A DNA stretch of 45,187 nucleotides from an uncultured bacterium (lineage in GTDB: Bacteria; Cyanobacteriota; Vampirovibrionia; Gastranaerophilales; Gastranaerophilaceae): NCBI GenBank assembly GCA_949299935.1, contig CASGCE010000011.1:1-45187 (forward strand), read 5' to 3'. This document shows, piece after piece, positions 1 through 45,187 of the stretch. The notes under the pieces were generated by a model, which searched no databases, was not told where the DNA came from, and was given only the letters and a program-made list of their open reading frames with translations. Positions within the stretch are counted from its first letter, which is position 1. Each line of letters begins with the position of its first letter. The position numbers and the translations under genes are program-made.

Positions 1-1110
1 GATAAATTCTTATCTGACGAAAAGTTACATAACAATGAAAATTTGGCTGCTATTTTTTGTGATATTCTAGCTTCCACAGACACACCCGAACGAGTTAGAT
101 TGGTGGATAAATTGCTATTTGACGAAAAATTGTATAACAATAAGAATTTGATTAACGATTTTAGTGACATTCTATATCACACTAGCACTTCTGAACAATT
201 TAGATTGGTGGATAAACTGTTATCTGATGAAAAATTATATAACAACGAGAATTTAGTTAACGAGTTTGTTGGCATTCTGTATTATACCAACACTTCTGAA
301 AAATTTAAATGGGTAAATAAATTCCTAACTGATGAAAAGCAAAAGCTATATAATAATGGAGATTTTGCTGGTGTTTTGAGTGATATTCTATGTTTCACTA
401 ACACTTCCGAACGAGCTAAATTTGCGAATAAATTCTTATCTGATGAAAAATTATATAACAATGAAAATTTAGTTAAGAGACTTATTGACATCTTATCTGA
501 CACCGAAACTTCCGAAAATGCACAAATAAGAATTAATTTGATGGATAAATTCCTATCGGATGAAAGATTATACAACAATGAGAATTTAGTTGTTAATTTT
601 GGTGACATTCTATATGACACCAAAATTTATGAAGATGCACGAAGAAAAATTAATTTGATAGATAAATTTCTATCGGATGAAAAATTGTATAACAATGAAA
701 ATTTAGTCAAAAGGTTTGGTGACATTCTATATGACACCAAAACTTATGAAAATGCACAAATAAGAATTAATTTGATGGATAAATTCCTATCGGATGAAAG
801 ATTATACAACAATGAAAATTTAATTAACAAGTTTGTTGATATTCTAGTTTACCCCGACACACCCGAACGGTTAGAATTGGTAAATAAATTGTTATCGGAT
901 GAAAAAATTATATAACAATAAGAATTTAGTTAACATGTTTTGTAACATTCTAAGTTACACTAACACTTTCGCACGATTTGAATTGGTAAATAAATTGCTA
1001 TCTGATAAAAAGTTGTATAACAATGAAAATTTAGTAAAGAATTTTTGTAATATTCTACATAACACTAACATCTGCGAAGGTGCACAAATAAAAATTAATT
1101 TGCTGTACAA
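1..1110 (+). repeat. About ten tandem coding repeats of 105 or 117 bp
   Basis: DNA repeats underlie the protein repeats. Two lengths alternate: units with a four-residue insertion (QIRINL type, near 521-540, 641-660, 761-780 and 1082-1101) and units without. The stretches near 530-600 and 770-830 are almost identical, which suggests recent duplication or gene conversion within the array. Confidence 0.8.
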
Positions 1111-1129
1111 ATTTAAAAAGCTAAGTTAA
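1..1129 (+). pseudogene. Tandem-repeat protein, 5' cut by window edge and split by a +1 A frameshift
   Basis: The reading frame is open from the first base, so the true start lies outside the window. It encodes about ten imperfect repeats of 35 or 39 residues, each with a core like DKFLSDEKLYNNENLV followed by an F-DIL-T-TSE stretch. The pattern of leucines and aromatic residues suggests an all-helical solenoid, but I recognise no family. The first frame stops at 915. The next repeat continues in another frame from about 899 to 1129. The break is at 902-907, where six A occur and the equivalent place in other repeats usually has five. Restoring five A would give one continuous protein ending LYKFKKLS. 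This could be a real decayed gene, slippage at a homopolymer, or a sequencing error. No signal peptide can be assessed. Function unknown. Confidence 0.75.
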
Positions 1130-1235
1130 TGCTATAATTTTTTCAACTTTAGATGTAAATTTATGTTAATAGTCTGGCAAATTTATTTTTTACCATTTTG
1201 ATATAAAAAATGATAACAATTAAAGAAGGTATTTA

Positions 1236-1376
1236 GTGCATATATCAGCTGTAAATCTGCTTTCTGTCAAACAAATGAATTCAAATTACAATGATGTGAA
1301 AAATAACAGGAAAAATTTTTATAACACATATAAAAAATGGTTTAGGAGAGTTTTTAAAATATATCTGATACGATGA
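1236..1376 (+). CDS. Possible small protein, 46 aa
   Basis: This GTG-started ORF begins after AAAGAAGGT, a reasonable Shine-Dalgarno site about seven bases upstream. The protein begins MHISAVN, resembling the starts of three other hypothetical proteins in this window (MHVNAIN, MKVSQIN, MKVNSVE). It is rich in Asn and Lys and ends in a basic, aromatic stretch (KKWFRRVFKIYLIR). It could be a real small protein, or the N-terminal remnant of a larger one. No homology is claimed. It lies in an otherwise gene-free 330-base gap. Confidence 0.35.
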   Translation: MHISAVNLLSVKQMNSNYNDVKNNRKNFYNTYKKWFRRVFKIYLIR

Positions 1377-1411
1377 ATAATTTTATTTGTTTTGATTTTG
1401 TGCGGATAATT

Positions 1412-1440
1412 TTGACAAATGTATATGGTATTGTTATAAT
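1412..1440 (+). promoter_or_regulatory. Sigma-70-type promoter of the YGYNAQGDY repeat gene
   Basis: TTGACA (1412-1417), a 17-base spacer and TATAAT (1435-1440) match the consensus exactly. AGGAG at 1450-1454 is the ribosome binding site for the ATG at 1463. Confidence 0.85.
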
Positions 1441-1462
1441 ATGCTGATTAGGAGTAATATTT

Positions 1463-1891
1463 ATGAGATTTTTAAAATTATTTTTAGGCTTATGTACAGT
1501 AGGTTATGCGCTTTCAGCAGGTGCAGGAACAATAGATTATGGCTATAATGCACAGGGAGATTATGTTCCAAAATCAATAGGAGGTAAACAAATACAATAT
1601 GGCTATAATGCACAGGGAGATTATGTTCCAAAATCAATAGGAGATAAACAAATACAATATGGCTATAATGCACAAGGAGATTATGTTCCAAAATCAATAG
1701 GAGATAAACGAATACAATATGGCTATAATGCTCAAGGAGATTATGTTCCAAAATCAATAGGAGAAAAACAAATACAATATGGCTATAATGCACAAGGAGA
1801 TTACGTTCCAAAATCAATAGGAGGTAAACAAATACAATATGGCTATAATGCACAAGGAGATTATGTTCCGAAATCAATTGACTGGGATTAA
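1463..1891 (+). CDS. Secreted protein made of 20-residue YGYNAQGDYVPKSIG repeats
   Basis: The 142-residue product starts with a signal-peptide-like stretch (residues 1 to about 22, MRFLKLFLGL... ending SAGAG). The rest is six repeats of a 20-residue unit, core YGYNAQGDYVPKSIG followed by a variable G/D/E-K-Q/R-I-Q linker; the last is truncated to SIDWD. Tyr/Gly-rich short repeats of this kind are common in surface-exposed or beta-forming proteins, but no family is recognised and no catalytic motif is visible. A consensus promoter and strong RBS suggest high expression. The ORF on the opposite strand through the same repeats is a mirror artefact. Function unknown; export is inferred from the N-terminus only. 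Confidence 0.8.
   Translation: MRFLKLFLGLCTVGYALSAGAGTIDYGYNAQGDYVPKSIGGKQIQYGYNAQGDYVPKSIGDKQIQYGYNAQGDYVPKSIGDKRIQYGYNAQGDYVPKSIGEKQIQYGYNAQGDYVPKSIGGKQIQYGYNAQGDYVPKSIDWD
1538..1891 (+). repeat. 60-bp in-frame tandem repeat, 5.9 copies
   Basis: Units begin at 1538, 1598, 1658, 1718, 1778 and 1838 and differ at only a few positions, mostly in the GGTAAACAA/GATAAACAA/GAAAAACAA linker codons. A period of exactly 60 bases keeps the frame, so gain or loss of units would change protein length only. Confidence 0.95.
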
Positions 1892-2062
1892 CCTATTGAA
1901 TTATAATCCTATCTATATTTGTGATTTAAAAAAATAGCAGCCAGATTAAAGACTTCATGACAAAAAAGAGATGAAGCTGTTACAAAAAATAATTATTATA
2001 TAAAATTATATTACAGAATTTTCAATCTAACTTCAAAATTGCAAAAAACCTTATGTAAATAC

Positions 2063-2457
2063 TGGAGACGGTGGGACTCGAACCCACGTCCAAAATGGAC
2101 CAATATAAGCCTCTACGAGTGTAGATACTTATTCTCTCGACAAATTCAGGAAAGTATCACCACCCTTAAATTTGTCAGAGTACTTTTTGCGGAAGTACAT
2201 AACCTTCAATGGTAATCTTGATATGCCTACCATTATCAGCATACTGCATCTTGCATAGTGGACCCCGATAGCCGGCAAGATGGGCTATTGGAGTGGCTGA
2301 CTGCTATTATGCAGCTAGAGCATTGGCTGCTCTAGAAAAATCAGCTTTGATTACGTTGTTTTTAGCATTTAATTTGCTTAGCTCGTTGATGACCGAGAAC
2401 AGCGCTCGGACTCGCAACTCATATTAATCAAGCATCCTGTCAAATCCTGACGTCCCC
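2063..2457 (-). ncRNA. ssrA: tmRNA (transfer-messenger RNA)
   Basis: On the minus strand the molecule begins GGGGACGUCAGGAUUUGACA and ends in a tRNA-like T arm and acceptor strand (GGGUUCGAGUCCCACCGUCUCC plus discriminator A at 2063), which pairs with the 5' GGGGAC. CCA is not encoded. The tag frame runs from 2366 to 2307 and reads AKNNVIKADFSRAANALAA followed by UAA, with the usual ALAA protease-recognition end. About 395 nt, a one-piece tmRNA. It rescues stalled ribosomes together with SmpB, which is not encoded here. Confidence 0.95.
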
Positions 2458-2688
2458 ATATTTTCAATGTTCGTATTTACATTATAACTTTAAGTATTCA
2501 GATTTCAAGTTTTTTAGGTTTGTTACGTAATGTAAATTAATATTCAGATTGTGTTCAAATCCAGATATATTATCTATTTCAAAGAACAACAAACGACGAT
2601 TTAAAAATTTATTTTAAAGAAAATATTATATTATGTCGTTATTAGGGTATATGAAGGTTATAATGGTTTTAATATGAAAGGAGAATTT

Positions 2689-4365
2689 ATGTACAATTCA
2701 GATAATTTCGACAGAGGATATTTAATGGGAAATAAGGGCTTACAAAAAACAAACAACGATGTTGAAATTCCTCCGGAGATGCAAGCTGAAATGGATAGGG
2801 CTATTGAAGCAGCTAAAGTTGTCAGGGATAATGAAGTACTTGCAAGTGGGTTAAGCGGTAATAATAAAAAGGATTTATCCAAAGGTGTTACCATACAAGG
2901 TAACGAGACTGACAAAATTAATCTGGGTAATGGAATAACTAAGATTACAAATTCGGATGGAACTATTGAATATGAATTAGATTATGCTAAGGGTTATGAT
3001 GGTTCTGCCCAGATGTTTGCCGAAGGAACTAAAGTAACAATTTTAAATGCACCTGAAGCACCTAAAAAGAATTTTCTGCAAAAAGTTGGGGATATACTTA
3101 CCTCCATTAACGAATGGGGAAATCGTGCAAGTGGTGGTAACATCAAGAAACTTGGCAGTGGCGCTGCATCATTAACTGGTACGGTAGTTGCAGCTACAGT
3201 CGGACCATCTGTAATTAATGTTGCGGCTGCGGCCGGTTTAGCTTCACTTGCAAGTTGTACCAAAAAAGATTTGGCTGAACCTACTATTGTAAATGTTTCT
3301 ACAACTAATAAAGCAATGGTGGATTATGTTGTTAATTATCTTAATGATCCTAATAATGAACTGGGTTTTATACCTGAAACTTCTGATGGAGTAAGTTTTG
3401 AATATTTATACGATTATAATCCGCAAAATGATTTTGTAAGACCGTATATTAAAATTGGTGATGACATAAAGTTATATATTAATACAAACCCCTTACAAAA
3501 TTTAACAACTGGTAATATAGTAAACTATATTGATATAATTGGTGATGAATTAGTTACTAATGACGGTGTTCAGTACAATTTTGAAGCTGATGGAAATGAT
3601 GCAAATGTTATTTTTTCCAACGGATTGATTCATACCGTTGGAGAAGATATTTCTATTGATAAAGAGGGAACAACAGCATCGTTATACGCATTACTTGGCA
3701 GTGCAGGCTTTGTCATGCCGGAACAAGAATCCCAGATTATAATGAATCTGGAAGCAAATGAAGGTTCATATGGCAATGGTGCTCCGGGTTTTGCAATGGA
3801 GGTTGTTACTCCGGCAAAGATTAATGATATTACTAACGGTAATCCTGTTATAAAAGGTAATGTCGGTACGTATAATTTTGAAGGCAAGGCAGAGAAAGTT
3901 GAAGCTGAAAAGTATCAACTTGAGGCTAATGGTCAGACAAAAATGAATGCTGCAGGCGGTATTCATATATCAAATAATGATGGTGAAGAAATTTATATGC
4001 AGTATGAAGAAGGTTTTGACTTGCAGTCTGCTTGGGATGAACCCGGCATGGATTATAATATATATGACGGTATTGTGGTTTATGTAAAAGAGCAAGGTTC
4101 CAATTTATATAAGGAAAAATACATTATGTCAAAATTTGATGATACTCGAACTGATATCGGTCTTATTGATAGAGAAAACGGTACAACTCTTCAAAACTAT
4201 CCCAGCAGTATTAATACATTCGACACTAAAGGTGCTGTAGAAGCTGAAAACTATTACTTAGAAAAACAAAAGAATCTTCGTGAAGCTTATGAAAAAGCGG
4301 ATGAAAATTTCAGATATCTTATGCAATGGCACTTTGAAGCTAATGCTGAGGTAACCATAGAATAA
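2689..4365 (+). CDS. Large hypothetical surface-type protein with internal hydrophobic segment and LASC motif
   Basis: I chose the ATG at 2689 (558 aa) over 2674, because AGGAG at 2679-2683 lies inside the longer version and is well spaced for 2689. The first 155 residues are hydrophilic, without a signal peptide. Residues about 159-189 are small and hydrophobic (SLTGTVV...VINVAAAAGLASLASC), ending in a lipobox-like LASC at Cys190 followed by TKKD. The 370-residue remainder is acidic, rich in Asn, Asp, Gly and Tyr. A lipobox this far from the N-terminus is not a standard lipoprotein signal, so the segment may be a membrane anchor. A possible -10 (TATAAT, 2659-2664) lies upstream. The minus-strand gene at 4842-5714 has the same hydrophobic-then-SC plan. 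Family unknown. Confidence 0.75.
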   Translation: MYNSDNFDRGYLMGNKGLQKTNNDVEIPPEMQAEMDRAIEAAKVVRDNEVLASGLSGNNKKDLSKGVTIQGNETDKINLGNGITKITNSDGTIEYELDYAKGYDGSAQMFAEGTKVTILNAPEAPKKNFLQKVGDILTSINEWGNRASGGNIKKLGSGAASLTGTVVAATVGPSVINVAAAAGLASLASCTKKDLAEPTIVNVSTTNKAMVDYVVNYLNDPNNELGFIPETSDGVSFEYLYDYNPQNDFVRPYIKIGDDIKLYINTNPLQNLTTGNIVNYIDIIGDELVTNDGVQYNFEADGNDANVIFSNGLIHTVGEDISIDKEGTTASLYALLGSAGFVMPEQESQIIMNLEANEGSYGNGAPGFAMEVVTPAKINDITNGNPVIKGNVGTYNFEGKAEKVEAEKYQLEANGQTKMNAAGGIHISNNDGEEIYMQYEEGFDLQSAWDEPGMDYNIYDGIVVYVKEQGSNLYKEKYIMSKFDDTRTDIGLIDRENGTTLQNYPSSINTFDTKGAVEAENYYLEKQKNLREAYEKADENFRYLMQWHFEANAEVTIE

Positions 4366-4389
4366 AAAAGCCCATAAAGGGCTTTTTTT
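4364..4389 (+). terminator. Rho-independent terminator
   Basis: AAGCCC, a five-base loop and GGGCTT followed by a run of T, directly after the stop codon of the gene ending at 4365. Confidence 0.9.
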
Positions 4390-4393
4390 ATGT

Positions 4394-4399
4394 TATAAT
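4394..4399 (+). promoter_or_regulatory. -10 box of a probable leaderless transcript
   Basis: TATAAT is followed by six bases and then the ATG at 4406. There is no room for a ribosome binding site, so transcription probably starts at or next to the start codon. Confidence 0.7.
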
Positions 4400-4405
4400 T
4401 CTATT

Positions 4406-4810
4406 ATGAAAAAAACTTTAGCTCAATTCATCAGAGAAAAAAGAGAGAATCTGGGATTTTCTCCTAGGGGTTTGGCAGAAAAATCAAATTTAAGTTTGGC
4501 ATTGATTGAAGATATTGAAGCTGGAAAAGAATTATTTTTAGCTGTAACCGTCAGACAAAATTTGGCAAAAGGACTAAAATGTCATCCTGAGGAAATTAGA
4601 AGGCTTGAAAAGGATTTCAGGAACGATTTTGTTCCGATTAAAGTTATAGATAGTTTAAAAGAATTAATTTTAAGCGGAGCAAGAGGACTCAATTGTCCTA
4701 AATGCGGTGCGCCTTTAGCTTGTAAAGTTGAGCGTATGTACGATTTAGAAGATAAACTCGTTTTACATCCAAAAGCTCATTGTACAAAATGTGTTTTTCA
4801 AATCCACTAA
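4406..4810 (+). CDS. XRE-type helix-turn-helix protein with C-terminal zinc ribbon
   Basis: 134 residues. Residues about 4-60 form an HTH_3/XRE-like domain (TLAQFIREKRENLGFSPRGL, then the recognition-helix region SLALIEDIEAGKE). A linker follows, then a zinc-ribbon-like pair, Cys97-x2-Cys100 (CPKCGAP) and Cys126-x2-Cys129 (CTKC). The fusion suggests a DNA-binding regulator with a structural zinc site; the target is unknown. It has its own TATAAT six bases before the ATG, so it is probably leaderless and transcribed independently of the upstream gene, which ends in a terminator. It converges on the gene at 4842. Domain assignment is by motif only. Confidence 0.8.
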   Translation: MKKTLAQFIREKRENLGFSPRGLAEKSNLSLALIEDIEAGKELFLAVTVRQNLAKGLKCHPEEIRRLEKDFRNDFVPIKVIDSLKELILSGARGLNCPKCGAPLACKVERMYDLEDKLVLHPKAHCTKCVFQIH

Positions 4811-4830
4811 AAAACACCCTATTGGGTGCT
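4809..4830 (-). terminator. Terminator of the 4842-5714 gene
   Basis: Read on the minus strand: CACCC, loop AATA, GGGTG, then six T. It lies between convergent genes and may also weakly end the plus-strand transcript. Confidence 0.75.
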
Positions 4831-4841
4831 TATTAGTTAAT

Positions 4842-5714
4842 TTATTCAGATTTTTTGTTACCTTCCAATATATCAGCTATTTCATCTTTAGTAATTGCCT
4901 TACCTGAAACTTCAATGTAGTGGTCTTCTGTTGGAGGATTTGTTTCATTACCTGGGGATAAAAATCCTACCAAAAGTACATTTTCCCCATATTTTTGTTT
5001 ATCTAAATAGCCTCTGCCCACGACACCTTTTTGTACATATTTGTTAAAGTTTTCACCGGAGGTTGCTTTCGGATACACATAGATTGAATCTTTACCATTT
5101 GAATGTGCAAATGTTTTAAGTCCATCTTCATCAAACATTAAACCACCGACGTAATCATCTTCGGTACCATCGAGTTTTACAATAGTAACATCTCCGGGAT
5201 TTACCTTTGTAATTTTTATATCACTTTCCAAACCATTATCAACAACATGTTTATAATGAGTTTCATTTTCTGTTGATGACGGAACATCCAATTCTATATA
5301 TTCAGGCTGATCATATTCCCACTGTCTTTTGCCTTCTGCATATCCTAAGGCTTTATCCGTGTAATCTCCGTTCACACTATCAATAGGTATTGCTAAATAA
5401 TCATTTCCCCATCTAAGAAGTGAATCTTGAACATCCCAATCAATAGTATTTTCATCATTATTCGGAGGGCATGGCGGGTAGACTATTTCCACCGCAGCAT
5501 GTGCACTGACTTCAATTTTGTCACAAGATGTAGGAAGTGTTGCTATCGGAACCAAAAAAAGTGCTGCTGCTATAGGCCCTGATAATTTGCTCATATAACC
5601 TTCAGATGACTGAGGTTGAGGATATTGAATTTCAGAATTTTTCTTTGCTGCTTTTTTTTCTTTTCTGCCTTCAAAATTCAGATTACTGAAAGAGTTTATT
5701 GCGTTTACATGCAT
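4842..5714 (-). CDS. Hypothetical membrane/surface protein with N-terminal NFEGRK motif
   Basis: 290 residues. The ATG at 5714 follows AGGAGG eight bases upstream. The protein begins MHVNAINSFSNLNFEGRK and is basic up to residue 30. A hydrophobic segment follows at about 46-63 (GPIAAALFLVPIATLPTS) with Cys64 directly after it (SCDK). The remaining 225 residues are acidic and rich in aromatic residues. The same hydrophobic-then-Cys plan occurs in the protein at 2689-4365. The start motif is shared in looser form with the genes at 11534, 22845 and possibly 1236. Export is inferred from the hydrophobic segment; no enzyme motif is seen. Confidence 0.75.
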   Translation of the reverse strand: MHVNAINSFSNLNFEGRKEKKAAKKNSEIQYPQPQSSEGYMSKLSGPIAAALFLVPIATLPTSCDKIEVSAHAAVEIVYPPCPPNNDENTIDWDVQDSLLRWGNDYLAIPIDSVNGDYTDKALGYAEGKRQWEYDQPEYIELDVPSSTENETHYKHVVDNGLESDIKITKVNPGDVTIVKLDGTEDDYVGGLMFDEDGLKTFAHSNGKDSIYVYPKATSGENFNKYVQKGVVGRGYLDKQKYGENVLLVGFLSPGNETNPPTEDHYIEVSGKAITKDEIADILEGNKKSE

Positions 5715-5806
5715 ACTTGAAGCCTCCTATCAGACTATATTAAAAACAAACACAAAAATACTTGCTAATTATTAAAACTGACCTTTACATTTATTTACAA
5801 TATAAA

Positions 5807-6823
5807 CTATTGCTGTGCAAGTTTTTCTCTGACGAGTTTTTCGATTTCGTTCAAAACGTCAGGATTAGCGGAAAGGAATTCTTTTGCCTTATCTCTGCCC
5901 TGACCTAATTTTTCATCATTAAAGCTAAACCATGCACCTGATTTTTTAACTATATCGAGGTTTACTGCCACATCAAGGATGTTGCCGATTTTGCAAATAC
6001 CTTTACCAAATATAATATCGAACTCAGCTGTTCTAAAAGGCGGGGCGACTTTATTTTTTAAAACTCTTACTCTAACATGGTTACCGACGTCGCCTTCTTC
6101 TCCTTTTAAGCCCTCAACTCGTTTAATTTCCATACGAACGCTTGCATAATACTTCAAAGCGTTTCCTCCGGTTGTTGTTTCAGGGTTTCCATACATAACA
6201 CCAATTTTCATACGCAATTGGTTTATAAATATCACGGTGGTATTTGTCTTTCCTATTACTCCGGTAAGTTTTCGCAGAGCTTTTGACATCAAACGAGCCT
6301 GTAAGCCCATTTGTTGATCCTCCATGGATCCTTCAATTTCTGCTTTTGGTACAAGCGCAGCGACCGAATCCACTACAACAACATCAACTGCACCTGATCT
6401 TACGAGTTCTTCAGTTATATCAAGAGCTTGTTCACCCGTATCGGGTTGTGAAATTAACAAATCATCAATTTGAACTCCCAAATTTTTAGCATATTCAGGA
6501 TCAAGGGCATGCTCTGCATCAACAAATGCTGCAATACCTCCTCGTTTTTGGCATTCCGCTACAATATGCTGTGCTAAAGTTGTTTTACCTGAGCTTTCCG
6601 GACCATATATTTCTATAATACGTCCACGCGGTATGCCTCCAATACCAAGTGCTACGTCAAGCGCCAATGCACCGGTCGGAATCGCATCGACATTTACGGT
6701 GGCTTTATCGCCCAGCTTCATTATTGAACCTTTACCGAAATCTTTTTCAATTTTTTCTATGGCTAGCTTTAACGCTTTATTTCGTTCTTCTGTATTTGTT
6801 GTTAATTCTTCTTTTACAACCAT
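5807..6823 (-). CDS. recA: Recombinase RecA
   Basis: 338 residues, near the usual RecA length of about 340-355. Walker A is GPESSGKTT at residues 74-82. The [16 protein letters not shown] and [20 protein letters not shown] regions (Walker B and L2) are all present and well conserved. RecA forms ATP-dependent filaments on single-stranded DNA for homologous recombination and triggers the SOS response. The gene starts 19 bases after a MerR-like coiled-coil gene on the same strand and is probably cotranscribed with it. The C-terminal acidic tail is short. No recognisable LexA box was seen upstream. Confidence 0.98.
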
Positions 6824-6842
6824 TATTAATTCCTCTTTACTC

Positions 6843-7313
6843 TCAAATATGGCGTTCTTTCTTCTTATACAAACCTAATCCTACGTGTTTGTAGCTATTT
6901 AAATCATTTTTTACCTGATATAATTCCTTGTTTAAATCAATAATTTTTTGTTTTAAGGTTTCATTATCTGTTTTACAGCGGATAAGCTCTACTACAACTT
7001 CATCCATACCTTCAAGTTTTTCATCTATAATTTTGGAGATTTTATTTCCCAAGTTATTTTCCATGTTTTTCAAAGAAGTTAGTATGCTTGCTATAGCTGA
7101 AGGGGGTTTTTCCACGGGATATGCTGTTGTTTTTTGTGCCTGAATTTCCCTTAAATGTTTAACTTCATCATATGAAAAATATGTTTGACCTTTTGCATTT
7201 TTTTTAGGCAAAATAGATGCCCGTCTGCAAAGATCAACAATTTCTTTATTGTCTGCATTAAGGATGTTTCTTACCTGTTGCGGTGATAAAGTTTTAACTC
7301 CTGTGTCTTCCAT
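6843..7313 (-). CDS. MerR-like HTH protein with coiled coil, upstream of recA
   Basis: 156 residues. The N-terminal part (about 8-60) has a MerR-type winged-helix pattern: [20 protein letters not shown], then a wing with [13 protein letters not shown]. Residues about 80-140 are predicted coiled coil with many Leu, Ile, Lys and Glu ([32 protein letters not shown]). No effector-binding domain is visible. It may be a transcription or chromosome-associated factor; its position 19 bases before recA suggests a shared operon. A TATAAT at 7346-7341 (minus) may be its -10 box. The regulatory target is unknown. Confidence 0.7.
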
Positions 7314-7340
7314 TTTTTTGTATCCCTCAAGTTTTCCCCA

Positions 7341-7346
7341 ATTATA
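7341..7346 (-). promoter_or_regulatory. Possible -10 box of the MerR-like/recA operon
   Basis: TATAAT on the minus strand, 27 bases before the ATG at 7313. No clear -35 match is seen at the best spacing. Confidence 0.45.
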
Positions 7347-7434
7347 TTCTATTAAATTTGCGAAAAAAAGACAAATAATTAAGTATTTTCTTGTTACATC
7401 ACTTAATAAACTCTTAAATTATCTTTACATAACA

Positions 7435-7457
7435 AAAAAGCCCGAATTTCGGGCTTT
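7435..7457 (-). terminator. Terminator downstream of rpmB
   Basis: A near-perfect inverted repeat, AAAAGCCCGAA with TTCGGGCTTTT, followed on the minus strand by T residues. It sits between rpmB and the MerR-like gene's promoter. Confidence 0.9.
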
Positions 7458-7480
7458 TACTTTGTTTAACATTTTGGAAC

Positions 7481-7672
7481 CTATAATGCCTTTTGTACTT
7501 TTCCTGCTCGAAGGCATGATGTACATACTTTAATTCTTTTTGTTTGACCGTTAACAACGGCTTTTACCGTTTGCAAATTAGGTTCTTGAGTGTGTACAAT
7601 TTGCTTATGCGAAAACGTCAATTTCGCTGCTTTAATCGGTTTTTTCCCGCAAATTTCACATTGTTTTGACAT
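7481..7672 (-). CDS. rpmB: 50S ribosomal protein L28
   Basis: 63 residues, the usual size for bacterial L28. It starts MSKQCEICGKKP, has the central FSHKQIVHTQEPNLQTVK motif, and ends in the VCTSCLRAGKVQK region. Cys5/Cys8 and the CTSC pair form a C+ (zinc-binding type) pattern. It is a structural protein of the large ribosomal subunit. It stands alone, followed by a strong terminator. Confidence 0.96.
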   Translation of the reverse strand: MSKQCEICGKKPIKAAKLTFSHKQIVHTQEPNLQTVKAVVNGQTKRIKVCTSCLRAGKVQKAL

Positions 7673-7753
7673 AATTTTATTCCTTTTCTAGCTAGTTGTG
7701 TAATTTAATAATATATTAAAAATTTAAATAATCAAGGGGCATGTTAAATTAGA

Positions 7754-8323
7754 TTAACGTATTTTCCTACCCAAAGATAACCCTGCAGGGAGGTTAAGAA
7801 CTACATTTTCATAATTTGAATGATTATTTATCGCATCGATAAAATTCTGAGTTTTTTCTTTATGGGAAAGAACATTATCACAACATATGAAGCCGCCTGC
7901 TTTCATATGTGAATCAAGGAGATTAAAATAATCAATGTATTCTTTTTTGTTTGCGTCTATAAATGCAAAATCTATAATGCAGTTCTTTGGCAATTCTTTC
8001 AAAATATCACAAGCTGAGCCTTGAACTATTGTTATTATATCATCAATTCCGCAGGCCTTAAAATTTTGATATGCAATTGAAAATCTTTTTTCCCAAAATT
8101 CAATGGTAGTAAGACGGCCGCCCGTTTCTTTAAGGGCTTTACCTATCCAAATCCCGGAATATCCGTTTGATGTACCAATTTCGAGTACATTTTTACTGTC
8201 GGCATATTTTATAAGTGTATACAGAAATTCTCCGGTTACCCTTGAAATATTCCAGAAATTTTTCTGTGTTTTTTCCAGTGAATGTAAAACATCTTCTGTG
8301 ATTTTATCAAAATATTCTTTCAT
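7754..8323 (-). CDS. SAM-dependent O-methyltransferase (COG4122 / CCoAOMT-like family)
   Basis: 189 residues. Motif I, VLEIGTSNGYSG, is at about 46-57. The family signature FIDANKKEYIDYFN includes the metal-binding Asp, and GGFICCDNVL supplies the following D-N. These match the divalent-metal-dependent class. The substrate cannot be told from sequence: caffeoyl-CoA-like, catechol or tRNA-wobble (TrmR-like) substrates all occur in this family. The start ATG overlaps the stop codon of the upstream beta-propeller gene by four bases, so translation is probably coupled at the end of the grpE-dnaJ operon. Confidence 0.88.
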   Translation of the reverse strand: MKEYFDKITEDVLHSLEKTQKNFWNISRVTGEFLYTLIKYADSKNVLEIGTSNGYSGIWIGKALKETGGRLTTIEFWEKRFSIAYQNFKACGIDDIITIVQGSACDILKELPKNCIIDFAFIDANKKEYIDYFNLLDSHMKAGGFICCDNVLSHKEKTQNFIDAINNHSNYENVVLNLPAGLSLGRKIR

Positions 8324-9750
8324 TTATTAATCTTTGTTATATTATCTGTAACAACAATTCCTCGTATAGGAATTTCTATAGGGCTGACCTTTATTATTTC
8401 TTTTTTATTCATATCCAAAACACAATAAATTGATACTTTAGTATCTGAGATTATAGCCAAATCTGTTCCTTCAACATGATTTATGTTTGTTGAAAAACCT
8501 TTTGTATTCAAGTATATAGAATCTGTTATTTCATCGGTTTTAGTATCAACAACCTGAATTACGTTTTCTGCCGCACCAAGAATAAAAAGATTATCTTTAT
8601 ATACCAGCATATCAGTTGGTTTTTCTGTTATTTCAACCTCTGCAATCAAACCGTTTGTACCGTAATCTATTATCGCAAGATGGTTTTTTGTCCGGCTGGT
8701 TATATATAACTTATCATTACTAAAGGCAATTTTAGACACGTTAGGAAATTTTCCGATATCTTTCAAAAGATAGTTGTTATCAAGTTCAATCGCCCAAATT
8801 TCATTAGTTTTTTTGTCAACGTAAAAGATTTTTGTACCATCTTCACTTAATGTTAATTTTTCACACATGCCGTTTATTTTAATTTGTTTTGTAAGTGTCA
8901 TTGATTCGAGATTTGCAAGATAAATGCTTGAATCTTCGGGGCTTGATACATAAGCAATTTGTTTTTCGTCATCGATTAAAATTTCGTCAGGTTTTGTGGT
9001 AAAAAGAATTTCCTTAATAACATCTTCATCTGCAAGTGATATAACTTTTAACGATGTACTTCCGAACTCGGTTAACAGCAAGAATTTATTTTTAAACCCT
9101 TTCATGCAGTTAGGCACGTGATTTTGTACAAGTGCATATGAAGCAGTTTTCTGACCGGGATTTACAACTTGAATATTCTTAGAATATCCGGTTGTTATAT
9201 AAAAAGTTTTATTTTTAAGCTGAATAACCGGTGTTACGCTTGTTTGGACATTTGTACTTTTTATTTGAGGAGCGGGAACTTTTATTCCTGAATTTTCGCT
9301 AACAGGTAATTTAAGATTTCCGATAATTCCCTTCAAATTTTCAGGAATAACCAAGCCGCGCGGAACAAGCATATCTTGAGGCAAAAGACCGTTTCTGATT
9401 TCGTCAGGTACATCTGTTATTGATATTATTGTTTTTTTATCATCTTTTCCTTTAATCACCTTCAATAGGACATAGTCATTGTTAAAAATTACGGCATCCG
9501 GTTTTTCAATCAAATTTTTGTTTGCCGGCAGTGTGGATTTAATTTCAATATTTTCTACTTCAACAGGTTTTGCCGGGAATAAAGGTAAATAAATTGTTGC
9601 GTCAGGTAGAATTATTACTCCATCAAAACGAAATTCTGTTTTTGGGAAGGTTGTGTTTACGTAATTTTTTATTTCTTCAGGTATTTTGGCTGCAAGAACT
9701 GTGTTAATCGAAAAGAAAATTAAAAGAACTAATAATATAATTTTACGCAT
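8320..9750 (-). CDS. Exported YVTN/NHL-type beta-propeller protein
   Basis: 476 residues. An N-terminal signal peptide (MRKIILLVLLIFFSINTVLA, about 1-20) indicates export. The region from about 180 to the end contains repeated units such as KNIQVVNPGQK, KTNEIWAIELDN, NHLAIIDYGTNGLIAEVEI and NVIQVVDTKTDEITDSIYL, typical of YVTN-family beta-propellers. The N-terminal 150 residues hold other beta-rich sequence. A scaffold or binding role in the envelope is likely, not catalysis. Its start overlaps the end of dnaJ by eight bases, so it is in the chaperone operon. A cell-envelope protein there is unusual. Confidence 0.8.
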   Translation of the reverse strand: MRKIILLVLLIFFSINTVLAAKIPEEIKNYVNTTFPKTEFRFDGVIILPDATIYLPLFPAKPVEVENIEIKSTLPANKNLIEKPDAVIFNNDYVLLKVIKGKDDKKTIISITDVPDEIRNGLLPQDMLVPRGLVIPENLKGIIGNLKLPVSENSGIKVPAPQIKSTNVQTSVTPVIQLKNKTFYITTGYSKNIQVVNPGQKTASYALVQNHVPNCMKGFKNKFLLLTEFGSTSLKVISLADEDVIKEILFTTKPDEILIDDEKQIAYVSSPEDSSIYLANLESMTLTKQIKINGMCEKLTLSEDGTKIFYVDKKTNEIWAIELDNNYLLKDIGKFPNVSKIAFSNDKLYITSRTKNHLAIIDYGTNGLIAEVEITEKPTDMLVYKDNLFILGAAENVIQVVDTKTDEITDSIYLNTKGFSTNINHVEGTDLAIISDTKVSIYCVLDMNKKEIIKVSPIEIPIRGIVVTDNITKINK

Positions 9751-10873
9751 TGTTAAAAACTCCTTTAACCTTAGACATCAAAGATTCTTGAGGCTTTTTA
9801 CCGGTATTTAATTCAAAAATTCTCCGGTATAAACTTTTTTCTTCTTCAGAAAGTTGAGTAGGGGTTTTAACATTTACCACAATTATGTGATCTCCTCTTT
9901 GTGACGGTCTTGAAATAATTGGTACTCCGGCTCCTTTTATTTTTATGGTATCACCGCTTTGAATGCCTGCTTGTATTTGTATTCGTTGTTCGCCGTCCAA
10001 AGATTTAATAATTACCTCATCTCCTAAAACTGCTTGTGCAGGTGAAATATCAAGCATGGTATAAACATTCAATCCGTCACGCTGATAATATTTCGAAGGC
10101 TTAACATGCAAAACTACGAATAAATCTCCAGCATTCCCGCCGTTAATTCCGGCATCTCCTTCTCTTGCTACCCTTATTTTGGACATGTTATCCACACCGG
10201 CAGGGATTTTTATCTCAATTTTCTTTTCTTTCTCAATTCTGCCGTAACCTTTACAAGCAGGACAAGGCGTTTCAATTTTTTGCCCTGTGCCTTGGCAATC
10301 CGGACATACGCTTATTTGCGTAAAGGCACCAAGTGGAGTTCTTGTAACTGTTTTTACTTGTCCTGTTCCGCCACACGTCTTGCAATTTACCGGCTTGGAA
10401 CCTTTTGCCGCTCCTGTACCATTGCATTCCATACAGGTTTCCAAATGGTCAAATTTTATTTCTTTATTTGTACCAAAAATAGCTTGTTCAAATTCTATTT
10501 CAATGTCAAGCCTTAGGTCATCTCCTCGTTGTGGAGCGTTAGGATCATGATGACCTGTGCCAAAGCCAAAACCCATTCCTCCAAAAAATGAATTAAATAT
10601 GTCATTCAAATCCCCGAATCCACTTGCAAACGGCCCTCCAGTGTCAAATCCGGCATTCCTTAATCCATCCTCACCAAAACGATCATACGTCGTACGTTTG
10701 TTGTCATCCATCAACGTTTCGTACGCTTTGCCAAGTTCTTTGAATTTTTGCTCTGCATCAGGGGCTTTATTTACGTCAGGATGATATTTGCGAGCCATCT
10801 TTCTGAAAGCTGATTTTATTTCGTCTTTTGTTGCGTCTTTTGCTACTCCTAGTATATCGTAATAATCTGTCAT
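9743..10873 (-). CDS. dnaJ: Chaperone protein DnaJ (Hsp40)
   Basis: 376 residues, normal for a type I DnaJ. The J domain at 1-70 carries the HPD motif (KYHPDVNKAPDA) that stimulates DnaK ATPase. A Gly/Phe-rich segment follows (about 75-115). Four zinc-finger repeats appear: CMECNGTG, CKTCGGTG, CPDCQGTG and CPACKGYG. The C-terminal substrate-binding domains complete it. It acts with GrpE (upstream, 20 bases away) and DnaK (separate locus at the end of the window). No CIRCE operator was found upstream of the operon. Confidence 0.98.
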   Translation of the reverse strand: MTDYYDILGVAKDATKDEIKSAFRKMARKYHPDVNKAPDAEQKFKELGKAYETLMDDNKRTTYDRFGEDGLRNAGFDTGGPFASGFGDLNDIFNSFFGGMGFGFGTGHHDPNAPQRGDDLRLDIEIEFEQAIFGTNKEIKFDHLETCMECNGTGAAKGSKPVNCKTCGGTGQVKTVTRTPLGAFTQISVCPDCQGTGQKIETPCPACKGYGRIEKEKKIEIKIPAGVDNMSKIRVAREGDAGINGGNAGDLFVVLHVKPSKYYQRDGLNVYTMLDISPAQAVLGDEVIIKSLDGEQRIQIQAGIQSGDTIKIKGAGVPIISRPSQRGDHIIVVNVKTPTQLSEEEKSLYRRIFELNTGKKPQESLMSKVKGVFNNA

Positions 10874-10893
10874 TCTTCCTCAAATCATTTGTG

Positions 10894-11457
10894 CTATTCG
10901 ACTGTTGCTACGTTCACCATTGAAGGGCGTAAAACTTTATCTCCCAACTTGTATCCTTTTTGAAGAACGTTTATAACTGTATGTTCCGGATGTTCACTCG
11001 TCAAAGTCTGCATAACCGCTTCGTGAAAATTTGGGTCAAATTCTTTGCCTTCTGCTTCTATTTCTTCCAATCCTAACTTTTGCAAGGTTTCTAGAACCTG
11101 TTTATGCACCAGATTGAAACTTTCTTTAACTTGTTGGCAGTCCTCTACATTCTCAAGAGCTTTTTCTCCACGTTCAAAATTGTCCAAAATTTCAATCATT
11201 TTTTTTAGTGCATTTTCTGCTCCGTATTTTAAAAGACTTTCACGTTCTTGCTCTTGTCTTTTTCTGTAATTGTCAAAATCCGCAGCAAGCCTTATATATT
11301 GTTGATTTAATTTGTCGTATTCATCCTGAAGTTTATTAGTTGTTTCTTCAGGCTTTTCTTCTTCATTTTTTTGTTCGGATTTATTATAATTTTCCTTATC
11401 CTCCGGCTCTTGTTCTGAGCCTTTTTTAAACGGATTGTTATTATTTTTGTGACTCAT
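10894..11457 (-). CDS. grpE: Nucleotide exchange factor GrpE
   Basis: 187 residues. The first 45 residues are charged and disordered. A long coiled coil follows (LQDEYDKLNQQYIRLAADFD, then NYRKRQEQERE), then the four-helix and beta domain ending with the signature GYKLGDKVLRPSMVNVA. GrpE releases ADP from DnaK. It is the first gene of the grpE-dnaJ-propeller-methyltransferase operon. No hrcA gene precedes it, unlike in many bacteria. Confidence 0.97.
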   Translation of the reverse strand: MSHKNNNNPFKKGSEQEPEDKENYNKSEQKNEEEKPEETTNKLQDEYDKLNQQYIRLAADFDNYRKRQEQERESLLKYGAENALKKMIEILDNFERGEKALENVEDCQQVKESFNLVHKQVLETLQKLGLEEIEAEGKEFDPNFHEAVMQTLTSEHPEHTVINVLQKGYKLGDKVLRPSMVNVATVE

Positions 11458-11533
11458 AGTTCTTCCCCTTGTTAATTTATATTATAAATTATCAATGGTA
11501 ATAAACAAGTTAAATTTATTATTTTTTAATAAT

Positions 11534-12124
11534 TTAATTCCCACGTATGCTATTATTTACATTCGAAATTATTTTAGAAATGAAATTGGCTCCGCCTTTT
11601 ACTATAAATGAATCGTGCATTATTTCCATAATTTTATTATTATAACTGTGTGGAAACCGTTTCCCTCCAAACAAACCTATAGTACCATATGTCCCGTCTA
11701 TATATTCATCAAAATCGTTGCCATATATTAAACCGTAACGGCAAGCTGAGCTTTCTATGTAAGATTTATTTACTACAAAATCATTCGAATCTTTATTTTT
11801 TATCTTGTTTACAACTCCATTCAAATATTTTAGAATTTCATAGTTATCTTTTACAAAACTTACTGGTACTCCGTTCAGTTTTAGATAAATAATAAGACTG
11901 TCGTTTTGTATACCCGATAAAAGTTCAATATTTAGAAAATTTGTAGCAATTTCATTCTCGTATCCCGGATAATTTCTCATAATTTTATAATAATCATTTT
12001 TGTCTTTTCCCGTAAGTTCAGTGTTTAGGCTCATTCTAATTAACTCTTGATCGTTAAGTTTATCCCTTACCCAACAATATCCGGTATTTTTTAATCCTGT
12101 GAAATTTATTTGTGAAACTTTCAT
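11534..12124 (-). CDS. Hypothetical protein with N-terminal INFTGLK motif
   Basis: 196 residues, no recognised domain. It begins MKVSQINFTGLKN, matching the N-terminal pattern of other hypotheticals here (MHVNAIN...NFEGRK; MKVNSVE). There is no signal peptide or clear membrane segment. The C-terminal part has RFPHSYNNKIMEIMHDSF and a glycine-containing KGGANFIS segment. A TATAAT lies only three bases before the ATG, so the transcript may be leaderless or the start may be slightly different. It stands alone between grpE and pilin A. Function unknown. Confidence 0.65.
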   Translation of the reverse strand: MKVSQINFTGLKNTGYCWVRDKLNDQELIRMSLNTELTGKDKNDYYKIMRNYPGYENEIATNFLNIELLSGIQNDSLIIYLKLNGVPVSFVKDNYEILKYLNGVVNKIKNKDSNDFVVNKSYIESSACRYGLIYGNDFDEYIDGTYGTIGLFGGKRFPHSYNNKIMEIMHDSFIVKGGANFISKIISNVNNSIRGN

Positions 12125-12220
12125 ACTATTATAAATCTCGTAATTTTTTTTTTTGCTATTTTGAGGTATTTCTTTTCAATATATATCATAAAAATAATTT
12201 AATAACTGAATTTTAAAACA

Positions 12221-12248
12221 TTGCAAAATTTTGGAATTCTGATATAAT
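12221..12248 (+). promoter_or_regulatory. Promoter P1 of pilin A leader
   Basis: TTGCAA (12221-12226), 16 bases, TATAAT (12243-12248). AGGAGGA (12264-12270) then precedes the leader ATG at 12276. Pilin B has the equivalent arrangement. Confidence 0.7.
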
Positions 12249-12275
12249 CAACATATGTGAATAAGGAGGAAGCTT

Positions 12276-12317
12276 ATGAGATTAAGAGAAGCTAACGGGG
12301 GGGGGCGACTCCTCTAA
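12276..12317 (+). CDS. Leader ORF of pilin A with G9 tract
   Basis: Thirteen codons, MRLREANGGGRLL, then TAA, after a strong Shine-Dalgarno site. The three Gly codons are the nine-G run at 12297-12305. If the tract is read as ten G, or the ribosome slips back one base, the frame continues as ATPLSRKDKGFGLI... and runs without a stop into the pilin A frame. The same leader ending occurs before pilin B. It may be a regulatory leader or the true N-terminus of the prepilin. Confidence 0.6.
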   Translation: MRLREANGGGRLL

Positions 12318-12345
12318 GTAGAAAAGACAAGGGTTTTGGCCTAAT
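12293..12345 (+). repeat. 53-bp block shared with the pilin B leader (G-type copy 1)
   Basis: Identical to 19535-19587 except one base (G at 12339, A at 19581). It contains the G9CGACT core (12297-12310), the leader stop codon and the -35 box of promoter P2. The flanks diverge, so it is an island of conservation between two otherwise different genes. Confidence 0.9.
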
Positions 12346-12364
12346 TAGTATTATGTGCTATAAT
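12336..12364 (+). promoter_or_regulatory. Internal promoter P2 of pilin A (leaderless)
   Basis: TTGGCC (12336-12341), 17 bases, TATAAT (12359-12364), then six bases to ATG 12371. This gives pilin A a possible second, leaderless start that bypasses the G-tract leader. Confidence 0.65.
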
Positions 12365-12370
12365 TCAAAT

Positions 12371-13165
12371 ATGAAGAATTATAATTTGCGAAAAGGTTTT
12401 ACACTGGCAGAGGTATTAATTACATTGGGTATAATCGGTGTTGTTGCCGCTTTAACCATACCAACTTTGATTAGTAATTATCAGGAGAAACAAACTCTAA
12501 CCAAGTTACAAAAAACTTATTCAACATTGAAAAATGCACTGGAGTTGGGAAAAGTTGAACATGGTGATTATGACACATGGTCTTGGAATCAAATTCCGGT
12601 TACCAATGCAGAGAGAATAAAATATTTTTGGGAAACGTATGGTTTTCCAAATTTAAAAGTTGTAAAAAAATGTTTTCCGGTTTCAGATGAATGTGTCGAT
12701 ACAATGTACTTTTTATCCGGAACAAGTATTAGCAACAGTAGTACAAGAGGTGCATTTATTTTAGAGGATGGAACTTCGGTTTACACTTGGGCAAGCAGTG
12801 GAGACTTCTTCCCGCATATATTTATTTTTGTTGACTTAAACGGCAGAAATAAGCCTAATATTGTCGGAAAAGATATATTTGTGATGTACTTTTCTCCGCA
12901 AAATCCCGGTAATAAATTGGGTGAGCTCGATGAAGATGGAAACTTTGTTGATTCTGGAAAAATCATGGCTAATGCTTACGGATTAAGCTTTTATGGAGAT
13001 GTTGATAATGTAACTGTGAAAGATTTGATGAGTCCGAATTTTATCATACAAAATGTACAGGGTACAAATAATAAAATGGGTTGTTCTATTGAAAGTTTAG
13101 GTTATGTTTGCGGTGCTGCCATTAAACTGAATGGTTGGAAATTCCCTGACGGTTATCCGAGATAA
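12371..13165 (+). CDS. Prepilin-like protein A (type IV pilin/pseudopilin N-terminus)
   Basis: 264 residues from ATG 12371; an upstream in-frame ATG at 12353 is also possible. The class III signal is RKG^FTLAEVLITLGIIGVVAA: a short basic leader, Gly at -1, Phe at +1, Glu at +5, then a hydrophobic helix that drives assembly in type II secretion or type IV pilus systems. A prepilin peptidase would cut after Gly. The remaining globular domain ends with Cys-containing sequence and the motif LNGWKFPDGYPR, related to the end of pilins C and D. No pilus assembly genes are nearby, so it is an orphan minor pilin or surface protein. A promoter, leader ORF and G9 tract precede it. Confidence 0.88.
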   Translation: MKNYNLRKGFTLAEVLITLGIIGVVAALTIPTLISNYQEKQTLTKLQKTYSTLKNALELGKVEHGDYDTWSWNQIPVTNAERIKYFWETYGFPNLKVVKKCFPVSDECVDTMYFLSGTSISNSSTRGAFILEDGTSVYTWASSGDFFPHIFIFVDLNGRNKPNIVGKDIFVMYFSPQNPGNKLGELDEDGNFVDSGKIMANAYGLSFYGDVDNVTVKDLMSPNFIIQNVQGTNNKMGCSIESLGYVCGAAIKLNGWKFPDGYPR

Positions 13166-13259
13166 AGTTTTTTGTTTACATATTTTAAAATATTTACAAC
13201 ATATTATTGTCGTTGTATTATTATTTTATTGGGTATATACAGACTTTGAGGAAAATTAA

Positions 13260-14582
13260 TTGACAGAAAAATTTTATATAAAGGGTGGAATTCCACTGAA
13301 AGGTGAGGTTTCCGTAGGGGGTGCAAAAAATTCCGTACTAAAGCTTATGGCAGCGGCACTTTTGGCAAAAGGTGAATCTAAAATTTATAATGTACCTGAA
13401 TTGACTGATGTTGAAATTATGCTTCAGGTTATAAACAGTTTAGGAGTTAAAACTTCTTACAACAAGCAAGAAAAGTCTTTAACTATAGATGCGACTGATA
13501 TTACTAATATTACAGCAAAGTATGAGTTGGTCAGTAAAATGCGAGCTTCATTTAATGTTTTGGGAGCACTTGTATCACGATGCAAAGAAGCAATTGTGGC
13601 ACTTCCGGGTGGTTGTGCAATCGGTGAAAGGCGTGTTGATTTTCATATAAAAGGTCTGGAGGCATTAGGAGCTAAATTAAAGATTGAAAATGGTTATGTT
13701 CATGCAAAGGCCGGTAAACTTGTCGGTGCTGAAATATGTTTGGATCTTCCGTCAGTGGGTGCTACAGAAAACTTGATGCTAGCCGGTGTCTTTGCCGAAG
13801 GCTCTACAAGAATTCAAAATGCTGCGCAAGAACCTGAAATTGTAGATTTGGCAAATTTTCTGAATGCTATGGGTGCTGATATTATCGGTGCCGGTACTTC
13901 AGAAATTGTTATCAACGGTGTAAAACAAGAAGATATGCATCCTATTGAGTATACAACTATTCCGGACAGAATTGAGGCGGGAACTTTTATGGCCGCTATT
14001 GTTGCCACAAAAGGTAAGGCGGTTATAAGAAATATTTATCCGGCACATTTGTCTTTTTTTACCGATAAATTGCTTAAAATGGGCGCTAGTATTAAATTGG
14101 TAGATCCTACATCTGTTGAAGTTTCCAACAAAAACAGACTGAATTCTATAAACTTCGTAACTCAGCCATATCCCGGTTTTCCTACAGATTTGCAATCTAT
14201 GGCAATGACACTTTTAACAACCGCAAACGGGGTTGGTATTATTACGGAAAGTCTATATGAAAACCGTTTTATGCAAGTTCCTGAACTTAGAAGAATGGGT
14301 GCGGATATTCACCAAGACAGAAATCATGCCATAATTAAAGGTGTAAAAAAACTTACCGGTGCAACACTCACCGCCAGTGATCTTAGAGCAGGAGCTTCTC
14401 TTGTTGTTGCTGCATTGATGGCAGAAGGCAATTCCGTTATTGAAAAATTACATCATATAGATAGAGGATACGAAAATTTCGAAAATAAGATAAGATTGTT
14501 AGGTGGCAAAATAGAGAGAAAAGATGATATAATATCTCCTGTTGAGCTTACGGAGGAAATACGAAATGAGTCCTACTTATAA
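13260..14582 (+). CDS. murA: UDP-N-acetylglucosamine 1-carboxyvinyltransferase
   Basis: 440 residues, slightly longer than the usual 417-430. It transfers enolpyruvate from PEP to UDP-GlcNAc, the first committed step of peptidoglycan synthesis. Lys23 (GGAKNSVLK) and catalytic Cys119 in PGGCAIGERRVDFH are present, the latter being the fosfomycin target. Later motifs include PDRIEAGTFM, PYPGFPTDLQ and LRAGASLVVAAL. The start is TTG at 13260 with GAGGA upstream. Its last 17 bases overlap the next gene, so translation of the murA-RWYD-mfd group is probably coupled. Confidence 0.97.
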   Translation: MTEKFYIKGGIPLKGEVSVGGAKNSVLKLMAAALLAKGESKIYNVPELTDVEIMLQVINSLGVKTSYNKQEKSLTIDATDITNITAKYELVSKMRASFNVLGALVSRCKEAIVALPGGCAIGERRVDFHIKGLEALGAKLKIENGYVHAKAGKLVGAEICLDLPSVGATENLMLAGVFAEGSTRIQNAAQEPEIVDLANFLNAMGADIIGAGTSEIVINGVKQEDMHPIEYTTIPDRIEAGTFMAAIVATKGKAVIRNIYPAHLSFFTDKLLKMGASIKLVDPTSVEVSNKNRLNSINFVTQPYPGFPTDLQSMAMTLLTTANGVGIITESLYENRFMQVPELRRMGADIHQDRNHAIIKGVKKLTGATLTASDLRAGASLVVAALMAEGNSVIEKLHHIDRGYENFENKIRLLGGKIERKDDIISPVELTEEIRNESYL

Positions 14583-14907
14583 ACGATGGTATGATCATGA
14601 TCCTTTGCTTTTGGAAGTAATTGAACTTCTGAGAAATTACCAGAGTGAGTTGCATGCTCAAGCTGAAATTTTTCTGCAAAAAATAGAAGAAAAAGTTTCC
14701 AAAGAAACCGTGGATAAGTTTTATGCAATGGTAAAACCTGTTAATGCCAATAACAGATGGTATGATAAAGATCCGGTTATTTCCAGAACGGTCGAAATCC
14801 TGCGTATTGTACCACCTGAGGCTCAAAAAATTTGTGCGCAAAATTTTATAAAAACACTTAAGGAAATGGGAATCGAATATAAAAGTCCTAATACCCCTCA
14901 GCAATAA
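14566..14907 (+). CDS. Small RWYD-repeat protein between murA and mfd
   Basis: The start is ATG 14566, which follows GGAGG seven bases upstream inside the end of murA; this gives 113 residues. The protein is an internal duplication: RWYDHDPLLLEVIELLRNYQ (from about residue 7) and RWYDKDPVISRTVEILRIVP (from about residue 64), each followed by a helical stretch containing A-IFLQKI or A-NFIKTL. The duplication suggests a small helical dimer-like fold. No enzyme motif is visible. It overlaps mfd by one base (TAATG). Function unknown; the tight overlap argues for a conserved operon role. Confidence 0.85.
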   Translation: MSPTYKRWYDHDPLLLEVIELLRNYQSELHAQAEIFLQKIEEKVSKETVDKFYAMVKPVNANNRWYDKDPVISRTVEILRIVPPEAQKICAQNFIKTLKEMGIEYKSPNTPQQ

Positions 14908-17900
14908 TGTTAAATATTGATTTTTTATCAAGTGAAAAATTTTTGGAATATAGAGACTGCCTTAAAAAGTCTCGCTCTTTTGCTGTTACGGGTTTAACTT
15001 CTATCTTAAGGCTTATACTCGTCAAAAAGGCTTATGAATATTCAAAAAAGAAAATTTTATTGATTACCTCCTCAGAACAAAACGCTTTAAAATTTCAAAA
15101 TGATTTTAAAAAATTGTTTGATATTGATTCTGTCTTGCTACCTTTTCAAAATATATCAATGTACGAAAGTGTTTCTTTGAATTTGTATGAGTATTGTGAA
15201 CAGATAAAAATTTTACGGCAAAAACCGGATATTGTTATCTGTCCCGTAAAATCTCTGCTTGAAAAATTTCCTGATGAAAGGTTTTTTAAAGAAAATTCAT
15301 TAAAAATTAAAGTTGGTGATGAGATTAATTTAAAAGAATTAAGTCAGAAGCTTGTCGTTCTTGGTTATAAACGTGCGACTATGGTTAGCGATATAGGTGA
15401 ATATAGCATAAGAGGTGATATAGCAGACGTTTTTTCATTAAATGATAACCCCGTAAGATTAGAGTTATGGGGTGACGAGGTTGTTGATATAAGATATTTT
15501 AATAATGAAACCCAAAAATCTGTTGAAAAAGTTAAAGAAATTGAAATTTTACCGGTTTACAAGTTTATTTTACAAAATAACAGTCCTAAATTAAGTGAAG
15601 AAGATGAAGGATATTTTGAAGGAATTGAAGTTTATCAGAGTTATTTTAATAATGAATTAGTGGGAGTTTTAGATTATTTTAAAGATTATTTGATAGTTTT
15701 TGACGAAACTTCGGAAATATATTCGAAATATGAATTTATTTCAAACAGTTTAGAAAAGCAACTTGAAGAAAACAACAAACTTGAGTTTTTAAAACCTTTA
15801 AAGGACAAGAACCATTTTACTTATGAAGAATTTTTGAGAAAGACATCATACTTTATAAAAATAGGTTTAAATAATTTCATAGACGGGGATACAGACAATA
15901 TTATCGAATTTAATGCCATGCCGCTATGTAATTTTGAAGCTAATTTGGATGCTATTGCAAATTTTATAAAAGAGCACTCAAATGAATTTAATAAAGATGG
16001 ATACAAGTTTATCATTGCAACAGACTATCCGGAGCGTGTAAAGCAAATTCTAAATACTCGTGAGATTTTTGAAGTTGAATATAGTGAAAGTCCGGCAAGT
16101 GCCGGTTCTATTCTTGAAGATTTCAAGACGATAGTAATGACTGATAGAGAACTTTTTAATAAACGTTCAAAAGAAATTACCACATCAAAGCGGTCATATT
16201 ACAAAGAGAAACCGGAATTTATTGAGAACATAAATGATATTAAAGAAGGTGAATATGTAGTTCACACAATACATGGTGTCGGGATATATCGAGGTTTAAC
16301 TCAACAGGAAATTGACGGTCAGCTAAAAGATTATCTGACGATAGAATACGCATCAAAAGACAGGCTTCATATTCCGGCGGAACAAATAAACATGCTTGTA
16401 AGGTATAGAGGCTCCGGAAATATTAAGCCGAAATTATCCAGAATGGGCGGCAAAGATTGGGAAAATACCAAATCAAGGGTTAAAAAAGAAGTTGAGGCGG
16501 TTGCTTATGATTTGTTAAGGCTTTACGCAAGGAGAAAGATGCAAAAAGGTATTCAATTTTTACCTGATACAACATGGCAAATTGAGATGGAGGAAGCGTT
16601 TGAGTTTGTTGAAACTCCGGATCAGATGCGTGCAATAAATGAAGTTAAGACTGATATGGAAAGTGCTCAGCCGATGGACAGGTTAATATGCGGTGACGTC
16701 GGTTTCGGGAAAACGGAAGTTGCTATGCGTGCGATTTTTAAGGCGGTGACATCGGGGAAACAAGTAGCGGTTGTGGTCCCAACCACTATACTTGCTTTGC
16801 AGCATTTTCAGACCATGTCCGAAAGGTTCAAACCATTTGGTGTCCAAGTTGAATTAATGTCAAGATTCAGGAGTAAAAAGGAACAAAAAGTGACAATTAA
16901 AAATCTTGCAACAGGTACTTGTGATGTGGTAATAGGTACTCACAGATTGTTGCAGGATGGAATTGTTTTCAAAGATCTTGGGCTTTTAGTAATTGATGAG
17001 GAGCATAGATTTGGTGTAAGGCATAAAGAAAAACTGAAACAATTACGTGAAAACATCGATATTATAACAATGTCAGCCACACCAATTCCAAGAACACTTT
17101 ATATGTCTTTATCCGGAATTAAAGATATGTCTGTAATTAACACCCCTCCTAAAAACAGACTTCCGATAAAAACCTACGTCGGTGAGTGGAATGAAAACTT
17201 GGTTAAAAACGCAATTATCCATGAACTGGATAGAGAGGGTCAAGTTTTTTACCTATACAATCGTGTTGAAACTATTGAAGAATTTAAATTCCAGCTTCAA
17301 AAACTTGTGCCAAACGCAAGAATCGCCGTCGGGCATGGACAAATGGATGAAAAGCAGCTTGAACAAGTTATTGTTGATTTTGCGGAACATAATTATGATA
17401 TTTTGCTTGCTACGACAATTATCGAAAACGGAATTGATATTCCAAATGCAAATACCATGATTATTCATGATGCGGATAAATTCGGGCTTGCACAGCTATA
17501 TCAATTAAGGGGGCGTGTAGGGCGTTCTCAAAGACAGGCTTATTGCTATTGTTTTTACAGAAAAAGTAAAGAAATTACAAAGGATGCTGTAGATCGTCTT
17601 AAGGCAATTAAAGAGTTTACAACTTTGGGCAGCGGGTACCAAATTGCTTTGAGGGACGTCGAAATAAGAGGTGTAGGTAACATTTTAGGAACAAAACAGC
17701 ACGGACATATGATTAATGTTGGTTTTGATACTTACTGCCAGCTTTTGGAAGAAACAGTTAATGAACTTCAGGGGCATTATATCGAAAAATCGGAGCCTAC
17801 TATTGTCGATATAAATGTTACTGCTTTTATTCCTGATGAATGGGTGGGTTCGTCTGAACAAAAGATGATAGAATACAAACGTTTGGCGGATGTAAATTCC

Positions 17901-18269
17901 CGACTTGAATTGGATTATATTACACAGGAGTGGAAAGACAGATTTTCTAAACCTCCTGAAAGCGTTGAAAATTTAATAAAATTGATAAAAATAAGACTTG
18001 CTGCAACGGATGTAAAAATTTCACTCATACGTGAAACGCACGAAAATATCAGGATTTACACTCCTTTTATGCAGGCAGAATGGAATATTATTCAAAAAAA
18101 TCTGCCGGGTAATATCTTAAAGTGGATAAAATTTACATTGGCACCAAAATCTTGTCAGGACGGTAATTCTATTATTTTGTTAAACAATTTGTATATGAAT
18201 TTTGATGAAGTATTTAACATTTTAACAGATTTGTTTTATTATATTTATAAAGTTAGTCACGAGTATTAA
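14907..18269 (+). CDS. mfd: Transcription-repair coupling factor Mfd
   Basis: 1120 residues, typical of Mfd. UvrB-like homology lies in the first 350 residues. The RNA polymerase-interacting domain is around EYVVHTIHGVGIYRGLTQQE. Helicase motifs include Walker A GDVGFGKTE, DEEH, SATPIPRTL and the RecG-like TRG region. The C-terminal domain that masks UvrA binding is also present. Mfd removes stalled RNA polymerase and recruits the excision machinery. The start ATG overlaps the previous stop by one base, and prsA-like follows after 15 bases, giving a four-gene operon. Confidence 0.98.
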   Translation: MLNIDFLSSEKFLEYRDCLKKSRSFAVTGLTSILRLILVKKAYEYSKKKILLITSSEQNALKFQNDFKKLFDIDSVLLPFQNISMYESVSLNLYEYCEQIKILRQKPDIVICPVKSLLEKFPDERFFKENSLKIKVGDEINLKELSQKLVVLGYKRATMVSDIGEYSIRGDIADVFSLNDNPVRLELWGDEVVDIRYFNNETQKSVEKVKEIEILPVYKFILQNNSPKLSEEDEGYFEGIEVYQSYFNNELVGVLDYFKDYLIVFDETSEIYSKYEFISNSLEKQLEENNKLEFLKPLKDKNHFTYEEFLRKTSYFIKIGLNNFIDGDTDNIIEFNAMPLCNFEANLDAIANFIKEHSNEFNKDGYKFIIATDYPERVKQILNTREIFEVEYSESPASAGSILEDFKTIVMTDRELFNKRSKEITTSKRSYYKEKPEFIENINDIKEGEYVVHTIHGVGIYRGLTQQEIDGQLKDYLTIEYASKDRLHIPAEQINMLVRYRGSGNIKPKLSRMGGKDWENTKSRVKKEVEAVAYDLLRLYARRKMQKGIQFLPDTTWQIEMEEAFEFVETPDQMRAINEVKTDMESAQPMDRLICGDVGFGKTEVAMRAIFKAVTSGKQVAVVVPTTILALQHFQTMSERFKPFGVQVELMSRFRSKKEQKVTIKNLATGTCDVVIGTHRLLQDGIVFKDLGLLVIDEEHRFGVRHKEKLKQLRENIDIITMSATPIPRTLYMSLSGIKDMSVINTPPKNRLPIKTYVGEWNENLVKNAIIHELDREGQVFYLYNRVETIEEFKFQLQKLVPNARIAVGHGQMDEKQLEQVIVDFAEHNYDILLATTIIENGIDIPNANTMIIHDADKFGLAQLYQLRGRVGRSQRQAYCYCFYRKSKEITKDAVDRLKAIKEFTTLGSGYQIALRDVEIRGVGNILGTKQHGHMINVGFDTYCQLLEETVNELQGHYIEKSEPTIVDINVTAFIPDEWVGSSEQKMIEYKRLADVNSRLELDYITQEWKDRFSKPPESVENLIKLIKIRLAATDVKISLIRETHENIRIYTPFMQAEWNIIQKNLPGNILKWIKFTLAPKSCQDGNSIILLNNLYMNFDEVFNILTDLFYYIYKVSHEY

Positions 18270-18284
18270 ATAAGGAGACATTAT

Positions 18285-19415
18285 ATGAAGGGAAAAAAAT
18301 TAGTTGCTACACTTGCATTATCAGCTGTATTGTTTGCGGGTTGCGGGCTCAAATCCCAACAGGCTGTTATTAAAGTGAATGATAAGGTCATTACTCAAGC
18401 TCAGTTTGATAAAGCATTTGATAAGCAAGCGGACAATTCCGTGTTTGCCAGAATGGGTATAAAAATTAAAGAGAATCCTAACGGATTTATGTATTTAATG
18501 ATTAAAGAAAGAGTCGCAAATGAATTAATAATTAGGGCTTTGTTGGATGAGGAGTTGGCAAAGCGTGACATCAAAGTTACCAACGGTGACTTAGAACAAG
18601 CAGTCAAAGAAATTATTGATAAAGTCGGGTCAAAAGAGCAGCTTAACTTAATATTAAAGCAAAACGGAATTTCTTCTTCTCAATTCAGAAACGATTTGAA
18701 AGAAGAAGTCAAGATGAAAAAGTTAGCTTTACAACTGGGTGACAGTAATGTTACTGATGCTGAAGCTAAAAAATTCTACGATGAAAATGTTGAAAAATTT
18801 AAATATCCCGAAAAAGTAAGAGCTTCACATATCCTTATTTCGGCTAATCCCGTTGAAATTGAGGAAATAATTACTTCTGATCCTAAAAATAAGGATCTAA
18901 AGCCCGAAGAAATTAAGGCAAAAGTTGATGAAGAATTAAATGCAAGAAAAATCAGAGCCGAAAAATTATACAATGAAGCGAAAGCAAATGTTGATAACTT
19001 CGCAAAACTTGCAAAAGATAATTCTGAGGATACAACTACTGCGGTAAAAGGTGGTGACTTAGGTTTCTTTGCAAAAGAGGAAATGGTTCCGGAATTTTCA
19101 AAAGCTGCATTTTCACAACGTCCGAATACCATATCCCCAGTTGTAAAATCTCAGTACGGTTATCATATTATTCTTGTTACTGACAGAATGGAAGCTGGTC
19201 AAGAACCCTTTGAAAAAGCGAAAGTCGAAATTAAAAATTATTTGACAAACCAAAAACAGCTCAAACTTCTCGATGATCTGACGGAATCTTTAAAGAAAAA
19301 TGCAAAAATTGAATACGTAAATTCCGACTACGATCCAAAAAATATTCAGAATAAACTCCAAAAGGAGGTTAAACAACAGGTTGAAAACGCAAAACCAAAA
19401 ACTGATAAAAAGTAA
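18285..19415 (+). CDS. PrsA/SurA-type peptidyl-prolyl isomerase lipoprotein
   Basis: 376 residues. The signal peptide ends in lipobox LFAGC with Cys20, so it is a probable lipoprotein. A SurA/trigger-like N-terminal helical domain (to about 160) is followed by a parvulin domain: RASHILIS, then GGDLGFFAKEEMVPEFSKAA and YGYHIILVTDR. The parvulin is interrupted by an insertion of about 35 charged residues after HILIS. The C-terminal helical tail is Lys/Gln-rich. It should catalyse proline isomerisation and chaperone folding of exported proteins. Good RBS (AAGGAGA) 15 bases after mfd; a terminator follows. Confidence 0.9.
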   Translation: MKGKKLVATLALSAVLFAGCGLKSQQAVIKVNDKVITQAQFDKAFDKQADNSVFARMGIKIKENPNGFMYLMIKERVANELIIRALLDEELAKRDIKVTNGDLEQAVKEIIDKVGSKEQLNLILKQNGISSSQFRNDLKEEVKMKKLALQLGDSNVTDAEAKKFYDENVEKFKYPEKVRASHILISANPVEIEEIITSDPKNKDLKPEEIKAKVDEELNARKIRAEKLYNEAKANVDNFAKLAKDNSEDTTTAVKGGDLGFFAKEEMVPEFSKAAFSQRPNTISPVVKSQYGYHIILVTDRMEAGQEPFEKAKVEIKNYLTNQKQLKLLDDLTESLKKNAKIEYVNSDYDPKNIQNKLQKEVKQQVENAKPKTDKK

Positions 19416-19432
19416 TACATTTATTATCTAAT

Positions 19433-19461
19433 AAAAAGTGCCACAAATGTGGTGCTTTTTT
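19433..19461 (+). terminator. Rho-independent terminator after the prsA-like gene
   Basis: A hairpin with nine pairs (two G-T wobbles), AAGTGCCAC / GTGGTGCTT, four-base loop, followed by T residues. Pilin B promoter P1 begins two bases later. Confidence 0.88.
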
Positions 19462-19462
19462 G

Positions 19463-19491
19463 TTGCTAAAATGATTGAATTTTGATATAAT
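19463..19491 (+). promoter_or_regulatory. Promoter P1 of pilin B leader
   Basis: TTGCTA (19463-19468), 17 bases, TATAAT (19486-19491), then AAGGAGAAGAAGG before the leader ATG at 19515. Confidence 0.72.
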
Positions 19492-19514
19492 AAGTCGCAA
19501 AGGAGAAGAAGGTT

Positions 19515-19559
19515 ATGAACATGGGAAAGAGAGATAACGGGGGGGGGCGACTCCTCTAA
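19515..19559 (+). CDS. Leader ORF of pilin B with G9 tract
   Basis: Fourteen codons, MNMGKRDNGGGRLL, then TAA. The G tract is 19539-19547, again nine bases. The -1 frame after the tract reads ATPLSRKDKGFDLIDI... and joins the pilin B frame with no stop. In the unshifted sequence the pilin frame has a TAA just before the G tract. Confidence 0.65.
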   Translation: MNMGKRDNGGGRLL

Positions 19560-20287
19560 GTAGAAAAGACAAGGGTTTTGACCTAATCGACATTGGGTGT
19601 TGTAATTTAAAACTCGGTTCAAGAAAGGGTTTTACCTTAGCGGAAGTATTAATAACGATAGGAATAATCGGTATAGTAGCGGCAATGACAATACCGACAC
19701 TTGTATCAAAATTTCAGGAAAAGGCTCTTGTGTCCCAGTTCAAGAAAACATATTCAACGTTAAATCAAGCACTGCAATTAACAAATTATGAAAATGGTGT
19801 GGAGTATAAGTGCTATACAGGACCTTACAATTCTGTTACTGCAAGTTATTATGAACGTTCTCAATGTGCAGCTTTTTGGAATGCTTTTTTAAAAGAGCTT
19901 AAATATCTTAAATATGAAGATGTCACTAGTTTACCTTATAAAAAAAAGAATCAAGTTTTAGCAGAAGGAGGGGGAGTGACAAATAATTCTTGTTCTTTCA
20001 GCCTTAATAGTGGAACCCGTAAGTATTATTTAACAGATGGCAGTATAATATATGTGAATCCTCTTGGTGATACTCAGATTTCATTGTTTATGATTGTAGA
20101 TATAAACGGAGATAAAGGTCCTAACAAATGGGGATATGATGTATTTTATCTTACTCCTACAAAGAGAAATAATGGTTCGTTTAGAATGAATGAAGGTCTT
20201 TGTGTTATTTGGGAAAAGGGCGGTAAAAGAGCCTTTAATATGCTAAACAATACTGATGAAGTCAGTAACTCATACTTTTTTGATTAA
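19515..20287 (+). CDS. Prepilin-like protein B, reachable only through a -1 shift in the leader
   Basis: The class III signal RKG^FTLAEVLITIGIIGIVAAM begins at about 19622, and the globular domain runs to 20287. No ATG, GTG or TTG precedes it in frame: the first in-frame ATG (19685) is inside the hydrophobic helix and would destroy the signal. Where the leaderless pilin A has ATG, six bases after the -10, B has CTC (19613). A complete prepilin therefore needs the leader at 19515 plus one extra base in the G9 tract, or a ribosomal -1 slip at 19539-19547. The mature part has several Cys residues but lacks the GWKF end of A, C and D. Alternatives are a dead gene or a homopolymer miscall. Confidence 0.7.
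19535..19587 (+). repeat. 53-bp block shared with the pilin A leader (G-type copy 2)
   Basis: Same block as 12293-12345 with one mismatch. The G9CGACT core is at 19539-19552. Confidence 0.9.
19578..19606 (+). promoter_or_regulatory. Internal promoter P2-like site of pilin B
   Basis: TTGACC, 17 bases, TGTAAT. It is in the same place as P2 of pilin A, but there is no start codon six bases downstream, so this copy looks degenerate. Confidence 0.4.
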
Positions 20288-20302
20288 GATTATATAATCA
20301 AA

Positions 20303-20331
20303 TTGCCCCTGTGAGTGATTTATGCTATAAT
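20303..20331 (+). promoter_or_regulatory. Promoter of glyA
   Basis: TTGCCC (20303-20308), 17 bases, TATAAT (20326-20331), followed by an AAGGGGGAG ribosome binding site. Confidence 0.75.
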
Positions 20332-20354
20332 CATTCAAAAAAGGGGGAGTGGGA

Positions 20355-21593
20355 ATGAATTTAGAACATATAAAAAAAGTTGATCCGATTGTCGCGGAAC
20401 AAATTGAGTTGGAGCTTAAACGTCAACAAGAGACAATCGAGCTTATTGCAAGTGAAAATATAACATCTCTTGCCGTAATGGAGGCTGCAGGAAGTGTTTT
20501 GACAAACAAGTACGCAGAAGGCAAGCCGCATAAAAGATTTTATAACGGATGTGAGCATGTTGATATTATAGAAGAAACGGCACAAAAACGAGCATGTGAA
20601 CTTTTCCATATGGATCATGCAAATGTTCAGCCTCATAGCGGTGCGCAGGCCAATATGGCAGTATTTATGTACTGTTTAAAACCGTGTGATAAGGTTTTAG
20701 GCATGGATTTGTCAAACGGCGGTCACCTTTCTCACGGTTCACCGGTTAATTTTTCAGGACTTTATTTTGACGTAGCAAGTTATGGTGTCGATGAAAATGG
20801 CAATATTGATTATGATGATGTTTTGGCAAAAGCAAAAGCGCATAAACCAAAGTTGATTGTCTGCGGGGCAAGCAATTATTCTAAAATAATTGATTTTAAA
20901 AGATTTAAAGAAATTGCAGATGAAGTAGGAGCTTTGCTTTTGGCTGATATCGCGCATATTGCGGGGCTTGTTGCGGCAGGACTTCATCCATCTCCTGCGC
21001 CTTATGCGGATTTTGTAACAACAACGACGCATAAATCTTTGAGAGGGCCGCGCGGCGGGATAATTATGTGCAAAGAAGAGCATGCAATGGGTATTGATAA
21101 AGCTGTATTCCCGGGGATTCAAGGCGGGCCTTTGGAGCATATTATTGCAGCCAAGGCTGTTGCGCTTCATGAAGCATCACAACCTGAATTTAAAAAATAT
21201 GCCGAACAAATAATCAAAAATGCTAAGGCTTTGGCTCAAGGTTTGATGGATGAAGGGATGGATATTGTCGGCGGAATGACGGAAAACCACTTGATGACAT
21301 TGGATTTACGAAGAACAGGTAAAACCGGAAAAGATATGGCAAATGTTCTTGAAAGAGTCGGAATTACTGCAAACAAAAACACCGTTCCGAACGATCCTCA
21401 AAGTCCGTTTGTAACATCAGGTATAAGACTCGGTACACCTGCTGTTACAACGAGAGGCTTTAAAGAAGATGATATGGTAGAAGTTGCAAAAATTATCGCA
21501 TCTGCCATATACGCTTCAGATAATGAACAAGGCTTAAATAATTTGCGTGAACGTTCCTTGAAACTTTGCAAAAAATATCCGTTGTATCAATAG
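20355..21593 (+). CDS. glyA: Serine hydroxymethyltransferase
   Basis: 412 residues from ATG 20355. A GTG six bases earlier lies inside the Shine-Dalgarno region, so I reject it. This PLP enzyme interconverts serine and glycine with tetrahydrofolate, supplying one-carbon units. The PLP-lysine is in [14 protein letters not shown]. Other hallmarks are [32 protein letters not shown] and [15 protein letters not shown]. The length is normal. It is monocistronic behind its own promoter. Confidence 0.98.
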
Positions 21594-21675
21594 GAATAGA
21601 TAAGATATTTTGTGTACATTTTCGTTTTATTTGCTATAATAGAAACGAAAAGGGAGAATAGTTATTATTATAAGA

Positions 21676-22701
21676 TTGACACATGCTCATATAATCGGTA
21701 CGGTAATTGCCTACATTTTAGGTGTGTTTTTGGTGCCGTTGGTTATAAGTTTTTCAAAAAAAGAAGGACTTGTGGATGTGCCTAATGAGAGAAAAATTCA
21801 TACCAAGCCAATTTCAAGAATTGGCGGTGTCGCAATTTGGACGAGTACAATGCTGACTTTTTTGTGCTTGGTGTTTTTGAGCTACTACCCTTATGGAAGT
21901 TTATTGTCAGGAATTTTGCTTGGTAGCTCTTTGATGTTTTTGTTGGGTTTAATCGACGATATTTATGGATTGGGTGCAAAATTCAAACTTTTTATACAAA
22001 TTGCTATTGCAACTTTGGTATATTTACTTGGAGTTCAAATAAATGAAATTCCTTTGTGGGGTGGTATTGATTTGGGCGTGTTTTCATATCCTATAACTTT
22101 ATTGTGGATTGTCGGTATAAGTAATGCGGTTAATTTTATTGACGGGGTGGACGGTTTGGCAGGTTCTGTTGTTACAGTAAATGCTATAACCCTTGCGATT
22201 ATTGCTGTTGCCATGACTCCGTCAAGTCCTATAAGTGCTTTGATAGGGTTTATCCTGGCTGGTTCTATGCTTGCATTTTTGACTTATAACTTTAATCCTG
22301 CAAAAATTTTTATGGGTGACAGCGGTGCTTTATTTTCAGGATTTTTGCTCGCTACAATTTCAATAACAGGAGTTATGAAGGCTGCAACTTTGGCTATTAT
22401 TCTTCCTTTTGTTGTTCTGGCTGTTCCTATTATGGATATTACTTATTCTTCTTTAAGAAGAATTTCAAAGGGGCAATCTCCATTTGTTGCTGATGCTGAA
22501 CATATTCATCACAAACTTTTGCACGCAGGTTTTTCTCAAAAGAAAACGGTTGTTATTCTCACTTCTGTCGCAATTATTGCCGGTGCTTTGGCATCATTAT
22601 TCATGGGAACTAATACTATTAAACATTATTTTATTTATATTCTCGCAATTGTGTTAATAATGTTCGCGTTAAATTTAATTAAAGTATTGACAAAAAAATA
22701 G
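21676..22701 (+). CDS. WecA/TagO-type polyprenyl-phosphate sugar-1-phosphate transferase
   Basis: 341 residues from TTG 21676, with about ten hydrophobic segments. Family motifs in order: KPISRIGGVAI, GLIDDIYGLGAKFK (Mg-binding Asp pair), NAVNFIDGVDGLAG, KIFMGDSGAL, and HIHHKLLHAG, which marks the WecA/TagO side of the MraY superfamily. It should start lipid-linked glycan synthesis (UDP-GlcNAc to undecaprenyl phosphate) for O-antigen or wall polymer. The start is uncertain: AAGGGAGAA is about 20 bases from the TTG but only 8-10 from in-frame ATT codons at 21664 and 21667. A -10 (TATAAT) lies at 21635-21640. Confidence 0.93.
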   Translation: MTHAHIIGTVIAYILGVFLVPLVISFSKKEGLVDVPNERKIHTKPISRIGGVAIWTSTMLTFLCLVFLSYYPYGSLLSGILLGSSLMFLLGLIDDIYGLGAKFKLFIQIAIATLVYLLGVQINEIPLWGGIDLGVFSYPITLLWIVGISNAVNFIDGVDGLAGSVVTVNAITLAIIAVAMTPSSPISALIGFILAGSMLAFLTYNFNPAKIFMGDSGALFSGFLLATISITGVMKAATLAIILPFVVLAVPIMDITYSSLRRISKGQSPFVADAEHIHHKLLHAGFSQKKTVVILTSVAIIAGALASLFMGTNTIKHYFIYILAIVLIMFALNLIKVLTKK

Positions 22702-22844
22702 TTTTAGTTTATAATCCCAACAAAGATTTAATTACTCAGTTTTAAATAGTGTTTATTTAAAATATTTAAGTGTAAGTCTTTGTATATCGTTTGTTATTGA
22801 AACTTATTTAAAAGTTCCAGTAGTTTGTACGTAAGGTTTATATT

Positions 22845-23243
22845 ATGAAAGTCAACAGTGTAGAACAACAGAATAAATCCGGTTTAGGACATGGTATTAA
22901 ATCAGCATTAATAGGTGGTTTAGTTGGTTACGCTGCAAAATATGCATTGCCTCTTACAACTCAGGAAATGGATGCAGATTACAAGCAGGTTATAGGTTTA
23001 ATTAAAAAAAATGCAGTAAAGGCGAAAGGAGAGTTTTTTAATGAAATAAAAGACTTGCCTACCAGATCTTTGGCGCATGATACTTATATTAATTCTGCAA
23101 AGAAATTCGCAAAACGTAATATTTTTGCATATAATACTGCGTTGAAAAAAATTCGCCCCACTGCTCCGTTTGTAATTGCAGGTTCAGTTGCTGGTCTTGT
23201 AGGTTCCTTTGTCAGCCATGTTTTCAGAACTGATGTTAACTAA
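22845..23243 (+). CDS. Small two-helix membrane protein starting MKVNSVE
   Basis: 132 residues with hydrophobic segments at about 17-35 (HGIKSALIGGLVGYAAKYAL) and 107-125 (APFVIAGSVAGLVGSFVSHV), both Gly-rich, around a charged, Lys-rich middle. The start MKVNSVEQQN resembles other hypotheticals here. No enzyme motif. It converges with tyrA, with one base between the stop codons. Family unknown. Confidence 0.7.
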   Translation: MKVNSVEQQNKSGLGHGIKSALIGGLVGYAAKYALPLTTQEMDADYKQVIGLIKKNAVKAKGEFFNEIKDLPTRSLAHDTYINSAKKFAKRNIFAYNTALKKIRPTAPFVIAGSVAGLVGSFVSHVFRTDVN

Positions 23244-23244
23244 A

Positions 23245-24018
23245 TTAACTAAACATTTTTTCGCGTTGGGATTTTATTTTGGCGATTGTTTCGGCGTAAT
23301 TTTTGCATGTTAAATCACCAATAGATTTGTATAATTTTAATATTGCATTTTGGATATTTTCCGCGTTCATATTAACCATATCTGATGCCATCTCCTCATT
23401 AGACATGGCAAGTCGTGTCATATCGCGAAATCCGCTTGAAGCTATCTTCAGCGCAAGTTTATTCTCGCTCGCAGCCAAATATATTGCTTGTGAAACCACC
23501 ATTGGCATGTGTGAAATTAATGCAACAGCTTCGTCATGTTCTTTTGGGGTTGTTATAACAGGTTCTGCGCCAAGTTCTTTTATTAGTTTTTCCAATGTTT
23601 GCCGTGCTTCTTTTAAAACGATAAAACATGGTGTTATCACCCATTTTGCCCCTTTAAAAAGCCCGTCAAAAGAATTTTCAAAACCTTTGTGTTCAGTTCC
23701 TGCCATAGGATGTGACGGGATGAATATGTAGGGGCGTTCTTTTTGGCATACAAAAGTTTTTAAACTGCAAACATCGGTCACGATTGTTTGCGGGGGCAAA
23801 ATATGTTCAAGTGTATCCAAAACCTCAAGGGCCTTATTCATTGCTGTACACACAAAAACAATCTCGCAATCTTTTAAAGTGTTATAGTCTGCACTAATAT
23901 TGGGCAAAATTCCCTGCATTGAGTTTGACACCGCGCAAACATCATACCCGAGCGCTGTGAGTGATTTAAAAATCGACCCGCCAATAAGACCTAAACCTAC
24001 AACTCCTATCTTTTTCAT
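23245..24018 (-). CDS. tyrA: Prephenate/arogenate dehydrogenase
   Basis: 257 residues. The NAD(P)-binding Rossmann motif GVVGLGLIGGSIFKSL is at the N-terminus. SHPMAGTEHKGFENS and HDEAVALISHMPMVVSQA are the TyrA active-site signatures, and ASSGFRDMTRLA follows. It makes 4-hydroxyphenylpyruvate (or tyrosine from arogenate), the tyrosine branch of aromatic synthesis. It lacks a chorismate mutase or ACT domain, so it is the short form. A TACAAT lies six bases before the ATG, so the gene is likely leaderless. Confidence 0.95.
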   Translation of the reverse strand: MKKIGVVGLGLIGGSIFKSLTALGYDVCAVSNSMQGILPNISADYNTLKDCEIVFVCTAMNKALEVLDTLEHILPPQTIVTDVCSLKTFVCQKERPYIFIPSHPMAGTEHKGFENSFDGLFKGAKWVITPCFIVLKEARQTLEKLIKELGAEPVITTPKEHDEAVALISHMPMVVSQAIYLAASENKLALKIASSGFRDMTRLAMSNEEMASDMVNMNAENIQNAILKLYKSIGDLTCKNYAETIAKIKSQREKMFS

Positions 24019-24024
24019 AAAATT

Positions 24025-24030
24025 ATTGTA
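24025..24030 (-). promoter_or_regulatory. -10 box of leaderless tyrA
   Basis: TACAAT on the minus strand, six bases before the ATG at 24018. Confidence 0.6.
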
Positions 24031-24055
24031 GCATATTTTTTGTGTATTTCAAACT

Positions 24056-24211
24056 TTATTTGAAATTTATAAAAAGAATATAGGGTTCAGTTTTTAGAGC
24101 TATGCAGATTGCAAAAACGGTCGTGATGCGAACTTTTCTATTGCCTTGTTCTAAACCTTTAAGATATTTAACGTTTTTATTAATATTTGCAGCGAGCTCT
24201 TTTATTTACAT
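24056..24211 (-). pseudogene. Remnant of an XRE-type helix-turn-helix gene
   Basis: The minus-strand frame reads IKELAANINKNVKYLKGLEQ, then GNRKVRITTVFAICIALKTE, ending at TAA 24056-24058. That is the second half of a typical XRE domain. The only upstream start gives ATG-TAA (24211-24206), so the N-terminal half is missing. It faces away from a second HTH ORF on the plus strand, with a perfect palindrome between them. Confidence 0.6.
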
Positions 24212-24287
24212 TTTGTATTTCTCTTAATTACTTAACTTTGTTTCAAAAAAATTCGTTGAGATTCATTATTGCTTTCTGTTCTAATAA

Positions 24288-24305
24288 AAGAACAAATTTG
24301 TTCTT
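24288..24305. promoter_or_regulatory. 18-bp perfect palindrome, probable operator
   Basis: AAGAACAAATTTGTTCTT is its own reverse complement. It lies between two divergent helix-turn-helix ORFs, the usual position for a repressor operator. It contains GAAC-N6-GTTC, like but not equal to the Gram-positive SOS box (GAAC-N4-GTTC). Confidence 0.6.
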
Positions 24306-24327
24306 ATTTTAGTACACAATAAAAAAT

Positions 24328-24592
24328 ATGCAAGACAAGAAAGAAATTTGAAAAAAGTATATTATCGAAAAAGATAAAAAAATATAGGGAAATTTCTAAT
24401 AAATCTATTAGTTTAATCTGTAATGAAATTGATTTATCAAAATCTATATGGTCTGATTTAGAAAAAGGCATCAAAGACCCTCAATTTTCGACATTATGGC
24501 GAATAGCGGAGGGTTTAAATATTCCGTTATCTGAGATAGTTATTGAGATTGAGCAGGAACTAAAAGGCAAAATAAATTTTATTGAAAATTAG
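24328..24592 (+). pseudogene. XRE-type helix-turn-helix ORF without a usable start (frameshift near the 5' end)
   Basis: An open frame ends at TAG 24592 and encodes a full XRE domain: SKKIKKYREISNKSISLICN, then the recognition helix around DLSKSIWSDLEKGIKDP, then FSTLWRIAEGLNIPLSEIV. There is no ATG, GTG or TTG in that frame. An ATG at 24328 starts MQDKKEI and stops after seven codons; a one-base shift near AAGAAATTT (about 24340-24352) would join it to the HTH. It is either a frameshifted pseudogene or one using a rare start. Its end overlaps the proA stop by four bases. Confidence 0.6.
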
Positions 24593-25839
24593 TGCAAATC
24601 CTTGTGATGGAAGTGTTTTGTGCCGTCGACATAATCTTTTACGATATGACCGTTTCCGATTAGTTTATATTTGTAAATAGTTAAGCCTTCAAGTCCGACG
24701 GGGCCTCTTGCGTGAGTTTTGTTGGTGGAGATTCCGACTTCTGCCCCAAAACCGTATCTGAAACCATCTGCAAAGCGAGTTGAGGTGTTAAAATAGACGC
24801 CTGCTGAATCAACTTTGTTCATAAATTTTTCGGCGTTTTCAATATTTTTTGTGATAATACTATCGGTATGGCCTGAACCGTACGTATTTATGTGATTTAT
24901 AGCTTCATCAAGATTTTTAACTTTTTTAAAGGCAAGCGTCGTGTCACCATGTTCAAATGCCCAGGAATCGGGATTATTTACAAGTTTTATTTCTGCTAAT
25001 TGCAATGCTGCCAAAAGTTTTTCCGTTTCAGGAAAGTTTTCGTGAATTAAAAGCGTTTCAACCGAGTTGCAGGCGCTTGGGTATTGAGTTTTTGCATCAA
25101 TAATGACCTTTATTGCCATATCCAAGTCAGCCGTTTCATCTGCAAAAATATGGCAGATACCGTCAGCATGCCCCAAAACAGGAATTTTAGTGTTTTCTTT
25201 GATGAATTTTACCAGTTTATTGCCGCCACGCGGGATAATAAGGTTAATATATTTATCACATTTAAGCATTTCTGCCACGTCATCACGTGTAAATACCTGC
25301 TGCAAAACATTTTTAGGAAAACTTTCAATTTTATCCAAAGTTTCGTTAATGATTTTAAGAATTGCTTTATTTGTATTGATTGATTCTTTGCCGCCTTTTA
25401 GTATAACTGCATTTGAGGATTTTATTGCAAGGGATGAAATTTGTGCAATTACATCAGGCCTTGCTTCAAAAATTATCCCTAAAACGCCTATAGGACAACT
25501 TACTTTGTATAATGTAAGCCCTTCATCGAGTTCACGAATAAAAAGTTTTTTGTTGACAGGATCATTAAGTGCTGCAACATCAAGGATTCCCTGAAGCATG
25601 TCGCGCATTTTGTTTTCATCAAGTTTTAGGCGGTTGAATGTGGATTTTGAAATTTCGCCTTTAGCTACAAGAGTTTCCGCGTAAATTAAATCTTTTTTAT
25701 TTGCTGCAAAAATTTCCGGTTTATTTTTTTCAAGATTATCTGCAATCGCCAAAAGTGCTTTGTTTTTCAAATCAGCAGGTGTGTCAGCAATTTCCAGTGC
25801 TGCTTTTTTAGCAGATTTTGCAATATTTTCAAAATCCAT
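24589..25839 (-). CDS. proA: Gamma-glutamyl phosphate reductase
   Basis: 416 residues, the normal ProA length. It reduces gamma-glutamyl phosphate to glutamate semialdehyde with NADPH in proline synthesis. Recognisable are GVLGIIFEARPDVIAQI, NAVILKGGKESINTN, the catalytic Cys region in YPSACNSVETLLIH, and the C-terminal HARGPVGLEGLT. It lies eight bases downstream of proB on the same strand, a proBA operon. Confidence 0.97.
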   Translation of the reverse strand: MDFENIAKSAKKAALEIADTPADLKNKALLAIADNLEKNKPEIFAANKKDLIYAETLVAKGEISKSTFNRLKLDENKMRDMLQGILDVAALNDPVNKKLFIRELDEGLTLYKVSCPIGVLGIIFEARPDVIAQISSLAIKSSNAVILKGGKESINTNKAILKIINETLDKIESFPKNVLQQVFTRDDVAEMLKCDKYINLIIPRGGNKLVKFIKENTKIPVLGHADGICHIFADETADLDMAIKVIIDAKTQYPSACNSVETLLIHENFPETEKLLAALQLAEIKLVNNPDSWAFEHGDTTLAFKKVKNLDEAINHINTYGSGHTDSIITKNIENAEKFMNKVDSAGVYFNTSTRFADGFRYGFGAEVGISTNKTHARGPVGLEGLTIYKYKLIGNGHIVKDYVDGTKHFHHKDLH

Positions 25840-25847
25840 AACTTCTC

Positions 25848-26990
25848 CTATAAAATCGTTATATTATCACGGGTAATTATTGCGTCGTAATTTTTAAATC
25901 CGAGAATTTGTAAAATATTATCGGAATGGTGTCCGATGAGTTTTTGGCAAGAGGTTGAGCTGTAGTTGACAATTCCTCTGGCAAATTCTTTTTTGTTTTC
26001 GTCAAGAATTGAGATTACATCACCCTTATCAAATTCGTTTATTACTTCTAAAATACCGATAGGCAAAAGGCTCTTTTCTTGTTCTATTAAGGCTTTTTTT
26101 GCACCGTCGTTAACTACAATCTTTCCGATAATATTTGTTGCATAACCAATCCAGCGTTTTTTGTCGGGAAGATTTGTTGATTGAGGCAAAAACATTGTTC
26201 CGTAATCTTCTCCGGCAAAAATCTTTCTTATTATATAGGGTATAGTACCGTTTGCAATAAGCATTTTGCCGCCAAAACGTGTTACCATTCTTGCTGCCAT
26301 AAGTTTTGTTTCCATGCCGCCTCTGCCGCCTTCTGATACGCCTGAAGCTAAAGATAGTATGTCATCTGTAACCTCATTAACCTCTTTTATTAGTTTGGCA
26401 TCAGGATTATTTTTGGGGTTGGCATCAAACAAACCGTCAATATTTGATAATATAACCAAAAGGTCAGCATCAAGTTCACTTGCTACCAGTGCAGAAAGTT
26501 TATCATTATCAGAAAAACAAACTTGCATATTTTCATACCTTGGGGCTATCTCTATTGTTGAAACTGTATCATTCTGGTTAATAACCGGAACTGTACCCAG
26601 TTCCAACAGTTTATTTAATGTTGTTCTTAGGCTAAGGTACCTTGTCCTTATTGAAAAGTCGTCTTCTGTTAATAATATTTGCGCTGCAACAAGTCCATAG
26701 GTATCAAAGCCGTTTTCGTATAGTGACATTAATTTGCCTTGTCCTATGGCAGCACAGGCTTGTTTCATAGCAGTTCCTTCTGTGCTTTCCAGACCGAGTC
26801 TTTTTTTACCCAGTCCTACTGCTCCGGATGTTATTACAATTACTTCTTTCCCCGATTTTACAAGGGTTGAAATATCCTCTATAAAAGAGAAAATTCTCGG
26901 CATTGAAACATTCCCGTCGTTGTTTCTTAAAATGTTGGTCCCTAGTTTAATTACAATACGCTTGGCATTAATAAATTCTTTTCTGTTCAT
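25848..26990 (-). CDS. proB: Glutamate 5-kinase
   Basis: 380 residues from ATG 26990. A longer frame to 27038 exists, but its extra 16 residues are unlike ProB, and a TATAAT lies exactly six bases before 26990, so the transcript is probably leaderless. The amino acid kinase fold shows KRIVIKLGTNIL, VITSGAVGLGKKRLG and GGRGGMETKLMAA. A C-terminal PUA domain spans about the last 75 residues. It phosphorylates glutamate, the first and feedback-controlled step of proline synthesis. It is divergent from alr, with which it shares a 59-base promoter region. Confidence 0.97.
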   Translation of the reverse strand: MNRKEFINAKRIVIKLGTNILRNNDGNVSMPRIFSFIEDISTLVKSGKEVIVITSGAVGLGKKRLGLESTEGTAMKQACAAIGQGKLMSLYENGFDTYGLVAAQILLTEDDFSIRTRYLSLRTTLNKLLELGTVPVINQNDTVSTIEIAPRYENMQVCFSDNDKLSALVASELDADLLVILSNIDGLFDANPKNNPDAKLIKEVNEVTDDILSLASGVSEGGRGGMETKLMAARMVTRFGGKMLIANGTIPYIIRKIFAGEDYGTMFLPQSTNLPDKKRWIGYATNIIGKIVVNDGAKKALIEQEKSLLPIGILEVINEFDKGDVISILDENKKEFARGIVNYSSTSCQKLIGHHSDNILQILGFKNYDAIITRDNITIL

Positions 26991-26996
26991 AAGCAA

Positions 26997-27002
26997 ATTA
27001 TA
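26997..27002 (-). promoter_or_regulatory. -10 box of leaderless proB
   Basis: TATAAT on the minus strand, six bases before the ATG at 26990. It shares the 26991-27049 interval with the divergent alr promoter. Confidence 0.75.
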
Positions 27003-27037
27003 GCAAAAAATGAATATACATACAATGATTTTTGTCA

Positions 27038-27043
27038 TATACT
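27038..27043 (+). promoter_or_regulatory. -10 box of leaderless alr
   Basis: TATACT six bases before ATG 27050, with TATACA as a weak -35 at 27015-27020. Confidence 0.7.
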
Positions 27044-27049
27044 TTAGTT

Positions 27050-28171
27050 ATGAAAAATATACGACAAACAAATATAAGCATGCACAGAGATGCGTGGGTT
27101 GAGGTTAATGTATCAAATCTTGAACATAATATAAAAGAAATAAGAAAGCATGTTCCGGATGGTACAAAGCTGTTAGGTGTGGTTAAGGCAGATGCGTACG
27201 GTCATGGTGCAGTAATGCTCGCCCCAACAATTCTTGCAAGCGGTGTAGATATGCTTGGTGTGGCATCTATTGATGAAGGTGTTGATTTGAGAAGGGCTAA
27301 AATTAATTGTGAAATTTTAGTTCTGGGGGCAGTTCCGGTTTGGGCGGTTGAAAGCGCCGTTGATGCAGATTTAAGTATATCGATTTTTTCAAAAGGTCAT
27401 ATTACGGCGTGCCGTCAGGCTTTTGAAAGAACAGGTATTAAACCTAAAGTCCATATAAAAATTGACACAGGCATGAATAGGATTGGGGTTTCAACGGATG
27501 ATGCGGTTGAATTTATAAAAGAAGTTCAAAATTCTGATTTTGTAAATCTACAAGGTATTTTTACACACCTTGCTATGGCAGAAAGTATTGATGAAACTCA
27601 AAAACAGCTTGATAAATGGAATAAAGTTATATCACAAGTAGATACTAAAGGTTTACTTTTACATGTCCAGAATACTGCCGGTACATTAAGTTATAATGTT
27701 CAAGGTACTAATATGCGTCGTGTTGGAATTGCATTATACGGTTTGGCACCGGAGTATCCACCTTGTATAAAAGAAAAACCGGATTTAAAACCGTTAATCT
27801 CTTTAAAGGGGCGTATAGTTAATATTCATGAAGTAAAAGATGGCGAAGGTGTAAGTTATTCATATACATATAGAGCTAAAGGTAACAGAATAATTGCTAC
27901 GGTTCCTATAGGTTATGCAGATGGGGTGCCGAGAGCTTTATCTAATCAAATTTATGCGTATTTGAATGGTCATACTGTTCGTCAGGTTGGTAATATTACT
28001 ATGGATCAAATGATGTTTGATATAACCGGTGTTGATGCCCAGTTTGGTGATATAATTACACTTTTGAATGAACAAGTATCAATTGGTATATGGTCAAAGC
28101 TGCTTGGAACAATTAATTATGAATTGATATGCCGGTTAAAGGTAAGGTTGCCGAGAATATATACGAGGTAA
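27050..28171 (+). CDS. alr: Alanine racemase
   Basis: 373 residues from ATG 27050; a TTG 18 bases earlier would lie in the promoter. This PLP enzyme makes D-alanine for peptidoglycan. The PLP-lysine is in VVKADAYGHGA, the second catalytic Tyr is in the GEGVSYSYTYRA region, and MRRVGIALYGLAP is also typical. It heads an operon with lpd (two-base gap) and lipA (one-base overlap). Confidence 0.97.
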   Translation: MKNIRQTNISMHRDAWVEVNVSNLEHNIKEIRKHVPDGTKLLGVVKADAYGHGAVMLAPTILASGVDMLGVASIDEGVDLRRAKINCEILVLGAVPVWAVESAVDADLSISIFSKGHITACRQAFERTGIKPKVHIKIDTGMNRIGVSTDDAVEFIKEVQNSDFVNLQGIFTHLAMAESIDETQKQLDKWNKVISQVDTKGLLLHVQNTAGTLSYNVQGTNMRRVGIALYGLAPEYPPCIKEKPDLKPLISLKGRIVNIHEVKDGEGVSYSYTYRAKGNRIIATVPIGYADGVPRALSNQIYAYLNGHTVRQVGNITMDQMMFDITGVDAQFGDIITLLNEQVSIGIWSKLLGTINYELICRLKVRLPRIYTR

Positions 28172-28173
28172 AC

Positions 28174-29427
28174 ATGGAAGAGGAATTTGATTTTGGGGTT
28201 ATAGGATCAGGTCCGGGCGGATATACATCAGCGTTAAATGCGGCAGCTGCAGGTAAAAAAGTTGTGCTATTCGAAAAAGATTTGATAGGCGGAGTATGCC
28301 TTAATAGGGGTTGTATTCCCACCAAAACAATGTTGCATTCTGCCGAAATATATGAAATGATTAATAATTCAAACGACTTTGGAATTGATGTTGATGATTA
28401 TAAAGTTAATTTTTCAAAGATAATGGAAAGAAAACGAACTGTAGTTGATAAGTTGCGTAGCGGATTGGAGCGCGCCTTCAAAAATGCCGGTATTTTAACG
28501 GTTAATGCTAAGGCTAAAATTATTGATAAGAATACCATTGAAGCTGATGGGAAGATATATATTTGCAAAAAGATTATTGCAGCAACGGGTTCTCATCCCC
28601 GTATACTAAAAGGCATGGAATATGATCACAAATTTATTTTATCTTCTGATGATGTTTTAAATTTTGAAAAACTTCCTAAAAGTATGGTAATTGTAGGTTC
28701 CGGTGCCATTGGTATTGAGTTTTCCAGAATATTTAGTTCTCTTGGTGTGGAGGTTAAAATTGTTGAAATTGCCGAAAATCTCCTTCCGTTGGCTGATATA
28801 GAAGTTTCAAAACGTGTTGAAAGGATATTCAAGTCTCAAGACATTGAATTTTTAACAAAAACTTCTGTAAATAAAATTGAAAAGTGTGAAAATTCCGTTA
28901 AGGTATACGTATCAAACGGTAAGGTTTTCAATGCGAGTTGTGTTTTACTGGCTGTTGGTCGTGTTCCAAATGAAATTGAAAAAATTGACGGAGTAAGCTA
29001 TATCGGAGATGTGACAGGTTCCATCCAGCTTGCACATTTTGCAAGTAAACAAGCGCTTGAAGAAGTTGCTGACATTCCGTTTGATGAAAGTTTGGTTCCC
29101 TTTGTTGTTTACGGGGAGCCCGAAATAGCTTGGGTAGGAAAGCGTGAACAAGATTTGGAATCAGGAACTTATCAAAAAGCAATGATTCCGATTTCAGCTC
29201 TTGCCAAATCTAATTGCGACAACGCGCTTGACGGAATGATGAAAATTTTAGTCCGAGAAAATAAAATAATTGGTGCGCATATAGTTTCAAAAGAGGCCTC
29301 TTCGCTTTTGCAGCAGCTTGTTATATCAATGCAAATGGGTGTTACAACAGAACAGTTGAAAGCGGTTTGTTTTGCTCACCCGACCTACTCTGAAGGGATT
29401 TTAGAGTGCCTTATGAGGTTAAAGTAA
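28174..29427 (+). CDS. lpd: Dihydrolipoamide dehydrogenase-like flavoprotein, shortened
   Basis: 417 residues from ATG 28174, preceded by GAGG; a frame to 28129 would overlap alr and adds nothing typical. FAD-binding GSGPGGYTSALNAAAAGKKV, the redox pair GGVCLNRGCIPTK (Cys-x4-Cys), NAD-binding GSGAIGIEFSRIFSSLG and the C-terminal HPTYSE base are present. Most Lpd proteins have 460-475 residues. Here about 25-35 residues are missing between GRVPNEIEKI and SYIGDVTG, where relatives have a loop and strand before the GD motif. Catalytic residues remain, so it may be active. With lipA directly downstream, a role in a lipoyl-dependent complex (such as glycine cleavage) is likely. Confidence 0.9.
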   Translation: MEEEFDFGVIGSGPGGYTSALNAAAAGKKVVLFEKDLIGGVCLNRGCIPTKTMLHSAEIYEMINNSNDFGIDVDDYKVNFSKIMERKRTVVDKLRSGLERAFKNAGILTVNAKAKIIDKNTIEADGKIYICKKIIAATGSHPRILKGMEYDHKFILSSDDVLNFEKLPKSMVIVGSGAIGIEFSRIFSSLGVEVKIVEIAENLLPLADIEVSKRVERIFKSQDIEFLTKTSVNKIEKCENSVKVYVSNGKVFNASCVLLAVGRVPNEIEKIDGVSYIGDVTGSIQLAHFASKQALEEVADIPFDESLVPFVVYGEPEIAWVGKREQDLESGTYQKAMIPISALAKSNCDNALDGMMKILVRENKIIGAHIVSKEASSLLQQLVISMQMGVTTEQLKAVCFAHPTYSEGILECLMRLK

Positions 29428-30269
29428 TGCGAGAAAGACTTCCTCAATACTTAAAACGACCTCTTATCGATACTGAAAAAACTCGGACTGTTAGAAAAAT
29501 TTTAAAAACAAAATGTCTTAACACGGTTTGTGAAAACGCTAGATGCCCTAATAAAAACGAATGCTATTCAAAAAATACCGCAACTTTTTTGATCATGGGT
29601 AATAACTGTACGAGAAATTGTCGTTATTGTAATATTTCTTGTGCAAAACCTGAACAATTAGACTTAAAAGAGCCAAAGCATATTGCAGAAGCGGTTAAAG
29701 CTTTAAATCTTAAATATGCGGTTATAACATCTGTTACGCGCGATGATTTGCCTGATGGTGGCGCAAATCATTTTGTAAATTGTATCCGTGAAATCAGAAA
29801 GCTCTCGCCTGAAACCAAAATCGAAATTCTTACTCCGGATTTTAAGGGTGATAAAAAAGCTTTAAATCACATTATTGAAGCACATCCCGAGGTTTTTAAT
29901 CATAATATTGAAACTGTAAAGGACTTATTTAAGACTGCAAGACCTCAAGGTGATTATGCCAGATCACTTGATGTTTTAAGTTATGTAAAAAATAACAGCG
30001 ATATTCTGACAAAATCCGGTTTGATGGTTGGGTTGGGTGAAACTTTCAAGCAGATTGAAAATACTTTAAAAGATCTTTACGATATTGGATGCGATATTTT
30101 GACCATAGGACAATATATTCAGCCTTCTAAACTCCATTTGGCAGTGGATAAGTATTATTCTGTTGAAGAATTTTCAATACTGCAAAAACTTGCAGAGAAT
30201 GTAGGATTTAAGCACTACCAGATCGGACCGCTTGTCAGAAGTTCTTATAAGGCTGATGAATTATTTTGA
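29427..30269 (+). CDS. lipA: Lipoyl synthase (radical SAM)
   Basis: 280 residues from ATG 29427, which overlaps the lpd stop by one base; a GTG seven codons earlier is less likely. It inserts two sulfurs into protein-bound octanoate. The auxiliary cluster motif is CENARCPNKNEC (Cys-x4-Cys-x5-Cys), and the radical SAM motif is CTRNCRYC (Cys-x3-Cys-x2-Cys). VTRDDLPDGGA and the C-terminal GPLVRSSYKADE are also family-typical. No lipB or lplA is visible. Confidence 0.97.
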   Translation: MRERLPQYLKRPLIDTEKTRTVRKILKTKCLNTVCENARCPNKNECYSKNTATFLIMGNNCTRNCRYCNISCAKPEQLDLKEPKHIAEAVKALNLKYAVITSVTRDDLPDGGANHFVNCIREIRKLSPETKIEILTPDFKGDKKALNHIIEAHPEVFNHNIETVKDLFKTARPQGDYARSLDVLSYVKNNSDILTKSGLMVGLGETFKQIENTLKDLYDIGCDILTIGQYIQPSKLHLAVDKYYSVEEFSILQKLAENVGFKHYQIGPLVRSSYKADELF

Positions 30270-30476
30270 TTTCTTTTCCACTATTTTTAGCTCGTAGCCA
30301 AGATAATCCAGTAATTCCTGTACTAACCTGAAACGAATACTTTTGGAAAGAAACATTTTTGAAAGATTGCTGGGAAAAGGCACGTTATAACCTTCGGCTT
30401 TCATCTTTTTAAGAACTTTACTCATTGATTTCCCGTTTCTAACGAGAATTACTTTTATTTCCTCATATATATTCAT
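30261..30476 (-). CDS. Small helix-turn-helix protein
   Basis: 71 residues. The pattern KVILVRNGKSMSKVLKKMKA, then PFPSNLSKMF and a second helix RLVQELLDYLGYELKIVEKK, resembles short phage-type or XRE regulators in which the last strand follows LGYE. It overlaps the end of lipA convergently by nine bases. There is no strong Shine-Dalgarno site upstream. A repressor role is possible; the target is unknown. Confidence 0.6.
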   Translation of the reverse strand: MNIYEEIKVILVRNGKSMSKVLKKMKAEGYNVPFPSNLSKMFLSKSIRFRLVQELLDYLGYELKIVEKKSK

Positions 30477-30655
30477 TATGCTTCCATATTATTTTACATT
30501 TCATTTTTTGACAAAATTCACAACATCGTTATTAAAAAGTATAATTATTTTATTATTTATAATAATAAAAATTAAGAATAAGTCACGTGTATGTTGTACT
30601 TGTAGAGAAAAATTTTTTATGATAGCATATTTTCTAAGAAAGAGGTACAAAGATT

Positions 30656-31315
30656 ATGCAAGCTAGACGGGCAGCTAGAGAACTGGCATTTATATTATTT
30701 TCTCAGTTTGATAAGAAGATAACAAAATATTCCCAAGATGACTTGGAGAACATAATTTTAAAATCAGTAAGAATATTAACAAGCAATGCAAGTGATGAGT
30801 TAAAAATTGCGGTTGGTGCTTTGATTGATATGAAAAACAGAATTGATGATTATGAAGCTGAGCACGAAATAAATCTTAACAGACCGCTTGAGGTGGCAAA
30901 CTTGCCTGTTCCGTTGCCTTTAACATCTGATATGACAGGTAATATTGATGAGATGATTAATATTGCGGAAAAGGCTTTATTGGCGTTGGAAATTGCAGAG
31001 TTTACGACTTTAGAATCCCAAAATGATGTTAAAAATTACGCAATAAAAATTGCCGAATTATTTCAAAAAAATCATGAAGAAGTTGATAAAATTATAAAAA
31101 AATATTTAAAAGGTTGGGACATTGATCGTCTTGTAAAGATGGACAAAGATATTTTGCGAATTGCAATAGTAGAGCTTTTGTATATAAAAGATGCTCCGAT
31201 GAAGGTTATTGTAGATGAAGCCTTGGAGCTTGCCAAAAAGTATTCAACTGATGACAGCTCTGCATTTATAAACGGTATATTAGCAAAGGTTATTGTGGAT
31301 AACGGATTGAGCTGA
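30656..31315 (+). CDS. nusB: Transcription antitermination factor NusB, long form
   Basis: 219 residues. The N-terminal QARRAARELAFILFSQFDKK and C-terminal WDIDRLVKMDKDILRIAIVELLY, MKVIVDEALELAKKYSTDDS and FINGILAKV are NusB hallmarks. The family is usually 130-170 residues. Here about 60 extra residues fill the middle (NRPLEVANLPVPLPLTSDMT region), as in the longer cyanobacterial-type NusB. NusB binds boxA RNA with NusE for rRNA antitermination. It overlaps ftsY by one base (TGATG), giving a nusB-ftsY-peptidase operon. Confidence 0.93.
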   Translation: MQARRAARELAFILFSQFDKKITKYSQDDLENIILKSVRILTSNASDELKIAVGALIDMKNRIDDYEAEHEINLNRPLEVANLPVPLPLTSDMTGNIDEMINIAEKALLALEIAEFTTLESQNDVKNYAIKIAELFQKNHEEVDKIIKKYLKGWDIDRLVKMDKDILRIAIVELLYIKDAPMKVIVDEALELAKKYSTDDSSAFINGILAKVIVDNGLS

Positions 31316-32229
31316 TGTTTAAATTTTTTTCGGAAAGTTTTGATAATTTTAGAAAAAAAATTTCGAATACCGCAACTACCTTAGTAAATAATGTTGTGGA
31401 TTCTGTTTCTGATGCTGAGGAATTTTCGGAGTTTGTCCTTGAAGATATGGAGGATTTGCTAATTAGAGCAGATTTAGGTGTGAATTATGCTGCGGAATTG
31501 GTTGACAACTTAAGAAATCAAGATAAAATAAAACCTTCTGAGGTTAAAAAATATTTAAGGACAGAATTCGAAAAAGTGCTGAATGGAGCCGGAGGTAATT
31601 CTATTGACTATAATAATGACAGATTAAATATATATTTTATTACAGGTGTCAATGGTGTCGGTAAAACGACTCTAATTGGTAAATTAGCCTATAAATTTAA
31701 AAATGAGGGCAAAAGGGTACTAATTGCAGCGGGTGATACCTTCAGGGCAGCTGCCGAGGAGCAACTTGATATATGGTCCAAACGTGCCGGAGCGGATATT
31801 GTTAGGCGTGACAAAGCAGATTCTGCATCTGTTGTTTATGAAGCTATACAAAAGGCAAAAGATGAACATTATGATGTTATTCTGGTGGATACTGCGGGAC
31901 GTTTGCAAAATAAGTATAATTTGATGGAAGAATTGAAAAAGATTAAATCAGTTATTGATAAAAATGCTCCTGAAGATTTGCGTGAATGTATGCTGGTTTT
32001 AGATGCAAATACGGGGCAAAATGGCTTACAACAGGCAAAAATTTTTGCTGATGCCGTAAATTTGACCTCTGTTGCTTTGACTAAACTTGACGGATCTGCA
32101 AAGGGAGCAATAGTTTTAGCTATTGCAAGAGAAATGAAACTTCCTGTAAAGCTTGTTGGTGTTGGCGAGCAAATGACTGATTTGAAAGAATTTAATTCAG
32201 AGGAATTTATACAGGCTTTATTTGAGTAA
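31315..32229 (+). CDS. ftsY: Signal recognition particle receptor FtsY
   Basis: 304 residues, a short form with little acidic A domain. The NG domain has GVNGVGKTTLIGKLA (Walker A), DTFRAAAEEQL, VDTAGRLQNKYNLM, TKLDGSAKGA and GVGEQMTDLKEF. It docks SRP-ribosome complexes at the membrane for co-translational protein export. The start overlaps the nusB stop, so the two are translationally coupled. Confidence 0.97.
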   Translation: MFKFFSESFDNFRKKISNTATTLVNNVVDSVSDAEEFSEFVLEDMEDLLIRADLGVNYAAELVDNLRNQDKIKPSEVKKYLRTEFEKVLNGAGGNSIDYNNDRLNIYFITGVNGVGKTTLIGKLAYKFKNEGKRVLIAAGDTFRAAAEEQLDIWSKRAGADIVRRDKADSASVVYEAIQKAKDEHYDVILVDTAGRLQNKYNLMEELKKIKSVIDKNAPEDLRECMLVLDANTGQNGLQQAKIFADAVNLTSVALTKLDGSAKGAIVLAIAREMKLPVKLVGVGEQMTDLKEFNSEEFIQALFE

Positions 32230-32238
32230 TTGAAATTT

Positions 32239-32862
32239 ATGGTGAATATTTTAAAAACAGTAAGCACAGAATTAAACAAAAAAATCGAACTTTTAGGCAA
32301 CTATAATTACAAAAACATTCTTGTGGTAGGTGTTTTTCACGGTGATGAGCCACAGGGAAAATTTTTGATTGATGAATATTTAAAAATTTATTCAAATTCA
32401 CGACTATTATTTATACCTTGTCTTAACCCTGATGGTATGGCGGGTAAAACAAGAACAAACTCAAATTATGTAGATTTAAACAGGAATTTCCCCACAAAAA
32501 ATTGGATTTCAACAGAAAAAAAAGAATTTTTTGGTGGTATAAAACCCGCAAGTGAAATTGAAACAAGATTTTTAATACAGGTTATCAAAGAATATAATCC
32601 TAAATTGATATTAACACTTCATGCACCATTTAAGATAGTGAATTATGATGGTCCGGCAAAAGAGATTGCTGAAAAAATCGGACAGATAATTTCTTATCCG
32701 GTTAAAGGCAGCATAGGCTACCCGACTCCGGGAAGTTTTGGTACATATTGCGGTGTTGAACGCGGTATACCGACCATTACGCTTGAACTGGATGAAAAAT
32801 GTCCGGTTCAAAAATTGGTTGAACCGGTACATAAAATTTTTGAGCTTATAGAAAAAATTTGA
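32239..32862 (+). CDS. M14-family zinc carboxypeptidase (MpaA-like)
   Basis: 207 residues from ATG 32239 (a TTG at 32230 is also in frame). HGDE (VVGVFHGDEPQGK) supplies the zinc His and Glu, LHAPF the third zinc ligand, and TLELDEK the catalytic Glu. CLNPDGMAGKTRTNSNYVDL and NRNFPTK is the substrate-binding region typical of carboxypeptidase M14 enzymes such as MpaA (murein tripeptide amidase) and AstE-like proteins. There is no signal peptide, so it is cytoplasmic. Recycling of cell-wall peptides is the best guess; the substrate is not proven. Confidence 0.82.
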   Translation: MVNILKTVSTELNKKIELLGNYNYKNILVVGVFHGDEPQGKFLIDEYLKIYSNSRLLFIPCLNPDGMAGKTRTNSNYVDLNRNFPTKNWISTEKKEFFGGIKPASEIETRFLIQVIKEYNPKLILTLHAPFKIVNYDGPAKEIAEKIGQIISYPVKGSIGYPTPGSFGTYCGVERGIPTITLELDEKCPVQKLVEPVHKIFELIEKI

Positions 32863-33429
32863 TTACCAGAACTTCCACCAAGGATCGGGCTTTTCCTTAA
32901 CAATTTGTTCTTCATTGTTAAAGTCAATTCTAAGTCTGCCTTTTTCACCTTTGTCGTTAATCACGTCAGCAAAAATTATTCCGCCTTCTGTGGCATCTGC
33001 AGCTGGAACTGTTTCCGGAATAGTTTTGCCATCTTTGCGTATATAACCGATATTCATTTTATCAAGTCGGTATTCTGATTGTGCATTTTGAAGTTCCTTT
33101 GCCGCATATTCTGCATATGTTGCACCGTTTAAGTCTTCTTCGTCCAGAAAATCATGTTCACCTTTAAATTCATCGCCTTTTGCCGCTGCCTTTATCAAAG
33201 CTGCTTGGTATCTTGTTACTTCAAGTATATTGTCTTCGATGGTTTTTCCGTTTTTGTCGTAAACTTTTCCATCTTTAATTGTCCACTCAGCTTCATTTCC
33301 GGTAATTTTTGCATTTTTAAAATTAATTATAAAAGTTTCCTGAGTATCTTTATTTTTTACTTTAACCGGTGTATATCCTCCGATATCGCCAAATCTCGTG
33401 TGTTTAACTACTGTATTATCCTCGGGCAT
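32863..33429 (-). CDS. Hypothetical acidic protein ending KPDPWWKFW
   Basis: 188 residues, no recognised domain, no signal peptide or membrane segment. The sequence alternates charged and Gly/Thr residues (IKDGKVYDKNGKTIEDN) with a helical middle (AALIKAAAKGDEFKGEHDFL). It ends in a Trp-rich tail. AGGAG precedes the start. It converges tail to tail with the M14 peptidase, with no bases between. Function unknown. Confidence 0.7.
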   Translation of the reverse strand: MPEDNTVVKHTRFGDIGGYTPVKVKNKDTQETFIINFKNAKITGNEAEWTIKDGKVYDKNGKTIEDNILEVTRYQAALIKAAAKGDEFKGEHDFLDEEDLNGATYAEYAAKELQNAQSEYRLDKMNIGYIRKDGKTIPETVPAADATEGGIIFADVINDKGEKGRLRIDFNNEEQIVKEKPDPWWKFW

Positions 33430-33557
33430 AAAATATCCTCCTTTTTCTTTGTTATAACTTATTAAACAATTTTGTGTAACATAAATTGCTATTAACTTAA
33501 AATAAATTTACAAAAGGTTAATGTTTGTTGTAAAATCAAAAAAAAGAGGATTTAAAA

Positions 33558-34931
33558 ATGAGATTACACAATTCTTATACCAACAAAATTGAAGATTTTA
33601 AACCGATTGAGGATAATAAAGTAAAAATATATGTTTGTGGTCCCACGGTTTATGATTATGCTCATCTGGGTCATGCAAGATGCTATATAACTTGGGATGT
33701 TTTGTACAGATATTTGAAATTCAAGGGTTATGATGTTACCTACTGCAGAAATGTTACGGATGTCGACGACAAAATTTTGAAAAAAGCCGAAAGGGAAGGC
33801 AAAACCCCCGAGGAGGTTTCACAATTTTGGTATAAGCAATTTGAAAATTCAATGAAAGCCTTAAATACTTTGAAACCGGATATAGAGCCGTTTGCTACAA
33901 AAACACTCGGTGAGATGATTGCAATCATTAAAGATTTAATAAAAAATGATTATGCCTATGAGGCAAATGGGGACGTATATTTTAGGGTTAAAAAATTCCC
34001 TAAATACGGCTATTTGTCAAAACAGCCTATTGACCAGTTAGAGAGCGGGGCAAGAATAGAAGTTGGGGAACATAAAGAGGATCCTTTGGATTTTGCATTG
34101 TGGAAAAAAGATGAAAAATTCGGTTACAATTCTCCTTGGGGAATTGGCAGACCCGGATGGCATATTGAATGTTCCGCAATGAGCAGGAAATATTTGGGCA
34201 AAACTATTGATATCCATGCTGGTGGAGCGGATTTGATTTTCCCTCACCACGAAAATGAAATCGCACAATCCGAATGCGCAAATGGCTGTAAATTTGTAAA
34301 TTATTGGCTCCACAACGGTTTTGTTACTGTTAATAAGGAAAAAATGTCCAAGTCTTTGGGGAATTTCTTGACCATAGACGATTTGTTGAAAAAATATGAT
34401 GCAAATACAATAAGATTTTTTATACTTACAAATCATTACAGAATGCCTGTTGAATTTTCAGATGAAGCATTGACCTCTGCACAAGCAGGTGTAAAACGTT
34501 TGCTTAATGCGAAGCGTACAAAAGTTAACGACAACTTGGATATTACAAAAATTGATGAATACAAACAATTTGTAGAAGCTATGGATGATGATTTGAATAC
34601 GTCCAAAGCTATGGCAGTATTGTTTGAGCTTGCAAATAAAGCAAATAAAGATGACAAAGACGCTTTTACAATTTTGTATAAATTGGCATCAGTTCTCGGA
34701 TTTAGTTTTGATAAAGCTGAACTGTCAAAAGAGGAGCTTGAAAAAGCTGTTGAACATGTTTCGGGTGTTCTTGGTGTAAAGTTCAATTCAATGGAAGAAT
34801 TAATCGAATTCCGTAAAAAAGCCAGGGAAGAAAAAAATTGGGCAGTCGCTGATAAAATCCGAATAGCACTTGATGAAGTCGGTATTTTAGTTAAAGATTC
34901 CAAAGATGGCACGGTTTTGGAAGTCAAGTAA
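33558..34931 (+). CDS. cysS: Cysteinyl-tRNA synthetase
   Basis: 457 residues, the normal length. Class I signature HLGH (YDYAHLGHARCYIT) and KMSKS (KEKMSKSLGNF) are both present. The zinc ligands include Cys near YVCGPTVYDY, the GWHIECSAM Cys and HHENEIAQSE. It charges tRNA-Cys. It is monocistronic, with a good RBS (AGAGGA) and TTTACA/TAAAAT promoter-like boxes upstream. Confidence 0.98.
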   Translation: MRLHNSYTNKIEDFKPIEDNKVKIYVCGPTVYDYAHLGHARCYITWDVLYRYLKFKGYDVTYCRNVTDVDDKILKKAEREGKTPEEVSQFWYKQFENSMKALNTLKPDIEPFATKTLGEMIAIIKDLIKNDYAYEANGDVYFRVKKFPKYGYLSKQPIDQLESGARIEVGEHKEDPLDFALWKKDEKFGYNSPWGIGRPGWHIECSAMSRKYLGKTIDIHAGGADLIFPHHENEIAQSECANGCKFVNYWLHNGFVTVNKEKMSKSLGNFLTIDDLLKKYDANTIRFFILTNHYRMPVEFSDEALTSAQAGVKRLLNAKRTKVNDNLDITKIDEYKQFVEAMDDDLNTSKAMAVLFELANKANKDDKDAFTILYKLASVLGFSFDKAELSKEELEKAVEHVSGVLGVKFNSMEELIEFRKKAREEKNWAVADKIRIALDEVGILVKDSKDGTVLEVK

Positions 34932-35130
34932 TATGGGGGAAAATAGTTTGACATAAGCTGTCGGCTGTGAGCTTTGTATGCAAATATGTCTGACTTGTTT
35001 TAAGACTTATCTTGATAGGTTGCAGACTATTGTTTTGGTTGTAATAAGTAAGGGAAAATCCCCCCACTCTGATCTCTCCTAAAAGGACGAGGGGAAGGTA
35101 CAACCCAATAGTTGTTTGATTCTTTTGCCT
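34932..35130. other. Gene-free segment between cysS and the hairpin
   Basis: No credible gene: the minus-strand frame through it lacks family features. It holds GC-richer patches such as TCTCCTAAAAGGACGAGGGG, which look like dispersed-repeat debris. No further structure is seen. Confidence 0.5.
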
Positions 35131-35161
35131 AGCGAGGTCCGCCAAGTCGGCGGGCCTCGCT
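35131..35161. terminator. Strong GC-rich hairpin between convergent cysS and pilin C
   Basis: A 13-pair stem, AGCGAGGTCCGCC with GGCGGGCCTCGCT (one G-T wobble), loop AAGTC. It directly follows the pilin C stop codon at 35162. On the plus strand only three T follow, so termination of cysS would be modest. GC content is far above its surroundings. Confidence 0.65.
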
Positions 35162-36040
35162 TTACCACGGATGATCATCTGCGAATTTCCATCCGTCTAG
35201 TTGAAGCAGGGTGGTGCAATACAATTCGTTACCGAGGCTACCTTCAGTATCGCTGCATAATTCTAATATATAATCACGTTTATATCCTTGCCCATAAGTT
35301 TCAAGACGATTATTGCTAGCTGATAATTCGACTAAAAAGAAATCACGGCCAAGGATATTTGGTCCGGCCTTTCCATTGACATCGATGAATATCATCGGAT
35401 TTATTAAGTACGAAGTAAGTATTTCATCGGTTTCCATTTGACCATTATGGTATGAAAAAATTAATGTAACATAGTTCTGAAGTTCTACGATATAACACTT
35501 TGTATTACTGGTATAATAAGTTCTACCATCTTTAGTCTTATATCCGGAATAGCCTGCATCCTTCAGTTTTATTTTGCCATAATTTTTTGAAACCTTGAGA
35601 TATGGAATAAAGTATTTTTCTGCAAATTCTTTAACATATTGTGAACTATCATCTCCCGGTGCAATAGTTGTACCATAATTTTTTTGATAGCCCCAAGTTG
35701 CTACATCACCATATTCAACTTGAGCCATTTTAACGGCATTAGAGAGCACACTGAAAGTTTGTGAAAGTCTAGATGCAAATTCACGTTTTTGATAATTGAC
35801 GATCAAAGTCGGGATAGTCATTGCAGCGACGATGCCAATTATAGCCAAGGTAATCAATACTTCAGCTAAAGTAAAAGCTGCAAGCTTATGTAATTTTGTC
35901 ATTTTGAATATATTTCGGAATCTTGTGTTTTCAGATCCTGAACCAAGTTCAGGATGACAGATAGCGAGTTCAGAATGACATGTTTGGAGTTTAGCATGAC
36001 GTTTAAATGCAAAAAATTTCTTGAAACCATAATTCATCAT
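35162..36040 (-). CDS. Prepilin-like protein C with a long leader
   Basis: 292 residues from ATG 36040. The class III signal is unusual: KLAA^FTLAEVLITLAIIGIVAAM has Ala, not Gly, at -1, and comes after a 56-residue leader containing CHSELAICHPELGSGS, which is encoded by a dispersed repeat (see 35905-35984). The mature domain is about 95% like pilin D up to KTKDGRTY, then diverges, and ends with QLDGWKFADDHPW. A TTGACA-N17-TATAAT promoter six bases before the ATG allows leaderless expression. An upstream leader with a C9 tract is in the -1 frame relative to it. Without the Gly, processing may be reduced. Function is inferred as a minor pilin-like surface protein. Confidence 0.85.
   Translation of the reverse strand: MMNYGFKKFFAFKRHAKLQTCHSELAICHPELGSGSENTRFRNIFKMTKLHKLAAFTLAEVLITLAIIGIVAAMTIPTLIVNYQKREFASRLSQTFSVLSNAVKMAQVEYGDVATWGYQKNYGTTIAPGDDSSQYVKEFAEKYFIPYLKVSKNYGKIKLKDAGYSGYKTKDGRTYYTSNTKCYIVELQNYVTLIFSYHNGQMETDEILTSYLINPMIFIDVNGKAGPNILGRDFFLVELSASNNRLETYGQGYKRDYILELCSDTEGSLGNELYCTTLLQLDGWKFADDHPW
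35905..35984 (-). repeat. Dispersed repeat inserted in the pilin C leader region
   Basis: Minus-strand sequence TGTCATCCTGAACTTGGTTC and its surroundings match the widespread TGTCATTCTGAAC-type repeat seen in many bacterial genomes (Rickettsia-type and others). A 9-bp inverted repeat (35935-35943 and 35947-35955, ATCCTGAAC/GTTCAGGAT) lies within. The element keeps the frame open and encodes the CHSELAICHPELGSGS segment. Confidence 0.65.
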
Positions 36041-36046
36041 ACCAGA

Positions 36047-36075
36047 ATTATAGTTACAGATTAAGAATTTGTCAA
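36047..36075 (-). promoter_or_regulatory. Internal promoter P2 of pilin C (leaderless)
   Basis: Minus strand: TTGACA (36075-36070), 17 bases, TATAAT (36052-36047), six bases, ATG 36040. It matches consensus at both boxes. Confidence 0.75.
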
Positions 36076-36087
36076 TCAGATCAAAAC

Positions 36088-36156
36088 TTAAAAACAGAGC
36101 GCTTCTCGGGGGGGGGCGACTATCTGAACCGCTTTCAATACAACCTTTTTCAACAT
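36088..36156 (-). CDS. Leader ORF of pilin C with C9 tract
   Basis: 22 codons, MLKKVVLKAVQIVAPPREAL CF, then TAA, after AAGGAGAAAGG. The nine C (G on plus strand) are 36116-36108. In the -1 frame it continues PRSALFLSFDLIDKFL... for 23 codons without a stop into the ATG of pilin C. It shares KAVQIVAPP with the pilin D leader. Confidence 0.62.
   Translation of the reverse strand: MLKKVVLKAVQIVAPPREALCF
36108..36135 (-). repeat. 28-bp C-type block shared with the pilin D leader (copy 1)
   Basis: Coding strand: AAAGCGGTTCAGATAGTCG followed by nine C, identical to 44443-44416. The core is the reverse complement of the G9CGACT found before pilins A and B. Confidence 0.9.
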
Positions 36157-36177
36157 ATCCTTTCTCCTTTTTATTCT

Positions 36178-36206
36178 ATTAAAGATTATTTTTTATATTT
36201 TGTCAA
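36178..36206 (-). promoter_or_regulatory. Promoter P1 of pilin C leader
   Basis: Minus strand: TTGACA (36206-36201), 17 bases, TTTAAT (36183-36178), then AAGGAGAAAGG before ATG 36156. Almost the same sequence lies before the pilin D leader. Confidence 0.8.
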
Positions 36207-36250
36207 GAGTTGATAATTATTAATTGATTAATCAAGCATAATGTTTGTCA

Positions 36251-36256
36251 TATAAT
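36251..36256 (+). promoter_or_regulatory. -10 box of leaderless spoIID-like gene
   Basis: TATAAT six bases before ATG 36263. It is divergent from the pilin C P1 promoter. Confidence 0.75.
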
Positions 36257-36262
36257 ACTTAT

Positions 36263-37984
36263 ATGATAAATAAATTTTGGGTTATAATTTTATTAATAGG
36301 TTTAATATTACCTGGGCAATTTGTTTTTGCTGAAATTCCCGAAGCGACATTACAGATAGCTCGCGAAGCGGAAATCAGGACGGCGTTTGAAAATCCAAAG
36401 TCTGAAATTGTTCGTGTAGGAATTGGTGACAGCTCGTTTAATAAATATGATTACGACAGAGCAGGGATTTTTTCGACGGTTGAAATGAGTGTTTTGGATG
36501 GTGAAGATAATATTACAAATGTTCCAGCTTACAAAACCGTTAATGTAAAATTATCCTCCGATATGTTTGTTTTGACTTATGATAACGGTGAAGTAATCGA
36601 TCAGGTCAAGGGTCCTGTCAGATTTTTGTCCCCAAATGGCAGGCTGGGGGTTAGAAATTTAAAACGTGTCGGAAGTCAGGCACTTTATAGAGGTGAAATT
36701 GAAATTACAAAATACAATAAAAAACCGGGTAGATTTCATATAGTTAACGTAATTGAGGTTGAAGATTATCTTAAAGGAGTTGTACCTAATGAAATGCCGG
36801 TTCATTTTGGATTAGAAGCATTAAAAGCACAAAGTGTGGCAGCAAGAAACTATGTGCTATCTCCCAGAATAAAAGCATATGATGCTTTTGACGTTGTAGA
36901 CAGCGTGGCTAGCCAAGTTTATTTTGGTGCAGGTTCCGAAAAAGATTTGGGAACTTTTGCTGTTGAAGAAACCGAAGGTATTGTCGCTTTATATAACTGG
37001 GATTTAATATTGGCACAATATTCTTCAACCGCAGGCGGATACACTGAAAGTTTTGCAAATGTTTTTTCTGATCCTAAGTCAAAAGTTTTTCCCTCTGTTT
37101 CAAAACCTTATCTTGTTGCAAAACCTGATATGTTAAGCCAAAAACCTTTAATAAATGAAGAAGATGCTGCCGCTTTTTATAAATCTAAACCTGATTCTTA
37201 TGATGTTAAATCACCTTATTTCAGGTGGGAAAGAACCTGGACAAAAGATGAACTACAAAAGGCTGTGGCTTCAAATCTTGCGACTCAATCCGCTACTGGG
37301 TTTGTTTATCCTGCGTTTAATAAAGGTAATACGCTTGATGAAATAGTTAAACTTGATGTAAAACTTCGCGGGGAATCGGGCAAAATTATCGAAATGGACA
37401 TTGTTACCAAATCTCAAACATATAAAGTATTTAAAGAACTCGTAATCCGCAGGCTCTTAACAAACAACGGTAAGGCACTGCCTAGTGCTAATGTTGTTTT
37501 TGAACATGATTTCGATGATAACGGTAATTTGCTTTCTGTTACTGCATTTGGTGGCGGATACGGACATGGTGTCGGTTTAAGTCAATACGGGGCAGGATTT
37601 ATGGCATCTGAACTGAAAATGCCGTATGATAAAATCCTAAAGCATTATTATACTGGCATTGTGCTGGGAACTAAACCATTTATATTGTCACCTGCTGATA
37701 ATGAACGTGTGGTTTCACAGAGTTTTTATACTAAAGATAAGTGTGTTAGACTTGTTATTGATAATAAGTATCAATTATCTCATTTTTTAGTTAATATAAA
37801 TGGTAAGGAGAAAGATATTAAGCTTTCAAGAAGTTTTTTTAACAGAATTGAAAAAATTGATATTTCTAAATACCTTCAAAAAGGCAGAAATACAATAATA
37901 TTTTATTATCCTGAAGATGAATATAAAGATAGAGGTTTAAGAATATTTGCGGAGATAATTGCAAAGGACGATGACTTATTCTGA
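36263..37984 (+). CDS. SpoIID/LytB-type peptidoglycan lytic enzyme
   Basis: 573 residues from ATG 36263; a start at 36245 would lie in the promoter. A signal peptide (MINKFWVIILLIGLILPGQF...VFA) directs export. The SpoIID domain spans about 155-480: VEDYLKGVVPNEMP (catalytic Glu), EALKAQSVAARNYVL, YSSTAGGYTESFANVF and GYGHGVGLSQYGAGFMA. SpoIID cuts denuded glycan strands; in non-spore-formers the domain is used in wall remodelling. A C-terminal 100 residues looks beta-rich. It overlaps murJ by 14 bases, linking wall synthesis and cleavage. Confidence 0.92.
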   Translation: MINKFWVIILLIGLILPGQFVFAEIPEATLQIAREAEIRTAFENPKSEIVRVGIGDSSFNKYDYDRAGIFSTVEMSVLDGEDNITNVPAYKTVNVKLSSDMFVLTYDNGEVIDQVKGPVRFLSPNGRLGVRNLKRVGSQALYRGEIEITKYNKKPGRFHIVNVIEVEDYLKGVVPNEMPVHFGLEALKAQSVAARNYVLSPRIKAYDAFDVVDSVASQVYFGAGSEKDLGTFAVEETEGIVALYNWDLILAQYSSTAGGYTESFANVFSDPKSKVFPSVSKPYLVAKPDMLSQKPLINEEDAAAFYKSKPDSYDVKSPYFRWERTWTKDELQKAVASNLATQSATGFVYPAFNKGNTLDEIVKLDVKLRGESGKIIEMDIVTKSQTYKVFKELVIRRLLTNNGKALPSANVVFEHDFDDNGNLLSVTAFGGGYGHGVGLSQYGAGFMASELKMPYDKILKHYYTGIVLGTKPFILSPADNERVVSQSFYTKDKCVRLVIDNKYQLSHFLVNINGKEKDIKLSRSFFNRIEKIDISKYLQKGRNTIIFYYPEDEYKDRGLRIFAEIIAKDDDLF

Positions 37985-39563
37985 TGATAAAACAACAAAT
38001 GTATTAAAAGCAGCATGGCTTATCGCGGTTGTTACTGTCTTCAGTAAGCTGATAGGTTTCATCAGAGATGTGGTTATTGCCAATTATTACGGTACATCAA
38101 TGGTCTCAGATGCTTATTTCTTTGCTTATCAAATTCCTGCACTTGCAATTATTTTGTTGGGCGGTGTTGGCGGACCATTTCATAGTGCAACTGTGGCTGT
38201 ATTTTCAAAGCTTATTCCTGATTTGCACAAAAAACCTGAAAAAGTTGTTAAAAAGTTATTTTCTACTTTTATGACGACGACAATTTTGTTTTTCACATTG
38301 CTTGCTGTATTGTGTTATTATTTCGCAAATCCTATAATGAATTTGATTGTATCAGGCGGCAGCCCTGAGTTAATAGGATTAGCCGCTCAACACTTGAAAA
38401 TTATGTCCCCAATTTTGATCATCGGCGGGATTGTTGGAATATATTATGGAGTATTAGTCACATATAGATATTTTATGCTGCCTAATTTGTCACCTATTGT
38501 TATGAGTATTGTAATCATTGTCATGGTTATTACCTCGAAAAATGATAACTCCGGTGTAATTTTGGCTTGGGCAACAACAATTGGTGCTGTTTGTCAATTT
38601 TTGTTGCAGTATCCTAAAATCAGACAACTTGGATTTGTTTTTAAACCAAATTTTGATGTTTTGAATAATACTCAGTTCAAAAATATTTGTGAGTTGCTTT
38701 TTCCTGCTGTATTGAGTTCAACGGTAGGTCAGGTGCATATTTACGTGGATATGTTTTTTGCTTCATCATTGAATGAAGGTGTATGGACTGCTATCGGTTA
38801 TGCAAATAGAGTATTTCAGTTTCCTGTGGGGATTTTGGTAACGGCATTTTTAGTACCTTTGTTTCCCATTTTCTCAAGACTCGTTGCTGATAATGATATG
38901 CAAGGAATAAAAACTTATTTTAACAAGGGTGTTGGTGTACTCTTTTTCGGTGCGATTCCCATTATTATTGGATTTTTAGTGTTGGGAATGGATGGTATTA
39001 GGCTCATATTTGAACGCGGGGCGTTTGATGAGCGCGCGACATTTATGGTTACTGAGGCTCTATGGTTTTTATCTTTTTCCATTATTCCATATGTTTTTCG
39101 TGATAGTATCACAAGAGTTTATTACTCCTTTAATGATTCTAAAACACCTTTTGTAATTGCTTTTTTATCAATAATATTAAAGGTATTTCTAAATATTTTA
39201 TTAATTAATATTTTACATTTTGGAATAGGGGGCATAACACTTTCAACTTCGCTTGTGACGCTTTTCAATGCTTGTGTGCTGGGATTACTGGTATGTAAAA
39301 AAATTAAAATGGATTATGGAAGTTTGTTTAAAAATCTTTTAAAAATGTGTATTGCAGGTTTGATTACCTTATTAATTTGTTTTTTGGCAGGTATAGTCTT
39401 TGATAAATTTGTTGTACTTCCGAAATATTTCTTTGAAATTGTGAAAATTACAGTTGTAAGTGTAATTTGTATTGGAATTTATATTTGGTTAAACATATTA
39501 TTTAAAATGGATTATGCTAAGGAGTTGTTTGAAAGATTGTATAATATTTCAAGGAGAAGTTAG
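37971..39563 (+). CDS. murJ: Lipid II flippase MurJ
   Basis: 530 residues from ATG 37971 (AAAGGA upstream; a TTG at 37959 is in frame). About 14 hydrophobic helices of the MOP/MVF family. Typical motifs are TVFSKLIGFIRDVVIANYYG, GGVGGPFHSATVAVFSKL, SALNEG-like SSLNEGVWTAIGYANRVFQ and FERGAFDERAT. It moves lipid II across the inner membrane for peptidoglycan assembly. It overlaps the SpoIID-like gene and precedes tsaC by three bases. Confidence 0.96.
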   Translation: MTYSDDKTTNVLKAAWLIAVVTVFSKLIGFIRDVVIANYYGTSMVSDAYFFAYQIPALAIILLGGVGGPFHSATVAVFSKLIPDLHKKPEKVVKKLFSTFMTTTILFFTLLAVLCYYFANPIMNLIVSGGSPELIGLAAQHLKIMSPILIIGGIVGIYYGVLVTYRYFMLPNLSPIVMSIVIIVMVITSKNDNSGVILAWATTIGAVCQFLLQYPKIRQLGFVFKPNFDVLNNTQFKNICELLFPAVLSSTVGQVHIYVDMFFASSLNEGVWTAIGYANRVFQFPVGILVTAFLVPLFPIFSRLVADNDMQGIKTYFNKGVGVLFFGAIPIIIGFLVLGMDGIRLIFERGAFDERATFMVTEALWFLSFSIIPYVFRDSITRVYYSFNDSKTPFVIAFLSIILKVFLNILLINILHFGIGGITLSTSLVTLFNACVLGLLVCKKIKMDYGSLFKNLLKMCIAGLITLLICFLAGIVFDKFVVLPKYFFEIVKITVVSVICIGIYIWLNILFKMDYAKELFERLYNISRRS

Positions 39564-39566
39564 GAA

Positions 39567-40157
39567 ATGGAATTACGGAATGAAGGAGAAATAAGGGAAA
39601 CACTTGAAAATGGTGGTGTAATCTCCTATGTAACTGATACTGTATGGGGTCTGGGGTGTTTGCCCAATAATGAAAAAGCGGTTAAAAAAATATATGAAAT
39701 TAAAAAACGTGAAGCGCAAAAGCCGCTTATATTAATGTCTAATGAGGTTTATAATCTTTTGGATTATGTTGAACCGATGCCGAAAATTGCCTGCAGGCTT
39801 GTAAAAAAATATTTTCCGGGAGCGTTAACTTTGGTTGTGAAAAAAAGTAAGAACACGCCCGATTATATAACCTCCGGCATGGATACTGTCGGAATAAGAG
39901 TTCCTGATAATGAAGTTTTCAAAAGAATTTGCGAAATTATCCCCGGGCATGTGCTTGCAACAACCAGTGCAAATCTTTCACATCAACCTTCTGCCAAAAG
40001 CTACCGTCAGGCTTACGAAAATATGAACGGGTTGGTTGATATTATTTTGGAGGATTACGGCTTTGAATGTAAAGGTTTAGAATCAACTGTTTGTGGTGTT
40101 TTTGGGGATGATTTAAAAATTTATAGGCAGGGTGAAATTTACATTTCGTTAAATTAG
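39567..40157 (+). CDS. tsaC: L-threonylcarbamoyladenylate synthase (TsaC/YwlC/Sua5 family)
   Basis: 196 residues, the short form without the Sua5 C-terminal domain. GGVISYVTDTVWGLGCLPNN, then EIKKREAQKPLILM, FPGALTLVVKKS, TVGIRVPDN and TSANLS are the YrdC-domain motifs. It makes the threonylcarbamoyl-AMP used for t6A37 of ANN-decoding tRNAs. AGGAG precedes the ATG, and it is third in the spoIID-murJ-tsaC operon. Confidence 0.94.
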   Translation: MELRNEGEIRETLENGGVISYVTDTVWGLGCLPNNEKAVKKIYEIKKREAQKPLILMSNEVYNLLDYVEPMPKIACRLVKKYFPGALTLVVKKSKNTPDYITSGMDTVGIRVPDNEVFKRICEIIPGHVLATTSANLSHQPSAKSYRQAYENMNGLVDIILEDYGFECKGLESTVCGVFGDDLKIYRQGEIYISLN

Positions 40158-40216
40158 ACAATTTTTTTATCTGAAAATTTTTATTATTATAAGAAGATAA
40201 AAAAAGGGGATAAATA

Positions 40217-41170
40217 TTGGTAAATATTACTAAAATAAGTAATCTATTCACAAGAAGCAGAAAATTTTATAATAATTATAAACTCATATATTCCACAGGA
40301 GTAAGTAAAACAACACTTTGGGATGCATTTAAAGAGTTCAACTCGAAGCCGCATATGGCTAAAAAACTTGCCATAGGAGTGAACGAAGCTGCTCAAAAAA
40401 TTATGCCTGATGCTGACAGAATATTAAGACCGATTTGTTCTGATTTGGGTGAATTTGGTCATCGGATAAAGAATATTGACAAAATCAAATGTAAGATTCC
40501 GCGAGCAATGAAGGAATTAACATTCGATGATGGGATAGAGTATATCAATTCCGGGAAAATATCCAATGTTATTGGTGACGGTTATGGCGCCAGAATAATA
40601 ATAAATAATCCGGATGACGTATCAAAGCTTATTAAAAGATTATTAAATGCACACAAAAAAAATGAAATAAAGATTAGTCTTGTAGAAAATTACAGAGGTA
40701 AAGGAATAAATCCCTACATTAATGATGAAAATTTGCAATTGTTACAGGAAGTAAGCCGAAACAGCAGCGTAACGGTTAATAAATTAAAAAATGCCGGTTA
40801 TACCCGAACTAACATGGATATTTTTATAAATGGTCAGAAGATAGAATTCCAAATCGGCGGCAGATATACAACAAGGTTTGGTGAAATTGAACATTATTTA
40901 CATGATATGCGTTTGAATAGTACAACTAACTTGAGTAAACTTAATGATTCTCAAAAAGAATTATTTTATAAGATGCGAAAAGACTATTTGTTAATATTAG
41001 GTAATAAAAAACTTAATGAACAATATGAAGATTACCTAACAAAAGTCTGGCGTATTTTAAAAACTGCGGAGGAAAATGTTCTGCCATTTCCAGAATTGCC
41101 GGATTCGCCTGAGGTGATACCAAAAATTTTATCGGCAAAAAATTTATTTAAGTTAGAATGTAACCCTTAA
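40217..41170 (+). CDS. RelA/SpoT-domain (alarmone synthetase-like) protein
   Basis: 317 residues from TTG 40217 (AAAAAGGGG upstream). The middle matches the (p)ppGpp synthetase pattern: HRIKNIDKIKCKIPR (R83-x-K85, substrate-binding Arg/Lys), GDGYGARIII (D121 metal ligand, R126), GYT (Tyr195, G-loop stacking position), and IEFQIGG (E210-x-Q, second metal ligand). EIEHYLHD at 223-230 sits where relatives have an E-H pair. The N-terminal 75 and C-terminal 85 residues are specific to this protein. No HD hydrolase, TGS or ACT domain, so it is a small alarmone synthetase-like or toxSAS-like enzyme. Product (ppGpp, ppApp or tRNA pyrophosphorylation) cannot be told. A small gene follows after 65 bases. 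Confidence 0.7.
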   Translation: MVNITKISNLFTRSRKFYNNYKLIYSTGVSKTTLWDAFKEFNSKPHMAKKLAIGVNEAAQKIMPDADRILRPICSDLGEFGHRIKNIDKIKCKIPRAMKELTFDDGIEYINSGKISNVIGDGYGARIIINNPDDVSKLIKRLLNAHKKNEIKISLVENYRGKGINPYINDENLQLLQEVSRNSSVTVNKLKNAGYTRTNMDIFINGQKIEFQIGGRYTTRFGEIEHYLHDMRLNSTTNLSKLNDSQKELFYKMRKDYLLILGNKKLNEQYEDYLTKVWRILKTAEENVLPFPELPDSPEVIPKILSAKNLFKLECNP

Positions 41171-41223
41171 GAAATATTGTAACAAATTATTACGAAAGTG
41201 TTAAAAAAAAATATTAGGTATTT

Positions 41224-41229
41224 TAAAAT
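41224..41229 (+). promoter_or_regulatory. -10 box of leaderless gene at 41236
   Basis: TAAAAT, six bases, ATG 41236. Confidence 0.55.
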
Positions 41230-41235
41230 TCTTGT

Positions 41236-41625
41236 ATGGTTGTAAATAAAGTAAAACATGGAAGAATAAATAGTAAAACAAAGAATTCAGCGATTGGTGC
41301 CAGTGAGATTCAAAAGGCTTGTCAGAAGATGATTGATAAGCTTGAAAAAAATACCAGTCATATGGTATCTTTTGATATTGGAAATTTTAATGGTAAAGCA
41401 TATATGTCTGTGCAAAATCTTTCTGATAAAAAAAGTAAGGGGGTTTTCTTAAAGCTTGTTAGCGGAAAAGATGATGCAACCGTAATGTTGGCGAAGGGTT
41501 CGACAAAAAAACTTAAAGAAGCCATTAAAAAATCTCCAAAAAATATAGGTAAAAGTATTGATAAAATGAAGGCAGCTTTGCGTAAGGCATCAGTAGATGA
41601 AGCTAAAAGTTTGACGGATTTTTAG
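41236..41625 (+). CDS. Small hypothetical protein downstream of the alarmone-synthetase-like gene
   Basis: 129 residues, basic, no signal peptide or membrane segment. A central part reads SFDIGNFNGKAYMSVQNLSD and KGVFLKLVSGKDDATVMLAK (beta-rich), and the C-terminus is helical and Lys-rich (KKLKEAIKKSPKNIGKSIDK). No known family. Its own -10 box lies six bases before the ATG. Position next to a RelA/SpoT-domain gene makes an antitoxin or partner role possible, but this is inference from location alone. It converges with mtnA with three bases between. Confidence 0.7.
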   Translation: MVVNKVKHGRINSKTKNSAIGASEIQKACQKMIDKLEKNTSHMVSFDIGNFNGKAYMSVQNLSDKKSKGVFLKLVSGKDDATVMLAKGSTKKLKEAIKKSPKNIGKSIDKMKAALRKASVDEAKSLTDF

Positions 41626-41628
41626 TTG

Positions 41629-42687
41629 CTATTTTTTAAATGCGTCTGCAATAGATTTTTTGTAATCAGGTCTTAAAATCCCGACTTCAGTTATAATCCC
41701 TGCGATTAATTCATGCGGAGTTACATCAAATCCGGGGTTAATTATTTTTACGCCTTCGGCGCATATTGATTTCCCGTTTATGTGGGTAACTTCATCGTGT
41801 GAGCGTTCTTCAATAGGAATTTCATCACCTGATTTAATGCTTATGTCGATTGTGGATAATGGTGCTGCGATATAAAACGGAATATTGTGGTATTTTGCGG
41901 CAATTGCAACTGTGTATGTACCAATTTTATTTGCGGTGTCGCCGTTTGTGGCAATTCTGTCCGCGCCTACAACAACCATATCTATCATGCCTTTTTTCAT
42001 AAAATATGAGCACATCCCGTCTGTGATTAAGGTTGTAGGAATTCCATCCATCGTAAGTTCAAGGGTTGTAATTCTTGCACCTTGTTGACGAGGACGCGTT
42101 TCGTCTGCAAAAACTTGTATTGTCGGATCATTTGCAAATGCTGAACGGACTACACCCAATGCTGTTCCATAACCTACTGTTGCAAGAGCTCCTGCGTTAC
42201 AGTGGGTAAGGATAGTTGCACCTTTGGGGACAATTTCTGCACCGTAGTCGCCTATTTTTTTGTTTATTTCAATGTCTTCATTTTCAAGCTTTATGGCATT
42301 TTGTTTGAGTTCTTCAATTATGCCCTTAACATCTGAGTTTGAATTTTTAATAACATCTTTTTGTTTTTCAACCGCCCACATCAGATTTACGGCTGTCGGG
42401 CGGGAAGTTGCCATATAATCCGCTTTTTCAAGAAGTTTTTTAATAAAATCTTCGCGGGATAAATTTTCTTTAGCAAGCTCTTGAGCGTAAAGTATAACAC
42501 CATGCGCGCCTGCAATCCCGATTGCCGGTGCGCCTCTTACAATCATGGTCTTTATTGCGTCAAACATTTCTTGACCGCTTTTGATGTTAATATATTTGAA
42601 TTCATAAGGGAAAAGGGTTTGATCCACCATTCTTGAATATGTGTCAATCCATTGTATAGTCCTTATTTTTGATTTGAATTCAGTCAT
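41629..42687 (-). CDS. mtnA: S-methyl-5-thioribose-1-phosphate isomerase
   Basis: 352 residues, normal length. RGAPAIGIAGAHGV (substrate phosphate site), LTHCNAGALATVGYGTALGV with the catalytic Cys, ADETRPRQQGARITTLEL and GADRIATNGDTANKIGTY with the catalytic Asp are family hallmarks. It converts methylthioribose-1-phosphate to the ribulose form in methionine salvage. Last gene of a ruvC-membrane protein-mtnA operon; it starts seven bases after the previous stop. No other salvage genes are in the window. Confidence 0.96.
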   Translation of the reverse strand: MTEFKSKIRTIQWIDTYSRMVDQTLFPYEFKYINIKSGQEMFDAIKTMIVRGAPAIGIAGAHGVILYAQELAKENLSREDFIKKLLEKADYMATSRPTAVNLMWAVEKQKDVIKNSNSDVKGIIEELKQNAIKLENEDIEINKKIGDYGAEIVPKGATILTHCNAGALATVGYGTALGVVRSAFANDPTIQVFADETRPRQQGARITTLELTMDGIPTTLITDGMCSYFMKKGMIDMVVVGADRIATNGDTANKIGTYTVAIAAKYHNIPFYIAAPLSTIDISIKSGDEIPIEERSHDEVTHINGKSICAEGVKIINPGFDVTPHELIAGIITEVGILRPDYKKSIADAFKK

Positions 42688-42694
42688 TATCTCC

Positions 42695-43168
42695 TCACTT
42701 TAATTTAAAATGTTCATCTTCGTCTTTTTGGTTCAATATTTGGAAAAAATCAATGCCGTAATAAGTTAAAAATCCTGAAAAAGCGTTGATTGTAGCAGAA
42801 AGTACGCCCATAAATATAACAAGAACTGTAATTAATCCAAAACTTGCATTACTTAGTGCCATTGAAACACCGTAATTGGGGTAATATTGGAGAAATCTTG
42901 CCAGAAGTATTATAATAGGGATATAAAATACTGAAAAACCAACAAAGGATACAAAGCCTATAATTGCACCTAAAACAGCACTTTCTTGAACAGAATTGAT
43001 TTTTAACATTTCAAGTTTTGTCATAAAAATTATTACAATTGTTGATGAAATACACATCAAAACCCAAAAAGCAATATCTCCAATGTATGGAATAATTGTG
43101 AATATACCCAGTGCTGCTCCTAAAAACAGACTAAGCAGGCTTGTTTGTTTCAAAATATTTTTGTTCAT
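42695..43168 (-). CDS. Four-helix membrane protein between ruvC and mtnA
   Basis: 157 residues with hydrophobic segments at about 10-45, 60-90 and 105-140, best read as four transmembrane helices, and an acidic C-terminus (NQKDEDEHFKLK). DUF4199-like small membrane proteins have similar size, but I cannot assign a family. ATG overlaps the ruvC stop by four bases, so translation is coupled. Confidence 0.75.
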   Translation of the reverse strand: MNKNILKQTSLLSLFLGAALGIFTIIPYIGDIAFWVLMCISSTIVIIFMTKLEMLKINSVQESAVLGAIIGFVSFVGFSVFYIPIIILLARFLQYYPNYGVSMALSNASFGLITVLVIFMGVLSATINAFSGFLTYYGIDFFQILNQKDEDEHFKLK

Positions 43169-43635
43169 ATATTACTCCTTGTGTGACAAATTGCGATTGC
43201 AATAGAATCAACAGTATCATCAAGTTTGGGCAAATTATCAACTCCAAGTGACAATTTTACCATATGTTCAACCTCTTTTTTCTCAGCTCTGCCATATCCG
43301 GTTAATACCTGTTTAACCTCCATTGGAGTGTATTCATAGATAGGTATTCCGTATTTTTCAAGCACGGTTAAAATGACCCCTCTTGCGTGCGATACAGGCA
43401 TTACGGTTGTTTGATTTTTGAAATAAAACAACTTTTCAATTACCGCCTCATCTGGTTGATATTTTTCAACAATTGTTGTCATATCCTCAAAGATTTCTAA
43501 CAATCTTTTGGATTCTCTATCGTCTTTTGATGTTTGGATTGAACCTGAATGAAGCAATTTTACATTTTCACCGTCAAAATCTATGACGCTGTAACCTACA
43601 ATTGCCATACCCGGATCTATACCTAAAATCTTCAT
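43165..43635 (-). CDS. ruvC: Holliday junction endonuclease RuvC
   Basis: 156 residues from ATG 43635. A longer frame to 43674 adds 13 untypical residues, and a TATACT lies exactly six bases before 43635. Active-site acids are in MKILGIDPG (Asp7), the EKLFYFKNQTT Glu, and the C-terminal DDTVDSIAIAICH pair. RuvC cuts Holliday junctions after RuvAB branch migration. ruvA and ruvB are not in the window. Pilin D ends 33 bases upstream. Confidence 0.96.
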   Translation of the reverse strand: MKILGIDPGMAIVGYSVIDFDGENVKLLHSGSIQTSKDDRESKRLLEIFEDMTTIVEKYQPDEAVIEKLFYFKNQTTVMPVSHARGVILTVLEKYGIPIYEYTPMEVKQVLTGYGRAEKKEVEHMVKLSLGVDNLPKLDDTVDSIAIAICHTRSNI

Positions 43636-43641
43636 AAAGTT

Positions 43642-43647
43642 AGTATA
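43642..43647 (-). promoter_or_regulatory. -10 box of leaderless ruvC
   Basis: TATACT on the minus strand, six bases before ATG 43635, within the gap after pilin D. Confidence 0.7.
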
Positions 43648-43667
43648 ACATAAAAAGTTACGAAATT

Positions 43668-44461
43668 TTACCAAGGATGATCATCGGCAAACTTCCATCC
43701 GTCCATTTGGATTAGGGCTGTGCACTGTAAATTGTTTGATAAACTGCCCGCTGGATTTTCACTGCATTTTTCTAAAAGTATATTTCGTTTGTAGCCAGCT
43801 CCACTTGTATTTAACTTATTTTCAGTTGTTGATAGCTGTACCATAAAAAAATCACGTCCGAGAATATTGGGTCCTGTTTTTCCGTTTACATCTATGAATA
43901 TTATCGGTGCTGATATGAAATAAGTAATAACGCCATCAATTTCTGTGGTAGCTCCGTTATACGAAAAAAATAATGTACTGCCATTTTGAAGTTCTACGGT
44001 GTATCGCGTTTCGCTACTGCTAATATAAGTTCTTCCATCTTTAGTCTTGTATCCGGAATAGCCTGCATCCTTCAGTTTTATTCTGCCATAATTTTTTGAA
44101 ACCTTGAGATATGGAATAAAGTATTTTTCTGCATATTCTTGAACGTATTGTGAGTAATCGTTTCCAGGTGCAATAGTTGTACCATAATTTTTTTGATAGC
44201 CCCAAGTTGCTACATCACCATATTCAACTTGAGCCATTTTAACGGCATTAGAGAGCACACTAAAAGTTTGTGCAAGTCTTGAGGCAAATTCACGCTTTTG
44301 ATAATTGACAATCAAAGTCGGAATAGTCAAAGCTGCAACTACACCAATAATACCAAGAGTAATAAGCACTTCAGCTAATGTAAATCCCTTAAAGCCTATG
44401 CTCCAAGCGTGAGTCGGGGGGGGGCGACTATCTGAACCGCTTTTGTAGTAATCGTTTTCAT
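43668..44461 (-). CDS. Prepilin-like protein D, reachable only through a -1 shift in the leader
   Basis: The pilin frame holds FKG^FTLAEVLITLGIIGVVAA from about 44393, then a globular domain ending QMDGWKFADDHPW. No ATG, GTG or TTG precedes the signal in this frame; the first GTG (44369) codes for a Val within the hydrophobic helix. A complete prepilin requires the leader ATG at 44461 and a -1 shift or tenth C at 44424-44416, which gives KAVQIVAPPPTHAWSIGFKG before the cleavage site. The N-terminal half is about 95% like pilin C, the C-terminal half about 60%. It follows the dnaK terminator and precedes ruvC. Pseudogene or miscall are alternatives. Confidence 0.72.
44396..44461 (-). CDS. Leader ORF of pilin D with C9 tract
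   Basis: 21 codons, MKTITTKAVQIVAPPRLTLG A, then TAG, after GGAGG. The tract (44424-44416) is nine C on the coding strand. The last stretch before the tract is shared with the pilin C leader. Confidence 0.62.
   Translation of the reverse strand: MKTITTKAVQIVAPPRLTLGA
44416..44443 (-). repeat. 28-bp C-type block shared with the pilin C leader (copy 2)
   Basis: Identical to 36135-36108. Contains the fourth copy of the G9CGACT core (plus strand 44416-44429). Confidence 0.9.
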
Positions 44462-44481
44462 ATAATCCTCCATTTTCTTTT

Positions 44482-44510
44482 ATTAAATATTATTTTGCAT
44501 ATTTTGTCAA
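44482..44510 (-). promoter_or_regulatory. Promoter P1 of pilin D leader
   Basis: Minus strand: TTGACA (44510-44505), 17 bases, TTTAAT (44487-44482), then GGAGG before ATG 44461. Confidence 0.8.
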
Positions 44511-44512
44511 GT

Positions 44513-44547
44513 AAAAAGGCAGGCTCTTTTCAAAAACCTGCCTTTTT
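44513..44547 (-). terminator. Terminator of dnaK
   Basis: Inverted repeat AAAAAGGCAGG / CCTGCCTTTTT with a 13-base loop, followed on the minus strand by T residues. The pilin D promoter starts directly after it. Confidence 0.92.
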
Positions 44548-44565
44548 ATTTTTGTTTTAATTTTT

Positions 44566-45187
44566 TTATTCTTTTGTGTATTCAGCGTCAATTACGTCAT
44601 CGTCTGAATTTTTTGTTTCTTCAGATGAAGCGTTTTCGCTGTTTGCTGACTGAGCATTTTCGCCTTCTTTTTGAACTGCTTCATAAGCCTTTTGAGAAAT
44701 GCCGAACATTGTTTGTTGCAACTCATCTGACAATTTTTTCAATTCGTCAGCAGGTTTGTTTTCATCAATTGCTTTTTGAAGGGCTTCTTTTTGCTCGTTT
44801 AATTTAGTTTGATCAGCGGGGTCAATTTTGCCTTCGAAATCTTTAACGATTCTTTCGGCAGAGCCGATTAAACTAGTCGCGTTATTCTTAGTTTCAGCTT
44901 CTTCTTTTTTCTTTTTGTCTTCAGCAGCGTTGGCTTCTGCTTCTTTAACCATTTTGTCGATATCAGCTTCAGAAAGGTTAGAAGAATTTGTGATTGTGAT
45001 TTTTTGTTCTTTGTTAGTAGCTTTATCTTTAGCTGAAACATTAACGATACCGTTGGCATCAATATCGAATGTAACTTCAATTTGCGGCAAACCTCTCATT
45101 GCAGGCGGAATACCGTCAAGTCTGAACATACCTAAAGATTTGTTATCTTTAGCCATCGGTCTTTCACCTTGAAGTACGTGGATATCA
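44566..45187 (-). CDS. dnaK: Chaperone DnaK (Hsp70), C-terminal part, cut by window edge
   Basis: The frame is open to the window end ([20 protein letters not shown] begins in the substrate-binding domain), so the N-terminal ATPase domain lies outside. About 207 residues remain. [38 protein letters not shown] and the helical lid are typical, and the C-terminus ends [12 protein letters not shown], close to the usual EEVK-like acidic end. DnaK folds proteins with DnaJ and GrpE, which are encoded about 33 kb away on the same strand. A terminator follows. Confidence 0.96.

Follow-up and report, generated by a model that had tools for sequence, protein, structure and literature searches.

Pilin B, a prepilin gene of an uncultured Gastranaerophilaceae bacterium, has no in-frame ATG, GTG or TTG upstream of its signal, and its dependence on the short leader open reading frame (ORF) just 5' of it is well supported by the sequence. 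Such a leader, with a tract of nine G or nine C (G9 or C9), precedes some 50 prepilin genes in this genome. These tracts most likely switch dozens of surface proteins on and off, the pilins probably being made only when the tract gains a letter. We describe here the anatomy of these loci, their reading frames and copy number, the in-frame alleles, and the intactness of and selection on the pilins, in and beyond a 45,187-nucleotide stretch of DNA (the window), in which the pilin B locus occupies positions 19515-20287 of the forward strand.

The gene preceding this locus ends in a terminator-like hairpin with a T run (approximately 19439-19463). A promoter-like TATAAT (around 19486) and the Shine-Dalgarno sequence AAAGGAGAAG, both found by reading the sequence (19476-19510), stand 5' of the leader ATG, and all of these features are on the forward strand. 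By direct and scripted reading, the leader ORF (19515-19559) has 14 codons in the 0 frame, ATG ... AAC GGG GGG GGG CGA CTC CTC TAA, encoding MNMGKRDNGGGRLL. It runs from ATG 19515 through the G9 tract (19539-19547) to a TAA at 19557-19559. Nine letters leave this frame one base out of step with the pilin, whereas ten or seven place it in frame. Pilin B is read in the -1 frame (19547-20287), which after the tract goes GCG ACT CCT CTA ... AAG GGT TTT ACC. The initial part of this frame (19547-19627) is an open leader peptide, ATPLSRKDKGFDLIDIGCCNLKLGSRK, and is followed by pilin B proper (GFTLAEVLITIGIIG..., 19628-20287). Either one added G or a -1 shift joins leader and pilin into MNMGKRDNGGGGATPLSRKDKGFDLIDIGCCNLKLGSRKGFTLAEV.

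An intact signal KGFTLAEV, with no start codon upstream in its frame and a TAA just before the G tract, had been described in the earlier note, and all of this was borne out. The type IV prepilin-like signal (K-G-F-T-L-x-E) is followed by a hydrophobic helix, with the N_methyl domain (PF07963) above the cut-off in both pilin A and pilin B. The in-frame TAA lies at 19535-19537. From there to KGFTLAEV, scripted and direct reading found no ATG, GTG or TTG, and the earliest ATG of the frame is at 19685, within the mature hydrophobic helix. ATC 19586 and ATT 19592 are the only codons of their kind 5' of the signal. An Rfam scan of the window between 11.9 and 21.0 kb gave sub-threshold matches only, and the virus contigs searched gave no match.

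Pilin A, also on the forward strand, has the same G9 cassette, with its leader ORF (MRLREANGGGRLL) at 12276-12317, the pilin in the -1 frame at 12305-13165 and the signal motif at 12395. Inside this frame, at 12339-12373, lies a promoter-like TTGAC-17-TATAAT followed by an ATG (TATAAT-TCAAAT-ATG), with the palindrome TATAATTC...GAATTATA. This ATG stands where pilin B has CTC 19613. Two further pilins, on the reverse strand, have a second leader type, ATG ... GTTCAGATAGTCG-C9, and are read in the -1 frame (35162-36156, tract 36108-36116; 43668-44461, tract 44416-44424). A nine-base tract is present in all four pilins of the window, two G9 on the forward and two C9 on the reverse strand. The G-leader motif occurs 2 times in the window, where chance would give 0.00 matches.

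In terms of copy number, a query made of leader plus signal gave 45 DNA-level matches in the 1.68 Mb genome, and a count by tract and flank gave approximately 43 copies of the G9 leader; these counts vary with the search patterns used. Runs of at least eight G, on both strands of the genome, lie nearly all within a pilin leader, with two long runs (C9:13592 and C16:155491) not placed in any. With up to three mismatches allowed, 12 of the 16 genomes in the genus carry the G9 leader, whose consensus pattern had no match in 40 other genera sampled within the family; matches are mostly within Candidatus Gastranaerophilales. Three genomes (G001, G008 and G013) have 60-120 pilin-motif matches each, a very large expansion. 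The set of G leaders comprises 185 distinct copies from 13 genomes, all sequences being metagenome-assembled consensus.

Nearly all G-leader copies have a Shine-Dalgarno sequence and an ATG, the distance from start to tract being mostly 15-39 bases and a multiple of three in approximately 95%. With nine Gs, a start preceded by a Shine-Dalgarno sequence needs one more base to reach the pilin in 142 of 148 copies. With ten, the leader is directly in frame in 25 of 28. G8 copies are off in all six cases, and one of the two G7 copies is in frame. As in contingency loci, a homopolymer near the 5' end decides the frame in both the G and the C family, on and off alleles exist (with G7, G10 and G11 alleles), and close relatives differ in tract length.

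The pilin motif lies in the -1 frame, with no stop, in 151 of the 153 copies with at least 450 bases downstream. Among leaders of the three most frequent lengths, the -1 frame has no stop in 1476 codons, against 165 and 246 stops in the other frames. The frame is kept open across the genus, with a loosely constrained peptide sequence. Amino-acid constraint on the leader was considered as proof of translation and is weak (pN/pS approximately 0.65 and 0.62 in the -1 and +1 frames), so we relied on the absence of stops instead. A 0-frame stop follows the tract in 182 of 185 copies, and in 42 of the 43 found by similarity in this genome, although most leader loci were found with patterns requiring this stop and its conservation is no independent evidence. 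Leaders of at least 100 codons with inserted repeats, and with the -1 frame open, were also found in some relatives (L045, L052, L203 and similar); these recall in-frame palindromic elements.

Tract lengths G9, G10 and G8 stand at 118:12:0 in five genomes. G8 faces G9 between relatives at 98.6% nucleotide identity and G10 faces G9 at 95.0%, close pairs of differing length being few and G8 and G10 deliberately over-sampled. Pilins with a G10 tract mostly have G9 pilins as their reciprocal best hits, and G10 does not track orthology. A fixed G10 as an inherited orthologue trait, considered for the ATGACTAGTTT group, was rejected, several members of the group being G9. In none of the approximately 185 G copies is the tract altered by a substitution that would spare a GGGGGGG heptamer, and therefore the homopolymer itself matters. 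Three loci have tracts broken by substitution (L328, C4TC4; L329, C3TC5; L102, G4TG4). L328 and L329 have a pilin frame that is off by one yet open, and these loci may be locked off or internally expressed.

The second leader family, unrelated to the G leader, has matches in 12 of 16 genomes of the genus, with nine again as the dominant tract length. Of 29 C9 copies with a frame call, in a sample picked to include odd tracts, 27 are out of frame; C10 copies are in frame in 2 of 3, and the sole C7 copy is in frame. A third leader type, found in genome G001, has G9 directly followed by TAG and the pilin in the +1 frame, a shift opposite in direction to that of the other species (L137, L141, L145, L187, L190 and L193). 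Other G001 copies have a leader frame that stops short of the pilin. Judged by their predicted frames, what all leader types share is being off at nine, not one direction of shift.

Among the 162 G-leader copies of the genus with the pilin reached in the -1 frame, 52 have no ATG, GTG or TTG between tract and motif, and 23 have GTG or TTG only. In this genome, 12 of 42 copies are start-less after the tract, pilin B among them. An internal ATG as a general explanation was rejected, as those 52 copies have none. Some relatives have a gap of only 9-12 codons, approximately, between tract and signal (e.g. ATPLSRQNKGFTLAEV), which leaves no room for another start. All 49 start-less copies whose frame could be traced as far as a stop codon are full length, and so are all 40 start-less G9 copies uncut by a contig end (at least 212 aa). 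For G9 copies, the median pN/pS of the mature pilin is approximately 0.32, in a comparison where just two pairs are both start-less, and the pilin genes are therefore not decaying. These results support the leader dependence of pilin B proposed in the earlier note, and the relaxed selection that it had named as contrary evidence was not seen.

The reading we favour, with a probability slightly better than even, is that pilin B and its relatives are slipped-strand phase-variable genes, off at G9 and on at G10. At nine Gs, ribosomes starting at the leader ATG, which is the sole conventional start of pilin B, would end at the leader's TAA and pilin B would not be made. One G added in replication (G10), or a tract of seven (G7), would give a single ORF, MNMGKRDNGGGGATPLSRKDKGF...SRKG/FTLAEV, and prepilin peptidase would cut off the leader extension of this fused prepilin. 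The tract would then act as a stochastic on/off switch, with G9 as the off state in most loci, and any one cell would produce only a few of the leader-dependent pilins, in a changing selection. From sequence we infer both this cleavage and switching at the DNA level at a rate fast enough to matter. In support, a minority of G loci is in frame at G10 in the consensus genomes. The absence of mismatch repair as further support was ruled out: MutS1 and MutL are present in 16 of 16 genomes, and slippage at a tract of just nine bases should therefore be slowed, unlike in Campylobacter jejuni. The length peak of G9, G10 and G8 is also narrower than expected of contingency loci, and has to be explained by selection for the off state or by gene conversion between copies. 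Leader variants are species-specific, which suggests that leader copies are homogenised within a genome, and this could also sharpen the length peak.

Other explanations were weighed against slipped-strand switching. That pilin B is decaying or unexpressed, or that the G run is an assembly or sequencing error, is hardly credible. Homopolymers are error-prone in principle and the organism is known from assemblies only, but the same tract length occurs in hundreds of places, in 12 genomes and several projects. Pseudogenes and sequencing errors were rejected on this recurrence, on the full length of the start-less G9 pilins and on the selection seen in G9 pilins. An internal start deserves closer attention. 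The earlier note was right that CTC 19613 occupies the site of the pilin A ATG, but this covers one leader subtype only: in this genome, 25 of 42 G leaders carry TTGAC-16..18-TATAAT with an ATG six bases on, inside a palindrome. The embedded promoter-like element is possibly a leaderless start or an operator, and pilins that have it together with the ATG, such as pilin A, might be made leaderless whatever the tract length. In L033, a TGA ahead of a G8 tract breaks the leader, and the internal promoter-like sequence and ATG are intact. Pilin B itself would have to be made leaderless from a weakened form, TTGACC-17-TGTAAT, with a non-standard start at ATT 19592, ATC 19586 or CTC 19613, which we regard as very unlikely. 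The frequency of the element, the ATG retained behind the decayed leader of L033 and the retention of the weakened form in pilin B speak for such a start. Against it, the -10 of pilin B is altered and CTC replaces ATG, relatives with simple leaders that have neither promoter nor start keep intact pilins, and an untranslated promoter region needs no such openness as the -1 frame has. Judged by these elements, the pilins appear to split into leader-dependent and leader-independent sets.

The earlier note left the site of the shift unstated, and a change of tract length in the DNA is at least as likely as recoding. Programmed recoding of the whole family, approximately 50 pilin genes in each genome across several species, by slippage of RNA polymerase or ribosome, is unlikely. 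Programmed transcriptional slippage taken separately, in which RNA polymerase would add or drop a base and a fixed fraction of the mRNA would encode the fused prepilin, is quite unlikely, and would give a low, uniform output of all pilins. It is consistent with a run of about nine identical bases of conserved length, and with the sharp peak at nine in two unrelated leaders of opposite bases. It would also account for the absence of G8, which under phase variation is as silent as G9 (12:0, two-sided p of approximately 5e-4), and it agrees with the presence of mismatch repair genes, with the 0-frame stop right 3' of the tract and with nine as a common threshold length on A/T runs (PMC1088944). 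However, the reports consulted cover A/T runs and not G/C, G10 alleles recur at approximately 9% without following phylogeny, and the search patterns themselves account for part of the 0-frame stop's conservation. Programmed -1 ribosomal frameshifting on G GGG GGG or C CCC CCC has a low probability. Both main leaders need exactly -1 at nine, the 0-frame stop lies three codons on, and homopolymer heptamers permit tandem slippage. Yet seven Gs would suffice, and none of the approximately 185 G copies combines a retained heptamer with a substitution at the first or second G, as a needed heptamer with free outside bases would allow; the G001 leaders need +1, and Rfam gave no match above threshold at the site. 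The heptamer data, the +1 frame of G001 and the existence of both G and C leaders leave slippage of the nucleic acid itself. DNA-level phase variation ranks first, at about one half, with about one third for recoding of either kind.

Switchable pilins would be a known kind of system, unusual in scale. The opa genes of Neisseria form a repertoire of paralogous surface proteins, turned on and off independently by a repeat in the removed N-terminal signal region, with pentamer repeats in about 11 genes. The per-gene design is alike here, with a G9 or C9 homopolymer and approximately 50 genes. In Bifidobacterium breve, another gut commensal, pilus genes are switched by G10/G11 replication slippage (PMC9187656). 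At bbr_0113 and bbr_1889, too, the pilus gene is broken into two ORFs by an intragenic G tract, the allele in the database being the off form, and a change in tract length fuses the ORFs (PMC9187656). Those are sortase-dependent pili from two loci with G11 and G10, whereas here we find type IV-like prepilins, approximately 50 loci, a tract of nine near the start codon, and MutS and MutL. C. jejuni, too, has numerous poly-G contingency loci in genes associated with the cell surface, most of the short tracts being G9 or G10, but in a mixed gene set and without functional mismatch repair (PMC8355987); here a single paralogous family shares a common leader cassette. In Thermus thermophilus dnaX, nine identical bases (A9) likewise place the downstream sequence in other frames, but the run is A/T and late in a housekeeping coding sequence (PMC1088944), and slippage is putative here. 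A narrow literature search, where other wording may have been used, found no paper on phase variation in Gastranaerophilales.

If this reading is true, a common and scarcely cultured gut lineage of non-photosynthetic Cyanobacteria would have a large switchable pilin repertoire, and two unrelated leader cassettes would have arrived at the same nine-base, one-base-off design. It would account for gene finders possibly splitting or truncating these pilins, and would offer dozens of parallel loci per cell for telling DNA from RNA slippage. If family-wide recoding were true instead, the output of the entire pilin repertoire could be set together by a single trans-acting condition.
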